Position numbers and translations under genes: made by a program | Shown: positions 1 to 64,000 of the stretch, one piece after another | How positions within the stretch are numbered: position 1 is the first letter of the stretch | How the letters are laid out: every line of letters begins with the position of its first letter | The notes under the pieces: model-generated | The model's database searches: none | What the model was told of the DNA's origin: nothing | The model's input: only the letters and a program-made list of their open reading frames with translations | DNA from: Chthoniobacteraceae bacterium | GTDB lineage: Bacteria > Verrucomicrobiota > Verrucomicrobiia > Chthoniobacterales > Chthoniobacteraceae | Assembly: GCA_947471505.1 (NCBI GenBank) | Contig: CANIWM010000003.1 | Location: 62,001-126,000 of the forward strand | Direction: 5' to 3' | DNA: 64,000 nucleotides

Positions 1-2
1 CA

Positions 3-1076
3 GTCCATGCTACGCGAATGCGTGCATCAATGATCGAGGCGCTCGAAGCGGGCGACTTGGGGGCATTCCCGAACCCGGCCTATGCCAAGAGCTTTCTGTT
101 GCTCTATGGGAAATATCTGAGCCTCGACGTGAAAGCCGTAGCGGCCGAGATCGACACCGCGATGCAAGTCACCGTGGACGATTACCAATACCTTTCGCAC
201 ACCAAGGAAACGACGCGAGACCCGGCTCGGCGCAGCGATTTTGCAAGGCCACACAGTCTGCCTTCGTGGACGCCGGTGCTCGCACTTGGCGGCACGACGG
301 CGGTGGTGGTATTTGCCTTCATGGTGTGGCTGAATATGAGTCGTATCGGCGGAGGCCCCAGCGTCCCGCCGCCCAAGCCGGGCACGGACACAGAGGCCAT
401 TGAGCCCGCCACCGCAGGCACTCTGCCGGAGAAAGTGAACGTCGAACTCCCTGCCCGACACAGCTTAGTAGCTCCGGCTGCGCCCGTGCAGTCTGATCCG
501 CCCGCCGTCGTGCAGGCCAATCCGCAGCCCGAGCCCGCACCGCATGTGCCGACTGCGGTCGTTGCTTCTGGCCAAGCCCCGCTGCCTGTTTACCCGAAGA
601 TCGCGCCGCCGCCCCTCCCCGCTTCGCGGCCCTCCGTCACGAAAGAGCCGCCAAGCATCGGAGTGGGGCCGGTCACGCAGATTGACGGTATCGAAGTCCG
701 CACGGCCAAAGTGATCTCGCCCGTAGCGCGGCTTGCATCGAATGACGCAGCGCTTCTTTCCCAAGTCGAAAGCGCGCCGCAGACGCCGCCACCGCTCGTC
801 GGGCTCGAGCCCATTGAGGAGTCCGATGGCGACGATAGCCCGCTCGCGAACGATCCGAACACCGTTGAAATTGAATCCATTAAAAAGACGTGGATCGTCA
901 TCCGCAGTGCTCCGGGGGCCATCCCGATTTTTGAAGATTTTCTTTACCCGAGCGTCCGGCCCATGCGTCTGCCTGCCGGGAGGTACGTCATCGAAGTCCG
1001 CGACGATGAGGCCGTGGAAATCCGCAAAGCTGGCCACCCCATCGCCTACACCACCGGCGGGTTGAAGCTCGAGTAG
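3..1076 (+). CDS. RodZ-like helix-turn-helix membrane protein (5' truncated)
   Basis: The reading frame is open back to the window edge, so the gene starts upstream; the ATG at 18 is internal. The visible N-terminus (IEALEAGDLGAFP, then YAKSFLLLYGKYLSLD) matches the second half of the HTH_25 fold of RodZ-type proteins. One membrane segment follows (WTPVLALGG to FAFMVWL, about residues 85-105 counted from the ATG at 18). A Pro/Ala-rich linker of about 180 residues leads to a small C-terminal domain (KKTWIVIRSAPGA ... GRYVIEV) resembling the RodZ DUF4115 beta domain. RodZ links MreB to cell-wall synthesis; that role is inferred from architecture only. The next gene begins one base after the stop. 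Confidence 0.75.
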   Translation, partial: VHATRMRASMIEALEAGDLGAFPNPAYAKSFLLLYGKYLSLDVKAVAAEIDTAMQVTVDDYQYLSHTKETTRDPARRSDFARPHSLPSWTPVLALGGTTAVVVFAFMVWLNMSRIGGGPSVPPPKPGTDTEAIEPATAGTLPEKVNVELPARHSLVAPAAPVQSDPPAVVQANPQPEPAPHVPTAVVASGQAPLPVYPKIAPPPLPASRPSVTKEPPSIGVGPVTQIDGIEVRTAKVISPVARLASNDAALLSQVESAPQTPPPLVGLEPIEESDGDDSPLANDPNTVEIESIKKTWIVIRSAPGAIPIFEDFLYPSVRPMRLPAGRYVIEVRDDEAVEIRKAGHPIAYTTGGLKLE

Positions 1077-1077
1077 C

Positions 1078-2154
1078 GTGCGCGTCCTTTTCCTCAACCA
1101 ATACTTCCCGCCCGACCCCGCGCCGACCGGTATCCTTTTCCGCGAACTGGCGGACGACCTCGCCAGCCACGGACACAGTGTCGATTTCGTAGATGCCGGG
1201 CTCGACTACCGCGCCGTGCAGAAGAAAGGCGGGCGGATGAAGCGCGAGCTTGCCTCGCTCTGGCGGATGCTCCGCGAGGGGAAAGCCCGGCAGCGCGCTG
1301 ACGTCGTCATCTCCGGCACTTCGCCGCCGCTCCTCGCCGTCATCGCCGCCCGCGTCGCTCGTGCTCATCGCGCCCGGCATTTCCACTGGGCGATGGACGT
1401 GTATCCCGAGATTGCCGTCGCACTCGGCGAAATAAAGAGCGGCTCGCTCATCGCCAAAGGAACCGCTTGGGCCAGCGGACGCGCCTATCGCCGCGCCGCG
1501 AAAATCGTCGCCCTCGACGCCGATATGGCCGCGCTTTTCAAAGGGCACGGTGTGCAGGCAGAAATCATCCGCCCGTGGGTCTTCAAAAGCGTCCTCGCCC
1601 GAATCACCCCGCCCGAGCCGCCCGCTGGCGAGTGGACGTGGATTTACTCCGGCAACCTCGGGCGCGCTCACGAGTGGGAGACACTCCTCAACGCGCAAGC
1701 CCTGCTCGAAGCGCGCGGGTGCGACGTAACGCTTCTTTTTCAAGGCGGCGGCCCGAGCTGGCCCCTCGCCCAAGCCCGCGCACAGCAGCTCGGCCTGCGC
1801 CGTTGCCGCTGGAGCGACTACGTCCCTGAAGACGAAATCCGCACGTCTCTCCTCGCCCGGCACGCGCTCGTCGTCACCCAGCTCCCCGCCGTGCAAGGCC
1901 AGCTCTGGCCGAGCAAACTGGGCCTCGTCATGACGCTCCCGCGCCCCATCCTTTTCGTCGGCCCGCTCCACGGAGCCATCGCCCAGGAACTGAGCCAATT
2001 CCCCCATGCCACGAGCATCGCACCCGGTGATGCTGAAGCCGTCGCAGCTTGGGTCGCCCGCATCCGGCAGAGCCCGTCTGAAATAGCGAAAACCCTCGAC
2101 CCCGTCGTACACCGCGACGGCGCGCTCTCGGCTTGGAGGAAGCTCATTGGCTGA
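1078..2154 (+). CDS. Family 4 glycosyltransferase
   Basis: 358 residues from a GTG start one base after the preceding stop. The N-terminus MRVLFLNQYFPPDPAPT is the signature opening of GT4 enzymes of the WbuB/WcaI type. The second Rossmann half starts near IYSGNLGRAHEWETLL (about 190-205). Such enzymes transfer a nucleotide-activated sugar to a lipid-linked or polysaccharide acceptor at the inner face of the membrane. Length is close to the family norm. The acidic motif before the C-terminal helix is weak (LPAVQGQLWPSKLGLVM), so the donor cannot be predicted. It is probably co-transcribed with the RodZ-like gene, and nothing nearby identifies the glycan. Confidence 0.8.
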   Translation: MRVLFLNQYFPPDPAPTGILFRELADDLASHGHSVDFVDAGLDYRAVQKKGGRMKRELASLWRMLREGKARQRADVVISGTSPPLLAVIAARVARAHRARHFHWAMDVYPEIAVALGEIKSGSLIAKGTAWASGRAYRRAAKIVALDADMAALFKGHGVQAEIIRPWVFKSVLARITPPEPPAGEWTWIYSGNLGRAHEWETLLNAQALLEARGCDVTLLFQGGGPSWPLAQARAQQLGLRRCRWSDYVPEDEIRTSLLARHALVVTQLPAVQGQLWPSKLGLVMTLPRPILFVGPLHGAIAQELSQFPHATSIAPGDAEAVAAWVARIRQSPSEIAKTLDPVVHRDGALSAWRKLIG

Positions 2155-2304
2155 TCTCCGAGCCCGTTCATTAACCCCGCCCAATCAAAAATGTTCGTTA
2201 TTTGAGCACATTTTCCTTCCATTACGTCGCCACATTCACAAAAACACCACTCGCTTTTCCGGAGACGGAATCGCGAAACAATATCCACAATGAACTGTCC
2301 CCTT

Positions 2305-2877
2305 ATGAAAAACATCGCCATCACATTTGCTGCACTCGGTCTTCTCGCCGCTGGGGCGTCTGCACAGACGCTCGCTACCCCAGTGACAATGAAGAACATC
2401 AAGCTCAACAAGATTTCGCCGTCGGTCCTCCCGACTCCGGAATACACCGTAAACATCGCAAACAAGCGATCGGAAGCGTTGAAATGGTTCGAAATCGAGG
2501 TCGAGTTCGAAGTCAACGGAGTCGAACTCGTGGACGAGTTGACTTTTCAGTACACCGTCTTGATTAACAACAAGCTTTGTCCTGGCGAAGTTACGCATGT
2601 GAATATTCCTAAGGGCAACAATCGCTATTCGGTCATGTATATCTCGCCGCGGTCGCTCGACCGGATCACTGGCGGAAAAGCGCTGAATGCCGGGATGATC
2701 GATAACATATGGGTGAAGGTATCGAAGTCCGGTCAGCTTCTCGGTCAAATCGAATTGAAAAAAGGCCCGCTTCCCAACTTGCAGCAGATGCCCGATCAAC
2801 TCGTGAAGAAATCAGAGACGCCGTTCCAAGTGTTGTGGTGGGACCGCTACGAGGCTGTGAAGAACACCTCGCGGTAA
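2305..2877 (+). CDS. Amuc_1102-family pilus-like protein
   Basis: 190 residues from the ATG at 2305, chosen because MKNIAITFAALGLLAAGASAQ makes a clean signal peptide; an ATG at 2290 adds five residues (195 aa). The mature part is rich in alternating beta segments with no recognisable enzyme motif, consistent with the immunoglobulin-like fold reported for Amuc_1102. The family call rests mainly on position: it is the first of five genes in the order known from the Akkermansia Amuc_1102-1098 locus, directly ahead of the PilM-like gene. It probably acts in the periplasm or at the outer membrane. No clear Shine-Dalgarno is seen. Confidence 0.7.
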   Translation: MKNIAITFAALGLLAAGASAQTLATPVTMKNIKLNKISPSVLPTPEYTVNIANKRSEALKWFEIEVEFEVNGVELVDELTFQYTVLINNKLCPGEVTHVNIPKGNNRYSVMYISPRSLDRITGGKALNAGMIDNIWVKVSKSGQLLGQIELKKGPLPNLQQMPDQLVKKSETPFQVLWWDRYEAVKNTSR

Positions 2878-2900
2878 CAGTGGAACACTAAGGAACTTTC

Positions 2901-4631
2901 ATGGCTGCACCAAACCGCATTTACGCTTTAAACCTTGGGACTCAGACGATGAGTCTCGCAGAGTTTCAGACGAATCCGTCTGGAGGGCTCATCTTATCCC
3001 GCTTTCAACAAGGGGAAATCTTGGGTGATCCAGCCGTAGATGCGACTCGCCTTGCGCAATCAAAACTGGAAGTCCAGTCGCTCGTCAGCGGTTTCGGAAT
3101 CAAGGCAGCGAAAGTTAATTACGCCATCGCCTCCAACGTGGTTTTTATCCGCCCGGTGACACTCCCGAGCGTCGGTGACCAAGCGCAAGTGGAGCAAATC
3201 GTCGGCTTTGAAGCGGCGCAAAACGTGCCCTACCCGATTGCGCAAGTTGTTTGGGATTGGCAGCTTCTGGATGATGGAGCGGACGGCTCCGTCGAGGTCA
3301 TTTTAGGTGCTATCAAGAGCGACTTGCTGGATGATATTAACGAAGCCGTCGAAAATTCCGGCGTGCGCGCTGGAATCATCGAAATCGGGCCTTTGGCGCT
3401 CTACAATGCCTTTCGCTATAACTACGCCGACGCTGATGGATGCTCGCTCCTAGTGGATATCGGCTCCCGCACGACGAACCTGATTTTTGTCGAACCGGGC
3501 AAGATTTTCCCCCGTCGTTTGAACATCGGCGGCAGCAGCATCACGACTGCGATTGCGAAGGATTTGAACCTTCCATTTAACGAAGCCGACCAGATGAAAG
3601 TGCAGGAAGGCTTTGTCTCCCTCGGCGGAGGCTACGCCGAACCGGACAATGCGGACCTTGCGCGCGTGTCGAAGATCATCCGCAACCAGATGACCCGGTT
3701 GCATCAGGAAATCGCCCGTAGCATCACCTTTTATCGCAGCGAGCACGGTGGTTCGCAGCCTGTGCGAGTGCTTCTCGCGGGCGGAACGGCGTCATTCCCC
3801 TACATGCGCGAGTTTTTCCAAGAGAAGTTCGCTGGGATGGATGTGGATTTCTTCAATCCCCTCCGCAACGTCTCCGTCGCAGCGAACCTCGATGTCGAAG
3901 AAATCGGACGCAAAGCGCACACCATCGGCGAGCTCGTCGGCCTTGCCCTTCGCAGTGCCAACAGTTGCCCGCTGGAGCTGAGCCTGCGCCCACAGAGCGT
4001 CACGGCAGCCGAGGCTCGGGCAGCCCAGAAGCCATTTATCGTGGCTACGGGAATCAGTATTCTCGCCGCACTCGGCGGGATGTATGCGTATTACAGCAAG
4101 GCACTTACCGTCACAAACGACGAACTCGCAAAGGTCGAGAATAAGGTGGGCCTACTAAAGCCCAAAGAGGGTGCCATCGCGACGGCGAAAACCGAAATTT
4201 CGAAAAAAGTCGCCGAGTCTTCACCGCTGCTCAACGCGGTGAATGACCGTGAATACTGGGTAAAAGTGATCGACGACATCAACAGTCGTCTGCCGGAAAG
4301 CTTCATCTGGGTCACCGAGTTTTCCCCGCCAACGGCAGCGGAGCTTGGGAAAGTTAAGTCGCCCGACGCCCTCGCGAAACCCGGTGCAAATCCGAAGAAG
4401 AAAGATGCCGAAGAAGCGCCTGCAGTAAACGTCACAGTGAGCGGCTTGGTCTTAGAGAATCCAAGAGGCCCGCAGGTATTCGACGACTTTATCAAAAACC
4501 TCTCCGAATCGCCTTACGTCGAGCCTCCTAAAGACAGCGAAAAAATCACCCGCCCCTCAATGAAAAATGACCTTTGGGCGGACAAGTTCTCGTTCCCCCT
4601 TCGGCTCAAAACACCTATTTCACTCAAATGA
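2901..4631 (+). CDS. pilM: Amuc_1101-like PilM/PilN fusion protein
   Basis: 576 residues. The first ~370 are a PilM/FtsA-type actin-like ATPase: a NLGTQTMSLAEF phosphate-loop region near residue 10, SLLVDIGSRTTNLIFVEPG near 183 and VLLAGGTASFP near 290. A single membrane helix (IVATGISILAALGGMYAYY, about 378-397) follows, then a coiled-coil and PilN-like periplasmic domain. In classical type IV pili PilM is cytoplasmic and PilN a separate inner-membrane protein; here both are one chain, as in Amuc_1101. The stop overlaps the next start (ATGA at 4628-4631). It should form the inner-membrane platform of the pilus-like machine. Confidence 0.88.
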   Translation: MAAPNRIYALNLGTQTMSLAEFQTNPSGGLILSRFQQGEILGDPAVDATRLAQSKLEVQSLVSGFGIKAAKVNYAIASNVVFIRPVTLPSVGDQAQVEQIVGFEAAQNVPYPIAQVVWDWQLLDDGADGSVEVILGAIKSDLLDDINEAVENSGVRAGIIEIGPLALYNAFRYNYADADGCSLLVDIGSRTTNLIFVEPGKIFPRRLNIGGSSITTAIAKDLNLPFNEADQMKVQEGFVSLGGGYAEPDNADLARVSKIIRNQMTRLHQEIARSITFYRSEHGGSQPVRVLLAGGTASFPYMREFFQEKFAGMDVDFFNPLRNVSVAANLDVEEIGRKAHTIGELVGLALRSANSCPLELSLRPQSVTAAEARAAQKPFIVATGISILAALGGMYAYYSKALTVTNDELAKVENKVGLLKPKEGAIATAKTEISKKVAESSPLLNAVNDREYWVKVIDDINSRLPESFIWVTEFSPPTAAELGKVKSPDALAKPGANPKKKDAEEAPAVNVTVSGLVLENPRGPQVFDDFIKNLSESPYVEPPKDSEKITRPSMKNDLWADKFSFPLRLKTPISLK

Positions 4632-5698
4632 GCTGGTTTCAGGAAAACAAATTCACCGTCATCTTTGGCGGAATCACCGCAGTCGCGGCCGGGGCACTCG
4701 GATGGCTCGTCCTTGGCGCGAAAAGCGACCTGGAGATAGCGCAAGCGAAGTTTACAGACGCGACTAGTGAGCTTGGCAGGCTGCAAAACGGCAAGCCTTT
4801 CCCGAACGAGAAGAACGTCGCAGCCTACAAAGCCGAATTGGGCCGTGTGGAAGGGGAAGTCTCAAAGCTGCACCAAAAGCTCCTCGCCACGGAGTTCCCT
4901 CTGGAAAGCGTCGCCCCTAACGCATTTCAGGACCGCCTCAAGCAGACGATTGACCGGATTAAAGGCGAGGCGCTTGCACAGAAAATGATGCTCCCTGGGC
5001 AGAAAAAAGACGACGCCAGTGCTGTCGCCGCAGACGCCTCTTTTAATCTAGGATTCGGCAATGGGTCGGTCAACTATCTCGATAAACTCCCGCAAGATGA
5101 GGCTTCTTCGGAACTCGCTCGGGAGCTGAAAGTTATAGACTTCGTCGTGCAGCTTATTCTGACGAATAAGGCGACTCATTTGGTGGAAGTAAAGAGAGAG
5201 CCAATGGCCTTGGAAAAAGGCGAAAAAGACGACAAGAAAAAGGAAGACAAGAAGCCAGCCCCCGGCGGAGATACGAAACCCAAGAAAGACAAAGAAGACG
5301 GCCCGAAACTCGTGACTCATCACAAGTTTGAAGTCAAATTTATCGCCCCGCAGTCTTCGGTGATGAAAATCCTCAACGGGATTACCACTGCCTCACAGCC
5401 GTTCCTTATTCCTCGCCGGGTTTTTGTTGAAAACGAGAAAAAGGAAGGGCCTGTAAAAGAAATCGCCTCACTTGCTGTACCTCCGAGCGACCCTGCAGTG
5501 CCTGCGGTGCCCGCAGACCCTGCCAGCCCGGCGCCCGTGACGCCAGATGCCCCTGCTGCCGCTGTAGCGACCAAGGAAGGCACGAAGTTGATCTGGGTCG
5601 TTGGAGAAGAACACGTTGTCGTTGAGTTAGAGTTAGAGATGGTGGACTTCGCCGATGCGAAAATCGCACTAGAGCAGAAACCAAAGACCTCCAAGTAA
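4628..5698 (+). CDS. Amuc_1100-family pilus-like protein
   Basis: 356 residues from the ATG at 4628, which overlaps the preceding TGA as ATGA; an in-frame start at 4574 lies inside the PilM-like gene and is unlikely. MSWFQENKFTV leads into one membrane helix (about 9-27), a coiled coil, then beta-rich halves matching the layout of Akkermansia Amuc_1100 (its AFQ..LK segment and the final 'EQVFVQVSLNLVHF' strand parallel AFQDRLK and EHVVVELELEMVDF here). It carries a Lys/Glu-rich insert (about 190-220) and an Ala/Pro-rich linker (about 285-315). Amuc_1100 is a PilO-like structural protein known as a host TLR2 ligand; immune activity cannot be assumed here. Confidence 0.85.
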   Translation: MSWFQENKFTVIFGGITAVAAGALGWLVLGAKSDLEIAQAKFTDATSELGRLQNGKPFPNEKNVAAYKAELGRVEGEVSKLHQKLLATEFPLESVAPNAFQDRLKQTIDRIKGEALAQKMMLPGQKKDDASAVAADASFNLGFGNGSVNYLDKLPQDEASSELARELKVIDFVVQLILTNKATHLVEVKREPMALEKGEKDDKKKEDKKPAPGGDTKPKKDKEDGPKLVTHHKFEVKFIAPQSSVMKILNGITTASQPFLIPRRVFVENEKKEGPVKEIASLAVPPSDPAVPAVPADPASPAPVTPDAPAAAVATKEGTKLIWVVGEEHVVVELELEMVDFADAKIALEQKPKTSK

Positions 5699-5700
5699 CC

Positions 5701-6729
5701 ATGAACTGGCTCAAAAAAAATCCCGCACAACTAAGTCTCGCGATTGCAGCGCTGGTGATGTTGGCCGTGGCTTTCCTCATCTACTCCAATGCGAATGGTT
5801 TCTCCGCGCAATTTGAGGCTGGTTACAGGACGCCCTCGGAAGATAACAAAATCCCGCCTACCGATATTCAAATCGTTGCAGATCGGATGGCATCTCTTGA
5901 GAAACCAGCGACTTGGACACCAAAGGCTGGCTCGCTTTTTGTGTCTGAAAAATACCTGATTAAGGATGGAGCTCTGGTTAAACCTGGCTCCAATGGAGTT
6001 CCGCTTCACCCGCCAGTTCACAACAAGTATATTATCGATAATGGGTTTGATATTACCTCGGCGACTGTATTGACGGATGACGCTGATGGAGACGGCTTTG
6101 ATCTGCGTGCCGAGTACGCGGGAATGGACTGGATTCAATCAACGTATCCTCCGGAACTTGAACCTGACTCCACGGACCCAAATAAAGCCGAATCACACCC
6201 TCCATATCACACGCGCCTTTATTTGATTAAAATTCATAAAGTGCCTTTCCGCCTACTTTTCCGAGCATACGATGGCAACGCGACTAAATGCACCATTCAG
6301 GTCAACCCAATTGATCGTGGCGGCAGGACCGTATTTGTGGAACTAGGGCAACAGGTTCAGAATACAGATTGGAAGTTTGAATCGTTCATCCTCAAGGATA
6401 AGGGCGATAAAGACGAGTCCGTCGCAAACATGGTCAACGTAAAAACCGGCCAAAAACTAGCACTCGTTTACAATGTCATGGGTGACTCACCAGAGTCCTT
6501 TGCGCAGTTTTCTTATAAGTGGGTTGCGCCCGGCGGGCAGCCTACAAAAGACTTCACGAAGCGTAAGGATGAAACTTTTACCCTCGACCCTGAGGCGGAC
6601 AAGACTTACAAGGTCACCGAGATTCACGAGAAGGATGTCGAAGTCCTACTCCCATCAGGAGAGAAGAAGATATTCCCGCTCACACCGAATCCGCCCACCG
6701 TTCCGCCGACGCCAAAAGCACCGAAATAA
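5701..6729 (+). CDS. Amuc_1099-family pilus-like protein
   Basis: 342 residues, starting two bases after the preceding stop. The N-terminus MNWLKKNPAQLSLAIAALVMLAVAFLI-type helix (about 9-28) is an uncleaved anchor, followed by a long periplasmic region. Two similar small beta domains seem present, one near residues 85-150 (the DADGDGF loop with 'FDLRAEYAGMDW') and one near 165-290. The chain ends with a Pro-rich tail (PPTVPPTPKAPK) that may extend through the envelope. The family call rests on gene order and general layout. It likely bridges the inner-membrane PilMNO-like proteins and the secretin, as PilP does in ordinary type IV pili. Confidence 0.78.
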   Translation: MNWLKKNPAQLSLAIAALVMLAVAFLIYSNANGFSAQFEAGYRTPSEDNKIPPTDIQIVADRMASLEKPATWTPKAGSLFVSEKYLIKDGALVKPGSNGVPLHPPVHNKYIIDNGFDITSATVLTDDADGDGFDLRAEYAGMDWIQSTYPPELEPDSTDPNKAESHPPYHTRLYLIKIHKVPFRLLFRAYDGNATKCTIQVNPIDRGGRTVFVELGQQVQNTDWKFESFILKDKGDKDESVANMVNVKTGQKLALVYNVMGDSPESFAQFSYKWVAPGGQPTKDFTKRKDETFTLDPEADKTYKVTEIHEKDVEVLLPSGEKKIFPLTPNPPTVPPTPKAPK

Positions 6730-6796
6730 TCACCGAGAACAGCAATATTCCACTCACCGTAACTCAATTTAACGTAAACCAAACTAAACTACGCCT

Positions 6797-9430
6797 ATGA
6801 AACGACCTCCTCTCTCCACACCAATCGCCTCGCTCCTCGTAGCGGGAATCACTATCGTCCAACCGCTTGCAATCTACGGACAGGAACCGCAAACCGAAGC
6901 CATTGCAGCCCGGGAACTCGAACGCCGTGTTGCTCGCGAGAATCTTGGGCGGGCAGAGGCTGAAAAAGGCCGCTCCGCCCTCCGCAACAAGGACTACGAG
7001 GCCGCTTTTGCTCATTACAAGAACGCTTGCAATAACATCGCAGATGCACCCGCGACCCAATCCAACCGTAGAGCGGCAGTCGCTGGGTTTACCGAAGCCG
7101 GGCTTCGCCTTGCGGAGCAACGCATCACCGAAGGCTACTATGTCACTGCATCGGAGCTGCTGAAGGAAGTGCTCCTCCAGAACCCTGATTCCCGTCCCGT
7201 GCTGAAGTTGCTGGCGAACATCGAATCGCCTGAATTCTTCAACAAAAAGATGACCCCAAACTTTCGGCAGAAAGTAGAGGAGGTAAAACAGGATCACCTT
7301 GACGCACAGCATTACCAAGATCTTGGTCGGTTTGACCTTGCGGATATTTCTGCACAGAAGGCGCTCAACAAAGACAAATACAACATCGCGGCCGAAAAGC
7401 GTCGCGCTGAAATTGCCGAAAAGAAGAACCAATTTGGCGAAGTCGCCTACGATAGCGCCCGTTCGCAAGCGATGTGGGAAGTGACGAGGGAATGGGAGCG
7501 CCCATATCGCCGCTTTGATCGCCGCACCGTGGAAATCACTGAAAAGAGCAAGACCAGCGCGCCTAGCACGGTGGGAATTAGCAAAAAGCTGAATTCGATC
7601 ATCGTTCCGAAAATTGATTTTCGTGACTCAACCGTCCGCGAAACCATCGAATTTCTCGTTAAGAAGAGCAAAGACCTCGACCCTGACAAAGAGGGGGTAA
7701 ACATCGTCCTCAAAATCGAAGGCGGAGCGGCACCGGCTGTCGCCGCACCTGCCGCGGATCCTGCGGCTCCTGGCCTTATCCCAGGGATTGACCCCGTGCC
7801 CGGCGTTCCGACAGCACCAGCTCCGCAGCAGGTTATTGGCGGAAGCGGCGATACACGTATCACCTTGTCGCTGAACAATGTGCCTCTGATTGAGGCGCTG
7901 AAATACATCACCACGCTGGCAAATCTGAAGTTTAAGATTGAGCCGTTTGCGGTGTCGGTCGTGCCAATCGGCACGGATACCACCGAGATGATCACCAAGG
8001 AGTGGAAAGTACGTCCTGACTTCCTCACGCGTATCCCGAGTGGCGGGGGCGCTGGTGGTGGAATCGGAACGACAACGCCTGACCCCGGAGCCGGCGCAGG
8101 TGGCCCCGCTCTTGGAAGTGCCATGACTGCGAAGGATACGCTGATGGCCGCTGGCGTTCAATTCCCTACTGGGTCCATCGCGATTTACTCTAAATCCACT
8201 AGCACTCTCACGGTCCGGAATAGTTCCGAGAACCTTGATTTGATCGAAAAAATCGTCGAATCATTGGAAAACAGCAATGGAGTCACGCAGGTGGAAATTC
8301 AGGCGAAGTTTGTCGAAATCACCCAAAACAACCTCAAGGAATTGAGCTTCGATTGGATGCTTGGTCAGTCGAACGTTCCTGGGATTTCCACGACAGCCCT
8401 TTTCACTTCAGGAGGAACTCGTGGAAGTACCCCGCAGACAAACGCGGCAGACTTCCCGTTCGTTCGGGGTGGTGTTCCAATTGGCGGCAATCCGATCACC
8501 AGTGGCAATCGCAGCGGATCGCTGGCAATCAGCGCGAACGCGATCGACGCATTGCTCTTCGGCACCACCGGTTCATCGGCGCTCGCGCCGGGCATCGCCG
8601 CACTTGTCGGGGCAAATACCGATCCGAACTTCCAAGTCGTGATGCGCGGGCTGGACCAGAAAAAAGGCGTGGACCTTCTCTCTGCACCTCGCGTGACTGC
8701 GAAACCCGGCACACAGGCCGTCATCGAAATCATCCGCGAGTTCCGCTATGCGACCGAATTCGAGGCCCCGCAGATTCCACAGACGGTTGGACAGCAAAAC
8801 GGCGGCGGTGGTAACCTTTTGAACCCGTTGGCTCAATCCAGCGGATCATTCCCCGTCACGCCGACGACACCTACGACCTTTGAAGTGAAGAACACCGGTG
8901 TCACGCTTCAAGTCGAGCCGCAAATTGGACCCGACGGTTACTCGATTGACCTCCAGCTCGCGCCGCAAGTCGTTGAGTTTGAGGGATTCATCAACTACGG
9001 CAGCCCGATTCAGACGACCTCCACGAATGCCCTTGGCATCCAGTCGGTCAACGTCATCACGCCGAACGTTATCAACCAGCCTATCTTCGCGACTCGCAAG
9101 GTGACTACGAACGTCACGGTATTTGACGGCGCGACTGTGGTGCTCGGTGGTTTGGTCCGCGAGGACGTCCAGAGCGTGGAGGATAAGACTCCAATCATCG
9201 GCGACGTGCCGCTCTTGGGCCGGTTGTTCCGCTCCAAGGTGGACCAGCACATCAAGCGGAACCTCATTATCTTCGTCACGGCGAAGCTGGTGAATCCGGC
9301 TGGTGACTTGATCACATCCGACGACGAACAAGAGGAGAAAGTGGAAACTCTAGCGACGCCTGACATTGCGACGCCTCCGTTGCCAACGTATTCGGCTTTA
9401 CCTGCGCCAACTGGATTTGAAAAGCGATAG
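6797..9430 (+). CDS. pilQ: Amuc_1098-family secretin (PilQ-like)
   Basis: 877 residues with a signal peptide (cleavage near ...AIYGQ, about residue 28). An N-terminal TPR-like helical region (ALRNKDYEAAFAHYKNACN) precedes an STN/N0-like domain (NSIIVPKIDFRDSTVRETIEFL) interrupted by Ala/Pro/Gly-rich linkers. The C-terminus is a secretin barrel with the family signature VVLGGLVREDVQ...KTPIIGDVPLLGRLF near residues 775-810. Secretins are outer-membrane gates that let the pilus or substrate cross. No lipobox is visible, so a separate pilotin may be needed. It follows the Amuc_1099-like gene by 67 bases and touches coaE. Confidence 0.92.
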   Translation: MKRPPLSTPIASLLVAGITIVQPLAIYGQEPQTEAIAARELERRVARENLGRAEAEKGRSALRNKDYEAAFAHYKNACNNIADAPATQSNRRAAVAGFTEAGLRLAEQRITEGYYVTASELLKEVLLQNPDSRPVLKLLANIESPEFFNKKMTPNFRQKVEEVKQDHLDAQHYQDLGRFDLADISAQKALNKDKYNIAAEKRRAEIAEKKNQFGEVAYDSARSQAMWEVTREWERPYRRFDRRTVEITEKSKTSAPSTVGISKKLNSIIVPKIDFRDSTVRETIEFLVKKSKDLDPDKEGVNIVLKIEGGAAPAVAAPAADPAAPGLIPGIDPVPGVPTAPAPQQVIGGSGDTRITLSLNNVPLIEALKYITTLANLKFKIEPFAVSVVPIGTDTTEMITKEWKVRPDFLTRIPSGGGAGGGIGTTTPDPGAGAGGPALGSAMTAKDTLMAAGVQFPTGSIAIYSKSTSTLTVRNSSENLDLIEKIVESLENSNGVTQVEIQAKFVEITQNNLKELSFDWMLGQSNVPGISTTALFTSGGTRGSTPQTNAADFPFVRGGVPIGGNPITSGNRSGSLAISANAIDALLFGTTGSSALAPGIAALVGANTDPNFQVVMRGLDQKKGVDLLSAPRVTAKPGTQAVIEIIREFRYATEFEAPQIPQTVGQQNGGGGNLLNPLAQSSGSFPVTPTTPTTFEVKNTGVTLQVEPQIGPDGYSIDLQLAPQVVEFEGFINYGSPIQTTSTNALGIQSVNVITPNVINQPIFATRKVTTNVTVFDGATVVLGGLVREDVQSVEDKTPIIGDVPLLGRLFRSKVDQHIKRNLIIFVTAKLVNPAGDLITSDDEQEEKVETLATPDIATPPLPTYSALPAPTGFEKR

Positions 9431-10036
9431 GTGCCAGTACTCGGCCTGACAGGTGGGATTGCGACGGGGAAAACGACGTTTGCCCCGTTGCTGCTCCGAC
9501 ACTTTTCGGGGATGCAGCACTTTGACTCGGACCATTGCGTTCACAACCTTCTGCGAGGAGACGAGGCCATACGAGGAGCAATCCTTGAGGCGTTCGGACC
9601 TTCCGTGATGGGCGAGGACGGATGGCCGAGCCGCCCGAAACTTCGGGAAGCGGTATTCGCTGATGAAAGTCGGCGGAGGACGCTGGAGGCGATTTTGCAT
9701 CCGACTGTTCGTGCGAGTTGGCGAATGAAAGCCGACGCTGCTCGGGCGGACGGGTCTTGGCTTCTGGTGGATATTCCGCTGCTCTATGAAACGGGCGTCC
9801 AGTCGGAGTTTGACCGCGTAATTGTGGTCGGATGTCCGAGAGCGACACAATTAAAACGATTAAATATCGAGCGAGGGCTTGCGCTGGAGCTCGCGGAGAG
9901 GATAATGGCCTCTCAACTGGCTATCGGCGTAAAGACCCAACAAGCCGATCACGTTATCTGGAATGACAGCACCGTCTGCAACCTCGACGGACAATCCGAA
10001 CTCCTTGCCGCTTGGCTCAAGCAGCATTGTAGATGA
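9431..10036 (+). CDS. coaE: Dephospho-CoA kinase
   Basis: 201 residues from a GTG placed directly after the secretin stop. It opens with LGLTGGIATGKTT, the CoaE form of the P-loop, and has LLVDIPLLYETG in mid-protein (about 112-123), the conserved segment around the substrate pocket. The enzyme phosphorylates dephospho-CoA with ATP, the last step of CoA synthesis, in the cytoplasm. Length fits the family (about 200). Its end overlaps upstream frames of rho, but the rho start at 10050 leaves a 13-base gap. Confidence 0.93.
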   Translation: MPVLGLTGGIATGKTTFAPLLLRHFSGMQHFDSDHCVHNLLRGDEAIRGAILEAFGPSVMGEDGWPSRPKLREAVFADESRRRTLEAILHPTVRASWRMKADAARADGSWLLVDIPLLYETGVQSEFDRVIVVGCPRATQLKRLNIERGLALELAERIMASQLAIGVKTQQADHVIWNDSTVCNLDGQSELLAAWLKQHCR

Positions 10037-10049
10037 AGGAACGTCTATT

Positions 10050-11501
10050 ATGAACCCAACACTTCAACATGCAGGGAATGAAATCCTGCCAATTTACGTC
10101 CCTGTGGCGTTGCCGATAATGGTCGGCACGCCAGAGGAAAACAAACCTGCCCCGGCACCACTGGCGCAACAACCGGAGGAAGAACTGCTCAACGAGAACG
10201 GCGATCCTCGCGCGGTGGTTCCTGCCCTTGCAGCACGGGACATCTGGATCGATGAACTTCACGCGCTCACCGTGCAGGAGCTTCACGACCGTTTCTTGCA
10301 GCTCAACATCAAGCCGAACCCGGAGAAGACGCGACATTACCTCGTTTGCGACCTTCTCCGTGCGTATCACAAGCTCGGCTATAAGCTCCTTGCGGAGGGC
10401 ATCACGGAGTTCATCACGACGGATGGATGCGGCTTTGTGCGCTTCCCGCGGTACAGCTTCCGGCCTTGTCCGCAGGATGCGTTCTTCACGTTTCAACACG
10501 CAAAGAAAATCAACATGCGCGGCGGGCATCTCGTGCAGGTGCGCTTCCGGCCCGCCGAGCAAAAGGAGAAGTATTTCATGGTCGAGGAAGTCCTCACCAT
10601 CGAGGGAATCCCTTTCGCCGATTGGGTGACGCCGGCGGACTTCGAGACGCTCACACCGCGTTTCCCGGATGCGCGAATCCGGCTGGAAGGCACGGGGCGC
10701 ACGTCGGTCACCGCTCGGGCGGTTGATTTAATTTCGCCGATTGGGCGTGGGCAGCGCGGACTGCTCGTGGCACCGCCGCGAGCTGGAAAGACGATCCTTT
10801 TGAAAGAGCTGGCCATCGCCGCGCTCGCGAATAATCCGGGACTGCAAGTGATGCTCTTGCTCGTGGATGAACGGCCCGAGGAAGTCACCGACCTTCAGCG
10901 CAGCGTGAAGGGCGCGGAAGTCTATGCGTCCACGTTTGACGAGCCGAGTACCCGCCATATCCAAGTCTGCGAGATTCTCGCGGACCGTGCAAAGCGGCTC
11001 GTGGAGCAGGGGAAGCACGTCCTCATTTTCCTCGATTCCATCACGCGACTCTCGCGCGGCTACAACAATGCACGGCCCGGCGGCGGACGCATCATGACGG
11101 GCGGCCTCGATACGAAGGCGCTCGTGAAACCGAAGAAGTTCTTCGGCAGCGCGCGCAATACCGTCGAAGCGGGCAGTCTCACCATCCTCGCCACGGCCCT
11201 CGTGGAGACGCACAGCAAGGCGGACGACATCATTTTTGAAGAGTATAAAGGCACCGGCAATATGGAGGTGAAGCTCGACCGCTTCCTCAGCGACCGCCGT
11301 GTTTTCCCGGCCATTGACCTGTTGCAAAGCGCCACGCGCCGCGACGAATTACTCTATCACCCCGACGAGTTTAACCGCATCACCGTCCTCCGTCGCCAGC
11401 TCTCGGCACTGCCGCCGCTGGAGGCCACTGAGGTGCTCATCCACGCGCTCAAAGCTACCCAGAGCAACGCACAACTTCTCTTGGGAGGGCTACGAGGCTG
11501 A
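10050..11501 (+). CDS. rho: Transcription termination factor Rho
   Basis: 483 residues from the ATG at 10050, preceded by GAAGGA at a good distance. A start at 9963 inside coaE would add 29 non-conserved residues and is rejected. An N-terminal helix-extended region (LTVQELHDRFLQLNI, the Rho_N fold) is followed by a cold-shock-like RNA-binding domain (ITTDGCGFVRFPRYSF), then the hexameric ATPase core with Walker A (PPRAGKT), Walker B (VLIFLDSITR) and the R-loop (RPGGGRIMTGGLD). Rho ends untranslated transcripts by pulling RNA through its ring. The N-terminal Pro/Glu-rich insert is short. The stop overlaps a CTG that appears to start the next gene. Confidence 0.97.
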   Translation: MNPTLQHAGNEILPIYVPVALPIMVGTPEENKPAPAPLAQQPEEELLNENGDPRAVVPALAARDIWIDELHALTVQELHDRFLQLNIKPNPEKTRHYLVCDLLRAYHKLGYKLLAEGITEFITTDGCGFVRFPRYSFRPCPQDAFFTFQHAKKINMRGGHLVQVRFRPAEQKEKYFMVEEVLTIEGIPFADWVTPADFETLTPRFPDARIRLEGTGRTSVTARAVDLISPIGRGQRGLLVAPPRAGKTILLKELAIAALANNPGLQVMLLLVDERPEEVTDLQRSVKGAEVYASTFDEPSTRHIQVCEILADRAKRLVEQGKHVLIFLDSITRLSRGYNNARPGGGRIMTGGLDTKALVKPKKFFGSARNTVEAGSLTILATALVETHSKADDIIFEEYKGTGNMEVKLDRFLSDRRVFPAIDLLQSATRRDELLYHPDEFNRITVLRRQLSALPPLEATEVLIHALKATQSNAQLLLGGLRG

Positions 11502-12598
11502 ACAATCCCGAGCTCGAATCCAGCACCAGCAGCGCGCCAGACGTACCGCTTACGGATACGAGCGCGGCGCTTGCCGAAGTCCTCCCGCATTTCGCGCCGC
11601 ACGACCGCATCGCCGTGGATACCGAGGCGGACTCGCTGCACTGCTATTTTGAAAAGCTCTGCCTCATCCAAATCACCGTCCCAGGGCACGACTTCCTCAT
11701 TGATCCGCTCGCCCCGATGGACCTCGCGCCCCTCTGGAATGCGTGGGCGGGGAAAGAGCTGATCTTCCACGGAGCCGACTACGATCTGCGGCTCCTGCGC
11801 CGCGCAGGTTGCCCGCCGCCCGCGCGGATCTTCGACACCATGCTCGCCGCACGACTCACCGGCGTAAAGGAATTCAGCTACGCGGCGCTGATGGAGAACC
11901 TCTTCAAAGTCCCCATCGCCAAAGCCTCGCAAAAAGCCAACTGGGCCCGGCGTCCACTCTCCCAGCAGATGATGGAATACGCCGTGAACGACACGCGGCA
12001 CCTCGGCGCGCTCCGCGATCTCCTCAGCGCAGACCTCGACAAAATGGGCCGCCGCGCGTGGTTCGACCAGTGCTGCGAACGCGCCATCCGCTCCTCCGAG
12101 ATTGATAGGGAACTCGACCCCGACCAAGTCTGGCGCATCGCCGGCAGCGGCCTCCTTCGTGGACGCGCCGCCGCGATCTTCCGCGAACTATGGCACTGGC
12201 GCGAAGACGAAGCGAAGCGCGTGGACAAACCCACCTTCCACATCCTCCACAGCGAAATGCTCATCAAAGCCGCCGAGCGCATCCACGCCGGCGAGCGCGT
12301 CGAGTTCAAACACATTCGCGGCCCCCGCGCGCAGCGCTTCTTCATCGCAGCGCATAAAGGCATCGTCTGCCCCGAAGCCGACTGGCCCAAAGTCATCCGC
12401 GTAGCCCGCACCAAGCCTTCCCAGCAGCAGTTCCAGCGTTTTCTGGAGCTCAAAAAAATCCGCGACACCCGCGCCGACGAGCTAAACCTCGACCCCTCCC
12501 TCATCTCCGCCAAAGCAACGCTCGAAGGCCTAGCCTTCCGCCCCGACGACACCCTGCCCAAGCTCATGCCGTGGCAGCGCGAGATGCTCGGATTGTAG
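11498..12598 (+). CDS. rnd: Ribonuclease D-like 3'-5' exonuclease with HRDC domain, apparent CTG start
   Basis: The DEDDy exonuclease core is clear: AVDTEAD (first Asp/Glu), HGADYDLRLL (second Asp) and MEYAVNDTRHL (Tyr and final Asp), then an HRDC domain (VDKPTFHILHSEMLIKAAE). RNase D trims tRNA 3' ends. The GTG at 11615 encodes the Val of the first catalytic motif, so it cannot be the start. Between the in-frame stop at 11429 and 11615 there is no ATG, GTG or TTG. The only plausible start is CTG at 11498, overlapping the rho TGA as CTGA and preceded by GGGAGG at 11483-11488. That gives 366 residues with a normal RNase D N-terminus (TDTSAALAEVLPHFAPHDRIAVDTE). Confidence 0.88.
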   Translation: MNNPELESSTSSAPDVPLTDTSAALAEVLPHFAPHDRIAVDTEADSLHCYFEKLCLIQITVPGHDFLIDPLAPMDLAPLWNAWAGKELIFHGADYDLRLLRRAGCPPPARIFDTMLAARLTGVKEFSYAALMENLFKVPIAKASQKANWARRPLSQQMMEYAVNDTRHLGALRDLLSADLDKMGRRAWFDQCCERAIRSSEIDRELDPDQVWRIAGSGLLRGRAAAIFRELWHWREDEAKRVDKPTFHILHSEMLIKAAERIHAGERVEFKHIRGPRAQRFFIAAHKGIVCPEADWPKVIRVARTKPSQQQFQRFLELKKIRDTRADELNLDPSLISAKATLEGLAFRPDDTLPKLMPWQREMLGL

Positions 12599-12699
12599 CG
12601 CACGTCAAACTGCCAGTGAAGCCGCGTGAGGGCGACATCCGTGATGACACCGGGGCAAGCCCAAATGCCTTCAGAAAAGTTTAGCCGCCGTTCGTTGCA

Positions 12700-13155
12700 T
12701 CAGGATAAAGCGTCCGGCAGGACATGGTGGAGAATAACGCAGACTAAAGCTACGGCGAGCGCGAGTATGAAGGCATGCCAGACAAGCGTGAGAGTCCCGA
12801 CGCCGCAAGCAACGTAAGCATACCGATGATCCTCGCGACGAAGGTATGAAACTGCCCCGCCGATAATCGCGACCGCGGCGAGCGCCAAGGAAAGAGTGTA
12901 AGGTAGCTCCTGAGGAGAGAAACGCTGCCGTGGAGTTTCGGTTGGTGGTGGAGTCTTCTTGAGTTTGGCAGTAATGTGCTGCTTGAGGCTGAGGATCGTC
13001 TCCGCGAGTTGTTGGTTGGCGGGTGGCGGCGGAACAATCGCGTCCCGGATGGCTGGTCCGACGAGGACGGATAACAAGCCGAGAAAAGCGGCGGCGACGG
13101 CAAGGATGCCGAACGTCTTCGGTTTGATTTCGGGTGGGAGTTCCGCTGTTGTCAT
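12700..13155 (-). CDS. Small hypothetical membrane protein
   Basis: 151 residues, family not recognised. Three or four hydrophobic segments are visible: about 14-37 (FGILAVAAAFLGLLSVLVG), 87-105 (LSLALAAVAIIGGAVSYL) and a long final stretch from about 114 to 146. Between the first two is a charged, Pro-rich loop (about 40-82) with a short heptad-like helix (LAETILSLKQHITAKL). It converges on the RNase D gene with a 100-base gap and has no partner upstream, so it stands alone ahead of a repeat-rich region. The hydrophobic periodicity and lack of a competing frame support a real gene; no function is proposed. Confidence 0.6.
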   Translation of the reverse strand: MTTAELPPEIKPKTFGILAVAAAFLGLLSVLVGPAIRDAIVPPPPANQQLAETILSLKQHITAKLKKTPPPTETPRQRFSPQELPYTLSLALAAVAIIGGAVSYLRREDHRYAYVACGVGTLTLVWHAFILALAVALVCVILHHVLPDALS

Positions 13156-13344
13156 TGTTGGGTGCGCGTGAAGGTGGCTAACTTCCCTTTATACGATAAG
13201 CCATTTCCGCCAGTCGTATAACAGGCGACTCGGAGAATGGCGCGTTCTCTCCGTCGGAGTGGTTGTTTCGGTGGAATGTTGCGCGCATGGGTGTTTTCTA
13301 GCGGGGCTAGGGGCGGTGGCGAGAAGTTTCCTCCGGCAAACGCG

Positions 13345-13364
13345 GGTGTGATTCAAGGTGGAAC
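13345..13364 (+). repeat. Single copy of the GGTGTGATT..GTGGAA end motif
   Basis: The sequence GGTGTGATTCAAGGTGGAAC matches the terminal inverted repeat of the hairpin element at 15379-15663, with two or three differences. It stands here without a partner, so it looks like a solo end or a remnant. Confidence 0.6.
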
Positions 13365-13399
13365 GGAAAGCGGGAGTTCTGGAGGGCCGAAGGTCCGCA

Positions 13400-13585
13400 A
13401 ATGTGATAGCCCAGGCTCAGCGAGGAACGAGCGCAGGCCTGGGTTCCGATAGGAGAACGATTCAGCCCTGAAAGGGCGAGATAATCGCGCAATCACCGTC
13501 CTATCGCGCCCTTTCAGGGCTCATCCCGTCTTCTACGGGAACCCAGGGCTGCGCTCCTACGTCGCTGACCCTGGGCTATTATATT
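13400..13585. repeat. Long imperfect inverted repeat, PVC-type intergenic palindrome
   Basis: The left arm 13400-13446 (GATAGCCCAGGCTCAGCGAGG..., ending CCTGGGTTCC) pairs with the right arm 13538-13585 (GGGAACCCAGGGCTGCGCTCC..., ending CCTGGGCTATT) with roughly 85% complementarity. Nested inside is a second pair, AGCCCTGAAAGGGCGAGATA at 13464-13483 with TATCGCGCCCTTTCAGGGCT at 13502-13521. The whole would fold into a branched hairpin. From memory, similar AGCCCTGAAAGGGC palindromes are scattered through Verrucomicrobiota and Planctomycetota intergenic DNA. It lies between two converging-tail genes and fills most of the 13156-13638 gap; nothing coding is seen there. Confidence 0.8.
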
Positions 13586-13638
13586 GCCGGGCTTTCAGCC
13601 CTTCGCTTGTTCCCCTTTTCACCACATCCGGCAAATGC

Positions 13639-14589
13639 CTACATCGCCAGCGTCACCACTTCCGAGATGGTCTCGCCGCCGGAATTGCGCGTCACGATGC
13701 GGAAGTCTATGGTGGCTTGCTCGAAGTCGGGGTCGGTGATGGTTTGTGTGGGGCGGGTGAGGAGGACTTCGTTTGCCCAGGCGGTTTCGCTGGCGAGCTT
13801 CCATTGGACGACGATTTCCGTCGCGCCTTCTGCTCCGCCAGTGGCGGGGGTGTTGATGCGGGCGGTCGTGACGTCCACCACTTCTACGCTGGTGATCTGT
13901 AGCGCGCCGGGCGCAGGGACGGTCTCTAGCGGGAAGCCCAGCAACGCTTGGGGGAAAAGCCCTTTCAGCCGGTCGCTCTGGCCGAACAGCTCATAACCTA
14001 GCTTCAGCCGGAGTTTGCCGAGCGCCACCTTCAGCGCGGCAGTGCCTTGGCGGCGGGTCTCGGCGGCGCTCGTTTTTTGACCTTTGGCGGTGATGGTATC
14101 GCCGTAAATTGTCTGCCAATTCGTAAGGAGGGTCGCCGCAAGTGCCACCGCCGTCGCGTCTAACTCCGCCGCGCGGGCCTGCATGGCCGTTTTGAGAGCG
14201 GAGAGGTGCGTCTCCAACTGCGAATCGTCCGCCGTGCTGAAAACCTCGCGTCCATTCGGGAAAATCTCCAGCAACTCCACGCCATCCTGCCCAAAAGCGA
14301 TCAGCGGAGCGCCGTACACTTTGCTAATTAAGTTAGGCAGAGCCGCGCGAAACTGGTTCTTCGCAGCGACCCGCGCTTTGCGCAAGCCGAGCTTCACCGT
14401 CTCGCTGCCGATATTCGAATCGAGCAAGGCGATGGCGTTGCTCACCGCAGTCAGCTCCAAGGCGACATCTGCGGAGACAGGGTCCGCGAGGACGAGGCCG
14501 ACATGTTCCTCGGTGAAGGCGGTGAGGTCTGAGACGGAGATTTTTTTGTCTTCGTAAGGGTTTTCTCCTACTTTGTAGAGATCGATCAT
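13639..14589 (-). CDS. Hypothetical protein, helical N-domain plus fibronectin-like C-domain
   Basis: 316 residues, not recognised. No signal peptide or membrane segment is visible. Residues 1-215 are mostly amphipathic helix rich in Ala, Leu and Thr (for example LDATAVALAATLLTNWQTI). The last ~90 residues read as a fibronectin type III-like beta domain (SVEVVDVTTARINTP, TEIVVQWKL, IDFRIVTRNSGGETIS). It stands alone between two repeat regions. The long continuous frame and domain-like composition change near residue 220 support a real gene. A surface or assembly role is possible, but nothing in the sequence or context fixes a function. Confidence 0.65.
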   Translation of the reverse strand: MIDLYKVGENPYEDKKISVSDLTAFTEEHVGLVLADPVSADVALELTAVSNAIALLDSNIGSETVKLGLRKARVAAKNQFRAALPNLISKVYGAPLIAFGQDGVELLEIFPNGREVFSTADDSQLETHLSALKTAMQARAAELDATAVALAATLLTNWQTIYGDTITAKGQKTSAAETRRQGTAALKVALGKLRLKLGYELFGQSDRLKGLFPQALLGFPLETVPAPGALQITSVEVVDVTTARINTPATGGAEGATEIVVQWKLASETAWANEVLLTRPTQTITDPDFEQATIDFRIVTRNSGGETISEVVTLAM

Positions 14590-14774
14590 ATTTGGTTTTG
14601 TTTAAGGGTCAAAAGCGCCGGATGATAACAAAAGTGGCCAGCCGCTCGGCGCGGAAATAACAGATGGCAGGTGAAAGAAAGTCATAAACGCCGCTGGGCT
14701 TCAAGAACTTTTTACAGAAAATTGCACAGCTAATGCAAATCGGGTGAGAGCCAAAAAGCAGGACCAAGCGAGCG

Positions 14775-15195
14775 GTTCCTCTATAATGAGTGGAAAAATT
14801 GGAAACCGGCAAAACGGCGCTGTTTTATCGATAGACAAAATGGGCCGCCACTCAAACAAGGCTGATTTGCTCGTAGGCAAAAAAGAGGATGAGCAAAACG
14901 GCGCTGTTTCAGTCATGGGCAAAATATGCCCCCTACTCAAACAGCGCTGTTTCAGTCATGGGCAAAAATGCCCACGTATCAAACTGCGCTGTTTTGGTCA
15001 TGGGTAAAAATACCCACGTATAAAACTGCGCTATTTTGGCTATAGGCAAAAACGCCCACGTATAAAACAGCGCTGTTTTGGTCGTAGGCAAAAAAACCCA
15101 TGTCTAAAAATGCGCAATTCCGTGCGTTTGCGGAAAATGCAGTCAGCAAAACTGGGCATTTTTAGCCATCCCCTCAAATGTGGGGGCGATGGGAA
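14775..15195. repeat. Array 1: about nine 42-bp units with dyads every 21 bp
   Basis: Units align on GCGCT at 14817, 14859, 14901, 14944, 14986, 15028, 15070, 15112 and 15154, a spacing of 42 (once 43). Each good unit holds two dyads: type A, AAAACAGCGCTGTTTT (perfect at 15064-15079), and type B, TGGGCAAAAATGCCCA (14959-14974). Dyad centres fall 21 bp apart: 14945.5, 14966.5, 14987.5, 15008.5 and 15029.5. The type B stem changes on both sides together (GGGC/GCCC to GGGT/ACCC at 15001-15016), which conserves pairing. The edges are degenerate. There are no spacers, so this is not a CRISPR array. Function unknown. Confidence 0.85.
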
Positions 15196-15241
15196 GTGGA
15201 AACTGTGCGATAGACCGTTGCGCACGGACGGGATCGGCCCC

Positions 15242-15348
15242 AAGGAGGGGGAACGTCCCGTTCCCCTGAACCACGAAGTGGTTCCCGAGTTGCTCGCAGC
15301 GTAAGAGCGGCGCTCGCGCCGCAGGGGAACGGGACGTTCCCCCTCCTT
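15242..15348. repeat. 27-bp perfect inverted repeat
   Basis: The sequence beginning AAGGAGGGGGAACGTCCCGT at 15242-15268 is exactly reverse-complementary to 15322-15348, with a 53-base loop that itself contains short palindromes (CCACGAAGTGG; GCGGCGCTCGCGCCGC). It sits between array 1 and the hairpin element, and no coding sequence is involved. Confidence 0.85.
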
Positions 15349-15378
15349 GAGGGCTTTCGCCCGATGGGTGCCGATGCC

Positions 15379-15663
15379 GGGTGTGATTAAAAGTGGAACA
15401 GAGCGAAGTCGCGATAGCGACAAGCGGCGACAAGCCAACACTGCGAGTGTAACGAGCCAAGGAGCGGCGGCATTCCTGCCGCCGTCTCCAAACGCGCGAA
15501 GCGCCTGATCGGTTTCGCGCGGCTCTGGGAAACTGCACGGTGCTCGAAATTGGGCGCTTCGCGCTTTTAGGACGGCGGCAGGAATGCCGCCGCTCCTTGG
15601 CTCGCTTCGCTCGCATGAGATCGCTATCGCGACCTTCACGCTGTTCCACTTTTAATCACACCC
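15379..15663. mobile_element. MITE-like hairpin element with 23-bp terminal inverted repeats
   Basis: The ends GGGTGTGATTAAAAGTGGAA... (15379-15401) and its exact reverse complement (15641-15663) are 23-bp perfect inverted repeats. Inside them are GTCGCGATAGCGA (15408-15420) paired with 15621-15633, and a perfect 34-bp pair at 15453-15486 and 15571-15604 (core CCAAGGAGCGGCGGCATTCC). The 285-bp element could fold end to end as one hairpin. It has no transposase gene, and no target-site duplication was identified. Related end motifs lie at 13345-13364 and 15678-15697. A non-autonomous palindromic element is the simplest reading. Confidence 0.7.
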
Positions 15664-15677
15664 GCCGATGCCATTGC

Positions 15678-15697
15678 ATTCCACTTTGAATCACACC
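15678..15697 (-). repeat. Extra copy of the hairpin-element end motif
   Basis: ATTCCACTTTGAATCACACC repeats the right end of the 15379-15663 element 15 bases beyond it, in the same orientation, with small differences. It suggests a nested or partly deleted second copy. Confidence 0.6.
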
Positions 15698-15709
15698 AAC
15701 TTCCATAAA

Positions 15710-15842
15710 TAAAGAGACGGGAGAAAGTAGCGGGGCCGTCTCGGCCCCGTCGCGACACGCAGTGTCGCAGCGCGGCAAGCGCCTTCGGCGCTCGGGGGCG
15801 GGACGCCCCCGCTACGATTCGTTCCTCTCCGCAGTCTCTTTA
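15710..15842. repeat. Composite GC-rich palindrome
   Basis: Outer arms TAAAGAGAC (15710-15718) and GTCTCTTTA (15834-15842) enclose GTAGCGGGG (15727-15735) paired with CCCCGCTAC ending at 15815. Inside are several hairpins: GGGGCCGTCTCGGCCCC, GCGACACGCAGTGTCGC and GCGCCTTCGGCGC. It is intergenic and has no gene. The stretch 15843-15917 after it holds nothing recognised. Confidence 0.75.
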
Positions 15843-15917
15843 GTTCAGGAAGATGGTATCACACACTAGGCAGGGTTTGCGGACCCACAAACTCCGACCG
15901 AGTTTTTCAACAGCCTG

Positions 15918-16385
15918 CTAGAGCGCCAGTTCGGGCTGCTCGACTCGTGTGATGCTCCATTGGGTCGGGCCGCCGGTGCGCCGCCAGGTGATCTCAAAGG
16001 GCTGGGTGAGGCGGTTTAGCTCGTCTTTCGCGTAGTTGGCGAGGGGGCCGCCGGTGCCGGTGAGCTTTATTTTTTCGCGGATGACCCACTCGGCTCCTCG
16101 GGAATCGAGCCCTTTTTCCTCGCGCACGACGGTGACGAAAAGGAACTGCTGGAAGACTTCTTGCGTGCGGGAAATCACATTTGCTTTGTCGTGCCCCCAT
16201 CGGTCGCGGTAGTCATCCGCCACCAGGCGCTCGAACGCGGCAAAGTCTCGGCCTTCGATGGCTGCGATGAGTCGCGTCTGCGCGCGGCGGACCTGACGTT
16301 CTGGCTGGAGCCACCACCACAGCGCGAGGGCCGCACACACGATTACAACGCCAATCCACACGCCGAATTTCTTAAAAAGTTCCAT
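15918..16385 (-). CDS. Membrane-anchored NTF2-like (SnoaL-like) protein
   Basis: 155 residues from the ATG at 16385; the longer upstream frame (to 16589) runs antisense through the Nudix gene and is rejected. MELFKKFGVWIGVVIVCAALALWWW is a signal anchor. The rest resembles the cone-shaped NTF2-like fold: a helical start (RLIAAIEGRDFAAFERLVADDYRDRWG) followed by a strand-rich half ending FEITWRRTGGPTQWSITRVE. Such domains bind small ligands or act as accessory domains, and no catalytic residues can be named. Its start codon overlaps the start of the divergent Nudix gene (CATG). Confidence 0.7.
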   Translation of the reverse strand: MELFKKFGVWIGVVIVCAALALWWWLQPERQVRRAQTRLIAAIEGRDFAAFERLVADDYRDRWGHDKANVISRTQEVFQQFLFVTVVREEKGLDSRGAEWVIREKIKLTGTGGPLANYAKDELNRLTQPFEITWRRTGGPTQWSITRVEQPELAL

Positions 16386-16845
16386 GAATAAAAAAGAGCC
16401 CAAGCTCCGCACGAACGTCGCGGCAATCCTTCGCAATCGCGAGGGCAAAATCCTGATCTGTGAGCGCGTCCAGATATGGAATGCGTGGCAATTTCCGCAG
16501 GGCGGCGTGGACGATGGGGAGACGCTGGAGCAGGCGTTGACTCGCGAGCTGCGGGAGGAGATTGGGATCGAGCCGGGAGACTTCCGCATCGTGGAGATGC
16601 GCGGCGGCTATATGTATATGTTCCCCGGCGGGCGGAAGAAGGGGTTTGAGGGGAAGGACCAGACTTACTTCCTGTGCGACTTCCTCGCCGATGACTCGAA
16701 GATCAATGTGGAAACGGAGATCCCGGAGTTTCGCGGGTGGAAGTGGATCGCGCCTGTGGACTTCCGCAAAGCATGGCTGCCGCCGATGAAGATCGATGTT
16801 TACACGAAGGTCTTCGGCGACTTTTTCGGAATCCAACTCCAGTAG
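16384..16845 (+). CDS. Nudix hydrolase, RppH-like
   Basis: 153 residues. The Nudix box is complete: GGVDDGETLEQALTRELREEIGI (GX5EX7REUXEEXGU) at about residues 39-61. WQFPQGG just before it is the form seen in RppH, which removes pyrophosphate from mRNA 5' ends and starts decay; related enzymes cleave diadenosine polyphosphates. The pattern suits RppH or Ap4A hydrolase, and the substrate cannot be settled by reading. The ATG at 16384 shares two bases with the divergent gene's start, leaving no room for ordinary promoters between them. The stop overlaps the next start (TAGTG). Confidence 0.85.
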   Translation: MNKKEPKLRTNVAAILRNREGKILICERVQIWNAWQFPQGGVDDGETLEQALTRELREEIGIEPGDFRIVEMRGGYMYMFPGGRKKGFEGKDQTYFLCDFLADDSKINVETEIPEFRGWKWIAPVDFRKAWLPPMKIDVYTKVFGDFFGIQLQ

Positions 16846-18029
16846 TGCCCGCCGCATTTTCCAACATACCGCGCCGCGTGGTCATCACAGCGATGGGCAC
16901 CGTCAGCCCGCTGGGAATCGGCTGCCGCGAAGCCTCGCGTGCGCTGCGGGAAAGCCGAGATTGCGTAGCGCCGGTGACGATGTTCGATGTCTCAAAATGT
17001 CGGTCGAAAACGGCAGGGCACGCGCCTTCGCTGCCGACGGAAGATGAGCGCCTGCACCCGGCTTCGCGCATGATGATCGCCGCTGCGCTGGAGGCTCGCG
17101 CGGGCGATGCGGGGTTCGTGCCGGAGTGTGCCGTCATCGGCACGACGAGCGGCGGGATGTCGGACGGCGAACGTTACTTCCGCACGCAGAGCACGCGGCA
17201 GCGCGGGCAAGGCGCGCTCATCGCGAACTACCCCGCGCAGCGCCCGGTGCTCGATGCGCTCCGCGCGCTCGGCTCCACGGCTCCGGCGCAGATTATCGCG
17301 AATGCTTGCGCGTCTGGGAGCAACGCGATCGGCCATGCGTTCCGGCTCATCCGCGCGGGCATTCACGACCGGGTGCTTGCGGGTGGATACGATGCGCTTT
17401 GCGAGCTGGTGTTTGTCGGGTTCGACTCACTGCAAGCGGCGACGACGGATAAAGTGCGGCCTTTTGATCGAGGGCGCAGCGGACTCGTGCTGAGCGAAGG
17501 CGCGGCGCTTTTGACACTCGAAGAACGGACCTCTGCGCTACGTCGCGGTGCTCCCATCCTCGCCGAGGTGACGGGCTACGGAATCTCCACCGACAACCAT
17601 CATCTCACCCAGCCGCACCCCAGCGGGATCGGCCCGGAGCAGGCGATGACTCGTGCCCTCGCCGATGCTCGGCGTGCGCCCGGCGAGATTGATTACATCA
17701 ACGCTCACGGGACGGCGACGGCCTTTAACGACAGCAGCGAAGGCGTGGCTATCGGGAAAGTTTTCGGTGCGCGAGTGCCCGTGAGTTCTACGAAAGGAAT
17801 GATGGGCCACTCGCTCGGCGCGGCGGGTGCCATCGAGGCGGTGTTCTGCGTGCTGGCGATGAACGAGCGATTCCTCCCGCCCAATATCAACTACCGCGAA
17901 GCCGACCCAGCGTTCGATTTGAACATCGTCGCGAACACCGCCCGCGATGCCGAATTGCGCGCCGTTTTATCGAACTCGTTTGGCTTTGGGGGCACGAATG
18001 CGTCCATCATTTTGGAGGTCGCACGATGA
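16845..18029 (+). CDS. Beta-ketoacyl-ACP synthase, FabF-like (active)
   Basis: 394 residues from the GTG at 16845, which overlaps the Nudix stop as TAGTG; this removes a non-homologous extension to 16737. RRVVITAMGTVSPLG is the usual KS opening. The Cys-His-His triad is intact: NACASGSNAIG (Cys155), INAHGTATAFND (His288) and KGMMGHSLGAAGA (His322), followed by SFGFGGTNAS. It should condense malonyl-ACP with an acyl chain. Its overlap with a second, triad-less ketosynthase (ATGA at 18026) suggests an obligate KS-alpha/KS-beta pair rather than housekeeping FabF. No ACP, ketoreductase or dehydratase gene is adjacent. Confidence 0.92.
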   Translation: MPAAFSNIPRRVVITAMGTVSPLGIGCREASRALRESRDCVAPVTMFDVSKCRSKTAGHAPSLPTEDERLHPASRMMIAAALEARAGDAGFVPECAVIGTTSGGMSDGERYFRTQSTRQRGQGALIANYPAQRPVLDALRALGSTAPAQIIANACASGSNAIGHAFRLIRAGIHDRVLAGGYDALCELVFVGFDSLQAATTDKVRPFDRGRSGLVLSEGAALLTLEERTSALRRGAPILAEVTGYGISTDNHHLTQPHPSGIGPEQAMTRALADARRAPGEIDYINAHGTATAFNDSSEGVAIGKVFGARVPVSSTKGMMGHSLGAAGAIEAVFCVLAMNERFLPPNINYREADPAFDLNIVANTARDAELRAVLSNSFGFGGTNASIILEVAR

Positions 18030-19039
18030 GCGCGCTCGCAAGTCGCATCCTCGGCACGGGCATCGTCACGCCGCACGGGACGGGCCTCGCTTTTGGGAAG
18101 GAACCGCCGCCCGTCAGCGAGATCACGAACCCCGAAACGGGCCGCAAGCACTTCATCGCGACCGCGCCCGCAGCATGCAGCGCGCACCTTGGCCGCGAAC
18201 CCCGGTTGCGCCGCGCGAGCACGATCAGCCTACTCGCTGCCACTGCCGCGCAGGCTGCGATTTTGCAAAGCGGCATCACGCCCGGCAGTCGCACGGCGCT
18301 CGTGCTCGGCGTGTCGAACGGCTGCGCGCAATACACGCGGCGGTTTTACGAACAGGTCGTCAAAACGGGAGCGAACACCGCGAGCCCGCTGCTCTTCCCG
18401 GAGACCGTCCACAATGCGCCCGCCAGTCACCTCGCCGCGATGCTGAAGCTCGACGGCGCGACTTACACGCTCATCGGCGACGCGACCGTCGGGCTGCAAG
18501 CGCTCCATATTGCCAACCAACTCCTTACGATGGGCGACGCCGATCACGTCATCGTCGCCGCCGCTGAGGAACTCGACTGGATCCTCGCCGAAGGCCACCA
18601 CCTTTGGCGGCTCACCAGCAGCACCGGCACTTGCCGCCCATACGCGGGCGGCGGGACATTGCTCGCCGAAGGTGCCGCCGCCGCTGTCCTCGCGCTCGAC
18701 GGCGGCTCCGCAAAACTCACGACTGTTCCCGGTCAAACAATCCCCAGCCGTCGCCACGCCACCGCCGCGCTGCGCGCCACAATTTCTCAGCTCGGCGACG
18801 TGCAGCCCGACCACATCGTGGACGGCGCAAACGGCACTTGGCTGGACACCGCATACGCGCAGTGCAGCCCGAGCGACCGGCGCGTTTCGCCAAAAGCGAA
18901 CATCGGCGACGCCATCGGTGCATCCGCGCTCCAGCAAGTCGTCCTCGCCGCCACGCTGCACGGGCGCACGCTCGTCCCCGCGCTCGGCTGGAACCAGCAA
19001 GCGGCAGCGGCGCTCGTGGAAAGTTCGGTAGAAAACTGA
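18026..19039 (+). CDS. Ketosynthase-like protein lacking all catalytic residues (chain-length-factor-like)
   Basis: 337 residues, overlapping the active KS by four bases. It keeps the thiolase-fold outline (ILGTGIVTPHGTG; LVLGVSNGCAQYTRRFYEQ; GDADHVIVAAAEELDW). Aligned to its neighbour, the active Cys is Ala153 (GDATVGLQAL), the first His is Asn269 (GANGTWLD) and the second is Asp295 (KANIGDAIGAS). It is about 60 residues shorter than usual and lacks a normal SFGFGG end. This matches a non-catalytic partner, as in type II PKS KS-beta or aryl-polyene heterodimers, that may set chain length. The product is unknown. Confidence 0.8.
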   Translation: MSALASRILGTGIVTPHGTGLAFGKEPPPVSEITNPETGRKHFIATAPAACSAHLGREPRLRRASTISLLAATAAQAAILQSGITPGSRTALVLGVSNGCAQYTRRFYEQVVKTGANTASPLLFPETVHNAPASHLAAMLKLDGATYTLIGDATVGLQALHIANQLLTMGDADHVIVAAAEELDWILAEGHHLWRLTSSTGTCRPYAGGGTLLAEGAAAAVLALDGGSAKLTTVPGQTIPSRRHATAALRATISQLGDVQPDHIVDGANGTWLDTAYAQCSPSDRRVSPKANIGDAIGASALQQVVLAATLHGRTLVPALGWNQQAAAALVESSVEN

Positions 19040-19075
19040 TTGGACGCCGGGCGCGGGAAAGACAACGCTCCCGCC

Positions 19076-19858
19076 ATGCACGAAGAACCTTTCCGCTGGG
19101 TCGAGGCGATTGCCAATCGGCGCGAATACATCGAAGACCAATTGGCCACCGGCAGCCCGATTGTCGGCCTCAGCTACCGCGACGGCGTATTGCTTTTCAC
19201 CCTCAGCCGCGAGCGACAAAAGCTGTTTGAAATCCACGACCGCATCGCCCTCGGTGGGCTCGGGCATCCCGGCGACATTGAGCGCCTGCGCCTAGCAGCC
19301 ATCGAGGTCGCAGGAGCAGAAGGCTTCGCACGTTCCGCCGATGATGTGTCGCTTCGGCGGCTCGCAAATTTCTCGCTCTCGCCCGCGTTGAAGGCAGCGT
19401 TTGAGCAAATCTACGGGCCGCCATTTTTAGCCCGACTGCTCTTCGCAGAGCTGGGCTGTCGCGGCACCCCGAACCTTTTCGCACGAGTGGATTTCGACGG
19501 CTCGATCCGCACGAACGGCGGATCGTTTGGGAAGTCATTCGAGGACTTCGGAGTCATCGCGGGGAAAGCGCTCGCCATGCGGCAAATGGAGACTTTTCTC
19601 GCCGCCAATCCGACTTCCTCCGCCACGCTCGCCGACGCACTGCGGACCGCCGCGAGCACTTGGGCGATGGGCCACATGGCGCTCGCGCAAGAGCGTGAGG
19701 CCGACGCGCCTTCGGCCACGGAACTCGCCGCGCACCTCGCCAGCCAGCTCGGCTCCACCAGCATCGAGGCCATCGTCATGGAGCACAAATCGCCTGTCGC
19801 CATCGCCTATCGCACGCTCGCCGAAACCGACGTGCGAGAAGCCCTCTCCGCCAAATAA
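19076..19858 (+). CDS. Proteasome alpha-subunit-like protein
   Basis: 260 residues from the ATG at 19076; a TTG at 19040 would add 12. It follows the bacterial 20S alpha pattern: an N-terminal helix (PFRWVEAIANRREYIEDQLATG), then SPIVGLSYRDGVLLFTLSRE, LFEIHDRIALGGLGHPGDIERLR and LLFAELG. Actinobacterial alpha subunits read closely along these segments (ALAYADGVL.., [20 protein letters not shown]). There is no N-terminal propeptide and Thr, so it should not be proteolytic itself. The last ~60 residues are atypical. No beta subunit, Pup, PafA or ARC-type ATPase gene is in the window. It lies 36 bases after the dead ketosynthase. Confidence 0.65.
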   Translation: MHEEPFRWVEAIANRREYIEDQLATGSPIVGLSYRDGVLLFTLSRERQKLFEIHDRIALGGLGHPGDIERLRLAAIEVAGAEGFARSADDVSLRRLANFSLSPALKAAFEQIYGPPFLARLLFAELGCRGTPNLFARVDFDGSIRTNGGSFGKSFEDFGVIAGKALAMRQMETFLAANPTSSATLADALRTAASTWAMGHMALAQEREADAPSATELAAHLASQLGSTSIEAIVMEHKSPVAIAYRTLAETDVREALSAK

Positions 19859-19866
19859 AACTCACC

Positions 19867-20919
19867 ATGTTCATCCGCACACTCCTACTTACCATCTGCG
19901 CACACGTCGCCGTCGCCGCCGACGCACCGCTCGCATTCACCGACTCCGCGCCCAAGCGCTACGAACTCACCGCCCGCGCCAGCCTCATAGACCCACGCGC
20001 AAAGCCGCATCCCGAGATTGATTTCGTTTTTGAAAAAGCCGGCAAACCCACCGACACCGAGAACGCCTCCGTGGACACGCGCGTGAAGCCGCAGGGCAAG
20101 CTCGTCATCTGGCTCATGGGGCCGAGCCCCGCGCTGTTCGAGCGTCTGAACAGCTACGGACTTCACGCCATCCGCGTCCACTACGCGAACGGCTGGTTTG
20201 GCCAGTTTGGGAAAGAGCCCGCGCCTGCCGACGACAAGTTCCTCGGCAAAATCCGCCTCGAAGCAGCCACCGGCGAAAACACCAGCGACGTCGTCGAAAT
20301 CCCCAAGCCCGACAGCATCCACGAGCGCGCCGTGCAGTTCGTGAAATGGCTCGCCAAAGAAAACCCGCAGGGCAAGTGGGACACCTTCCTCACGCCCGAA
20401 AAGAACGACCTGCGCTGGGAAAAAGTCATCCTCTCCGGCGCATCCCACGGCTCCACGACTGCCGCCCGATTTGCCAAAGCACAGCGCGTGGATCGCGTCG
20501 TCATGTTCTGCGGCCCGCGCGACCAATATGAGACGTGGCAAGGACTCCCATCGGCCACTCCTGCGAACCGCTTTTTCGGCTTCAGCCACACGCTCGACGG
20601 CGGCTGGAGCGGCGACCATTACTGCCGCTCGTGGGAGCTTCTCGGGCTACGCGAGTTTGGCCCCATCGTGGATGTGGATAAAGAGCCCGCGCCCTTCGGC
20701 AACACCCGCCGACTCATCACCAGCGCCGATGTCGGCGGCAACGCGAACCGCGCCCACGGCAGTGTCACGCCCGGAGGATCGGCGGTAAAGGGTGCCGACG
20801 GAAAGTTCATCCACGAAGCCGTCTGGCGCTACCTTTTCAACCAGCCTGTCGAAGTCACCGGCAAACCCGTCCCCCACGACGAAGGCTGCCGCATGGACCT
20901 CCGCCAGCCGAAGAAATAA
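19867..20919 (+). CDS. Secreted alpha/beta-hydrolase-fold protein
   Basis: 350 residues with a signal peptide (MFIRTLLLTICAHVAVAA). The nucleophile elbow GASHGS sits near residue 198 (VILSGASHGSTTAARFA), after a strand, as in esterases of this fold. VVMFCGPRDQY follows, and a possible catalytic His lies in GGNANRAHGSVTPGG or further on. The pattern resembles the BPSS1187-type hydrolase family in layout. The substrate is unknown; acting on an envelope or external ester is likely. It starts eight bases after the preceding stop and three bases before the 3D lipoprotein gene, so it is probably co-transcribed. Confidence 0.7.
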   Translation: MFIRTLLLTICAHVAVAADAPLAFTDSAPKRYELTARASLIDPRAKPHPEIDFVFEKAGKPTDTENASVDTRVKPQGKLVIWLMGPSPALFERLNSYGLHAIRVHYANGWFGQFGKEPAPADDKFLGKIRLEAATGENTSDVVEIPKPDSIHERAVQFVKWLAKENPQGKWDTFLTPEKNDLRWEKVILSGASHGSTTAARFAKAQRVDRVVMFCGPRDQYETWQGLPSATPANRFFGFSHTLDGGWSGDHYCRSWELLGLREFGPIVDVDKEPAPFGNTRRLITSADVGGNANRAHGSVTPGGSAVKGADGKFIHEAVWRYLFNQPVEVTGKPVPHDEGCRMDLRQPKK

Positions 20920-20922
20920 CCT

Positions 20923-21411
20923 ATGCTCATCCGACTTCTCTGCCTCTGCGCGGCACTCGCCGTCTCCGCTTGTTCCACCCGCAAGCTGCCGCCATACGAA
21001 CGCCCGATGGCGAAGACCCAATTCCAGCGGGTCCGCACGACCGCCTACACGCACACCGAGTCCGACCACCTCGCTTACGGCTGCAAGACCGCCTGCGGCA
21101 CGACGCTCCAGTGCGGCCACCTGAACAGCGCCGCCGCCGACTGGTCCCGCTGGCCAAAAGGCACCATCTTTCGCATCTGCGACACAGGCGACGTATGCCG
21201 CGTGGATGACATCGGCTGGGCGCTCTCGGGCCGCAACACCATAGACATTTACAAGCCCAGCCGCAGCGCCATGAACGCATGGGGCACACGTAACGTGGAC
21301 ATCGAAATCCTCAAATGGGGCACCCCGCAAGAGAGCTTTGACATCCTTAAACCGCGTGCCCGTTTCCCTCATGTGAAGCGGATGCTGGATGATTTGAAGC
21401 GCGATATTTAG
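20923..21411 (+). CDS. Lipoprotein with 3D (double-psi beta-barrel) domain
   Basis: 162 residues. The signal peptide ends at the lipobox AVSAC (Cys17), so the protein is lipidated. TTAYTHTESDHLAYG begins the domain, and VDDIGWALSGRNTIDIYKPS carries the Asp residues that name the 3D fold, shared with MltA and Rpf-like lytic proteins. Four Cys residues (YGCKTACG, LQCGH, RICDTGDVCR) could form disulfides. A role on peptidoglycan is likely but catalysis is unproven. It converges tail to tail with the release-factor-like gene (5 bases). Confidence 0.8.
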   Translation: MLIRLLCLCAALAVSACSTRKLPPYERPMAKTQFQRVRTTAYTHTESDHLAYGCKTACGTTLQCGHLNSAAADWSRWPKGTIFRICDTGDVCRVDDIGWALSGRNTIDIYKPSRSAMNAWGTRNVDIEILKWGTPQESFDILKPRARFPHVKRMLDDLKRDI

Positions 21412-21416
21412 CGCGC

Positions 21417-21815
21417 TCAGAAATCCTTCGAGCGCAGCTTCTTCACGTCGGAGCGCTTCTTTTTCGAGGCCAGCATCCGCTGCTTCACCTTCCACGGGCG
21501 CTTCGCCGTCTGCCGCCGCACCTTTTCCTTCGCGTTCTTCGCGGCCTTCTTCGCCGCGTCGCGCGCCTCGGCGATGGCGTCAAAAATCCGCTCCCACGCG
21601 AGTACGCGGTTCTGCGCTTGCGAGCGCGTGTCTTGCGCGGTGACGCCTGTGCCCGTGGGCAAATGCGAGACGCTGACGGCGGTAGAAACCTTGTTCACAT
21701 TCTGCCCGCCGGGCCCGCTGCTGCGGTGGAAGTTTTCCTCGAAGTCCTCCAGCCGCAAATCCAGCGCCTTCGCACGAGCGAGTCGGAATGCCTGAAAGTC
21801 GGATGCGGTTTGCAT
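21417..21815 (-). CDS. ArfB/YaeJ-like peptidyl-tRNA hydrolase
   Basis: 132 residues. The release-factor GGQ loop is intact (SSGPGGQNVNKVSTAV, about 32-47), and it lacks the codon-recognition domains of PrfA/PrfB. The C-terminal third is very basic (KRPWKVKQRMLASKKKRSDVKKLRSKDF), like the tail of ArfB that enters the empty mRNA channel. ArfB rescues ribosomes stalled without a stop codon by hydrolysing peptidyl-tRNA. The length is close to E. coli ArfB (140). The gene is divergent from the MoxR operon. Confidence 0.85.
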   Translation of the reverse strand: MQTASDFQAFRLARAKALDLRLEDFEENFHRSSGPGGQNVNKVSTAVSVSHLPTGTGVTAQDTRSQAQNRVLAWERIFDAIAEARDAAKKAAKNAKEKVRRQTAKRPWKVKQRMLASKKKRSDVKKLRSKDF

Positions 21816-21967
21816 GGCTGGCGATTACCAGACGCGGCGAGGAAAGCCAACGCCGTAGCTGCGACGCCCTCGTCGCAGTAAGTGCCTGCGGCGCCCCGCC
21901 GCAGCGAATAAATGTTTCCCTCATAGACAAAACGCTCACTTTGCCCCGCTATACGCGGACAAATTTC

Positions 21968-22957
21968 ATGTCGAACAACACTCAGGAAATCACCAACCGG
22001 GTCAAAGAACACTCCGCGTGGGTCGAAGGGCTACAACGCGAAGTCGCGAAGGTCGTCGTCGGTCAACGCTATCTCATCGAAGGGCTGCTCGTCGGCCTGC
22101 TCACCAATGGCCACGTCTTGCTGGAAGGCGTGCCGGGGCTGGCGAAGACGCTCACCGTGAAGACGCTCAGCTCAGCGATTCGCACGGGCTTTAGCCGCAT
22201 CCAGTTCACGCCCGACCTGCTGCCGGCGGACCTCATCGGCACGCTCATCTACAATCCTCGCGAAGGTGTCTTCACCACGAAGAAGGGGCCGATTTTCTCC
22301 AACCTCATCCTCGCCGATGAAATCAACCGCGCCCCGGCGAAAGTGCAGTCCGCCTTACTCGAAGCGATGCAAGAGCGGCAAGTCACCCTCGGCGACACGA
22401 CGCATAAATTGCCCGACCCTTTCCTCGTCCTCGCGACCCAAAACCCGCTGGAGCAAGAAGGCACTTACCAGCTCCCCGAAGCGCAACTCGACCGTTTTCT
22501 GCTGAAACTCAAAGTCGGCTACCCGACCAAAGTCGAAGAGCGCCAAATCCTCGACCTCATGGGCACGAGCGCGCCAAAGCTCGACGTTTCGCCCGTCGTC
22601 GAGCCCGAGCAAATCCTCCGCGCCCGCGAGCTGGTGAACAGCATCTACATTGACGACCGAGTGAAGGACTACATCGTGGACATCGTCTTCGCGACCCGCG
22701 AACCCGCGGCCTACAAACTGCAAATGAGCGGCCTCATCCGCTACGGAGCCAGCCCCCGCGCCACCATCGCCCTCACACTCGCCGCCCGAGCCAAAGCCTT
22801 CCTCAGCGGACGCGGCTACGTCACCCCGCAAGACGTAAAAAGCATCGGCCTAGACGTGCTCCGCCACCGCGTAGCCGTGACCTACGAAGCCGAAGCCGAA
22901 GACCTCACCAGCGAGAAGATCGTGGAGAAGATTTTCGCGACGTTGCCTGTTCCCTAG
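21968..22957 (+). CDS. MoxR-family AAA+ ATPase
   Basis: 329 residues from the ATG at 21968; the longer frame to 21788 runs antisense over arfB. Walker A is GVPGLAKT (about 54-61) and Walker B with the MoxR signature is LADEINRAPAKVQSALLEAMQE. Sensor 1 (ATQNP) and the C-terminal lid follow. MoxR proteins act as chaperone-like ATPases with VWA-domain partners. Here it leads a Bat-type operon, five bases ahead of the DUF58 gene, so maturation or assembly of an envelope protein complex is the likely job. Confidence 0.93.
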   Translation: MSNNTQEITNRVKEHSAWVEGLQREVAKVVVGQRYLIEGLLVGLLTNGHVLLEGVPGLAKTLTVKTLSSAIRTGFSRIQFTPDLLPADLIGTLIYNPREGVFTTKKGPIFSNLILADEINRAPAKVQSALLEAMQERQVTLGDTTHKLPDPFLVLATQNPLEQEGTYQLPEAQLDRFLLKLKVGYPTKVEERQILDLMGTSAPKLDVSPVVEPEQILRARELVNSIYIDDRVKDYIVDIVFATREPAAYKLQMSGLIRYGASPRATIALTLAARAKAFLSGRGYVTPQDVKSIGLDVLRHRVAVTYEAEAEDLTSEKIVEKIFATLPVP

Positions 22958-22962
22958 GGCTG

Positions 22963-23850
22963 ATGGAAAACGCTCGCGACATCCTCAAAAAAATCCGCCG
23001 TCTCGAACTGAAAACTCGCGGCATGATCGACGCGGCTTTCTCCGGCCAGTATCGCTCGGTTTTCAAAGGGCGCGGGATGAATTTTGAGGAGGTACGGGAG
23101 TATCAGCCGGGGGATGAGGTGCGGGCGATTGATTGGAATGTCACTGCTCGGACGGGCGATGCGTATATTAAGAAGTTCACCGAGGAGCGGGAGCTGACGG
23201 TGATGCTGGTGGTGGATGTCTCGGCGTCGGGGGAGTTTGGGAGCGTGAATCTGAGCAAGCGCGAGCTGGCGGCGGAAGTGGCTTGTTTGTTCGCGTTCAG
23301 CGCGATTCGGAACAACGACAAAGTGGGCTGCATCCTCTTCTCAGATCACGTCGAGCTGATGGTTCCGCCCGCGAAAGGACGAGCTCATGCGCTGCGGATC
23401 ATTCGCGAGATTTTGTTCTTCGAGCCGAAGGGGCGCGGGACGAATGTGGCGTGCGCGCTGGAGGCGATGAACCGTGTGCTGTCGCGGCGAGCTGTGGTTT
23501 TCCTCGTGAGCGATTTTCAAGCGGCGGATTTTTCAAAGCCAATGAATGTCGCAGCGCGGCGGCACGACATGGTGGCGATTCCCGTGGTGGACCCCGGCGA
23601 ATTGGATCTGCCGGACGTGGGGCGCGTCGTGCTGGAAGACGCGGAGACGGGCGAGCGAATGGTCATTAATACGAGCGACCGGCGCACGCGGCTGCGATTT
23701 GCGGAGAACATCGGCGGGCCGCTGGAGCAATGGCCCGCTTACTTCCGGCGGTACGGCGTGGAGTCCATCACGCTGCGGACGGACCAAGATTACGTACCGG
23801 CGCTGCGGCGGTTTTTTAAGCAGCGGACGAGTCGGCTTTTGCACGGATGA
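22963..23850 (+). CDS. DUF58 (VWA-like) protein
   Basis: 295 residues. The DUF58 signature is clear: GRGMNFEEVREYQPGDEVRAIDWNVTARTG (about 36-65) followed by a VWA-like domain starting MLVVDVSASGEFG with a MIDAS-like DVSAS. No membrane segments are present, so it is cytoplasmic, where it usually pairs with MoxR. It overlaps the next gene by four bases (ATGA at 23847). A shift from C-ending to G-ending codons occurs just after its start. Confidence 0.92.
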   Translation: MENARDILKKIRRLELKTRGMIDAAFSGQYRSVFKGRGMNFEEVREYQPGDEVRAIDWNVTARTGDAYIKKFTEERELTVMLVVDVSASGEFGSVNLSKRELAAEVACLFAFSAIRNNDKVGCILFSDHVELMVPPAKGRAHALRIIREILFFEPKGRGTNVACALEAMNRVLSRRAVVFLVSDFQAADFSKPMNVAARRHDMVAIPVVDPGELDLPDVGRVVLEDAETGERMVINTSDRRTRLRFAENIGGPLEQWPAYFRRYGVESITLRTDQDYVPALRRFFKQRTSRLLHG

Positions 23851-24449
23851 AACGGGACGCAACGAGCAAAAGTTTTTGGTGCGTAGCGCTGGCGATGTTC
23901 GCCGCGCTTTCATCCGCGCACGCCGCTATCCAAGCCGCTCCGCAAACTCCCGAAGCTCCCGATCCGCTCGCTGAACTGCGCGACAACTCGCGGCTGGTCG
24001 AGGTGCCTTGGCCGGAGTGGGTTTGGTGGGCCATTGGCGCGGGCTCGCTGCTGGTGGTGGCGCTCATCGTTTGGGCGACTGTTCGCTTTATTAAGAGCCG
24101 CCCGAAACCTCTGCCGCCGACGCCGCGCGAGTTGGCGATGCGGGCGCTGAATACGCTGCGTGGGAAGATGCTGGATGCGGAGCCGTATGCGTTCAGCGTC
24201 GAGGTGTCGGATGTGCTGCGGACGTTTATCAGTGCCCATTACGCGCTGTTTGCGACGCAGCAGACTTCGCCCGAGTTTTTGGCGAGCATTGCGTCGTCGC
24301 CGCGATTTTCGCCGCAGGATCGCGAGGCGTTGGCGACGTTTCTGGAACGGTGCGATTTGCTGAAGTTTGCGCGGGTGGAGGCGGGCTCGGGAGAAAATAT
24401 GGAGTTGCTGCGCGAGGCGGAGGCGTTTGTGCAAGGAGGCGGGAAATGA
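23847..24449 (+). CDS. DUF4381-type membrane protein of the Bat operon
   Basis: 200 residues. A cleavable signal (SFWCVALAMFAALSSAHA) and a second membrane helix (WVWWAIGAGSLLVVALIVWATVRF, about 56-80) frame a short periplasmic segment with a PDPLAELRDNSRL motif typical of this family. A cytoplasmic helical domain follows (VLRTFISAHYALFATQQTS). It usually sits between DUF58 and BatA and is thought to be part of the same complex. It overlaps its neighbours on both sides (ATGA at 23847 and 24446). Confidence 0.8.
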   Translation: MKRDATSKSFWCVALAMFAALSSAHAAIQAAPQTPEAPDPLAELRDNSRLVEVPWPEWVWWAIGAGSLLVVALIVWATVRFIKSRPKPLPPTPRELAMRALNTLRGKMLDAEPYAFSVEVSDVLRTFISAHYALFATQQTSPEFLASIASSPRFSPQDREALATFLERCDLLKFARVEAGSGENMELLREAEAFVQGGGK

Positions 24450-25459
24450 GGTTCGGCGACGTGCTCAATTTCGCCGCGCCTTGGTGGCTGCTGGGGATTC
24501 CGCTGCTGCTCGCGCTTTCGTGGATGCTGGGAGGACGCGGGCCGACGGCGGCGATCCGGTTTTCATCGCTCTTGGGGATGCGCGGCGTGGGTCGTGTGAA
24601 GCCTGCGGGCTGGCGAGGATTTGGCGCGGGGCTGATGATGCTGGGGCTGGCGATGTGCTTCATCGCGCTGGCGCGTCCGCAACTCGGTAGCTCGAACGAA
24701 ACCATCGAATCATCCGGCGTGGACATCGTGCTGGCGCTGGATGTTTCGGGCTCGATGTTGGCGGAGGATTTCACGCTCGGTGGGCAGCGGGCGAATCGGC
24801 TGGATGCGGTCAAGGACGTGACGCGGCGCTTTATCCAAGGTCGGCCCAATGACCGCATCGGCATCGTGGCGTTTGCCGGTCGTCCGTATCTCGTGAGCCC
24901 GCTGACGCTGGACCATGCTTGGCTGGAGAAGAATCTGGAGCGACTGCGCATCGGGCTGGTGGAGGATGGAACGTCCGTCGGTGCGGCGCTCTCCAGCGCG
25001 GCGAATCGGCTCAAGGACAAGCCCTCGAAAAGCAAGATTCTCGTGCTGCTGACGGATGGCGACGAGACAATCAAAACCGTGCCGCCGAACACAGCGGCGG
25101 AGGCGGCGAAAGCGGTGGGTATTAAGATTTACACCATCGCGGCGGGGACGAACGGGCTTGCCCCGTATCCGGCGCAGGACATGTTTGGGCGGAAGGTGTA
25201 TCGGCAGATTCAGGCGACTGTGGATGAAGGCTCACTGCGGAAGATTGCCGAGATCGGCGGCGGGCAGTTTTTCCGCGCAACGGACACGGCTTCGCTGAAC
25301 GATATTTTCAGTCAAATTGACAAGCTGGAGAAGACGGAGGTGAAGCTGAACAAGAAGGTGGATTGGCGCGACTTTTACCAAGCCTTTCTCGGTGCTGGGT
25401 TGGCTCTGGCGCTGCTGCACTGGCTTTTAAGTCAGACGATTTGGAGGACGATTCCATGA
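24446..25459 (+). CDS. BatA-like VWA-domain membrane protein
   Basis: 337 residues from the ATG at 24446 (overlapping the preceding TGA). An N-terminal membrane pair (WWLLGIPLLLALSWML; LMMLGLAMCFIALARP) precedes a VWA domain with an intact MIDAS, ALDVSGSM (about 95-102), plus the later threonine and aspartate loops (EDGTSVG; LLTDGDE). A closing helix (FLGAGLALALLHWLL) puts the domain in the periplasm. The Bat proteins were first linked to aerotolerance in Bacteroides, with the mechanism unsettled. ATGA overlap with BatB at 25456. Confidence 0.9.
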   Translation: MRFGDVLNFAAPWWLLGIPLLLALSWMLGGRGPTAAIRFSSLLGMRGVGRVKPAGWRGFGAGLMMLGLAMCFIALARPQLGSSNETIESSGVDIVLALDVSGSMLAEDFTLGGQRANRLDAVKDVTRRFIQGRPNDRIGIVAFAGRPYLVSPLTLDHAWLEKNLERLRIGLVEDGTSVGAALSSAANRLKDKPSKSKILVLLTDGDETIKTVPPNTAAEAAKAVGIKIYTIAAGTNGLAPYPAQDMFGRKVYRQIQATVDEGSLRKIAEIGGGQFFRATDTASLNDIFSQIDKLEKTEVKLNKKVDWRDFYQAFLGAGLALALLHWLLSQTIWRTIP

Positions 25460-27465
25460 TGACTTTTGCGGCTCCAGTTTGGCTTTGGGCGTTGGCGGCT
25501 TTTCCGTTTCTCATCGCGCTGTATTTGCGGGGAGAAGGTGCGCGGCGTGTGGCGCTGAATCGGCTCATCGCGGCGCGGCTGCAATCTCGGTTGGCGGGTG
25601 GTGTGAGCCTTGGAAGGCGGCGCGTTGTTTTTGTGTTGATGATGCTGGGCGTGGCGCTGGGGATTGTGGCGCTGGCGCGTCCGCAGTGGGGCTTTTCGTG
25701 GGACGAGCGGCGTGACATGGGGCGCGATGTGATCATCGCGGTGGATACCTCGCGCTCGATGCTAGCGGCGGACCTTCAGCCGAGTCGGCTCAAGCGTGCG
25801 AAACTGGCGGCGCAGGATTTACTCACGCACATCAAGGGCGACCGCGTGGGCGTGATTGCGTTCGCGGGTTCGTCGTTTTTGCAGGCTCCGCTGACGGCGG
25901 ATTTTGCGGCGACGATTGATACGCTGGCGGAGCTGGATACGGACATCATCCCGCGCGGCGGGACGAATCTCACGGAGGCGATTACGGCGGCGGACGATGC
26001 CTTTGGCAAAGGCGAGAGCGAGCACCGGGCGCTCATTATTTTCACCGACGGCGAGGAACTCGAAGATGACGCGGTGAAGGCGGCGCGGGAGCACAAGGAC
26101 AAGTTCCGCATTTTCACCGTGGGCCTCGGCTCGGCGGAAGGCGCGCTCATCCCGATGCCGAATGAACGCGGCGGCACGCAGTTTGTCAGAGATGAGAAAG
26201 GCGAATACGTGAAATCCAAACTCGACGAGAAACGGCTACGAGAGGTTGCGGAAGCAGGCGGCGGCTTCTACGTTCACCTCCAGAACGGCCCCGCCGAAAT
26301 GCGGCAAATCGCAACGGAGGGCCTCGGCACCATGAAGGAAACCAGCACGAACGAATCTCATTTTTCAAAGCGCCCGAACGAACGGTATCAGTGGCCGCTC
26401 GCGGCGGCGGTGGCGTGCTGGGTGGCCGCGTTGCTCGTGGGGGAAAGGAAGCGCGTGGCGGCTGTGTTGGCGCTTTTTTTAGCGCAGTCGGCGCAGGCGA
26501 AAGATGAAGGGCAGAGTCTCTTTGCGAAGTCGGACTACGCAGGCGCGGCGAAGGTTTTCGAGGAGCAGCGGGCGAAGCGAAGCGCGCCGGAGCTAGACTA
26601 CAATCTCGGCGTCAGCGCCTACAAAGCGGGAGACCTCGACAAGGCTGCGGAGGCGCTGAGCAGCGCACTTGGTGGCGGCGAGACGGCGCTGCAAACCAAG
26701 GCGGCATTTGGACTGGCCAACGTGCTGGCGCGTCGCGGCGTGAAGCAGGAGAAAAAGGAGGACAAACTGAGCGACTGGAAAAACGCTATCCAGCACTACG
26801 ACCGCACACTCGCTCTCAATGCCACGCATCCCGACGCTGCTCACAACCGTGACTTGCTGAAGAAGCTCATCGCTGACCTCGAAAAGAAAGACGACGAGCA
26901 GAAGAAGGACGAAGACAAGAAAGACGACAAAAAGGACGAGGAGAAAAAGGATCAGGAAAAGAAGGACGACCAAGAGAAGTCAGGCGACGGTAAGCCGGAT
27001 GAAAAAAAAGACGGTGAGAGGAAAGAGGAGCAAGGCAAGAACGGCGAAAAAAAGTCCGAGCAGGAGAAGCAGGATGGAGAGAAAAAGGATGGTAAGGACG
27101 GTGAGAAGAAAGACGGGGAGTCCGCTGGCGATGAGAAAAAGGACGGCGAGCAAAAGCCCGGTGAAAAGAAGGAGAAATCCGACAAGCCTGGCGAGAAGCC
27201 CGAGAAGGCTGAACCGCAAAAGGACGGCGAGAAAAAGCAGGGAGAACTCAAGGCCGCTAACCCTGGAGAGAAGAACGAAGACAAAGCACAGCAAGACGCC
27301 GAAGCCGCCGAAGAAATGGCGGCAGCTCAGGAGGGGCGAATGACGCAGAAGGATGCAAAGCAGTTGCTCGACTCGATGCGGAATACGGAGCGCCGCGTCC
27401 GTCTTTTAGACCCACGGCAAGAAACTAACATGCAGAACAAGCCGAGACCGGAGAAGAATTGGTAG
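25456..27465 (+). CDS. BatB-like VWA protein fused to BatC-like TPR and a long Lys/Glu-rich tail
   Basis: 669 residues from the ATG at 25456. Like BatA it has two N-terminal helices, then a VWA domain with AVDTSRSM (about 94-101; an Arg in the DxSxS spacing is normal for BatB). After a membrane helix (WPLAAAVACWVAALLVG, about 315-331) come TPR-like repeats (LFAKSDYAGAAKVFEEQ; LDYNLGVSAYKAGDLDKAAEAL), which correspond to BatC. About 140 residues of near-continuous K/E/D/Q/G follow (DNA 26880-27280), then a conserved-looking end (QLLDSMRNTERRVRL). The fusion and charged tail are the odd features. Confidence 0.88.
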   Translation: MMTFAAPVWLWALAAFPFLIALYLRGEGARRVALNRLIAARLQSRLAGGVSLGRRRVVFVLMMLGVALGIVALARPQWGFSWDERRDMGRDVIIAVDTSRSMLAADLQPSRLKRAKLAAQDLLTHIKGDRVGVIAFAGSSFLQAPLTADFAATIDTLAELDTDIIPRGGTNLTEAITAADDAFGKGESEHRALIIFTDGEELEDDAVKAAREHKDKFRIFTVGLGSAEGALIPMPNERGGTQFVRDEKGEYVKSKLDEKRLREVAEAGGGFYVHLQNGPAEMRQIATEGLGTMKETSTNESHFSKRPNERYQWPLAAAVACWVAALLVGERKRVAAVLALFLAQSAQAKDEGQSLFAKSDYAGAAKVFEEQRAKRSAPELDYNLGVSAYKAGDLDKAAEALSSALGGGETALQTKAAFGLANVLARRGVKQEKKEDKLSDWKNAIQHYDRTLALNATHPDAAHNRDLLKKLIADLEKKDDEQKKDEDKKDDKKDEEKKDQEKKDDQEKSGDGKPDEKKDGERKEEQGKNGEKKSEQEKQDGEKKDGKDGEKKDGESAGDEKKDGEQKPGEKKEKSDKPGEKPEKAEPQKDGEKKQGELKAANPGEKNEDKAQQDAEAAEEMAAAQEGRMTQKDAKQLLDSMRNTERRVRLLDPRQETNMQNKPRPEKNW

Positions 27466-27467
27466 AT

Positions 27468-29876
27468 ATGGAAGTCAGGAGGTTTCTTTGCATCATCTTG
27501 CTTATCGTTCTGTCGCTCACCGCGCCGACTTCGGCTGCGCCGAAGGTCAGCGCTTCGCTTTCCTCTGCGACAATTTCTGTGGGTGAGTCGGTGGACCTTG
27601 AGGTGAGTATCCAAGGCGATGCGCGGGCCGAGCAGCCTGCGGCTCCTACAGTCGAAGGGCTCCAGTATAATGGCACGAGTCAGAGCACCCAGATGAGCAT
27701 CATCGGATCGGATGTGACCCATCGGACGACTTACACGTTTCGCTACGTCGGGCGGAAAGAGGGTAAGTTTTCCATCCCGGCGATTTCAGTAGATGTCAGC
27801 GGGCAGCAAGTGAATACGGAGCCGTTGGCGCTGACGGTGACTGCTGGCGCGCAGGTGAAGAGCGCCGGTGATATTGCTTTTGCCGTGATCGAGCCTGTGA
27901 AAAAGACGCTGTTTGTTGGCGAGGATGTGGGCGTGGAGATTCGCGGGTATCTTGATGCTTCGGTGCGCTGGAACGCTCTGGATAAGCCGCAATTCACGGC
28001 AGATGGCTTCAATATGCGCGAGATTCTCGTGGGAAAGCAGAGTGAGCAGGAACTGTCCGGGAAACGCTATGTGACGGTCGTCTATCGCACGGTCGTAACG
28101 CCGACGAAGGCGGGAAAACTCAAGCTCGGAGAGGTGAAATTGCGCGCGCAGTATTCGAGCCCTCGGCAGAACAATCGCTATGACCCGTTTCCTGGATTTG
28201 GCCGGATGCAGGAGATGGAAATCGTTGCGCCCGCGATAGAGTTCGACGTGAAGCCGCTTCCAATTGACGGACGGCCCAAAGACTTTGCCGGGGCGATTGG
28301 GCAGTTCACGTTTGAGGGCACGGGCTCTCCGGCGAGAGTGAAAATCGGCGAGCCGATTACGATGAACTTGATCATCAAAGGGCAGGGGAACTTTGCTCGA
28401 ATCACCGTGCCGCCGCTGGCGGAGGCGGATGGGTGGAACGCTTACGACAGCGAGGACAATTTCACGCCGACGGACCAACTGCAAATGTCGGGCGTGAAGA
28501 CGTTCAAGCTGCCCGTTTCTCCGACGGCGGTGAAGGCGACGATGCCGGTGTTTGCGTTCACGTTCTTTGACTCGAGCGCGGAGAAATATGTGACGCTGAA
28601 AAACGCGGCGACGCCGCTTGTCGTCGAGGGTACGCCAGCGGTCGTTGCGCCTGCTGTGACTGCTGTGACGCCTGCGCCGGAGGTGAAGCCGGACCTTTTG
28701 CCGAATCTGCCCGCGCTGGGCGTGGTGGGGAAGCTGGGGCAGTCGCTTACGCCGTCACTTCTCTTCGGGGCGATCCTTGCGCCGCTACCTGTTTTGCTCG
28801 TTCTGGTGGCGCTGCGCTCGCGGAAAGCGGACCCGCTGGCTGGCGCTCTCGCCGCGCTGGCGAGCGAGCGGGCGCAACTTATTTTGCGGATGCGGAAGAC
28901 CGAGGACCGCGCGGAGTTATTTGAGGTGGTCGGACGGATTTTGCAGATTGACGCGGCGGTGGCGCGGCGTGCGCCGGGGGAGAGTTTCGACGATGCGGCG
29001 GTGCTGGCGACGCGCTCACTGGATGAGTCGGCGGCGGCGGCGATGCGCGAGTTGCTGGCGTCGAGAACGGAACTGCTTTTTGCGGGCGGCGGGCGTGGGG
29101 AAAAGGTGACGTCCGTCGAGCGCGACCGGGTGATGGAAGCCGTCTCGATCTGGGAGCGGTGCAAGCTCGTGCTCGTATTCCTTTGCGCATTTGTGAGCTT
29201 GGCAAATGCGGGCGACTTCGAGAGTGCGAACGCGGCGTTTGCGGAGGGAAAGTTCGAGGATGCGCGGCGCGGCTACGAGCGGGCGCTGGCGGATGGTTGG
29301 CAGAGTGGCGTGCTCTTTAATCTCGGTAACGCGCACTACCGTCTCGACCATCCAGGGCGCGCGGTTTTGAACTACGAGCGCGTGCTCGCTTTATCGCCGG
29401 GCCAGCCGGATGCGCGGGCAAATTTGAAGTTCGTGCGCGAACAGGTGGGCGGGCGTGTCGCTGAGGCTGCGTGGTATGAGGTGGTGCTCGATGCCGCGTC
29501 GCCGCGCGTGGCGGCGGGGCTGGCGATTGGCGTGGCGTGGCTCGGCTGGCTGTGGGCGGGCGCGGCGCTGTGGCGACGCTCCGGCGCGGCGGGTGTGGTG
29601 GGCGGTGCGATGCTCGTGCTGCTGGCGGCGGCGTATGGCGTGGGGCAGCTTTGGCTCGGCGAGCAGCGGGCGAACGACGCTATCGTGCTGGAGAAAGTGG
29701 ACGCTCGCCGCGAACCAGCGGATCGTGCGTCGCTGGCGGAATCGCTGGGGGCGGGGAGTCGCGTTCGCATCGTGTCGGAGCAGGGCGAGTGGACTTTCGT
29801 GAGTCTTCCGGCGGGGCAAAAAGGGTGGGTTAAGGCAGGGACGCTTGAGCGCGTGATTCCGCTCAAGCGGCGATAA
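27468..29876 (+). CDS. BatD-like protein fused to a BatE-like TPR/SH3 region
   Basis: 802 residues from the ATG at 27468; a TTG at 27459 would overlap batB. The signal is MEVRRFLCIILLIVLSLTAPTSA. The first ~420 residues are BatD beta domains (SATISVGESVDLEVSIQG; YTFRYVGRKEGKFSIPAI). A membrane helix (LLFGAILAPLPVLLVLVAL) and a cytoplasmic helical segment follow. From about residue 570 there is a second hydrophobic signal-like stretch, TPR units (AAFAEGKFEDARRGYERAL; LFNLGNAHYRLDHPGRAVLNYERV), two more helices and a final SH3-like domain (GSRVRIVSEQGEWTFVSLPAGQKGWV). That is BatD plus BatE in one chain. Confidence 0.85.
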   Translation: MEVRRFLCIILLIVLSLTAPTSAAPKVSASLSSATISVGESVDLEVSIQGDARAEQPAAPTVEGLQYNGTSQSTQMSIIGSDVTHRTTYTFRYVGRKEGKFSIPAISVDVSGQQVNTEPLALTVTAGAQVKSAGDIAFAVIEPVKKTLFVGEDVGVEIRGYLDASVRWNALDKPQFTADGFNMREILVGKQSEQELSGKRYVTVVYRTVVTPTKAGKLKLGEVKLRAQYSSPRQNNRYDPFPGFGRMQEMEIVAPAIEFDVKPLPIDGRPKDFAGAIGQFTFEGTGSPARVKIGEPITMNLIIKGQGNFARITVPPLAEADGWNAYDSEDNFTPTDQLQMSGVKTFKLPVSPTAVKATMPVFAFTFFDSSAEKYVTLKNAATPLVVEGTPAVVAPAVTAVTPAPEVKPDLLPNLPALGVVGKLGQSLTPSLLFGAILAPLPVLLVLVALRSRKADPLAGALAALASERAQLILRMRKTEDRAELFEVVGRILQIDAAVARRAPGESFDDAAVLATRSLDESAAAAMRELLASRTELLFAGGGRGEKVTSVERDRVMEAVSIWERCKLVLVFLCAFVSLANAGDFESANAAFAEGKFEDARRGYERALADGWQSGVLFNLGNAHYRLDHPGRAVLNYERVLALSPGQPDARANLKFVREQVGGRVAEAAWYEVVLDAASPRVAAGLAIGVAWLGWLWAGAALWRRSGAAGVVGGAMLVLLAAAYGVGQLWLGEQRANDAIVLEKVDARREPADRASLAESLGAGSRVRIVSEQGEWTFVSLPAGQKGWVKAGTLERVIPLKRR

Positions 29877-29878
29877 GG

Positions 29879-30277
29879 ATGCAACGGAGGCGCTCATTGA
29901 TTTTCTGTGCAGTGGCGCTGGCGCTGGCAGGGTGTGGCGAGCCCGAGGCGGCGGCGCGGGAGCGTGTGCAGAAGGTGGGCATCGGGCCGTTGAGGAAAGA
30001 TTCGGGACGCTTGAATCGCGACTATTTCGGTGCGCCGGGCAAAGAGTTCATCGCGTTGAAGCAGCCGCTTTGGCCGAAGACTTTCGCCGCGCTTCAGCCG
30101 TTGCGCGTGACTCTTTACCGCGATGGTGCGGCGCTGGCGCTGGGCGGCGATGCGGGCTCGACGGAGTGGGGCGTGTTTGTGGTTCCCGATGGGCTTATTT
30201 ACACGCCTCCAACGACGAAGACGATCCTCTACCGTGTCGTTAAAGAGGGCGTGTTTACCTACCGGAATGTGCCGTGA
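29879..30277 (+). CDS. Hypothetical lipoprotein
   Basis: 132 residues, not recognised. The signal peptide ends in LAGC (Cys19), a good lipobox. The mature part is small with a few likely beta strands (LRVTLYRDGAALALGG; EWGVFVVPDGLIYT; ILYRVVKEGVFTYRNV). It starts two bases after the BatDE stop, so it is probably the last gene of the Bat operon. It converges with the small minus-strand ORF at 30278 with no gap. Confidence 0.65.
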   Translation: MQRRRSLIFCAVALALAGCGEPEAAARERVQKVGIGPLRKDSGRLNRDYFGAPGKEFIALKQPLWPKTFAALQPLRVTLYRDGAALALGGDAGSTEWGVFVVPDGLIYTPPTTKTILYRVVKEGVFTYRNVP

Positions 30278-30475
30278 CTACTTCCTCCACCAGAGCTTCA
30301 GGATGAGTATCCAGTCTGCGATCCGATGGCGAAAAGGCCTGTAGCTTACGCCCGACTCACCGAGCCGCCGACGCGAGGTATCGAGCACCAGGAAAACGAC
30401 AAGCAGGCACAGCGTAACGAGCACAGGGAGTGCGATGATTGCGGCGGCGGCTTTGGTGACTGGACTATCGAGCAT
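30278..30475 (-). CDS. Possible 65-residue membrane protein
   Basis: Reading from the ATG at 30475 gives 65 residues with one strong membrane helix (AAAIIALPVLVTLCLLVVFLVLD) and a basic cytoplasmic end (RRRLGESGVSYRPFRHRIADW). A purine-rich AAAGGGAA lies just ahead of the ATG but is close to it. A longer frame to 30616 runs over the start of trmL and is rejected. With no homology visible this could be chance; the clean helix and good fit between its neighbours favour a gene. Confidence 0.45.
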   Translation of the reverse strand: MLDSPVTKAAAAIIALPVLVTLCLLVVFLVLDTSRRRLGESGVSYRPFRHRIADWILILKLWWRK

Positions 30476-30563
30476 TTCCCTTTCAGTTAGCAGACACGAT
30501 GCCGTCCGCAGAGTGTCTTTCAGCGTTGGAATCTTGGGCGCGTGTTGGCAAGGTCGCACGATA

Positions 30564-31025
30564 ATGCTGCACGTCGTCCTTATCGAGCCTGAAATTCCGC
30601 CGAATACCGGAAACATCGGTCGCCTTTGTCTGGCGACGGGCTCGCATCTTCATCTCGTGAAGCCGCTCGGCTACTCGCTGGACGACCGCGAGCTGAAGCG
30701 CGCGGGGTTGGATTACTGGAAGGATGTGAAGGTCACGGTGTGGGAGAATTTCGAGGAGATGCGGGCCGCGCAGCCTGCGGAGATGCGGTTCTTTTTCCTC
30801 ACGACGAAAACAAAACGCGCCTACTGGGATGCGGAGTTTCGCGATGGCGATGCGGTGGTTTTCGGGAAGGAAAGCAAGGGGCTGCCCGAGGCGCTCCTAG
30901 CGGCAAATGCGGACCGCTGCCTGACGATCCCGATGCTCGAAAACTCCGCGCGTTCGCTGAACCTCTCCACGGCGGCGGGCGTGGTCGTCTATGAGGTGAT
31001 GCGGCAGTTGGCGCGTGTGCGTTGA
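30564..31025 (+). CDS. trmL: tRNA (cytidine/uridine-2'-O-)-methyltransferase TrmL
   Basis: 153 residues from the ATG at 30564. MLHVVLIEPEIPPNTGNIGRLCLATG is the characteristic TrmL/SpoU opening, and the trefoil-knot SAM site is seen at DAVVFGKESKGLP and LTIPMLENSARSLNLSTAAGVVVYE. The enzyme methylates the ribose of wobble base 34 in tRNA-Leu in E. coli. The length matches (157 in E. coli). It overlaps the next gene as TTGA at 31022-31025. Confidence 0.95.
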   Translation: MLHVVLIEPEIPPNTGNIGRLCLATGSHLHLVKPLGYSLDDRELKRAGLDYWKDVKVTVWENFEEMRAAQPAEMRFFFLTTKTKRAYWDAEFRDGDAVVFGKESKGLPEALLAANADRCLTIPMLENSARSLNLSTAAGVVVYEVMRQLARVR

Positions 31026-31423
31026 CGGCTCGCCGTTCCTCATCCATCCTCGCGGCTGTGAAAACGGTTTGCTCAATTTTTGCCTTCCTCTCCTTGCTGC
31101 TGCTGACGGCGGGCGCGGGGGAGAAGGTGGTCCTTTTTGCCCGACTCAAAGATGCCACGGTGGTGGAGCTGACGACGGGCGCGAAGTGGCGGATGGATAA
31201 AGGCGACGCCTTCCCGGTGATCGCCTACAAAGAGTCGCACACGATGGTCATCCTCCAGCTCGCCGGTGCGCAGTTTATCGTGCCGGTGGAAAAGACCGAC
31301 ATCGTGCCGGACAAAGAGCTGCCCGAGGCGATGGCGAAGTATCGCGAGAACGTGACCAACTACATCAACGGCTACTCCGACCGCTGGAAAAAGAACGCTC
31401 AAGAAGGAAAACCTGCTCAATGA
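31022..31423 (+). CDS. Small exported hypothetical protein
   Basis: 133 residues from a TTG overlapping the trmL stop (TTGA). A GTG at 31058 would give a more typical signal peptide (VKTVCSIFAFLSLLLLTAGAG), so the start is open. The mature part has short strands (KVVLFARLKDATVVELTTG; TMVILQLAGAQFIVPVEKTDI) and a helical, charged end. No family was recognised. It overlaps the glutaredoxin gene as ATGA. Confidence 0.65.
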   Translation: MTARRSSSILAAVKTVCSIFAFLSLLLLTAGAGEKVVLFARLKDATVVELTTGAKWRMDKGDAFPVIAYKESHTMVILQLAGAQFIVPVEKTDIVPDKELPEAMAKYRENVTNYINGYSDRWKKNAQEGKPAQ

Positions 31424-31662
31424 AACTCTACGTCAAAGTCTGGTGCCCGTGGTGCGTCTCTGCCCGCGAATGGCTCGATTCGCGCGGCTACAAATATCAA
31501 CTCATCGACGTGGAGGCGAACCGCGCGGACTTCGACACGATGATCCAGCTCTCCGGGCAGAAAAAGACGCCGACACTCGTGCTCGCGGACGGCACGGTGC
31601 TTCCGGACTTCGGGCCGGATGAACTGGCCGCATTTGTCGCCAAGCACAACCTCCGCCCGTGA
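31420..31662 (+). CDS. Glutaredoxin-family protein
   Basis: 80 residues, the normal size for a short glutaredoxin. The dithiol site is WCPWCVSA (Cys9, Cys12), with the cis-Pro in KKTPTLVLADG and a glutathione-site-like DFGPDELAAF near the end. It should reduce disulfides in the cytoplasm. It overlaps both neighbours (ATGA at 31420; GTGA at 31659). The CPWC centre is a little unlike the CPYC of classical glutaredoxins. Confidence 0.9.
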   Translation: MKLYVKVWCPWCVSAREWLDSRGYKYQLIDVEANRADFDTMIQLSGQKKTPTLVLADGTVLPDFGPDELAAFVAKHNLRP

Positions 31663-32483
31663 CGCTGACCGGGGAATTTCTGCTCATCGCGGGCGTCTTC
31701 GTCCTCAGCTTGGCGCTGCGGAGCCTCGGCGGGATCCTCACGCGCAAGCTCGGCGTGCTCGGCTTTTTGGCCACGTCGTTTCTCATCGGTTGGTTCGTGA
31801 GTGATTGGTGGCCGATGGGGCTGGTGTTCGTGAGTTTTTGGCTCGTGTGGCCTTGGTATGAACTCATCACGCGGGTGAAAAAGATCGCCATGCCGGTGGA
31901 GAATCCGCTCCGCCACAAGTCGCCGCCGCACCCGGAGTTTTTCCCCGCGCTCGGCGAGCTGAGCGAGGAGATGGAGCAGGAGGGCTTTGAGCATTTGGAA
32001 GACCTCGGGCGGGAGTGGGACGAGGCGCAGCAGTTCTTCCGCATCTACCATAAAAAGGGCGAGCGCGTGCAGGCCGTCATCTGCCTCGTGGAGCAGGAGC
32101 AGTTCGCTTTTTACTACCTGCGCATCCTTTCCCGCGCGAAAAATGGGACGGTGTGGACGACGTGGAACTACCCCTTTTCGCTCAACCTCAAGCTCTCCCC
32201 CGAATGGCGCATCAACCGCGAGAGCGGCGACAAATCCTTCCTCGAACTCATCGAGAGCCACCGCAGTTTCCTCGCCGGCAACGCAGTCCACGAAGAAGAC
32301 CTCGACGAGACGAACCCCGACCAACTTCACCAGCAACTCCAAGGCGAGCAGAGCAGCCAAATCGCGCATAACGTCACGGCGGGAATCCTGCGCCGCGACC
32401 CGGACGGGGCCATCCGCTACACATGGCGCGGGCTGTGGTTTATCTGGGTGCAGCTCTTGCGAGACTTCGTCCGACTTTCCTAG
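31659..32483 (+). CDS. Hypothetical membrane protein with cytoplasmic domain
   Basis: 274 residues from a GTG overlapping the glutaredoxin stop. Two helices near the N-terminus (FLLIAGVFVLSLALRSLG; LGFLATSFLIGWFV ... LVFVSFWLVWPWY) are followed by a soluble domain of about 190 residues with a helical stretch (LSEEMEQEGFEHLEDLGREWDEA) and strands (AVICLVEQEQFAFYYLRI). No motif was recognised. Coupling to glutaredoxin suggests shared expression only. Confidence 0.65.
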   Translation: MTLTGEFLLIAGVFVLSLALRSLGGILTRKLGVLGFLATSFLIGWFVSDWWPMGLVFVSFWLVWPWYELITRVKKIAMPVENPLRHKSPPHPEFFPALGELSEEMEQEGFEHLEDLGREWDEAQQFFRIYHKKGERVQAVICLVEQEQFAFYYLRILSRAKNGTVWTTWNYPFSLNLKLSPEWRINRESGDKSFLELIESHRSFLAGNAVHEEDLDETNPDQLHQQLQGEQSSQIAHNVTAGILRRDPDGAIRYTWRGLWFIWVQLLRDFVRLS

Positions 32484-32492
32484 AACCACACT

Positions 32493-33389
32493 ATGAGCAT
32501 CACCCTACCAGCCGCGCATCCGATAGACCAAATCATGGCCGAAGAACGCGCCGCGTCGTTCACCAAACGCAGCATCAAAACCAGCGCCAAACTCGCCGGG
32601 CTAAAAATGATCGTCTCCATGATGGACCTCACCACCCTGGAGGGCAAAGACACGCCGGGAAAAGTCGCGTATCTCTGCCGCAAAGCCATCCAGCCCGCCG
32701 AGCCGCGCCTCGGCGTCCCGAGCTGTGCGGCGGTCTGCGTTTACCCGAATCTCGTGCGTGCCGCGAAGACGTTCGTGGGCGACAGCGGCGTGAAAGTCGC
32801 CGCCGTGGCCACCGCATTCCCCAGCGGCGCGATGCCCCTCCGCGTGAAGCTCGCCGACGTGCGCGCTGCCGTGGGCGAGGGCGCGGATGAAATTGATATG
32901 GTCATTGACCGTGGCGCGTTTCACGCCGGGGAATTTGCGCGCGTCGCCGACGAGATCGCAGCGGTGAAAGAAGCGTGCCGCGTGGCGCATCTGAAGGTCA
33001 TTTTAGAAACCGGCGAGCTGGTCACCTATGACAACGTTCGCTTTGCCAGCGACATCGCGATGAACGCCGGGGCGGACTTCATCAAGACCAGCACGGGCAA
33101 AGTGCAACCCGCCGCCACGCTGCCCGTCACGCTCATCATGCTCGAAGCGATCCGCGATTTCTTCTTCGCCACCGGACGCCGCATCGGCATGAAGCCCGCA
33201 GGCGGCATCCGCACGGCGAAAGAAGCGCTCGCCTACCTAGTCATGCTCTCCGAAACGCTCGGCGACGACTGGCTCACCCCCGACCTCTTCCGCTTCGGCG
33301 CGAGCACGCTGGCCAACGACGTGGTGATGCAAATCGCGAAGCTCAGCGACGGGAACTACCAAGGCGCGGATTACTTCTCCCTGCCGTAG
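32493..33389 (+). CDS. deoC: Deoxyribose-phosphate aldolase
   Basis: 298 residues. The TIM-barrel motifs of DeoC are clear: VCVYPNLV, VATAFPSG, EIDMVIDRGAF, LKVILETGEL, and the Schiff-base Lys in GADFIKTSTGK, followed by MKPAGGIRTAKEAL. It splits 2-deoxyribose-5-phosphate into glyceraldehyde-3-phosphate and acetaldehyde. The chain is longer than E. coli DeoC (259) through an N-terminal extension of about 40 residues. It begins nine bases after the preceding gene and converges on the gene at 33392. Confidence 0.97.
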   Translation: MSITLPAAHPIDQIMAEERAASFTKRSIKTSAKLAGLKMIVSMMDLTTLEGKDTPGKVAYLCRKAIQPAEPRLGVPSCAAVCVYPNLVRAAKTFVGDSGVKVAAVATAFPSGAMPLRVKLADVRAAVGEGADEIDMVIDRGAFHAGEFARVADEIAAVKEACRVAHLKVILETGELVTYDNVRFASDIAMNAGADFIKTSTGKVQPAATLPVTLIMLEAIRDFFFATGRRIGMKPAGGIRTAKEALAYLVMLSETLGDDWLTPDLFRFGASTLANDVVMQIAKLSDGNYQGADYFSLP

Positions 33390-33391
33390 CG

Positions 33392-33658
33392 CTACTTCGC
33401 GCGGACCTTTTCTTTTTTCTCCTCGCAGTCGTCTTCGAGGCGCTTGAGTTCGCGGGCGAGTTGTTGGGTGATTTGCTCGTGTGTTTCGGCGTCTTGGGCT
33501 TTGGCGAGCTCGCCTTTGAGGAAGAGTTCTTTCTCTGCGCGCTTGGCTTTGTAGAGCACGTCTAGCTCGGAGATTTTCTCTTTTTGGGCAGCGGTCAGTT
33601 TGCTGGTCGGGGCTTGCTTTTGCAGGCGCTCCATCGCGAGTTCGTAGGCACTTTTCAT
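33392..33658 (-). CDS. Small coiled-coil hypothetical protein
   Basis: 88 residues, almost entirely charged helix (LTAAQKEKISELDVLYKAKRAEKELFLKGEL ... LARELKRLEDDCEEKKEKV). No signal or enzyme motif. It follows the HAD phosphatase gene by 13 bases on the same strand and may share its transcript. Unknown function. Confidence 0.65.
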   Translation of the reverse strand: MKSAYELAMERLQKQAPTSKLTAAQKEKISELDVLYKAKRAEKELFLKGELAKAQDAETHEQITQQLARELKRLEDDCEEKKEKVRAK

Positions 33659-33671
33659 GGGGCGAAAGGTA

Positions 33672-34454
33672 TCAGGCTTTCACCACGGGCCAAGCGCCGA
33701 AATGCCGTAGTGCTTCCACGACGCCTTCGCTCGCGGTGCCTCGGGCGATGTAGCCGCCTGCGGTGCGGACGAGCTTTTTCACCTCGTCGCAGGAGTTGCC
33801 GGGGCAGGCGACGTGTTTGGCGTGCAGGCCGTCGAGCATGGGGAGGTCGTTAAAATGATCGCCGGTGGCGAAGATTTCGTCGGGCGTGAGGCCGAGATGC
33901 CGGGCGAGCTCGGTGAGGGCGGTGCCTTTGCTGTAGGCGTGGTGGCAGAAGCGCACGTAGATGGTGTTGCGCTGGTAATTGAACATCGGGAGTCGCTCGC
34001 GGAGTTGTTCGAGGAAGGCGCAGAGCTTGTCCATATCGGCGCTCGTTTTGGTGACGGAGCCGATGAAGTTTCCCCGGTCGTAGATGGCCTGCACGCCGTC
34101 GAAGCGCTCTTGGAAGCGCAGGACTTCCGCGAGGAGTGGGGCGGCGAGGGCGAAGAGTTCGTCGGTATCGCGGGTGGCGCGGGCATTCCAGTCGCCGAGC
34201 GGCTCCCAGCCGCCGTTGCGAGTGCTGCGGTAGATGTCGCGTTCCTCGACCAACAGGAAGTCAGGCTCAATGGGGAAGCGAAACTCTTTGAGCCCCTGCT
34301 CGGAGTGCCAGAGCGTGCGGCCTGTATTGATGGCCCACTGGACGCCGTTTCCGCGCAGTTCTCGCAGCGCGGTGAAGAGCTTGGGTGTTACGGCGGGCTG
34401 GGCGGCGTGGTCAACGAGTGTGCCGTCGAAATCGGTGCTGAGCAGTTTGATCAC
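33672..34454 (-). CDS. HAD-family (Cof-type) phosphatase
   Basis: 260 residues from the GTG at 34454, which overlaps the fabV stop (GTGA). The longer frame to 34643 lies in fabV. HAD motif I is LLSTDFDGTLVDH, motif II is WAINTGRT, and the late acidic motif is IFATGDHFNDLPML. The C2 cap between them fits Cof-type sugar-phosphate phosphatases. The substrate is unknown. Confidence 0.88.
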   Translation of the reverse strand: MIKLLSTDFDGTLVDHAAQPAVTPKLFTALRELRGNGVQWAINTGRTLWHSEQGLKEFRFPIEPDFLLVEERDIYRSTRNGGWEPLGDWNARATRDTDELFALAAPLLAEVLRFQERFDGVQAIYDRGNFIGSVTKTSADMDKLCAFLEQLRERLPMFNYQRNTIYVRFCHHAYSKGTALTELARHLGLTPDEIFATGDHFNDLPMLDGLHAKHVACPGNSCDEVKKLVRTAGGYIARGTASEGVVEALRHFGAWPVVKA

Positions 34455-35635
34455 GATGCGCTCGGCAGTCCTTGGTCGGGGTTTGCCTCGGCTTCGTAGT
34501 CCACGCCGGGGAGGCCGAAACCGAAAAGCTTCAGGAACTCGGCGCGGTAGCCGACGATGTCGCTGAGGATGCTGAGGTTGTCGGTGTTGACGACTTCCCA
34601 AAGCTTGGCGACTTCGGCCTGGATGTCGGGGGTCATTTCCCAATCGTCGATGCGGATGCGGCCTTCTTCATCGAGCTGAGGATTTACGAGGCGCTCGGCG
34701 AAGAGGCGGTAGATTTGCTCGATGGTGCCTTCGTGAGTTCCCTTTTCCTTCATCACTTTATACAGCAGCGAGATGTAGAGCGGGACGACGGGGATGGCGC
34801 TGCTGGCTTGCGTGACGAGTGCTTTGTTCACGCTCACCCAAGCGTGTCCTTCGTGGGTCGCGAGTTTGGCGGTGATACGATCGGCGGTTTCTTCGAGGTG
34901 TTCTTTGGCGCGGCCAATGGTGCCGTTGCGGTAAATGGCCCACGTCATCTCCGGCCCGATGTAGCTGTAGGCAAGCGTGGTGACGCCGGGTGCGAGCACT
35001 CCGGCGTCGGCCAGTGCGTCGATCCACATCTCCCAATCTTCGCCGCCCATGACGGCGACGGTGTCGGCGATTTCTGCTTCGGTGGCGGGGAGGATGTTCA
35101 CTTCGCCGACGGTGCCTTTTTCCGTATCCACGGTTTTATTCACGTAAGCGTCGCCGGTGGGTTTCAGGCAACTCTTGTGGACGACGCCCGTCTTTGGGTG
35201 GGTGCGGCGGGGGCTGGCGAGGGAGTAAATGACGGCGTCGATTTGCCCGAGGTCGGCTTTGATGAGGGCGATAGTTTGCGCCTTGATGTCGTCGGAAAAC
35301 GCATCGCCATTGATGCTCTTCGCATACAGTCCGGCGGCGTGCGCCTCGCGCTCAAACGCGACCGAATTGTACCAGCCAGCGGAAGCCGTGCGGTCGCCCT
35401 CGGCAGCCTTTTCAAAGAACACGCCGATGGTCGCAGCACCGCCCGCGAATGCTGGCACGATGCGGCTGGCGAGCCCGTAGCCCGTGCTGGCTCCGAGGAC
35501 GAGGACGCGCTTTGGCGCTCCGGCGATGGTGCCTTTTTGCTGAACGTAAGAGACTTGCTCGCGGATGTGGGCGGCGCATCCATCCGGGTGAGCTGTGGTG
35601 CAGATGAAGCCTCGTGTTTTTGGTTTGATGATCAT
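34451..35635 (-). CDS. fabV: Enoyl-[acyl-carrier-protein] reductase FabV
   Basis: 394 residues, the usual FabV length. MIIKPKTRGFICTTAHPDGC is the family opening, VLVLGASTGYGLASRI binds NADH, and the catalytic Tyr-x8-Lys is present in AIYRNGTIGRAKEHL. It reduces enoyl-ACP in the last step of each fatty-acid elongation cycle; FabV enzymes are less sensitive to triclosan than FabI. It heads a two-gene unit with the HAD phosphatase. Confidence 0.97.
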   Translation of the reverse strand: MIIKPKTRGFICTTAHPDGCAAHIREQVSYVQQKGTIAGAPKRVLVLGASTGYGLASRIVPAFAGGAATIGVFFEKAAEGDRTASAGWYNSVAFEREAHAAGLYAKSINGDAFSDDIKAQTIALIKADLGQIDAVIYSLASPRRTHPKTGVVHKSCLKPTGDAYVNKTVDTEKGTVGEVNILPATEAEIADTVAVMGGEDWEMWIDALADAGVLAPGVTTLAYSYIGPEMTWAIYRNGTIGRAKEHLEETADRITAKLATHEGHAWVSVNKALVTQASSAIPVVPLYISLLYKVMKEKGTHEGTIEQIYRLFAERLVNPQLDEEGRIRIDDWEMTPDIQAEVAKLWEVVNTDNLSILSDIVGYRAEFLKLFGFGLPGVDYEAEANPDQGLPSAS

Positions 35636-35658
35636 TGGTTGGTTGAGTGTTGGGTGAT

Positions 35659-35955
35659 TCAGTCAGTCAGGCGGTATCGCCAGTAGTTGGGATGGCGGCT
35701 GTGATGCTTGAAAGCGAGAATGCGGAGGTGGTCTGAAAAAGCTCGATAATAAATGGCATACGGGAAGCGAAGCATGAGGTAGTGCCTGACATCGCCCTCA
35801 ATAATCGCCCATCGCTCCGGGGCCTTCTGAATGACGCCAATCGCATAGTCCGTTGCGTCGAGAAATTGAGTTCCCAGTGTTGGGACGCGTTTTTCATAGA
35901 ACTGAGCCGCCTCAATCAGTTCTTGTTCGGCATCAGGATGGTAAATCAGACGCAT
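35659..35955 (-). CDS. RelE/ParE-type toxin
   Basis: 98 residues with the family pattern: YHPDAEQELIEAAQFYEKRVPTLG helix-loop, then RHYLMLRFPYAIYYRAFSDHLRILAFKHHSRHPNYWRYR with the basic strand end. Such toxins cut mRNA on ribosomes (RelE) or inhibit gyrase (ParE); which applies cannot be told. It overlaps the antitoxin by ten bases. Confidence 0.88.
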   Translation of the reverse strand: MRLIYHPDAEQELIEAAQFYEKRVPTLGTQFLDATDYAIGVIQKAPERWAIIEGDVRHYLMLRFPYAIYYRAFSDHLRILAFKHHSRHPNYWRYRLTD

Positions 35956-36176
35956 CCGATTGCACGCCGCGCAGCCTGCATGACCTCTTCGTGTGTGCGC
36001 CCAATCACCGCACCAGTAGAAAGCTCTTGATCCCGGTGGATCGCTTCACGGACGGCATCGCGCTCTTCGCTATCGGCTATGTCCTCATCAATGCTCTGCC
36101 AGAGCGTCTGTGCGAGTGAGACTCGCTCGGACAACGGAAGTGACATAGCTTCAGTAGTGAGTTGTTGCGTGGACAT
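35946..36176 (-). CDS. Addiction-module antitoxin (RelB/StbD-like)
   Basis: 76 residues from the ATG at 36176 (one at 36185 adds three). LPLSERVSLAQTLWQSIDED is the typical core of the short 'addiction module component' antitoxins, followed by an acidic helix. It binds and neutralises the toxin encoded just downstream and usually represses the pair's promoter. Confidence 0.85.
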   Translation of the reverse strand: MSTQQLTTEAMSLPLSERVSLAQTLWQSIDEDIADSEERDAVREAIHRDQELSTGAVIGRTHEEVMQAARRAIGCV

Positions 36177-36241
36177 GGCGAGCAAAGTAGCGGGTTAAGC
36201 AACCGTGGTCAACAGAACGCACGGCATTTTCCACTACGCCT

Positions 36242-36967
36242 CTACCGCCCCATCCCGATCCGCTCCGCGAGACGGGGAGGGAGACCGGCGTCGAGGATCT
36301 TTCGCTGTGCCGTCTCGACATCGTAGGGCACGCGGTGGAGGACGACGTCGCGCTCGGCAGGGTGGTATATCGCGTAGGCTGCGCGCCAGTCGCCGTCGCG
36401 GGGTTGGCCGACGCTGCCGACGTTGACGAAATACTTTTTCCCCATTTCGACGCCGATGCTGTCCCACCCATCGTAGCTGCGCACGCCAGTCTCGCGGACG
36501 TAGTAGCGGGGGACATGGGTGTGGCCGAAAAAGCAGAGCGGAGTGTGCTGGTAGCTGAGGCTTGCGCCAGCATCGAGCGCGTTCATGACGTAGCCCCAGT
36601 GGTTCGGCGTATCGAGGGTGGCGTGGACGATGGTGAAGTCGCGCACGTTGCGCACGAACTTCAGTCCGTTGAGCCAGTGGACGTCGTCCTCATCAAGCAT
36701 CTGTCGCGTGTGGGCGATGCCTTGCACGGCGAGGCCGCTTACGTTGTCGGGCACGTAGTCCATGCACGCGAGTTCGTCGTGGTTGCCCTTCACGACAGGG
36801 CATTCCAGCGCGCGGATGATGTCGAGGCACGCCTTCGGGTCCGCTGCATAGCCCACGATGTCGCCGAGGCAGACATAGTGGGTGCAATGGTTCGCCTCCG
36901 CGTCTGCGAGGACGGCCTGGAGTGCTTCTAAGTTTGAGTGGATGTCTCCGAATATGGCGATGCGCAT
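36242..36967 (-). CDS. Metallophosphoesterase (YfcE/PrpE-like)
   Basis: 241 residues from the ATG at 36967; the adjacent ATG at 36970 overlaps the preceding stop as TGATG, so coupling is likely either way. All metal-binding motifs are present: FGDIHSNLEAL, LGDIVGYAADP, VKGNHDELA, VHATLDTPN and FFGHTHVPR. A calcineurin-like two-metal phosphatase acting on nucleotides or phosphodiesters. The substrate is unknown. Confidence 0.9.
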   Translation of the reverse strand: MRIAIFGDIHSNLEALQAVLADAEANHCTHYVCLGDIVGYAADPKACLDIIRALECPVVKGNHDELACMDYVPDNVSGLAVQGIAHTRQMLDEDDVHWLNGLKFVRNVRDFTIVHATLDTPNHWGYVMNALDAGASLSYQHTPLCFFGHTHVPRYYVRETGVRSYDGWDSIGVEMGKKYFVNVGSVGQPRDGDWRAAYAIYHPAERDVVLHRVPYDVETAQRKILDAGLPPRLAERIGMGR

Positions 36968-36969
36968 CA

Positions 36970-37761
36970 TCAGTCCGGCAATAGCCGGTCCTCGTGTGGT
37001 ATATAGACTCTTCGCTCCGTGGGAATTTTTAATTTTCGCTCCAATCGCTGAATCTGCTTTAGCAAAGTCGGGAGCCATTCGTTTTCCCCCTCGTGGTAAA
37101 GCGCAAGCAACCGCCGGTATGCCTCCGCTTCTTGTCCCGGGATTTCAGCGAGGAGGTAAGGGCCGTTGCGCCGTACGTAGTCGAGGCGGCCCGGACGCTT
37201 GGCGGCTTCATCGTAAGCAGCGACGGCCCTCATCTTGTCGTGCAGCTTGTCTTTATAGAGCCAGCCGAGTCGGTCGTAGAGCTCCCAAGAGTCCGGATTG
37301 TTCTCGATGCCACGGAGCAGATAGTCCTCGCCGAGTTTGAAGTATCGTTGCTGGTTTCGGTAGCGTTCCACCTGCTCCGGCACGTGCGCTTTGTCCTCAA
37401 TCGCATAGACGCTCGCATTCCACGCCATGTGCCACGCGGCATTGTCCCAAAACATCACCCGGCGCGGCTGGAGCGACGTGCAGACATCAAAGAGCAGCTT
37501 CATTTTTCCCCACTGCGTAATCTGCCAAGCGACATGCGCGCGAATCCACAGAAGGTCTGCCACCGCAGCACGCAGCCCGCCGAGCACCGCGATAAATCCC
37601 GCCTGCCCCGCCTGCTGGCGGAGCGTGGAAGTGAGCTTGAACCCGCCGAAGCGCGTCGCCTTTTGCTCCGCAGAAATGCGTGTCTCCAGCGGGAGCTTCG
37701 CCACGCCCCAGAGCAGCAAAACCAAGAATCCTAGAGCGCGACCTTTCACAGCTCCCTCCAT
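36970..37761 (-). CDS. Membrane-anchored TPR-like protein
   Basis: 263 residues. One N-terminal helix (GRALGFLVLLLWGVAKL) is followed by helix pairs in TPR style (RGIENNPDSWELYDRLGWLYKDKLHDKMRAVAAYDEAAK), with conserved-looking aromatic patches (WDNAAWHMAWN). It overlaps the permease gene by 16 bases and touches the phosphoesterase start. A helper for the permease is possible, but no function is recognised. Confidence 0.7.
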   Translation of the reverse strand: MEGAVKGRALGFLVLLLWGVAKLPLETRISAEQKATRFGGFKLTSTLRQQAGQAGFIAVLGGLRAAVADLLWIRAHVAWQITQWGKMKLLFDVCTSLQPRRVMFWDNAAWHMAWNASVYAIEDKAHVPEQVERYRNQQRYFKLGEDYLLRGIENNPDSWELYDRLGWLYKDKLHDKMRAVAAYDEAAKRPGRLDYVRRNGPYLLAEIPGQEAEAYRRLLALYHEGENEWLPTLLKQIQRLERKLKIPTERRVYIPHEDRLLPD

Positions 37762-38804
37762 GCGAAGAACAAATATCCCACGAAGATATACACCGCCAGA
37801 TACCCCACGCCGAGCCCCGCCGTTTGCAGGAACATTTGGTTCGTCACCACCGAGCCTGCGGCGATGTCATCCACGACGTTAAAAATCTGCATGTCCGGGC
37901 AAAACACCGTCACCGCCAGCAGGAATAGCTTCAAGTATCCCGGCAAGTCTCCGCCGATCCCCGCCTGGCCCTGCCACACATCCCGCGCCACCGGCACGAG
38001 GAAGCCGATGAGCACCACCATGAACGCCACAACCACCGTAAAAAGCCACGACGTGGAGAACGCAGAAACCATGAGCGTCAGCCCCGCGATCACCACCGCT
38101 CGGAGCAGGATCACCGCGATGCCGCCAAACAACGTCGGCGTAAAAGTCGCCGCCTTCAGTCGCGACACCTCCAGCTCCCGTTGCTGCCCCATCCTATGCG
38201 CAGTGCCGGGCTCTGCCCTGCCCGCAGCCTCGGCCTGTGCGATTTCCTCGGCGGGATACTCTGCCTCGATGCGCCCCAGCTCCCGCGCCTGCCACACCCC
38301 GAGAATGGCGGAAAAGAACGTCGTCATGAGTACCACCGCGATCGTCAGCATCGCCGCCACCCCGCACAGCTTCCCAAGCAAGTATTCAAAGCGGGCCACC
38401 GGCTTCGCGAGGATCGTGTAGAGCGTCCGGTCCTCCATGTCCTTTGGCAGCAGCATCGCCGTCGCCAGCACCGCGAGGAACATACTAAAAACCGACATCG
38501 CTCCCAGCGAAACATCCATCAGCGTCTGCAACTGTCCTTGAAAGGACATGCTCACCAAAAAGAGCGACATCCCAATGAGGATGAGCGCAAAGACGATCAT
38601 AAAATAAAACACCTTCTGCCTCACCAGATCGCGCAACGTATTCCCCGCAATCGCCCCGGTACGCCGGAACGAAAACAGTTTGTGCGCCGAAGCGGCAGAA
38701 GCATCACGAGGACTCGGTAAGGAAGCTGTCACGCTTTCAAATTGCACCGGACGTGCTGCATTTTGCAACTGAATGGATTGTTCATTTTCCCTGTCACGCC
38801 ACAC
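37746..38804 (-). CDS. ABC-2 type transporter permease
   Basis: 352 residues from a GTG that overlaps the halogenase stop by 11 bases; a GTG at 38747 would drop 19 poorly conserved residues. About six membrane helices are visible (VFYFMIVFALILIGMSLFLV; MSVFSMFLAVLATAMLL; LCGVAAMLTIAVVLMTTFFSAI; IAVILLRAVVIAGLTLMVSAF; LFTVVVAFMVVLIGFLV; a C-terminal one), with the MEDRTLYTILAKPV loop typical of ABC-2 permeases. A large periplasmic loop lies between helices 3 and 4. No ATPase gene is adjacent. Confidence 0.82.
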   Translation of the reverse strand: MWRDRENEQSIQLQNAARPVQFESVTASLPSPRDASAASAHKLFSFRRTGAIAGNTLRDLVRQKVFYFMIVFALILIGMSLFLVSMSFQGQLQTLMDVSLGAMSVFSMFLAVLATAMLLPKDMEDRTLYTILAKPVARFEYLLGKLCGVAAMLTIAVVLMTTFFSAILGVWQARELGRIEAEYPAEEIAQAEAAGRAEPGTAHRMGQQRELEVSRLKAATFTPTLFGGIAVILLRAVVIAGLTLMVSAFSTSWLFTVVVAFMVVLIGFLVPVARDVWQGQAGIGGDLPGYLKLFLLAVTVFCPDMQIFNVVDDIAAGSVVTNQMFLQTAGLGVGYLAVYIFVGYLFFAWREL

Positions 38805-40296
38805 CGTCCGCGTGCCATGTCCAGCCGGGATGCCGCACGAAGGCGAGACTCTCTTTCACATCCAGCGCGTTTTGCGCGACGGCGTTAAACTCCGCGCGGT
38901 GGCGCTCCCAGATGACGCGCTCCAAGTCTGTCGGCGTGTATCTCGCACGGTAAGGCGCGCGGTTGCCGACGAGCATCACGAGGTAGCCCTCCACGCCGAA
39001 GTCGTTCCGCGAATCGGGCAGTCGGTAGCGGCAAAACCCCGTCGGCCCGTTCTCCTCGTAAAACTCCAGCAGCGCCCCGATCCCACTCACATCCGTATCA
39101 TTTACGCAGTGCCTCCAAAACGGCGTATCCAGCGCCGTGTTGAGCTTGTAGTGCAGCGCGAGGAAGTCCCGGATGTCGAGCCAGCCGCGCTCGGTCAGGT
39201 CATTAAAAAGATTGCGCCACTGCGGCGTGGGGTTGAGCCGACTGCGCATCAGCATTTCCAAAAGCATCTGCACATTTCCGCACACGATCATCAGCGCCGT
39301 CGCTTCCAGCGGCTCCACGAACCCGCCCGCATTTCCGATCGCGACGACATTGTGAACCCACTGCCGTTTATAGCAGCCGGAACGGAACTTCACCACACGC
39401 GGCGAACTCGGTGCCTTTGGATTCTTCCGCAGAAACTCCGCAGCCGCATCGTCGTCCGAGATCGCCTGTGAGGAATACACATATCCGCGGTTGATGTGGT
39501 GTTCGTGCTCGATCTGCCATGCCCACCCCGAGTCCATCGTCTCCGCGGTCGTGTAGGGCAGGATGGGCTCGTCCGTCCGCTCCCAGCCGCCGACCACGGC
39601 ACGGTCGCAAAAGAGCGAACGGTCGAAACTCACGAACGGCTCCGCCAATTCCCGCCCAAGCAATTCGCTGCGGAAGCCGCTGCAATCCACAAAGAAATCC
39701 GCTTCCAGACGCCGCCCGTCTTCGAGCTGCACTGCCGCGATGTCGCCGCCTTCGGCCAGTCGCTCCGAGCCCGTCACTTTCCCATCGATAATCTCCACGC
39801 CGTTCTCGCGAGCGACGATTTCGAGGACCTCCACGAACTTTTTGTTTTCAATATGAAACGCGTGCCAGCCCTGAATATCCGGGCACCCGTTTGGCTGTTT
39901 TGGGAACGCCTTCCCGTGCCACATCAGCGCGCTCGGCACGCTGGCGCAGCGGAACTCCTCATCGCAAAAATACCCATTGGGCATCGAGAGGTCCGTCCAG
40001 TGCTTATCCATCTGCAGGTTAAACGTGTAGTCAAACCGCCCGCGCGGCCCCCATAGGAACCGGATGCCCAATTTCCAGGTCGGCTCCGCCAGCGCATAAA
40101 ACCGAGCGCGGCTAATCCCGAGATAGTCGAAAATATGGACCGGAAAATTCGGCGTCGTCCCCTCGCCAACCCCGATCACGCCAAGTTCCGGACTCCGCAC
40201 GATCCGTATATTGAGCGTAGGAATTTTGCGTTTTAGCGTAATGGCGGTAATAAGACCGGCACTGCCTGCACCGAGGACGAGGATGGTTTTTATCAT
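38794..40296 (-). CDS. Flavin-dependent tryptophan-halogenase-family protein
   Basis: 500 residues from the ATG at 40296. FAD motif GAGSAG at 9-14 and GVGEGTTPNF follow the tryptophan halogenase pattern. The catalytic Lys is present (EPTWKLGIRF, Lys75) and GGFVEPLEATALMI keeps the glutamate region. The usual WxWxIP motif reads WAWQIE (Trp258, Trp260, Glu263), so the Pro is replaced. These enzymes make HOCl from FADH2, O2 and chloride to halogenate an aromatic substrate. No NRPS, PKS or flavin-reductase gene is nearby; only the overlapping permease gene follows. Confidence 0.85.
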   Translation of the reverse strand: MIKTILVLGAGSAGLITAITLKRKIPTLNIRIVRSPELGVIGVGEGTTPNFPVHIFDYLGISRARFYALAEPTWKLGIRFLWGPRGRFDYTFNLQMDKHWTDLSMPNGYFCDEEFRCASVPSALMWHGKAFPKQPNGCPDIQGWHAFHIENKKFVEVLEIVARENGVEIIDGKVTGSERLAEGGDIAAVQLEDGRRLEADFFVDCSGFRSELLGRELAEPFVSFDRSLFCDRAVVGGWERTDEPILPYTTAETMDSGWAWQIEHEHHINRGYVYSSQAISDDDAAAEFLRKNPKAPSSPRVVKFRSGCYKRQWVHNVVAIGNAGGFVEPLEATALMIVCGNVQMLLEMLMRSRLNPTPQWRNLFNDLTERGWLDIRDFLALHYKLNTALDTPFWRHCVNDTDVSGIGALLEFYEENGPTGFCRYRLPDSRNDFGVEGYLVMLVGNRAPYRARYTPTDLERVIWERHRAEFNAVAQNALDVKESLAFVRHPGWTWHADGVA

Positions 40297-40537
40297 GAGA
40301 CGATCCGCATTTAATACGGCGCCGTGCAGCATTCAATCGTTCGCCTAAAATAAAGCAGCACAGTTGCGCTACAACTGGTCAGCCTTGGTCGCCCCGCATA
40401 CCCACATCGGCAGCACTCTGGATTCGGATTTCGCAATCGCGCTGATTTTACGAAGATACAGCGCTCCAGAACTCGGGTCTGGATACCGTTCCGATCGGCG
40501 GCGACGGCGCTTGGATCCTCAATCTCGGCGTTCGGGT

Positions 40538-42058
40538 TTAGTAGGCGTTCTCGCGCTTGAAGAAGGTGAGGAACATGATTTGGAAGTCCAGCATGACGCT
40601 CCAGTTTTCCATGTACCACAGATCGCAGTTGATGCGTTCGCCAAGGTCCGTGTCGCCGCGCCAGCCTTTTACTTGGGCCCAACCGGTCATTCCTGGTTTA
40701 GCGTTGTGTCGGGCTTGGTAGTGAGGGATTTCGTGTTTGAAGTTTTTGATGAGTTCGGGGCGCTCGGGGCGGGGGCCGACGAGGCTCATTTCACCTTTGA
40801 GGACGTTCCAGAATTGAGGGAGTTCATCAATGTTCCACTTGCGCATGAAGGCTCCGATGCGGAGGCGGCGGGTATCGTTTTTTACACACCATTGCGCGCC
40901 CGTTCCTTTCTCGGCGTCGATTTTCATGGAGCGAATTTTGATGATGTCGAATACCATGCCGTTGAGCCCGCAGCGGCGCTGACCGTAGAATACGGGGCCG
41001 GGCGACTCTAGCCAGACGATGAAGGCAAAGAGGGCGATGAGCGGCGCGAAGAGGATGATCCCGACGAGGGCTCCAATGATATCAATGGCGCGTTTGATGG
41101 CGATATTTGAGAACCGGTCGAGGGGCAACCGGGAGACACCCAAGATTGGGATTCCGCTCACGGTCTCCAGGTGGAGGCCGGAGACGATGATTTGGAAATA
41201 GGAAGGGATGAGTTTGAACTGGACCATCTCGCGCTCGCAGAGGTTCGCGAGGGAGACGACGTCTTCTTTTACACTCGTCACGTCGGTGAGGACGACGATG
41301 TCCGCGCCGTGGTGCTCGATGGCGTGCTCGATGTGTTGGTAGTCGCCGAGGATGCGAATCTGCGAGGGTGGCCTTTTGTTGAAGCGAGAGGAGCGCATCG
41401 GGGCGACGCAGCCAATGACTTCGTAGGCGCTGCCGGAGTCTCCCGAGAAGGTCTGGGTGAGGCGCTCGGATTCTTCGTTCCAGCCGACGAACAGAATGCG
41501 CTGGCGGAGATTCGAGACTGCGGAGGAACGCTGAAGGAAGAAGTGAAATGCGAAGCGCCAGAGCAGTAACGAGGAGATAGAGACGACGGCCGCGATGCCG
41601 ACGTAGAGCCGGGAAATCGGAGGCATGAAGCGGAAGACGAGGGTGATGAGGAGGAATCCAGCCGTCCAGATCATGACGCTTTTTACGACCTGCCAAGATA
41701 CGAACCTAAAGCGCAGGAGTGTGCCCCTTTGGTAGAGGCCGAACCACGCGAGCACAAAGATTTGCAGCAACGCGCCGAATACGATGTAGCCCGTGTAGTC
41801 TCGCAGGGTCATGATATCGGGCACGCCGATTTCCTGAATCGGAGATTGAAATCGGATCCAGAACGAGATCAGCAGCGAATAGAGAACGACCGCCGCGTCG
41901 CAGAGGAGGCTGGTCAACACGATGCGGTCGGGGAGCGAGCGGTCGCGCTTCGTCTTTGGCTGGGTAAAGGGCAGAATAAACGCAGCCTCGGGTGTGAGCA
42001 CGGTGGCGTTGCCGTCGGGAATCTGCTGCTGTTGAGCGCTATCGGAGTTTTGGATCAT
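40538..42058 (-). CDS. Polyprenyl-phosphate sugar phosphotransferase (WcaJ-like)
   Basis: 506 residues. Four N-terminal helices, a central CoA-binding-like Rossmann domain (LFVGWNEESERLTQTF ... VVLTDVTSVKEDV) and a membrane segment (IIGALVGIILFAPLIALFAFIVWL) precede the catalytic domain: GPVFYGQRRCGLNG, IIKIRSMKIDAE, RKWNIDELPQFWNVLKGEMSLVGPRPE and the basic C-terminus. It loads the first sugar phosphate onto undecaprenyl phosphate to begin exopolysaccharide. Start ATG at 42058. No other glycan genes are adjacent. Confidence 0.93.
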   Translation of the reverse strand: MIQNSDSAQQQQIPDGNATVLTPEAAFILPFTQPKTKRDRSLPDRIVLTSLLCDAAVVLYSLLISFWIRFQSPIQEIGVPDIMTLRDYTGYIVFGALLQIFVLAWFGLYQRGTLLRFRFVSWQVVKSVMIWTAGFLLITLVFRFMPPISRLYVGIAAVVSISSLLLWRFAFHFFLQRSSAVSNLRQRILFVGWNEESERLTQTFSGDSGSAYEVIGCVAPMRSSRFNKRPPSQIRILGDYQHIEHAIEHHGADIVVLTDVTSVKEDVVSLANLCEREMVQFKLIPSYFQIIVSGLHLETVSGIPILGVSRLPLDRFSNIAIKRAIDIIGALVGIILFAPLIALFAFIVWLESPGPVFYGQRRCGLNGMVFDIIKIRSMKIDAEKGTGAQWCVKNDTRRLRIGAFMRKWNIDELPQFWNVLKGEMSLVGPRPERPELIKNFKHEIPHYQARHNAKPGMTGWAQVKGWRGDTDLGERINCDLWYMENWSVMLDFQIMFLTFFKRENAY

Positions 42059-42074
42059 CTGCTAAGACGTGAAA

Positions 42075-42080
42075 ATTATA
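42075..42080 (-). promoter_or_regulatory. Possible -10 element for the sugar transferase
   Basis: A perfect TATAAT on the minus strand lies 16 bases ahead of the start codon, in an AT-rich patch. No good -35 element is seen at the right distance, so this may be chance. The rest of the gap up to 42584 shows nothing else recognisable on either strand. Confidence 0.3.
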
Positions 42081-42584
42081 ATAACTATGAGGATACTGGG
42101 ATTACAGAGTTCCGAAGTAAAGCGGCGATATGTCCTGCACGTCAAGAATTGTCCTCAAGATTATTTGACCATTCGCTGGACGGATTCCGGCGGAAAAATC
42201 AGGATTGGATGCAGTGCAACGCGGTATTCGGTTCATTTGTGTCTGTCCCTAAGCAAACGGAGAACCAGACGCGGACGATTGGTATAGATTTTTTCCTGGA
42301 GGTCGGAACAGATCGGGTTGAGCGGTTGTGAGTATTTCTCTTGGTCGGGCTCTAAAGAAAATCCGGAAATCGACTGGGGAAGCGCGCCTTCGATACTCGC
42401 GTGACCCGTTATCGTGGCCGACGCAGCGGCGCGATGTGTTCGGCGTCAAATGCCCGCTGGGACGCAACTGTTGGCGGTGTGAACGCCCCCGTTAATTCAG
42501 TGGAACGTGCCGTAAACGAATATTTTTTCCAAAAACTCCTTGCGTCCCGTTGACTGGTAATCCTAAAGTCTGCGCCTCGTTAAT

Positions 42585-42660
42585 GCGGGCGTAGCTCAGT
42601 TGGTAGAGCACTTCCTTGCCAAGGAAGATGTCGAGAGTTCGAATCTCTTCGCCCGCTCCA
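42585..42660 (+). tRNA. tRNA-Gly (GCC anticodon)
   Basis: A full cloverleaf with encoded CCA. The acceptor stem GCGGGCG pairs with CGCCCGC, then T and CCA. The D arm is GCTCAGTTGGTAGAGC, the anticodon stem CTTCC/GGAAG with loop TTGCCAA (anticodon GCC at 42618-42620), and the T arm GAGAGTTCGAATCTC. The variable loop is short. Confidence 0.97.
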
Positions 42661-42810
42661 ACTTCCAGTCGGAAGTTGGAGCTTTTAAAAAAATACGTGC
42701 GGCTTTGCTGCGATGGCGTAATGCGCTCCCTTCCTCTTAATTTCGGAGCTTGTGAAAAATTTCACAAAGAGGACTTGCCTTGTTTTCTAGCGTCCGGTCT
42801 ATTCCAGAGA

Positions 42811-43206
42811 GTGTATAAAACCGCACTCATATTTGCGCTATCGGCTGCTGCTTTTGCGTCCACATTTTCGGGCTGCGAAAAGCGGATCGCTCCTGCGAAT
42901 ATCGAGACGGTGAAGCGGATGCAGGCGGCGGCGGAGAAGAACCAGCGGGGGCTGACGCCGAAAGAAGTGGAGAGCGTGCTCGGGCAGCCGGTGAGGGTGG
43001 AAAAGTTCACGCTCACTCGGCCTGCGGTAAAGGAATTTGAAGGCGAACGGATGATCTATGTGCAGGACGGCAAGGAGCTCGTCTTGCACTTTGTAGAAGG
43101 GAAAATGTCGGGCGACATCCCGCAATTCGGAGCGGCGGTGCCGCAAAACGCAGACGAAGCAAAAGCTCCAAACACCGGGGCGAAACTACCGGAAAAGAAA
43201 CTCTGA
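42811..43206 (+). CDS. Small lipoprotein ahead of the complex I operon
   Basis: 131 residues from the GTG at 42811, chosen because YKTALIFALSAAAFASTFSGC forms a lipoprotein signal (Cys22). The frame is open upstream into the tRNA gene (to 42616), and those residues are rejected. A helical segment with LTPKEVESVLGQPVRVEKF resembles the small outer-membrane assembly protein (SmpA/BamE-type) motif, where a helix precedes a beta hairpin. It ends six bases before nuoEF. Confidence 0.6.
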   Translation: MYKTALIFALSAAAFASTFSGCEKRIAPANIETVKRMQAAAEKNQRGLTPKEVESVLGQPVRVEKFTLTRPAVKEFEGERMIYVQDGKELVLHFVEGKMSGDIPQFGAAVPQNADEAKAPNTGAKLPEKKL

Positions 43207-43211
43207 CTTTT

Positions 43212-45200
43212 ATGGAACTACCTGCCGACTTTTTGGCCAAGATTGATGAGGCGATTTCGCATTACCCGGCATCGAAGCGTTCGGCGTCTTTGCCGCTGCT
43301 GCATTTGTGGCAGGAGCAGTTTGGGTTTGTGTCGGATGCGGGGGTGTCGTGGATTGCGGCGAAGTTGGAGTTGCAGCCGATCAATGTGCTGGAGTTGGTG
43401 ACGTTTTATCCGATGTTCCGGCGGCAGCCTGCGGGGGCGACGCATATTCGGATTTGCCGGACGCTTTCTTGTGCGCTGGGTGGCGCGTATGAACTGCGGG
43501 AGCGCGTGGCGAAGGCGGCGGGGATTGATTTGGCGGGGTTTTTGGAGGGGCAGAAGAAGACGACGGATCATGGGCATCCGCATAATCCGGGGCACGGGAA
43601 TCCGATTGCGATTTCGCCGGACGGGAAGGTGTCGATGGAGTTTGTGGAGTGTCTGGCGTCGTGCGGCTCGGCGCCGGTGGCGATGGTGAATGACAATTTT
43701 AAGGAGAACATTTCGCTGGAGAAGGCGGCGGACCTTTTGGGCGTGACGACGAGCGATGCGACGCTGCCGAAAGTACTGCCGCCGCATCCGCGGGAGAAGC
43801 GGGTGGTCTTTAAGAACATAGACGTGGCGGGCTACTCGCCGGATATTGAGTGTTACTTGAAGCACGGTGGATACGCGGAGTTGAAGAAGGCGCTGTCGAT
43901 GAAGCCGGAGGAGATCGTGGCGGAGGTGAGGGCGTCGGGGTTGCGCGGGCGCGGCGGTGCGGGGTTTCCGTGCGGCGTGAAGTGGGGTTTTATTAAGCGC
44001 GGTGGACCGAAGCCGACGTATTTGATTTGCAATGCGGATGAGTCGGAGCCGGGGACGTTTAAGGACCGATACATTATCCACCAAGACCCGCATCAGTTGT
44101 TGGAGGGGATGATTATCTCGTGCTTCGCGGTGGGGGCGAATCTTGCGTATATTTACATTCGCGGGGAGTTCCCGGAGGGGGCGCAGATTTTGGAGAAGGC
44201 GCTGGCGGAGGCTCGGAGGCGCGGGTTCCTCGGGAAGAATGTGTTGGGGACGGGGTTTGATCTGGAGATTTATGTGCACCGTGGGGCGGGGGCTTACATT
44301 TGCGGGGAGGAGACGGGGCTCATTGAGTCGCTGGAAGGCAAGCGGGCGTATCCGCGTATCAAGCCGCCGTATTTCCCGGCGGTGCTGGGGCTGTATCAAT
44401 GTCCGACGATCGTGAACAATGTGGAGACGCTGTGCGACGTGAAGCACATCATCCAGATGACCGGCGCGGGCTACGCAAAGCTCGGCAAGCCAAACAACAC
44501 GGGCACGCGAATCCTGTGTGTGTCGGGCGATGTGAAGAAGCCGGGTTATTACGAAGTGGAAGTCGGCTCGATCACGCTCGGTGAACTGATTAACGAGGTG
44601 TGCGGCGGGATGAAGGACGGACGGAAGCTCAAGGCGGTAATCCCCGGCGGTTCATCGGCGAAAGTCTTGCGTGCAGGCGAACGTTACAAATTAAAAGATC
44701 GTGAAATCGGGCTGGAGGACATCCCGATGGATTTCGACACGATGGCTGCATGCGGCTCAATGGCGGGCAGCGGCGGTGTGATCGTGATGGACGATTCGCG
44801 CGACATGGTCTGGGCGCTGAATAACGTGAACGAGTTCTACGCTCACGAGAGCTGCGGCCAATGCACGCCATGCCGCGAAGGTGCGCAGTGGATGCGAAAG
44901 ATCACGGACCGAATCGTAGCCGGCGGCGGCACGGAGAAAGACCCGGCGACTTTGAAGAACGTGGCGGACAACATCGCAGGGAAGACGATCTGCGCATTTG
45001 GCGAAGCCTGTTCGTGGCCGACGCAGAGCTTCTTGGCGAAGTTCCCGGAGGAGTTCGCGGTGAAGTCCACGAAGGCGCTACCGCCGCCCATGCCGCCGGA
45101 ATACAATACGACGGAGTTGCAGCAGAACGAAACGATCGAGGCTGTGCCAGCGCCGCGCGGCAACTCCAAAGAGGTCATGGCACCCGCAGCTATCCGCTAA
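43212..45200 (+). CDS. nuoEF: NADH-quinone oxidoreductase NuoE-NuoF fusion
   Basis: 662 residues in one frame. Residues 1-180 are NuoE with its 2Fe-2S ligands Cys82, Cys87, Cys147 and Cys151, and an odd His/Gly-rich insert (TTDHGHPHNPGHGN) between the pairs. From about 195 it is NuoF: FMN/NADH loop GLRGRGGAGFP, NADESEPGT, and the N3 4Fe-4S ligands Cys548, Cys551, Cys554 (ESCGQCTPC) and Cys600 (GEACSWP). It oxidises NADH at the tip of complex I. A fused E-F subunit is uncommon. Codon style shifts near 44450 (G-ending before, mixed after). Confidence 0.96.
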   Translation: MELPADFLAKIDEAISHYPASKRSASLPLLHLWQEQFGFVSDAGVSWIAAKLELQPINVLELVTFYPMFRRQPAGATHIRICRTLSCALGGAYELRERVAKAAGIDLAGFLEGQKKTTDHGHPHNPGHGNPIAISPDGKVSMEFVECLASCGSAPVAMVNDNFKENISLEKAADLLGVTTSDATLPKVLPPHPREKRVVFKNIDVAGYSPDIECYLKHGGYAELKKALSMKPEEIVAEVRASGLRGRGGAGFPCGVKWGFIKRGGPKPTYLICNADESEPGTFKDRYIIHQDPHQLLEGMIISCFAVGANLAYIYIRGEFPEGAQILEKALAEARRRGFLGKNVLGTGFDLEIYVHRGAGAYICGEETGLIESLEGKRAYPRIKPPYFPAVLGLYQCPTIVNNVETLCDVKHIIQMTGAGYAKLGKPNNTGTRILCVSGDVKKPGYYEVEVGSITLGELINEVCGGMKDGRKLKAVIPGGSSAKVLRAGERYKLKDREIGLEDIPMDFDTMAACGSMAGSGGVIVMDDSRDMVWALNNVNEFYAHESCGQCTPCREGAQWMRKITDRIVAGGGTEKDPATLKNVADNIAGKTICAFGEACSWPTQSFLAKFPEEFAVKSTKALPPPMPPEYNTTELQQNETIEAVPAPRGNSKEVMAPAAIR

Positions 45201-45206
45201 TTTCCG

Positions 45207-46841
45207 ATGTCCACCGAAACCGCTGCACCTGTGCAAATGATCAATGTCCAAATCGACGGCGTTTGGCTGCAATTTCCTAAAGGCACGCGCGTCATTGAGG
45301 CGTGCCGGCAGGCTGAGAAACTCATCCCGCATTACTGCTATCACCCGAAGCTGACCTCGCCGGGGAATTGCCGGATGTGTCTCGTCGAACTGGGCTCGCC
45401 GAAGATGACGCCGGACCGCAAGCCGATCATCGGTGCTGACGGGAAGCCCGAGATTGGCTGGATTCCGAGGCCGCAGATTTCATGTGCGCAGGATGTGAGC
45501 GAGGGGATGGGCATCCGTACGAACTCGCCGATGGTTCTGGAGAGCCGGAAGGGCGTGATGGAGTTTTTGCTCATCAATCATCCGCTCGATTGCCCGATTT
45601 GCGACCAAGCGGGCGAGTGCAAGTTGCAGGAGTTTTCCGTGGACCACGGCAATGCGTCGTCGCGGTTCTTGGAGCGCAAGGTGAAAAAGCCGAAGTCCGT
45701 GGAACTCGGGCCACGGGTCACGCTGGATGCAGAGCGCTGCATCCTTTGCACGCGCTGTATCCGCTTTATGAAAGAGGTCGCGAATGACGACGTGCTCGGC
45801 ATCGTGGATCGCGGGACGTTTAACAGCATTGCGGCGCATCCCGACCGGATTCTCGACCACAATTACTCGCTGAACACGGTGGATATTTGCCCCGTCGGCG
45901 CACTGACTTCGTCGGACTTCCGCTTCAAAATGCGAGTGTGGTTTTTGAAGGACACATCCACCGTGGATGTGAACTGCGGCACAGGCAGCAACATCACGAT
46001 CAGCTCGCGGGAGAACGTCATCTACCGCATCACGCCACGCGACAACGAAGCGGTGAACGGTTGCTGGTTGCCCGACTCGCACCGGCTCAATTTCAAGTTC
46101 GTGAGTAGCCCAGCGCGGCTCACTGCGCCGGAAGTCCGCCCACAGCTCGGTGACGAAAAACCGAGCTGGCAACAGGCGCTCAACCTCGCCGCTGAAGCGC
46201 TCAAGCGGAACGCGGGTCGCGTCGCCATCATCGCCAGCGGACGTGCGACGAATGAGGAGCTTTTCCTCGTCAAACGCCTCGCGACCATCCTCAACGCTAA
46301 CGTGGACATTTTACCCCGCACCGGCGACGCCGACGGGATGCTCATCGCCGCCGACCGCAACCCAAACACCACCGGCGCGAAGCTGCTCGGAGTCGCCACC
46401 GGCCAACTCGCACAGATCGTCGCGGGGGTAAAAGACGGAAGCATTTCAGCACTTATCGCGCTTGGCGAGGACGCCACCAAGGCCGGGTTGACCGAAGAAG
46501 ACCTCGCGAAGCTCGATACGATTATCGCCGCAGACATCCTGCCGAACAAAACCACGCCGCACGCCGACATCCTGCTCCCCGCCGCTGCGTGGTGCGAGAA
46601 GCGCGGCTCGATGATCAATTTGAAAGACCGCATCCAGCGTCTAAACCGCGCCGTAGTCGCCCCCGGCGGCGCCCGCGATGATTGGGAGATTTTGCGCGAC
46701 CTCATCCTCGCGATCAACGGCAGCAACGGGCTGCACAACATCGACGACGTCTTCAAAGCAATGGCCCAAGAAACACCCGCGCTCGCCGGGCTCACACTCA
46801 GCCGCATCGGTGACCTCGGTGTGGACATCACAATTCCATGA
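45207..46841 (+). CDS. nuoG: NADH-quinone oxidoreductase subunit G
   Basis: 544 residues, short for NuoG (often 680-900) because the C-terminal molybdopterin-like domain is reduced. The clusters are readable: 2Fe-2S from CYHPKLTSPGNCRMC and ISCAQDV; 4Fe-4S from HPLDCPICDQAGEC; and CILCTRC with DICPVGAL. It relays electrons from NuoF towards NuoI. It starts six bases after nuoEF and overlaps nuoH as ATGA. Confidence 0.95.
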   Translation: MSTETAAPVQMINVQIDGVWLQFPKGTRVIEACRQAEKLIPHYCYHPKLTSPGNCRMCLVELGSPKMTPDRKPIIGADGKPEIGWIPRPQISCAQDVSEGMGIRTNSPMVLESRKGVMEFLLINHPLDCPICDQAGECKLQEFSVDHGNASSRFLERKVKKPKSVELGPRVTLDAERCILCTRCIRFMKEVANDDVLGIVDRGTFNSIAAHPDRILDHNYSLNTVDICPVGALTSSDFRFKMRVWFLKDTSTVDVNCGTGSNITISSRENVIYRITPRDNEAVNGCWLPDSHRLNFKFVSSPARLTAPEVRPQLGDEKPSWQQALNLAAEALKRNAGRVAIIASGRATNEELFLVKRLATILNANVDILPRTGDADGMLIAADRNPNTTGAKLLGVATGQLAQIVAGVKDGSISALIALGEDATKAGLTEEDLAKLDTIIAADILPNKTTPHADILLPAAAWCEKRGSMINLKDRIQRLNRAVVAPGGARDDWEILRDLILAINGSNGLHNIDDVFKAMAQETPALAGLTLSRIGDLGVDITIP

Positions 46842-48004
46842 CCACACTCGCATTCTTCGACAGTATTCCGTGGGAAATGATTCTCTGGGCAGCCGGGAAG
46901 TCGCTCTTCGTGATTTTCGGCGTCGTGCTTCCGCTCGTCAGCTACACGGTTTACGCCGAGCGGCGGGTCAGCGCCGCCATTCAAGATCGCGTGGGGCCAA
47001 ACCGCACCGGGTTCCCGACGACGCTGCTCGGTTTTAAGAAAGACTTGCAGCTCTTCCTCGGCGGTCTCGGCCAGCCGATTGCCGACGCGATGAAGTTCAT
47101 CCTCAAGGAAGACTTCACCCCGGCTGGCGTGAAGCATTTCTATTTCTGGCTCGCTCCGTGCCTCGCCATGTTGCCACTCGTTTCGCTGGCGTTCATCCCG
47201 TTTGGCAGCTCGTTGTTTGGGGAGAAAATGGTCATCGCTGATGTCAATGTCGGCGTGCTCGGAATCTTCGCCGTTACGGGTTGCAGCGTATATGCCATCG
47301 TCCTCGCGGGCTGGGCTTCCAATTCCAAATACCCCTTCCTCGGCGGCATCCGGAGCACCTCGCAGATGATCTCCTACGAGCTGAGCATGGGCCTCAGCAT
47401 CATCCCCGTGCTCATGCTCTTCGGAAGCATGAATCTCAGCGACCTCGTGCAATATCAGGCCGACAACGGCTGGCTCCTGCTCCCGCTTTGGGGCAACGGA
47501 CTCAGCACGGAACGCTGGCTCATGCTCATCCCGCTCACGATCAGCTTCATCATCTTCATGATCGCCGTCTTTGCGGAAACCAACCGCTTGCCCTTCGACA
47601 TGCCCGAGTCCGAAACCGAACTCGTCGCCGGGTATCACACCGAATACGGCTCGATGAAATTCGCGCTCTTTTTCCTCGGCGAATACGCCGCGATGATTGT
47701 CGGTAGTGCTCTGATGGTCGTCTTCTTCTTCGGTGGATGGCACATCCCGCTCATCCCCGACGGCAACGGCGTCGGCGGGCTCAGCATCCTCCACGCACTG
47801 CCCGACTGGGTTTGGGGCATCGTCAACATCACCGCCTTCTTCGGAAAAGTGGCCGTCATCCTCGTATTCTTCATCTGGGTTCGCTGGACGCTCCCGCGCT
47901 TCCGCTTTGATCAACTCATGAAGCTCGGCTGGCTCTACCTTTTCGAAATCGCCCTCGCGAATATCTTCCTAGCTGCCGCAGTGCTCGCATTTACCAGCAA
48001 ATAA
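46838..48004 (+). CDS. nuoH: NADH-quinone oxidoreductase subunit H
   Basis: 388 residues, about eight to nine helices. TVYAERRVSAAIQDRVGPNRTG is the NuoH signature forming part of the quinone chamber, and AVFAETNRLPFDMPESETELVAGYHTEYGSMKF the second. The subunit joins the peripheral arm to the membrane arm. It overlaps nuoG by four bases and nuoI begins one base later. Confidence 0.97.
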   Translation: MTTLAFFDSIPWEMILWAAGKSLFVIFGVVLPLVSYTVYAERRVSAAIQDRVGPNRTGFPTTLLGFKKDLQLFLGGLGQPIADAMKFILKEDFTPAGVKHFYFWLAPCLAMLPLVSLAFIPFGSSLFGEKMVIADVNVGVLGIFAVTGCSVYAIVLAGWASNSKYPFLGGIRSTSQMISYELSMGLSIIPVLMLFGSMNLSDLVQYQADNGWLLLPLWGNGLSTERWLMLIPLTISFIIFMIAVFAETNRLPFDMPESETELVAGYHTEYGSMKFALFFLGEYAAMIVGSALMVVFFFGGWHIPLIPDGNGVGGLSILHALPDWVWGIVNITAFFGKVAVILVFFIWVRWTLPRFRFDQLMKLGWLYLFEIALANIFLAAAVLAFTSK

Positions 48005-48005
48005 C

Positions 48006-48536
48006 ATGGCCTACATCGTCCCACGTCCCGAGCTGACATTCAAAGAAAAGGCATACCTGCCGAGCATCCTGAACGGACTCAAGATCACCTTCGGTCATTT
48101 CAAAAAAATGATGAGGGGCGAGACGAAAGTCACCATGCAGTATCCCGAAGAGCGCTGGGATGCCGAGTTGCCCGAGCACTATCGCGGCGCTCCCACATTG
48201 GTCAAAGACGAGCACGACCGCGAACGCTGTGTCGCCTGTCAGCTCTGCGAATTCATCTGCCCGCCCCGCGCCATCACCATCAAGCCGATGGAAATCCCGG
48301 CGGACGACAAATTCGCCAAAGTCGAGAAGCGCCCCGCCGAGTTCGAGATCGACATGATCCGCTGCATCTACTGCGGCATGTGCGAAGAAGTCTGCCCCGA
48401 GCAAGCCATCTTCCTACGAAAAGACTACGCCATCACCGGCATCACCCGCGCCGAAATGGTTCACGACAAAGCAAAACTCTACGAGCTAGGCGGAGTGTTC
48501 AAAGGGCTCGTTCACAAATGGAACCCGGAGAAATGA
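48006..48536 (+). CDS. nuoI: NADH-quinone oxidoreductase subunit I
   Basis: 176 residues with two 4Fe-4S ferredoxin motifs, CVACQLCEFICP and CIYCGMCEEVCPEQAI (about 77-88 and 119-132), which carry clusters N6a and N6b near the quinone. The N-terminus (FGHFKKMMRGE) is the usual membrane-surface helix. The operon then pauses for 544 bases of repeat DNA before nuoJ. Confidence 0.96.
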   Translation: MAYIVPRPELTFKEKAYLPSILNGLKITFGHFKKMMRGETKVTMQYPEERWDAELPEHYRGAPTLVKDEHDRERCVACQLCEFICPPRAITIKPMEIPADDKFAKVEKRPAEFEIDMIRCIYCGMCEEVCPEQAIFLRKDYAITGITRAEMVHDKAKLYELGGVFKGLVHKWNPEK

Positions 48537-48637
48537 GAGGCATTCATCTTTATTCCGGCCCCATTTCCGAACCTCAAGTAGGCAGCTCGCTATGCAAAAA
48601 TTCGAGCGCACAATGGGCTTGTTCCACATCGCATTAC

Positions 48638-48950
48638 AAAAAGACGGAATCGGACTGTCGTGACCCCGGATATCTCTATAAAAAGTCGTTTCCCCGTCGT
48701 CATGGAGGCATCTCTCTCCATAGATTTTCGGTCAAAAAACGTTTTCCGAGCATCTATCTGTATAAATTTCAACAGTTAAAACGTTCCGACAGCAACCATC
48801 TGAATAGATTTCTACACAAAAAGCGTTCCGGCAACGCCTTTCTCCATAAAAAACCGGCATCAAAACGTTTTGGAACCGTTTTTCTCCATAGAAAACCGGC
48901 TCCTCCGCGTTCCGAAACCGCCTATCGATGTAGTTTATCTCTGACGGATT
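48638..48950. repeat. Array 2: 42-bp units inside the nuo operon
   Basis: Units align on ACGTT or GCGTT at 48686, 48739, 48781, 48823, 48865 and 48907. The last five are spaced exactly 42 bp; one 53-bp step (48686 to 48739) suggests an 11-base insertion, and a weak unit precedes at 48644. As in array 1, a second dyad (TTTTCT..AGAAAA, centre 48887.5) lies 21 bp from the first (AAAACGTTTT, centre 48866.5). The unit sequence differs from array 1. Frames on both strands stay open and show a 14-residue periodicity (VFYGEK..., FLHKKR...), but this follows from 42 being divisible by three. The gap 48537-49080 has no other content. Confidence 0.8.
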
Positions 48951-49080
48951 GCTGCGCGGCAACTTTTCAACATACCGACCGGACGCCGGAGAACCCCCGC
49001 ACCTTTTCGCACTCTTTTAGCCTCTTTACCCGGCGTTCTGGCAATGTTCCACAAGACTCTGCTATGCACCCGCTTCGCAA

Positions 49081-49593
49081 ATGAACCCGATTCTTTTCTA
49101 CCTATTTTCCATCCTCATGCTCGGCTTCGGCATCGCCGTCGTCGCGAACCGCAGCCCGGTCGCTTCGGCGATGAGCTTGGTGGTCAGCTTCTTCTGTCTC
49201 GCGGCGCTGTATGTCGGGCTGGATGCCTACTTTCTCGCGAGCATCCAAGTCGTCGTTTATGCGGGCGCGGTGATGGTGTTGTTCCTTTTCATCATCATGC
49301 TCCTAGACCTCAAAGCGGAGCAGCGGCGCAAATTCAACAAACTGGCCATCGGCGGCGGGGCGCTCGTGGCGTTGGCATTTGCCGCGCAGCTTCTCGGCGT
49401 GCTCGGCGGACATCCACGCGGGGACAAACCGTTCCCTGAACTCAAACTGCCCATCGGCGAATCGCTCAACGATTTGCAACACGTCGGCGAGACGCTTTTT
49501 TCCCTGCACACGTTGCCCTTCCAAATCATCGGCGTGCTCATCCTCGTCGCCACCATCGGCGTAATCGTCATCTCCAAACGCGAACTGAAATGA
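49081..49593 (+). CDS. nuoJ: NADH-quinone oxidoreductase subunit J
   Basis: 170 residues, about five helices, with the typical NuoJ stretch [29 protein letters not shown] near residues 44-72 (the pi-bulge helix involved in coupling). The C-terminus ends in a helix and charged tail. It overlaps nuoK as ATGA at 49590. Confidence 0.95.
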
Positions 49594-49913
49594 CCCTGAC
49601 ACTCAACCATTACCTGCTCGTCAGCGGATTGCTCTTTAGCATCGGCTTCGCGGGCGTCCTGCTTCGGCGGAATATCATCATCATTTTCATGTGCTTGGAG
49701 CTGATGCTCAACGCCGCGAACCTTTCGCTTGTGGCGTTTAGCCGATTCAATGTCGGCGCGGATGGACTGCCGAATTTCAACGCACAGGTGCTCACCTTTT
49801 TCATCATCACCGTCGCGGCGGCGGAGGTGGCTGTGGGGCTCGCGATCATCGTCGCTCTCTACCGTGCTCGGCAGACGACCCACGTCGAGGACATCACCAC
49901 GCTCAAGTTTTAA
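49590..49913 (+). CDS. nuoK: NADH-quinone oxidoreductase subunit K
   Basis: 107 residues and three helices. The membrane glutamates used for proton transfer lie in [12 protein letters not shown] and [13 protein letters not shown]. Length and motif order are standard. It is followed three bases later by nuoL. Confidence 0.96.
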
Positions 49914-49916
49914 CCG

Positions 49917-51707
49917 ATGAACAACAACGACATCATCCCGTGGTTCATCCTCCTGAATCCGCTCATCACAGCGGTGCTCATCCTTTTCGTGTTCCGAAAG
50001 AATCACGGGACGGCGGCGACCGTTTCTACCATGTCCGCTTTCTTCGGGTTGGTCGGAAGTCTGTGCGCTTTCACGCTGGCTCCGACGCATACGTTCGTTC
50101 GCTGGATCGATATGCCGGGGCTGCAAATCCCTATCGGCGTGCAGCTCGATCATCTCAGCCAGCTCATGTTGCTCGTGGTCACGGGTATCGGGTTTCTCGT
50201 GCATCTTTACAGCACGGTTTACATGGAGCACGACGAGTCGAAGTCGCGGTTCTTCGGGCATCTCTCCCTGTTCATGTTCTCCATGCTCGGCATCGTGTTG
50301 GCGGATAATTTCGCGATGATGTTCATCTTTTGGGAACTCGTCGGCGTGAGCAGCTACTTACTCATCGGCCATTGGTTCACACGGGATGCCGCGGGCAAGG
50401 CGGCGAACAAGGCGTTCATGATGAACCGCATCGGCGACTTCGGCTTCATGCTCGGAATCCTGATGCTGTGGAGCACGGCGGGCACCGTCACCTTTAAGGG
50501 GCTGGAAGCGGCGACAGGCACGCTCACCACGAACCCGATGTTTCTCACAGCGGCCATCCTGCTCGTCTTCTGCGGCGCGATGGGGAAAAGCGCGCAGTTT
50601 CCGCTGCACACATGGCTGCCCGATGCGATGGAAGGCCCGACGCCAGTTTCCGCGCTCATCCATGCGGCGACGATGGTGGCGGCGGGTGTGTTCATGTTGG
50701 CGCGCATTGCGTTTCTCATCGGGTTGTCGCCAGCGGCGGCGCTCATCATCGCGTGGATCGGAGCGATCACCAGCATCTTGGCTGCGCTCATGGCCACGCA
50801 GCAGGACGACATCAAGCGCATCCTCGCATACAGCACGCTCTCGCAGCTCGGCTACATGGTCATGGCAATCGGACTCGCGCCCGACCCGAACGGCGGACCT
50901 GCGATGTTCCATTTGTTTACGCACGCATTCTTCAAAGCGCTGCTCTTCCTCGGCGCAGGCGCGGTGATTCACGCGCTGCACCACGAGCAAAATATCTGGA
51001 AAATGGGCGGGCTCTCCAAGCACATGCGCGTGACTTCCATCACGTTCCTCATCGGCACGCTCGCCCTGACGGGTTGCCCCGGACTCGCGGGCTTCTTCTC
51101 GAAAGACGCAATCTTGCTCGCGGCGTGGAGCAATAAACCGCTGTTCTTCATCGCGTGGTCCACGGCCTTCCTCACCGCGTTTTACATGACGCGGCTCTAT
51201 ATCGTCGCATTCACCGGTAAAGAGCGGAGTGAAGCTGCGCACCACGGGCACGATTGCCCTGCGCCGATGACCATCCCGCTCGTCATCCTCGCCATCCTCG
51301 CAGTGTGCGCTGGTTGGAAAACGGAGAGCTACTTCATGTCGCACCACGCGGAGCACGCGAGCCACATCCCAATGCTGCTCGCGATTTGCGCGTTCATGTT
51401 TGGCACGTTCGCGGCGATGACTTTGTATAAAGGGAAAGACAAAGAGCCGCTCTCGCTGCCGCTCTTCCGCAACAAGTTTTACCTTGATGAAATCTACGGA
51501 GCCATCGTCGCCGGGACGCAAGATGTGCTTGCCTACATCGCCGCTAAAATCGACAGCCTCATCAGCGGAATCGTCCGGCTGGCAGGCATGGCGGCGTGGG
51601 GTGTCGGGTTCCTTTTCCGGCTCCTGCAGTTTGGGAATGTGCAGGGGTATTCATTCGTATTCGGGCTCGGCGTAGTCTGGCTCATTTGGTTCGTCGTTTT
51701 CAAATAA
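49917..51707 (+). CDS. nuoL: NADH-quinone oxidoreductase subunit L
   Basis: 596 residues, antiporter-like proton channel. Key parts are MFIFWELVGVSSYLLIGHWF (helix 5 Glu), KSAQFPLHTWLPDAMEGPTPVSALIHAATMVAAGV (helix 7) and SQLGYMVMAIGL. The lateral helix and C-terminal helices seem complete. The stop is followed by a short membrane ORF rather than nuoM directly. Confidence 0.97.
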   Translation: MNNNDIIPWFILLNPLITAVLILFVFRKNHGTAATVSTMSAFFGLVGSLCAFTLAPTHTFVRWIDMPGLQIPIGVQLDHLSQLMLLVVTGIGFLVHLYSTVYMEHDESKSRFFGHLSLFMFSMLGIVLADNFAMMFIFWELVGVSSYLLIGHWFTRDAAGKAANKAFMMNRIGDFGFMLGILMLWSTAGTVTFKGLEAATGTLTTNPMFLTAAILLVFCGAMGKSAQFPLHTWLPDAMEGPTPVSALIHAATMVAAGVFMLARIAFLIGLSPAAALIIAWIGAITSILAALMATQQDDIKRILAYSTLSQLGYMVMAIGLAPDPNGGPAMFHLFTHAFFKALLFLGAGAVIHALHHEQNIWKMGGLSKHMRVTSITFLIGTLALTGCPGLAGFFSKDAILLAAWSNKPLFFIAWSTAFLTAFYMTRLYIVAFTGKERSEAAHHGHDCPAPMTIPLVILAILAVCAGWKTESYFMSHHAEHASHIPMLLAICAFMFGTFAAMTLYKGKDKEPLSLPLFRNKFYLDEIYGAIVAGTQDVLAYIAAKIDSLISGIVRLAGMAAWGVGFLFRLLQFGNVQGYSFVFGLGVVWLIWFVVFK

Positions 51708-51708
51708 T

Positions 51709-51804
51709 ATGGCCGCTTCATCACCTTGGATGCTCTACGCACTTATCGCTCTCGTGGTCGTCGCCGTTATCGCGGCCGTCGTTCACTTTACCTCGAAGAA
51801 CTAA
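51709..51804 (+). CDS. 31-residue membrane protein between nuoL and nuoM
   Basis: ATG at 51709, two bases after the nuoL stop, to TAA at 51802-51804, directly abutting the nuoM ATG at 51805. The product has one helix (MLYALIALVVVAVIAAVV) with a short polar tail (HFTSKN). Tight packing on both sides and the clean helix argue that it is translated. It may be an accessory subunit of the membrane arm, an inference from position only. Confidence 0.7.
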   Translation: MAASSPWMLYALIALVVVAVIAAVVHFTSKN

Positions 51805-53271
51805 ATGACCGTTCTTAATTTCATCGTCTTACTGCCCATCCTCAACGCCATCGCCATCGCATGTGGCGCACCAGCTCGCAAGAGCGCGTTGCTCTCCGCG
51901 TGGACGCAACTCGCGCTCACCATCGTCGCGATGGTCGGCTATCGCGGCGGGTTTGCCTACGGCTCGACTTGGGCTGTCGCGCCGGAGTGGGGGCTCAATC
52001 TCACATTTGGCGTGGACGGCCTTGCGCTCGTCATGCTCCTGCTCACTGCAATTGTCACAGTTGCAGCTGTTTGGGTTACGCCGAAGATCGAGAAAAGGGA
52101 GAATCTTTTCTATGCCTGCGTATTGCTCATCAGCGGTGGCGCAGCGGGCGCGTTCGCGTCCGTGGACATGTTCTTCTTCTACGCCTTCCACGAACTCGCG
52201 CTCATCCCGACGTTCCTGCTCATCGGCATCTGGGGCCAAGGCGAGCGGCAAGTCGCCGCGTGGAAAATCACCATCTACCTCGCTGTCGGCAGTATGATTC
52301 TGCTCGTCGGCCTCGCGAAGCTGTATCTCGCATTCCCCGAAGGCGCGCGCACCTTTGACATGATCGAGATGACCAAGGCGCGGCACCTCATCCCCGCCGC
52401 AGAACAAGGCGGCATCTACATCTGGCTTCTCGTCGGCTTCGGCGTGCTCATTTCGCTTTTCCCATTCCACTCATGGGCCGCGCCCGCCTACGCCGCCGCG
52501 CCCACACCCGCCGCGATGCTCCACGCGGGAGTGCTGAAAAAATTCGGCCTTTACGGACTCATCCGCATCGCCGTCCCGATGCTGCCGGAAGGCGCGAAAG
52601 TCTGGATGAACCTACTGCTCGTCCTGCTCGTCGCGAACATCCTCTACATCGGCCTCGTCACCATCGCGCAGAAGAAACTCGACTGGATGCTCGGCTACTC
52701 GTCCGTCATGCACATGGGCTACATTTTCCTCGGCATCGCAGCGGGAAATGCCATCGGCATCACCGGCGCATCGCTGCTCATGCTCGGGCACGGGCTCAGC
52801 ATCGCCGCGCTCTTCGCCATGTGCGGCTACCTGCGGCAAACCTCGCCATCGCTCGCCTTCACCAGCCTCGGCGGCATCGCGAAAAAAGCGCCGTTCCTCG
52901 GCTACGCATTCGGCATGGCCGCATTCGCCAGCATCGGCTTGCCCGGCTTCGCAAACTTCGCCAGCGAAGCGATGGTCTTCTTCGGAGCCTTCAAAGCCGG
53001 CCCCGCCGCCACGCTCGACTTCAGTAGCATCCAAATCGCCACCGTCTGCGGCCTCTGGGGCGTCGTCATCAGCGCCGTCTATATGCTCCGCGCCTACCGC
53101 CAAATCTTCCAAGGCGAACCGCAAGCCAACGTCGCCACCTTCAAAGACCCCGCGTGCAGCGTAAAATGGAGCGTCATCCTGCTGCTGGCCGCGCTCATGG
53201 TCGGCGGACTCTGGCCGAAATCCATGCTCAACTTCATCCAGCCGAGCGTCGAAGCACTTATCGGGAAATAG
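51805..53271 (+). CDS. nuoM: NADH-quinone oxidoreductase subunit M
   Basis: 488 residues, antiporter-like. FYAFHELALIPTFLLIGIWG holds the helix 5 Glu, LFPFHSWAAPAYAAAPTPAAMLHAGVLKKFGLYG the helix 7 region, and SVMHMGYIFLGIA helix 8. Length is standard. Three bases separate it from nuoN. Confidence 0.97.
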   Translation: MTVLNFIVLLPILNAIAIACGAPARKSALLSAWTQLALTIVAMVGYRGGFAYGSTWAVAPEWGLNLTFGVDGLALVMLLLTAIVTVAAVWVTPKIEKRENLFYACVLLISGGAAGAFASVDMFFFYAFHELALIPTFLLIGIWGQGERQVAAWKITIYLAVGSMILLVGLAKLYLAFPEGARTFDMIEMTKARHLIPAAEQGGIYIWLLVGFGVLISLFPFHSWAAPAYAAAPTPAAMLHAGVLKKFGLYGLIRIAVPMLPEGAKVWMNLLLVLLVANILYIGLVTIAQKKLDWMLGYSSVMHMGYIFLGIAAGNAIGITGASLLMLGHGLSIAALFAMCGYLRQTSPSLAFTSLGGIAKKAPFLGYAFGMAAFASIGLPGFANFASEAMVFFGAFKAGPAATLDFSSIQIATVCGLWGVVISAVYMLRAYRQIFQGEPQANVATFKDPACSVKWSVILLLAALMVGGLWPKSMLNFIQPSVEALIGK

Positions 53272-53274
53272 CCC

Positions 53275-54789
53275 ATGCAACAAATCATCCCAGCCATCAC
53301 GCTCGAAATCGCCGTTCTCATCCTTGGCTTGCTCATGCTTTTCGCCGAAGCATTCAGCAAGACCGCCGACCGCTCGCACATGGCTCGCTATGCCATCGCC
53401 GTACTGCTCGCGCTCATCGGCTTTTCCTTTTTCACAACGCCGCCACCAGCGAATCCAGCGCCCGGTAGCATGTGGGATTTCTACGCCGTGGATGCCACCG
53501 CGATGTTCTTCAAACGCATCGCCCTCGCCACGACTGCCATCGTCCTCGTCATGGCGCTGGAGTATCGGAGCGTTCTCTCGAAATTCATTCCCGGCACCGA
53601 GGAAGGGCGGGGGACTGGTGAGTTCTACAGCCTGCCGGTCTTCATCTGCGCGGGGCTCATGTTCATGGCTTCGGCAGTGGATTTCATTCTCATCTTTGTT
53701 GCGCTGGAGCTTGTCACCATCGGCTTCTACGTCCTCGTCGCATACATGAGGAAGCACGCGCAATCGCTCGAAGCAGGCGTGAAATACCTCATCCTCGGCG
53801 CGCTCAGCACCGGGTTCCTCGTGTATGGAATCACCTGGATTTTCGGACTCTCGGGCCACACCCATCTCGACAAAGTCAGAGCCACGCTGGTTGCAGGATT
53901 CGCCGCTGGCGGGCCGCTCGTGGGTAACGAACACGCGCTCCTGTTCGGCATCATGCTCGTGCTCATCGCGCTCGGATTCAAGATCGCCGCCGCGCCTTTC
54001 CAGCTCTGGGTCCCCGACGTTTACCAAGGCGCGCCGACACCCGTAACCGCATTCCTCAGCGTCGGCAGCAAAGCAGCGGGATTCATCGTTCTCGTCCGCG
54101 TGCTCGAAGTCTTCCTCGCCGTCCCCGCCGTGCGTGGAAAGGTGATCGCCGTCCTAGTCCTGCTCGCAATCCTGACGCTGCTCTACGGCAACCTTACCGC
54201 GATGCCACAGGACAACCTGAAACGCCTCTTCGCCTACTCCAGCATCGCCCACGCAGGCTACCTGCTCATCGCCTGCGCTGCCCTATCCGCGGATCCTTTC
54301 GGAGCAAAGGAAGCCATTAGCTTCTACCTCGCGGGCTACCTTGTGATGACCCTCCTTTCCTTCCTCGTCCTTATCACCGTCGCCCGCCAATCACGCGGCG
54401 ACGACATTCGCCATTTCGCGGGACTCGGCAAGCGCAACCCCTTCCTCGCGTTCGCAATGACCGTTGCCATCGCGAGCCTCGCCGGCATCCCGCTCACCGC
54501 CGGATTCCTAGGAAAGTTCCTCGTCTTCAAAAGCGCCGTCGCAGCCGGACAATACGCGCTCATCGCCGTCGGCATCCTCGGCGTCGGCGCAGGCTTCTAC
54601 TACTACATCAAAGTGATCGCAGCGATGTATTGGGACGAGCCCACAGATAAAACCGAAATCACCGTCGGTCCCCTCACGCGCCTCTTCGTAGGCGGCTTAG
54701 TCGCGCTAGTCTTCGTGCTCGGCATTTGGCCCGCACCAATCCTAAACCAACTCAGCGAGCGCCCCATCTCCGCAGTTGCGCACAAGTAA
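53275..54789 (+). CDS. nuoN: NADH-quinone oxidoreductase subunit N
   Basis: 504 residues, the third antiporter-like subunit. FVALELVTIGFYVLVAYMRK, KIAAAPFQLWVPDVYQGAPTPVTAFLSVGSKAAGF and YSSIAHAGYLLIACA are the NuoN forms of the helix 5, 7 and 8 motifs. It is the last gene of the operon and converges on glcD (8 bases). Confidence 0.97.
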   Translation: MQQIIPAITLEIAVLILGLLMLFAEAFSKTADRSHMARYAIAVLLALIGFSFFTTPPPANPAPGSMWDFYAVDATAMFFKRIALATTAIVLVMALEYRSVLSKFIPGTEEGRGTGEFYSLPVFICAGLMFMASAVDFILIFVALELVTIGFYVLVAYMRKHAQSLEAGVKYLILGALSTGFLVYGITWIFGLSGHTHLDKVRATLVAGFAAGGPLVGNEHALLFGIMLVLIALGFKIAAAPFQLWVPDVYQGAPTPVTAFLSVGSKAAGFIVLVRVLEVFLAVPAVRGKVIAVLVLLAILTLLYGNLTAMPQDNLKRLFAYSSIAHAGYLLIACAALSADPFGAKEAISFYLAGYLVMTLLSFLVLITVARQSRGDDIRHFAGLGKRNPFLAFAMTVAIASLAGIPLTAGFLGKFLVFKSAVAAGQYALIAVGILGVGAGFYYYIKVIAAMYWDEPTDKTEITVGPLTRLFVGGLVALVFVLGIWPAPILNQLSERPISAVAHK

Positions 54790-54797
54790 CGTCGGGT

Positions 54798-56171
54798 TTA
54801 ATCAAAAATCTTCCCCGGATTCAGGATGCCCTTGGGGTCGAGGGCGGCTTTGAGTTTCTTCATCAGGCCGAGACTTGCCTCGCCGATGGCGGCGGGGAGG
54901 AAGGGCTTCTTCGCAAGGCCGACGCCGTGTTCGCCAGTGATCGTCCCACCGAGTGAAATCGCGAAGTCGAAGATTTCTTTCATCGCGATTTCTACGCGCG
55001 TCATCTCGTCGAGGTTCTTTTCATCCGTGAGGAAAGTGGGGTGCAAGTTGCCGTCGCCCATGTGGCCAAAGGTGCCGATTTTCAGCCGGTGGCGAGCGCC
55101 GACTTCTTGGACGAAGCGGATCATTTTCGTCAGCTCGCTGCGGGGTACGGTGGCGTCTTCGAGGATGGTCGTCGGCGACACACGAGCCAGCGCGCTGAAC
55201 GCGGTGCGGCGGGCGCTGGCGAGGCGTGTAGCCTCATCGGCATCGCGGGCGATTTGCACATCCGTCGCGCCGCACTGTTTGGCGATCTCGACCATCTTCG
55301 CGGCTTGGTCTTCGACGGCGGCGGGGTGTCCGTCGGCTTCCATGAGCAGGATGGCCTCGGCGTCGCGGGGGAGGCCGATTTTCGCGTAGTCTTCCACGCA
55401 GTTGAGCGTGATTTTATCGAGGAACTCCAGCGTGCAGGGGATGATCTTCGCGGCGATGATCGCCGAGACAGTTTCGGCGGCGGCGTCCATGCGTGAGTAT
55501 GTGGCGAGCATGGTTTTCTTTGCCTGCGGACGCGGGACGAGCTTCAGCAAAATCTTCGTGATGATGCCGAGCGTGCCTTCGCTGCCGATAAAGATGTCTT
55601 TCATCGAATAGCCCGCCACGTCTTTCACGCACTTGTTCCCGAGCCACACGAGCGAGCCGTCCGCGAGCACGACTTCCATTCCCATCACATAGTCGCGGGT
55701 GATGCCGTATTTCAGCCCGCGCAGGCCGCCGCTGTTCTCCGCGACGTTGCCGCCGATGGTGCTGATGCGCATGGAGCCGGGGTCCGGCGGGTAAAGGAGC
55801 CCGACGCCATCGGCAATCTCCGCGACCTTCGCCGTGATGACGCCGCACTCGACGAAGATGGTCAGATTTTTCTCATCCAGCTCCAGCACTTTATCCATCT
55901 GCGTGAGGCATAAAACGACGCAGCCATTCGAGGGCACACTGCCGCCACTCAGCCCCGTCCCACTGCCGCGCCCGACGACGGCGATGCCGTGCTCGGCGCA
56001 ATACTTCACGAGCGCCTGCACCTCGGCAGTCGTCTGCACCATCACCACTGCGGCGGCGACGCCGTGGAGCGCCGCCGTCCCGTCGTAGCCGTAGGCCAAC
56101 AGGTCCTCGCGACTATGAAGAATGCGGTCAAGAGGGATGAACGCGGCGATGTCTTGGACGAGATGCGGCAT
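54798..56171 (-). CDS. glcD: Glycolate oxidase FAD subunit
   Basis: 457 residues. The FAD-binding part of the vanillyl-alcohol-oxidase fold is clear (VVGRGSGTGLSGGSVPSNGCVV; YPPDPGSMRISTIGGNVAENSGG), with the C-terminal cap and HMGDGNLHPTF and TGEHGVGLAKK near the end. It oxidises glycolate or a related 2-hydroxy acid. It is the downstream gene of a two-gene unit with glcF. There is no separate glcE, as in many non-enteric versions. Confidence 0.92.
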   Translation of the reverse strand: MPHLVQDIAAFIPLDRILHSREDLLAYGYDGTAALHGVAAAVVMVQTTAEVQALVKYCAEHGIAVVGRGSGTGLSGGSVPSNGCVVLCLTQMDKVLELDEKNLTIFVECGVITAKVAEIADGVGLLYPPDPGSMRISTIGGNVAENSGGLRGLKYGITRDYVMGMEVVLADGSLVWLGNKCVKDVAGYSMKDIFIGSEGTLGIITKILLKLVPRPQAKKTMLATYSRMDAAAETVSAIIAAKIIPCTLEFLDKITLNCVEDYAKIGLPRDAEAILLMEADGHPAAVEDQAAKMVEIAKQCGATDVQIARDADEATRLASARRTAFSALARVSPTTILEDATVPRSELTKMIRFVQEVGARHRLKIGTFGHMGDGNLHPTFLTDEKNLDEMTRVEIAMKEIFDFAISLGGTITGEHGVGLAKKPFLPAAIGEASLGLMKKLKAALDPKGILNPGKIFD

Positions 56172-56219
56172 GTGTGTGTTCGTTACTATCGGGCGGCGTC
56201 GGCGTGGAAAAAGGAAAAA

Positions 56220-57608
56220 CTAATTCTGGAAACCGCATTGTCTTTTCCCGCGATACGACCGCGCGAGAAGCGTCATCGGGTGTGCGATTTCCACATCGCT
56301 GCCGTGCTTGCGCGTGCCAAATTCGAGTTGCACGGAGCAGCCGGGATTTCCGTTGGCGACCACCGAGGCTTTTGTCTTCGCGATGTTGGCCATTTTGCGG
56401 GCGAGGAGCTTCATACTCATTTCCGGCTGGGTAATGTTGTAAACGCCCGCGCTGCCGCAGCACCACGAGCTTTCCGCTAACTCGACCAGCTTCACGCCGG
56501 GGATGAGTTTGAGCAGGTCGCGGGGCTGTTTGGTAATCTTCTGGCCGTGGCAAAGGTGGCAGCTTTCGTGATACGTGACTTCCAGCGGCTTGCCGTCGGG
56601 CTCCGCGAGGGAATGCGTCGGTTTCACAATCCCAAGCGTCACGAGAAATTCGTGAATGTCCCGCACCTTTGCCGACCACTGTACGGCGCGCGCGGCGTAG
56701 CGTGGATCGTCGTCAAGAAGATGATCGTAGTGCTTCAGATGCGAGCCGCAGCCGCCAGCATTGGTCAGGATGGCGTCGAGGTCATCAAGCGAGCCTGCGC
56801 TGCGCTCCATCGCGTCGATGTTGCGTCGGGCCATGTCTTTTGCGATTTCGATTTCGCCGTTGTGGCCGTGCAGGGAGCCGCAGCAATGCTGCATACGCGG
56901 CGTGACAACCTCGCAACCGTTGGCGATGAGCACGTCCACGGTGTCACGGTTCACGTGCGAGTAAGTGAGGTCCTGCACGCATCCCGTAAGCATCCCCACA
57001 CGGGCGCGTGCCTTGGCGGCGGGCGTCTCGATTTCGCCGATGAGGTCGTCGGAAAAATCGGGCCGAATGCGCGGGGCGAGCGGTTCGAGTTCCTGGAGGT
57101 TTTTCGGAGCGAGCCGGATGAGCGCGAGCTTGCGCACTAACCGATCCGCGCCGCTCGCTTGGTAAAGATACATGCCGCGCCCGATGAGCCGCAGCAGCCA
57201 CGGGCGCGTGAAGACGCCGCGCAGGAGCAGCCCGCGAATCCACGAGCGGCTCTCGGTATTCAGCACGCCAGTGCGCTCGATGTCGCCGCGCGCTTCCTCG
57301 AACATCCGCGTGTAGTCCACGCCCGCCGGGCACGCCGTTTCGCACGCGAGGCAGCCGAGGCAAAAATACATTTCCTCCGCGAAAGTCTTCGTCACATCGA
57401 GTCGCCCTTCGGCGACGTTTTTCATAAGTTGGATGCGCCCGCGCGGGCTGTGTCGCTCGAGCTTCGTGTCGTCGTAGGTAGGACAGGTGGGCAAACACAA
57501 CCCGCAATGAATGCATTGAGCGAGCACACCAAAATCGAGGTCCTTTAGGTAAATCGGCTTGGCCCCCGGCGAAGGCGGCAGCGGAGATTCGATAGTTGGC
57601 GAGTGCAT
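56220..57608 (-). CDS. glcF: Glycolate oxidase iron-sulfur subunit
   Basis: 462 residues. Two ferredoxin motifs (CIHCGLCLPTCPTYD and CLGCLACETACPAGVDY) near the N-terminus are followed by two CCG domains (MQHCCGSLHGH and ESSWCCGSAGVYN) that bind further Fe-S or heterodisulfide-type centres. It passes electrons from the FAD subunit to the quinone pool. The start at 57608 lies 98 bases from the divergent fusion gene. Confidence 0.92.
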   Translation of the reverse strand: MHSPTIESPLPPSPGAKPIYLKDLDFGVLAQCIHCGLCLPTCPTYDDTKLERHSPRGRIQLMKNVAEGRLDVTKTFAEEMYFCLGCLACETACPAGVDYTRMFEEARGDIERTGVLNTESRSWIRGLLLRGVFTRPWLLRLIGRGMYLYQASGADRLVRKLALIRLAPKNLQELEPLAPRIRPDFSDDLIGEIETPAAKARARVGMLTGCVQDLTYSHVNRDTVDVLIANGCEVVTPRMQHCCGSLHGHNGEIEIAKDMARRNIDAMERSAGSLDDLDAILTNAGGCGSHLKHYDHLLDDDPRYAARAVQWSAKVRDIHEFLVTLGIVKPTHSLAEPDGKPLEVTYHESCHLCHGQKITKQPRDLLKLIPGVKLVELAESSWCCGSAGVYNITQPEMSMKLLARKMANIAKTKASVVANGNPGCSVQLEFGTRKHGSDVEIAHPMTLLARSYRGKRQCGFQN

Positions 57609-57706
57609 CGTCCTCTATTCGTGGGAAAAAACGATGCTTCGCAGCAAGGGGAATCGAGGCCGAACGCTCGGGCTAAGGATGCCCGCTTGCTCCGGTATGC
57701 TCCGGG

Positions 57707-60700
57707 GTGAAAAATCTTCCTCTTCTTCTTGTGACGCTGATCGCTCTATTGCCGCTCCGTGCGCAAGTGCCGCTCTCGCCGGGTGCGACGAATCCCGAGG
57801 AGCTCTTTGCTGCGGACAACTTGCACGCGTGGTGCGCGGTGCCTTTTGATGCAAAGCAGCGTGGGCCCGAGGAGCGCGCGGCGATGCTGCAACGGCTGGG
57901 CTTCAAGCGCTTCGTCTATGACTGGCGGGCGAAGGACGTTCCCGCTTTCGACGCGGAGTTCGAGGCGATGAAAAAGCACGGCGTGGAAGTGACGGGCTGG
58001 TGGTCGCCGACGGACCCGCGCGACCCGGTACTGCTGAAGACGCTCGAAGTCTTCAAACGCCAAAACGTGCATCCGCAACTGTGGGTGATGGGCTCGGGTT
58101 CGCTGACGAAAACGCCCGCCGAACAACAGCAGCGCGTGGAGCAGGAAGCGGAGCGCATCCGCGCCATCGCTGACCTCGCGAGGCCGTACGGATGCAAGGT
58201 TCAGCTCTATAATCACAACGGCTGGTTCGGGATTCCCGACAACGAAATCGCAATCGTCGAACGGCTGAAACAACTCGGCACAACCGACGTCGGGATGGTC
58301 TATAATTTCAGCCACGGCCACAACGACGTCGCGGACTTCCCAGCGGTCTGGAAACGCATGAAACCTTACGTCGTTGCGGTGAACGTCACGGGCATGGTGC
58401 CGGACGGCGAATCGAAAATCATGCCGCCATCGCAAGGGGACTTCGAGCAGTCGATGTTGCGCGTCATTTTGGAAAGCGGATGGCGCGGGCCCATCGGACT
58501 CATCGCCGAGGAGGGCGGCGATGCGGAGGTCACGCTCGGCAACTATCTGCGCGGACTCGACTGGCTGAAAAAGGAATTCGTGAAGCCGGGCTCGGGCGGG
58601 CCAAAGCCGGATTTCGCCGCCGCAGCACGCGCAGCGAAACAAGTCGGGCGAATGGTCGCCGGGCGTTTCGGCAAAGCTCTCGATGCGGCGGGTGGCGGCG
58701 CTTTGCTCGTCGCGGGCGATGATAGATGGCGCACGGCTCCCATCACGGTGGAATCGTGGGCGAAGCTGCGAAGCGCCACGGCTTTCAACGTCATCGTCGC
58801 GAGCGACACAAAGACGTCCGGCGCGCACTGGGAGATTTATTCATACGCGGGCGAGGGTGATTTTTCCGCGTATCTGCCAGGGCAGGGCGGCGAGGTGCGA
58901 AGCGGCACGGCGATTTGCGACGATGCGTGGCATCACCTCGCGATTGTGCTCGAGAAGGAACGCGTGCGGCTTTTCGTGGACGGCAAAATGGTGAAAGAGC
59001 AGGCGCTTCCGCCGCGAACACGGGATGCAGTGCCGGGAGATTTGGGAATCGGGCGGACGGTTGAAGACGGCATCGGTTGCGATGGCCTGGTGGACGATGT
59101 GCGCATCTCTCGCGGTGTGCGGGAGATTTCCGCAGTGCCCGCCGCGGCGCTGACTCGCGATGACACGACGCTGGGCCTGTGGTCGCTCGACGAACTGCCG
59201 AAGACGACCGCCGCGATTTTGCCCGAGCGCGAGCCACTCATCGCCACTGCGCATCCGTTGCAAGGGCATCCGGTGAACCGCGATCGCATCTTTGATTTCT
59301 ACGCGAAACAGGCGCGCGATTGGCGCACAAACCCAAGCCCGCTGCTGCCGGAGTATCCGGGGCTCGACACCGGTCGCTACGGGCATTGGGGAAACCAGAA
59401 TGAAGGAACGTGGAGCGATGGACGGTGGAACCAAATGGACATCGGATGGCGTCTGGCGGGCGTATTCCACGGCGCGGGAATCACTGTGCCGAAAGCCGTG
59501 TGCGTACGGCTCGGCGGGAAAGGCGAACGCTCGGCGTGCTACGATCCCGTCGCCGATGAATGGCGCGCGGTGTGGGAGGGCGGGTTCATCAAGTTCAGCG
59601 CCACGCGGCACGGGCTCATGGATGGACTGCCGATGGCTGGGAAACTGACCACCGACGTCCTGCCGAAAGCGCCCGGCGCTCCGCGGAAATACCGCGGCTT
59701 TTATCAGTACGGAGAACGAACGATTTTTGCGTTCGACGTAAACGGAACGGAGGAGCTGATGTCGGCGAAATTCGAGGACGGAAAAGTGCAGCTCGAAACC
59801 GGCGAATCACTCCGGAAGCTGACCAAAGGCGGACCGGCGCTGTGGCCGCAGCTTCTGGAAACAACGGGCTCGTCCGGCAAGCCGGTGCCCGGCTGGCCTT
59901 ACGTCGTGGACACGCTCACACTGCCATTCGAGAATCCGTGGCGCTCTCTCTTCTTCATCGGCGGACACGACTTTTTTGCGAACGGCGACATCGCGGTTTG
60001 CACGATGACGGGCGACGTCTGGCGCGTGAGCGGAGTGGACGCCACGCTTTCCAAGCTGCGCTGGAAACGCATGGCCACCGGACTTCATCAGCCGCTCGGA
60101 CTCGTCGTCGTGGAGGACAAAGTATGCGTGCTCGGGCGCGATCAAATCACGCGACTCCACGACCTCAACGGCGACGGTGAAGCAGACTTTTACGAATGCC
60201 TCAGCAACGACTTCACGACGCCGACGGGCGGGCACGATTTCATGTGCGGACTGGAGCGCGATGCGCTCGGGAACTTCTACACGGCGTCCGGCAAAGAGGG
60301 ATTGCTGCGAATTTTGCCGGGGAAAAAAGCGGAGGTGATGGCGAGTGGATTTCGCAATCCCGATGGGCTCGGGCTCGCGCCGGACCGCACATTGACCGTT
60401 CCGTACTCGGAAGGCGAATGGACCCCGACCAGCGCCATCGCGCAAATCGTGCCCGGCGGCTACTACGGCTATCCCGGCCCGCGCGCAGGCACGCCAACAC
60501 TGCAACCGCTGGTGTGGCTGCCGCGCGGCGAGGACAATTCCGCCGGCGGACAAACGTGGGTGCCGGACGACCGTTGGGGCCCGATGCGCGGTCAGATGCT
60601 TCATTTCAGCTACGGCGCGGGCACCCATTTCCTCGTCCTTCGCCAGAAAGTAAACGACGTGTGGCAAGGCGCTGCGATTCCGCTGCCGGGCGACTTCAAC

Positions 60701-61636
60701 GCCGGTGCGCATCGCGCGCGATTCAGCCCGAAGGATGGTCAGCTTTACGTAAGCGGAATGACCGGTTGGGGCACTTACACGCCCGATGACGGATGCATTC
60801 AGCGGGTGCGCTACACCGGTGGTCCCGCCCAGATTCCGACAGCCGTCGAAGCGCGCGACAACGGCGTGCTGCTGACGTTTTCCGAGAAGCTGAATGCGAC
60901 TGGTAGCTACTTTGCGCAAACGTGGAACTACCGCTACAGCCAGTCTTACGGCTCGAAGGAATACTCGCTCAGCCAGCCCGACAAAGCCGGCCACGATGTG
61001 CTCGAAATAAAGTCCACGCACGTGCTCGGCGATGGCCGCCAGCTCTTCCTCGAAATCCCGCAGATTCAGCGCGCCAATATGCTGCATCTCCGGTGCGACC
61101 TCGCCGGATTAGTCCCGCGCGACATCTTCTTTACTGTGCATCAGCTCGGCGCGCCGTTTACCGGATTCCCCGGCTACGCGGCCATCGCCAAGACAGCGCA
61201 CGCTGCGCACGCTCCCGCGGCAAGTGTCGCCGCGCTCCCGGTGAAATGGGAACAAGGTGCGCCCGGACGCGAGCTGCGCATCCAGACCGCCGCCGCGTTG
61301 CAGTTCGTGCAAAAAGAGCTGCGCGCCAAGGCAGGCGAACGCCTCTCGCTCATCCTCGAAAACCCCGACGTGATGCAACACAACTGGGTGCTTCTAAAGC
61401 CCGACTCCACCGAGCGCGTCGGCGAACTCGCGAACCGGATGATCTCAGCGCCCGACGCCCTCTCGCGCAATTACGTTCCCGATTCGCCGGATGTCATCCT
61501 CAACACCCGCGTCGTCGATCCGCAGAAGACGACAACCATTCACTTCAACGCGCCCGCGCAGGGCGGACGATATCCATACATCTGCACGTTCCCCGGCCAC
61601 TGGGCCGTGATGCGCGGGGTGCTGATCGTGGAGTGA
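57707..61636 (+). CDS. Exported TIM-barrel/LamG/propeller/cupredoxin fusion protein
   Basis: 1309 residues from a GTG (signal MKNLPLLLVTLIALLPLRAQ). Residues ~30-290 resemble a sugar-phosphate isomerase/epimerase TIM barrel (RLGFKRFVYDWRAKD; YNHNGWFG; VYNFSHGHND). About 335-490 is a LamG-like domain (DDAWHHLAIVLEKERVRLFVDG; GLVDDVRIS). A glucose/sorbosone-dehydrogenase-like propeller follows (LHDLNGDGEADFYE; GFRNPDGLGLAPDRTLTV; GGYYGYPG). The end is a cupredoxin with type I copper ligands His1225, Cys1293, His1298 and Met1302 (CTFPGHWAVM). It may oxidise a carbohydrate and pass electrons to copper; the substrate is unknown. No CxxCH haem motif was found. Confidence 0.85.
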   Translation: MKNLPLLLVTLIALLPLRAQVPLSPGATNPEELFAADNLHAWCAVPFDAKQRGPEERAAMLQRLGFKRFVYDWRAKDVPAFDAEFEAMKKHGVEVTGWWSPTDPRDPVLLKTLEVFKRQNVHPQLWVMGSGSLTKTPAEQQQRVEQEAERIRAIADLARPYGCKVQLYNHNGWFGIPDNEIAIVERLKQLGTTDVGMVYNFSHGHNDVADFPAVWKRMKPYVVAVNVTGMVPDGESKIMPPSQGDFEQSMLRVILESGWRGPIGLIAEEGGDAEVTLGNYLRGLDWLKKEFVKPGSGGPKPDFAAAARAAKQVGRMVAGRFGKALDAAGGGALLVAGDDRWRTAPITVESWAKLRSATAFNVIVASDTKTSGAHWEIYSYAGEGDFSAYLPGQGGEVRSGTAICDDAWHHLAIVLEKERVRLFVDGKMVKEQALPPRTRDAVPGDLGIGRTVEDGIGCDGLVDDVRISRGVREISAVPAAALTRDDTTLGLWSLDELPKTTAAILPEREPLIATAHPLQGHPVNRDRIFDFYAKQARDWRTNPSPLLPEYPGLDTGRYGHWGNQNEGTWSDGRWNQMDIGWRLAGVFHGAGITVPKAVCVRLGGKGERSACYDPVADEWRAVWEGGFIKFSATRHGLMDGLPMAGKLTTDVLPKAPGAPRKYRGFYQYGERTIFAFDVNGTEELMSAKFEDGKVQLETGESLRKLTKGGPALWPQLLETTGSSGKPVPGWPYVVDTLTLPFENPWRSLFFIGGHDFFANGDIAVCTMTGDVWRVSGVDATLSKLRWKRMATGLHQPLGLVVVEDKVCVLGRDQITRLHDLNGDGEADFYECLSNDFTTPTGGHDFMCGLERDALGNFYTASGKEGLLRILPGKKAEVMASGFRNPDGLGLAPDRTLTVPYSEGEWTPTSAIAQIVPGGYYGYPGPRAGTPTLQPLVWLPRGEDNSAGGQTWVPDDRWGPMRGQMLHFSYGAGTHFLVLRQKVNDVWQGAAIPLPGDFNAGAHRARFSPKDGQLYVSGMTGWGTYTPDDGCIQRVRYTGGPAQIPTAVEARDNGVLLTFSEKLNATGSYFAQTWNYRYSQSYGSKEYSLSQPDKAGHDVLEIKSTHVLGDGRQLFLEIPQIQRANMLHLRCDLAGLVPRDIFFTVHQLGAPFTGFPGYAAIAKTAHAAHAPAASVAALPVKWEQGAPGRELRIQTAAALQFVQKELRAKAGERLSLILENPDVMQHNWVLLKPDSTERVGELANRMISAPDALSRNYVPDSPDVILNTRVVDPQKTTTIHFNAPAQGGRYPYICTFPGHWAVMRGVLIVE

Positions 61637-61645
61637 CGCCGACGC

Positions 61646-64000
61646 TTACGGCTTCGAGACCGCGCGATAGAAGCGTTTCGCATCGGTCGCAGGGTGGACG
61701 ACGACGGCTTGTCCCGTATTGATGTCGGGTGTGAAAACCGCGACATCGGTCCAATTCACTAGGTCGGTCGAGCTTTGCAGCGTGTAGTCGGCATCGGGAG
61801 TCCCCGTGAGCTCCAGTGTGACTTCGGTAGCGGTGCGCGTCATGGCGGAGAAGGCGGGGAGCTCGGGGATGAAAATCGCGGTGACCACAGCGCTGCCGTT
61901 AAGCGTTATGGATGCGGTGGCGGCGGGCGACACCACACCCGTCCAGCCGACGAAACGGTAGCCGGGCTTTGGCACTGCGGTGAGCGTGATTGGGACGTTG
62001 TTGAAATACGTGCCCGTCCATGGAAACGGGCTGCCAGCGTTGGCGCCGGGAAGTTCGGGGCTCACGGTGATGCGGTTGATCTGGACCGTGCCGCGTGCCG
62101 GATTGTTCACGTTCAGCGTGAGAGGCGAACTGCCGCCGAGACCAAACTGATTGATGAAATGCGTGCGCACATTCGGGCCTCGCGAGTTGGCAAAATTGCG
62201 GACGGATTGCACCTGCGCCTGCCAGCCGGCAACACTGCCGCTCACGGGCTGCCAGCGAGCAATATGCTCGGTCATTGCGGGGAGGAGTTCGGCTTCCATG
62301 GCATCGACTTTTGCGGTCGCCTGCGCGGGGCTGAACCAACTATTGAGCAGATCCGCAGCGGTGTTGATGCAGTCATTCCGAAACGCCGGATTGGTCATGA
62401 GTCGGCGGAAGACGGCGTTTCCCCACGCGGAGTTTGTGCCGGGACGGCCGGTAGGATTGAGCGCGATGGCGAGCGTGTTCTCCGTCGCGCCGGTAGTCCA
62501 TGGGTGCGCGGCACCGAGGTCGGCATCGAAGAGGAACCAGCGCCAGCGTCCGTCTTTACCGCGGGGTTTTGTGAGGTCGGGCGCGGGGAGGCGGCGGCGC
62601 CAGATGCGGATGTTGTTTTGCGGCCAATCGGCGTTCGCGATGAAGATCTCGGCGAGGAAATAGCGCAGACAATCTTCCACATCCACGCGTGCGGCGACGT
62701 AGTCGTAGTCGGCCTGCACGCTGAGGTCGTGGCTTTCGCAAAATGCGATGAGGTCGAGCCACGGCTGCTCGTCACCGACCATGCCATCTTCGACGGTCCC
62801 CGGGCCGTAGAGGATTACGGCATCGCTGGTGTTCACGTCGTAGTGGGATTGCAGGTAACGGGGGTCCTGCTGCTCGCGGAGATCGAGAACGCCCCAGTAT
62901 TCGCCGTCGAGAAAGACACTCGCGAACCGGGAAGACATCACATTAAGCCCGAGCCCGCCGACGAGCCGGTGAGCCCATGAATCGCGTACGATGGCGTAGT
63001 CCCAGTCGTTGCCAAAATTGCGCAGTCGCGCGTGGCGGAACTTCGTGAGCGGACCGGTCCCGTCGAGCTTTTGCAGGCCGGGGAAAAACGGCCACGTAAA
63101 TGTATCGACGGGCGTCTCGGTGCCGCGCGCTTTCAGCCCGAAACTCTTCTGCCGGAATGAGCGCGATGACTGTCCCTGGATGTCGATCACCGTGGGCTCG
63201 ATAAATGCAAACGCGCCGCCGGGCTCGAACCACTCCAGCGTGGCGTCGCGCTCCCACGCGCCGCCGCGTTGCGTGTAGTTTGCAGGGGTGTGGCCCGTGA
63301 GCGGCACGCCGGGATTTGCCGCGACGTATGCGTCGAAAACCGCGCCGAGCATGTAGATGCCGCTGTTGTAATCGAAGAGACCCGGCCGCGGTGTGACGAT
63401 GCTCAGCGTTGGCAGGCCGTCGTTGCGCACGGCGTCGCCACCGACGAAAAACGTTCGTGTGCCGACGGGCCCGGGAATCGCGCCGGGCCGCGTGGCGCGG
63501 GCGCGCACGGTGTGGCATTTCCGGACTTCACCCACGGGCGGCTTCCATCCATCGGTGTGCTGATTCGCCGTCGCAGTCCCGCTGATCATCGAGAGCACAT
63601 TCGCCTGACCCGCCAGACTGGCGAGCGTGAGCGGCGCGGAGAACGTCGGCGACGCCTCGCCGGGCTCCGCGCTGTCGAGCGTGTAGTGGAGCGTCACTCC
63701 TGCTTCAGCGCTGGAGAGGGCGAGCGATTGCGTCGTGGAGTAAAAGCCCGGGGCGATCGAAAATGCGGGCGCATCAAACACGATGCTGTCGTAGGGCGTC
63801 TGCGAGTTGTTTGAGCGCGCGGGCGTCGGAACAGCGTAGTATTTCCACTGCGTGCCGGTGCCGTTTGGCGTGCGCCCGTAGCTGATGTTTGCGCCGAGTC
63901 GCGGGATGGTGATGTTTGTCGCGTAGAGTGAATCAGGCGAGGTGAGCACAACGAAGTCGCCGCCCGACGCCAGCTCGAAATTCGTATGCAGCGGCGAGCC
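61646..64000 (-). CDS. CotH-type protein with lamin-tail and chitobiase-like domains (5' truncated)
   Basis: The frame is open to the window edge. The first codons read LHTNFELASGGDFVVLTSPDS, the lamin-tail pattern, so the start lies beyond 64000. Then come a chitobiase-type C-terminal domain (GVTLHYTLDSAEP), a CotH kinase-like core (QSSRSFRQKSFGLKARGTE; RLRNFGNDWDYAIVRDSWAHRL; WGVLDLREQQDPRYL; WRWFLFDADLGAAHPW) and a repeat-like beta end (YRFVGWTGVVSPAATASI; YTLQSSTDLVNWTDVAVF). In Bacillus CotH phosphorylates spore-coat proteins; in this lineage the role is unknown and probably extracellular. It converges on the fusion gene with nine bases between. Confidence 0.85.
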   Translation of the reverse strand, partial: GSPLHTNFELASGGDFVVLTSPDSLYATNITIPRLGANISYGRTPNGTGTQWKYYAVPTPARSNNSQTPYDSIVFDAPAFSIAPGFYSTTQSLALSSAEAGVTLHYTLDSAEPGEASPTFSAPLTLASLAGQANVLSMISGTATANQHTDGWKPPVGEVRKCHTVRARATRPGAIPGPVGTRTFFVGGDAVRNDGLPTLSIVTPRPGLFDYNSGIYMLGAVFDAYVAANPGVPLTGHTPANYTQRGGAWERDATLEWFEPGGAFAFIEPTVIDIQGQSSRSFRQKSFGLKARGTETPVDTFTWPFFPGLQKLDGTGPLTKFRHARLRNFGNDWDYAIVRDSWAHRLVGGLGLNVMSSRFASVFLDGEYWGVLDLREQQDPRYLQSHYDVNTSDAVILYGPGTVEDGMVGDEQPWLDLIAFCESHDLSVQADYDYVAARVDVEDCLRYFLAEIFIANADWPQNNIRIWRRRLPAPDLTKPRGKDGRWRWFLFDADLGAAHPWTTGATENTLAIALNPTGRPGTNSAWGNAVFRRLMTNPAFRNDCINTAADLLNSWFSPAQATAKVDAMEAELLPAMTEHIARWQPVSGSVAGWQAQVQSVRNFANSRGPNVRTHFINQFGLGGSSPLTLNVNNPARGTVQINRITVSPELPGANAGSPFPWTGTYFNNVPITLTAVPKPGYRFVGWTGVVSPAATASITLNGSAVVTAIFIPELPAFSAMTRTATEVTLELTGTPDADYTLQSSTDLVNWTDVAVFTPDINTGQAVVVHPATDAKRFYRAVSKP

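Follow-up and report, generated by a model that had tools for sequence, protein, structure and literature searches.

Bacterial tandem arrays are normally grouped by their sequence. MIRUs and other VNTR minisatellites form such arrays between genes and within operons, turn over fast, and have periods that vary widely between loci. The closest described structure to the array analysed here is the F-plasmid centromere parS_F (sopC), where twelve 43-bp tandem repeats with 16-bp inverted repeats are specifically bound by ParB (PMC6238139). Besides, in-frame palindromic elements are found inside protein genes in Rickettsia (Rickettsia palindromic elements, RPE; PMC10969869), and type III toxin-antitoxin loci (ToxIN) carry a tandem repeat array directly before one protein gene (PMC5086642).

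Within the analysed stretch of DNA (the window; 64,000 nucleotides), array 1 contains two 16-bp dyads per 42-bp unit. Unit and dyad size are thus nearly equal to those of parS_F and, as in parS-type centromeres, each tandem repeat holds an inverted-repeat site, putatively bound by protein. While each replicon has just one parS_F array, of a single sequence and with ParA/ParB-type partners, the chromosomes analysed here carry many arrays that differ in sequence from one another and lie next to unrelated gene families. No parA/parB-type partition genes lie beside array 1, whose neighbours encode a helical/FN3 protein, a 223-aa protein without Pfam match and a NUDIX protein, and no single ParB-recognised sequence recurs across loci, the array sequences being unrelated. 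The arrays found in frame within alaS resemble RPEs in this position, yet RPEs are families of related sequences of ~150 bp, whereas the present arrays are tandem and have their geometry, not their sequence, in common. Like REP, RPE and MITE elements, they are palindromic insertions, intergenic or in frame, but genome-wide sequence sharing was limited to three homologous array pairs. Intergenic palindromes and the Y1 transposase genes of this genome, one of which lies ~1.3 kb from an array, recall REP/BIME elements and their RAYTs; here, however, no palindrome family is common to different loci and the tandem register is a strict 21 bp.

The original prediction that array 1 is composed of 42-bp units with two dyads 21 bp apart was confirmed by TRF, autocorrelation and the dyad centres (Table 1). 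TRF returned a 42-bp array at 14895-15109 (5.1 copies, score 244) along with an 84-bp row at 14809-14968, and the autocorrelation at lag 42 spanned ~14794-15189 with a peak identity of 0.84. Unbroken dyads are centred at 14945.5 (7-bp arms, no loop), at 14966.5 and 15008.5 (6-bp arms, loop of 4) and at 15071.5 (8-bp arms, no loop). All four fall on one 21-bp grid, the intermediate points of which (14987.5, 15029.5, 15050.5 and 15092.5) hold imperfect dyads, and a 1-bp indel puts the two upstream units out of register (dyad at 14924.0). Stops in all six frames leave no ORF running through the array, and no terminator-like site was detected at 14500-15300, i.e. none between array 1 and its gene. 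When compared with 19 genomes, the array 1 sequence matched only itself, except for a 31-base match within a gene of G014.

Table 1. Coordinates of array 1, array 2 and associated features in the window.
Feature	Position	Strand	Description
Array-proximal gene	13639..14589	-	316-aa acidic protein; start codon ~200 bp from array 1
Array 1	14775..15195	.	~nine 42-bp units, both ends degenerate; two dyads per unit, alternating along a 21-bp grid
In-register block of array 1	14938..15105	.	four successive 42-bp units, starting at 14938, 14980, 15022 and 15064
Dyad type A	15064..15079	.	AAAACAGCGCTGTTTT, centre 15071.5; weaker copies at 14945.5, 14987.5, 15029.5
Dyad type B	14959..14974	.	TGGGCAAAAATGCCCA, centre 14966.5; broken copies at 15050.5, 15092.5
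Dyad type B, compensated copy	centre 15008.5		TGGGTAAAAATACCCA
Array 2	48654..48949 (about)	.	diverged 42-bp array, sequence unrelated to array 1; lag 42, identity 0.67
Insertion holding array 2	48535..49078	.	544 bp, lying between nuoI stop and nuoJ start; absent in G006
Stretch absent from G006	12612..15927	.	gene, array 1 and long inverted repeats; ~3.3 kb

As a control for array 1, its 42 columns were permuted, which retains both repeat and composition. Against this background, dyad strength was significant (p=0.010) and the single strand of 14893-15113 folded with z=-6.2 on the gene-sense strand and z=-7.5 on the opposite strand, the core folding energy being matched in 0 of 80 permuted trials on either strand. 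The idea that the array is the source of a structured RNA finds no support in this strand comparison, where folding is without sense-strand advantage. The original prediction had also read the paired change from GGGC/GCCC to GGGT/ACCC as covariation. This double change does exist, but it is a single event confined to one unit: two of the five units retain stem 2 unbroken, and the remaining stem changes are one-sided, breaking the stems of other units.

A second 42-bp array of unrelated sequence had been proposed for the window and is real according to both TRF and autocorrelation. Its insertion separates the nuoI stop from the nuoJ start, a placement resembling that of MIRU/VNTR loci, from which the arrays differ in that their period clusters at multiples of 21. 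In the closest relative, G006, nuoI and nuoJ adjoin, and the stretch with array 1 is missing between flanks that are 94% identical. Since neither window array is present at the corresponding place in G006, turnover is fast. The test attached to the original prediction fails at the array 1 locus, where this nearest relative is array-free, but the same period recurs with new sequence at other loci. Next to array 1, there are long inverted repeats at 15212-15345 and 15390-15660, the former MITE-like and with ~92% identical copies at L068, L034 and L135.

We sampled ~2 Mb from six species of the genus (freshwater Chthoniobacteraceae/Spartobacteria), plus other genera, and defined periodic intergenic regions by z>=6.5 at lags 12-70. 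The best lag was exactly 21, 42 or 63 in 23 of these 30 regions, 22 in two and 41 in one. The two-turn spacing without a common sequence, which had been taken as a hint at a phased protein scaffold, holds as geometry across the genus. Within the sampled DNA, nearly all arrays are sequence singletons, the only homologous pairs being L104/L159, L018/L025 and L027/L038. In G007, arrays with other periods lie mostly inside coding genes. Outside the genus, ~420 kb of sampled sequence contained one clear array (in G014). In G006, no 21/42 array was found in 393 kb at the high threshold, and a diverged array (L087) emerged at a lower one. Array 1 may be one member of a class of non-coding tandem arrays that is found across the genus and keeps to a 21-bp step, in which 42 bp would represent a diverged pair of 21-bp monomers; together with the reading as phased protein sites laid out below, we hold this view tentatively, at a little less than an even chance.

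Several simple origins were considered for the class and set aside. A single transposing element is at odds with most arrays being singletons, and a plasmid or viral origin was rejected as plasmids and viral contigs gave no match. K-mer enrichment around the arrays was no better than chance and did not reveal a shared boundary or seed motif, and Rfam returned no family at gathering score. No account of 21-bp-phased arrays in this group was found in the literature searched, which lay mostly outside subscription journals. The genomes are draft assemblies, in which some units may have been lost by collapse and arrays may coincide with contig ends. Contigs do start or end at or near arrays or their neighbour genes in G001:C7, G001:C38 and L038 (G000:C4:1), and draft assemblies therefore probably under-count arrays. 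One 22-bp tandem array (L135:2897-3113), slightly off the 21-bp rule, lies close to an L104-type gene copy that is truncated. For the array at L139:1178-1464 (G007), the orthologous gene in G001 (L140) has a flank that is 97.7% identical and then other sequence exactly at the array edge; we dropped L140 as an empty site because the contig runs there into what we take to be the start of an IS transposase.

Some arrays reside in a protein-coding gene. The alaS of G000 contains a 42-bp array in frame; at the same site, which tolerates insertions, the alaS of G003 has a 21-bp array of unrelated sequence, so array formation seems independent of, and not to need, a particular starting sequence. Besides the array, the alaS genes of G000 (L022:14549-18199), G008 and G004 have a second in-frame insert, which is Y1/RAYT-transposase-like and visible in the alaS alignment of the three species. 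A PF01797 match above cut-off (24 bits) lies at G000:C1:56244-56540 within an open frame of 1244 aa.

The protein encoded next to array 1 at 13639-14589 has no match in Pfam or NCBIfam, and its predicted structure, of moderate confidence (pLDDT 70), combines a helical N-terminal with an FN3-like C-terminal domain. Genes were called with a simple codon-usage finder, and homologues were picked by protein similarity alone, setting aside truncated and contig-end copies and requiring enough upstream sequence. All seven intact homologues (L015, L017, L018, L019, L133, L139 and L087) are preceded by a 21n array, compared with 22 of 1433 background genes (1.5%), which corresponds to a chance of ~2e-13 if the cases are independent. 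The genes with this link encode acidic helical proteins of unknown function, often with an FN3 part as well. Even beside homologous genes, array sequences differ. The L062 and L180 proteins share 41% identity although they come from two families of the order, one of them represented by G014, and the 21-bp arrays upstream of their genes are unrelated in sequence. This excludes one shared binder with a fixed motif. Of 286 genomes sampled from the class, 27 have genes of one such family, the L150 type, and often more than one copy. As for the remaining arrays, about half of the total neighbour other genes (the nuo operon, cysS, a surface-protein gene) or are located in frame within alaS. Although arrays tend to lie toward gene 5' ends (31 of 45 flanks), this is not clearly above all long intergenic regions (352 of 598), and we do not regard it as a special feature. 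Searches with PADLOC, Pfam and NCBIfam assigned the neighbour proteins to no known family or defence system. With a pI <6.4 in 12 of 14 cases, most of them are acidic, and no DNA-binding fold was found; a neighbour protein is thus not an obvious candidate for binding its own array and was rejected in this role.

Across the class, diverged 21-bp arrays keep their register without indels while only some of their columns are conserved. L087 of G006, for instance, comprises 14 units in phase at ~0.49 unit identity and without any indel. In the six best-sampled 21-bp arrays (L087, L150, L033, L180, L062 and L139), column conservation was far more uneven than expected from uniform decay (p<0.005 each; null of star-like decay at equal rate), while the five units of array 1 alone did not reach significance (p=0.66). 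The conserved columns correspond to half-sites or dyad arms around variable middles, as in TCAACG...CCGTTG of L150 and CCGAA.GTTC of L139. In the column-permutation test, 13 of 28 arrays had significant dyads (p<0.05), as opposed to one of 11 control arrays with other periods; a 10.5-bp dyad spacing in 21-bp arrays was not counted, as it follows from one dyad plus the period. Array cores for the strand and column tests were delimited by eye. Judged from these patterns, the combination of column pattern and register suggests arrays of protein-binding sites.

The explanation we favour, if with some reserve and at slightly below an even chance, is that each array consists of phased DNA sites for a dimeric protein, with one motif per locus, and arrives together with its neighbour gene. 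With half-sites or dyads repeated every two helical turns, copies of such a protein would be aligned along the same side of the DNA, 5' of the adjacent gene, and would control that gene, which for array 1 would be the helical/FN3 gene on the minus strand. Array 1 and its gene would then travel as one, both being part of the stretch that the nearest relative lacks. On the other hand, half of the arrays are without a significant dyad, about half lie by other genes, and the columns of array 1 are not significantly uneven.

The main competing possibility, to us a rather unlikely one, is that the arrays are fast-turnover minisatellites without regulatory role, arising through some copying or recombination process that duplicates any sequence in two-turn (21-bp) steps, while template switching between arms makes the palindromes. 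Arrays are indeed gained and lost between close species, most are singletons with few segmental duplicates (the three homologous pairs show that arrays can be copied), the in-frame arrays of G000 and G003 share an alaS site without being related, and adjacent units are most alike in some arrays, including array 1. Yet strict register despite ~50% divergence is unexpected for neutral repeats, unit similarity is flat and column conservation uneven in several 21-bp arrays, and there is the link to particular gene families. Alternatively, though unlikely, the arrays might be transcribed, either as chains of RNA hairpins in 5' leaders or as small RNAs, and in this form govern how stable the message of the following gene is or how it is translated, or else bind the protein it encodes. 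In some cases only 13-66 bp separate the array from the start codon, leaving scant room for a promoter, and the arrays in nuo and alaS are within transcribed regions by position. Among 22 arrays, sense strands folded better than column-permuted controls (mean z -2.1), and G-U outnumbered A-C mismatches in sense direction (31 vs 19, not significant). However, antisense strands folded at least as well (mean z -2.75), which argues for sites at the DNA level over an mRNA leader, arm changes are mostly uncompensated, several arrays (L104, L087 and L062) lack any hairpin signal, and the Rfam search gave no family at gathering score.

Two further accounts appear very improbable. The order of parts and a unit sequence that varies by locus would agree with a module akin to type III toxin-antitoxin systems, whose upstream repeat RNA is processed by the protein of the downstream gene. 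In contrast to ToxIN, however, we found no ToxN-like protein, no terminator from array 1 to its gene and no strand-specific RNA signal. An endoribonuclease of the ToxN/AbiQ/CptN/TenpN type was not found downstream of arrays by PADLOC, Pfam or NCBIfam, the predicted helical plus FN3 architecture does not resemble a known RNase fold, and units measure 21 or 42 bp with both strands equal. It is just as improbable that the arrays encode repetitive peptides, with 21 and 42 bp corresponding to 7 and 14 codons. Both periods are divisible by three, and L109 as well as the alaS arrays belong in frame to an ORF, but stop codons occur in all six frames of array 1 and in several other arrays, and conservation tracks dyad arms and half-sites rather than codon positions.

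Returning to phased sites for a dimeric protein, the arrays with steps of 21 or 42 bp, equal to two or four helical turns, which have almost no sequence in common and lie immediately upstream of gene families of unknown function, suggest an undescribed kind of phased DNA site. A more far-reaching proposal, which we consider on the doubtful side, is a new class of modular loci, in which helical/FN3 gene families are each coupled to a cis array whose geometry (two-turn spacing, dyads) is kept while its sequence is free, the 21-bp phasing being built or kept by an unnamed process across a bacterial order. A class defined by step length only would escape repeat searches based on alignment. Phasing kept by selection would imply that this freshwater group has an undescribed DNA-organising or regulatory protein and would offer a handle on gene families without known function; phasing of mutational origin would instead imply a copying process that advances by two turns. 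Outside the 21-bp class, the window contains one more periodic stretch, at 26826-27120, where 15-bp repeats (GACGAGGAGAAGAAG) probably represent a low-complexity coding repeat.
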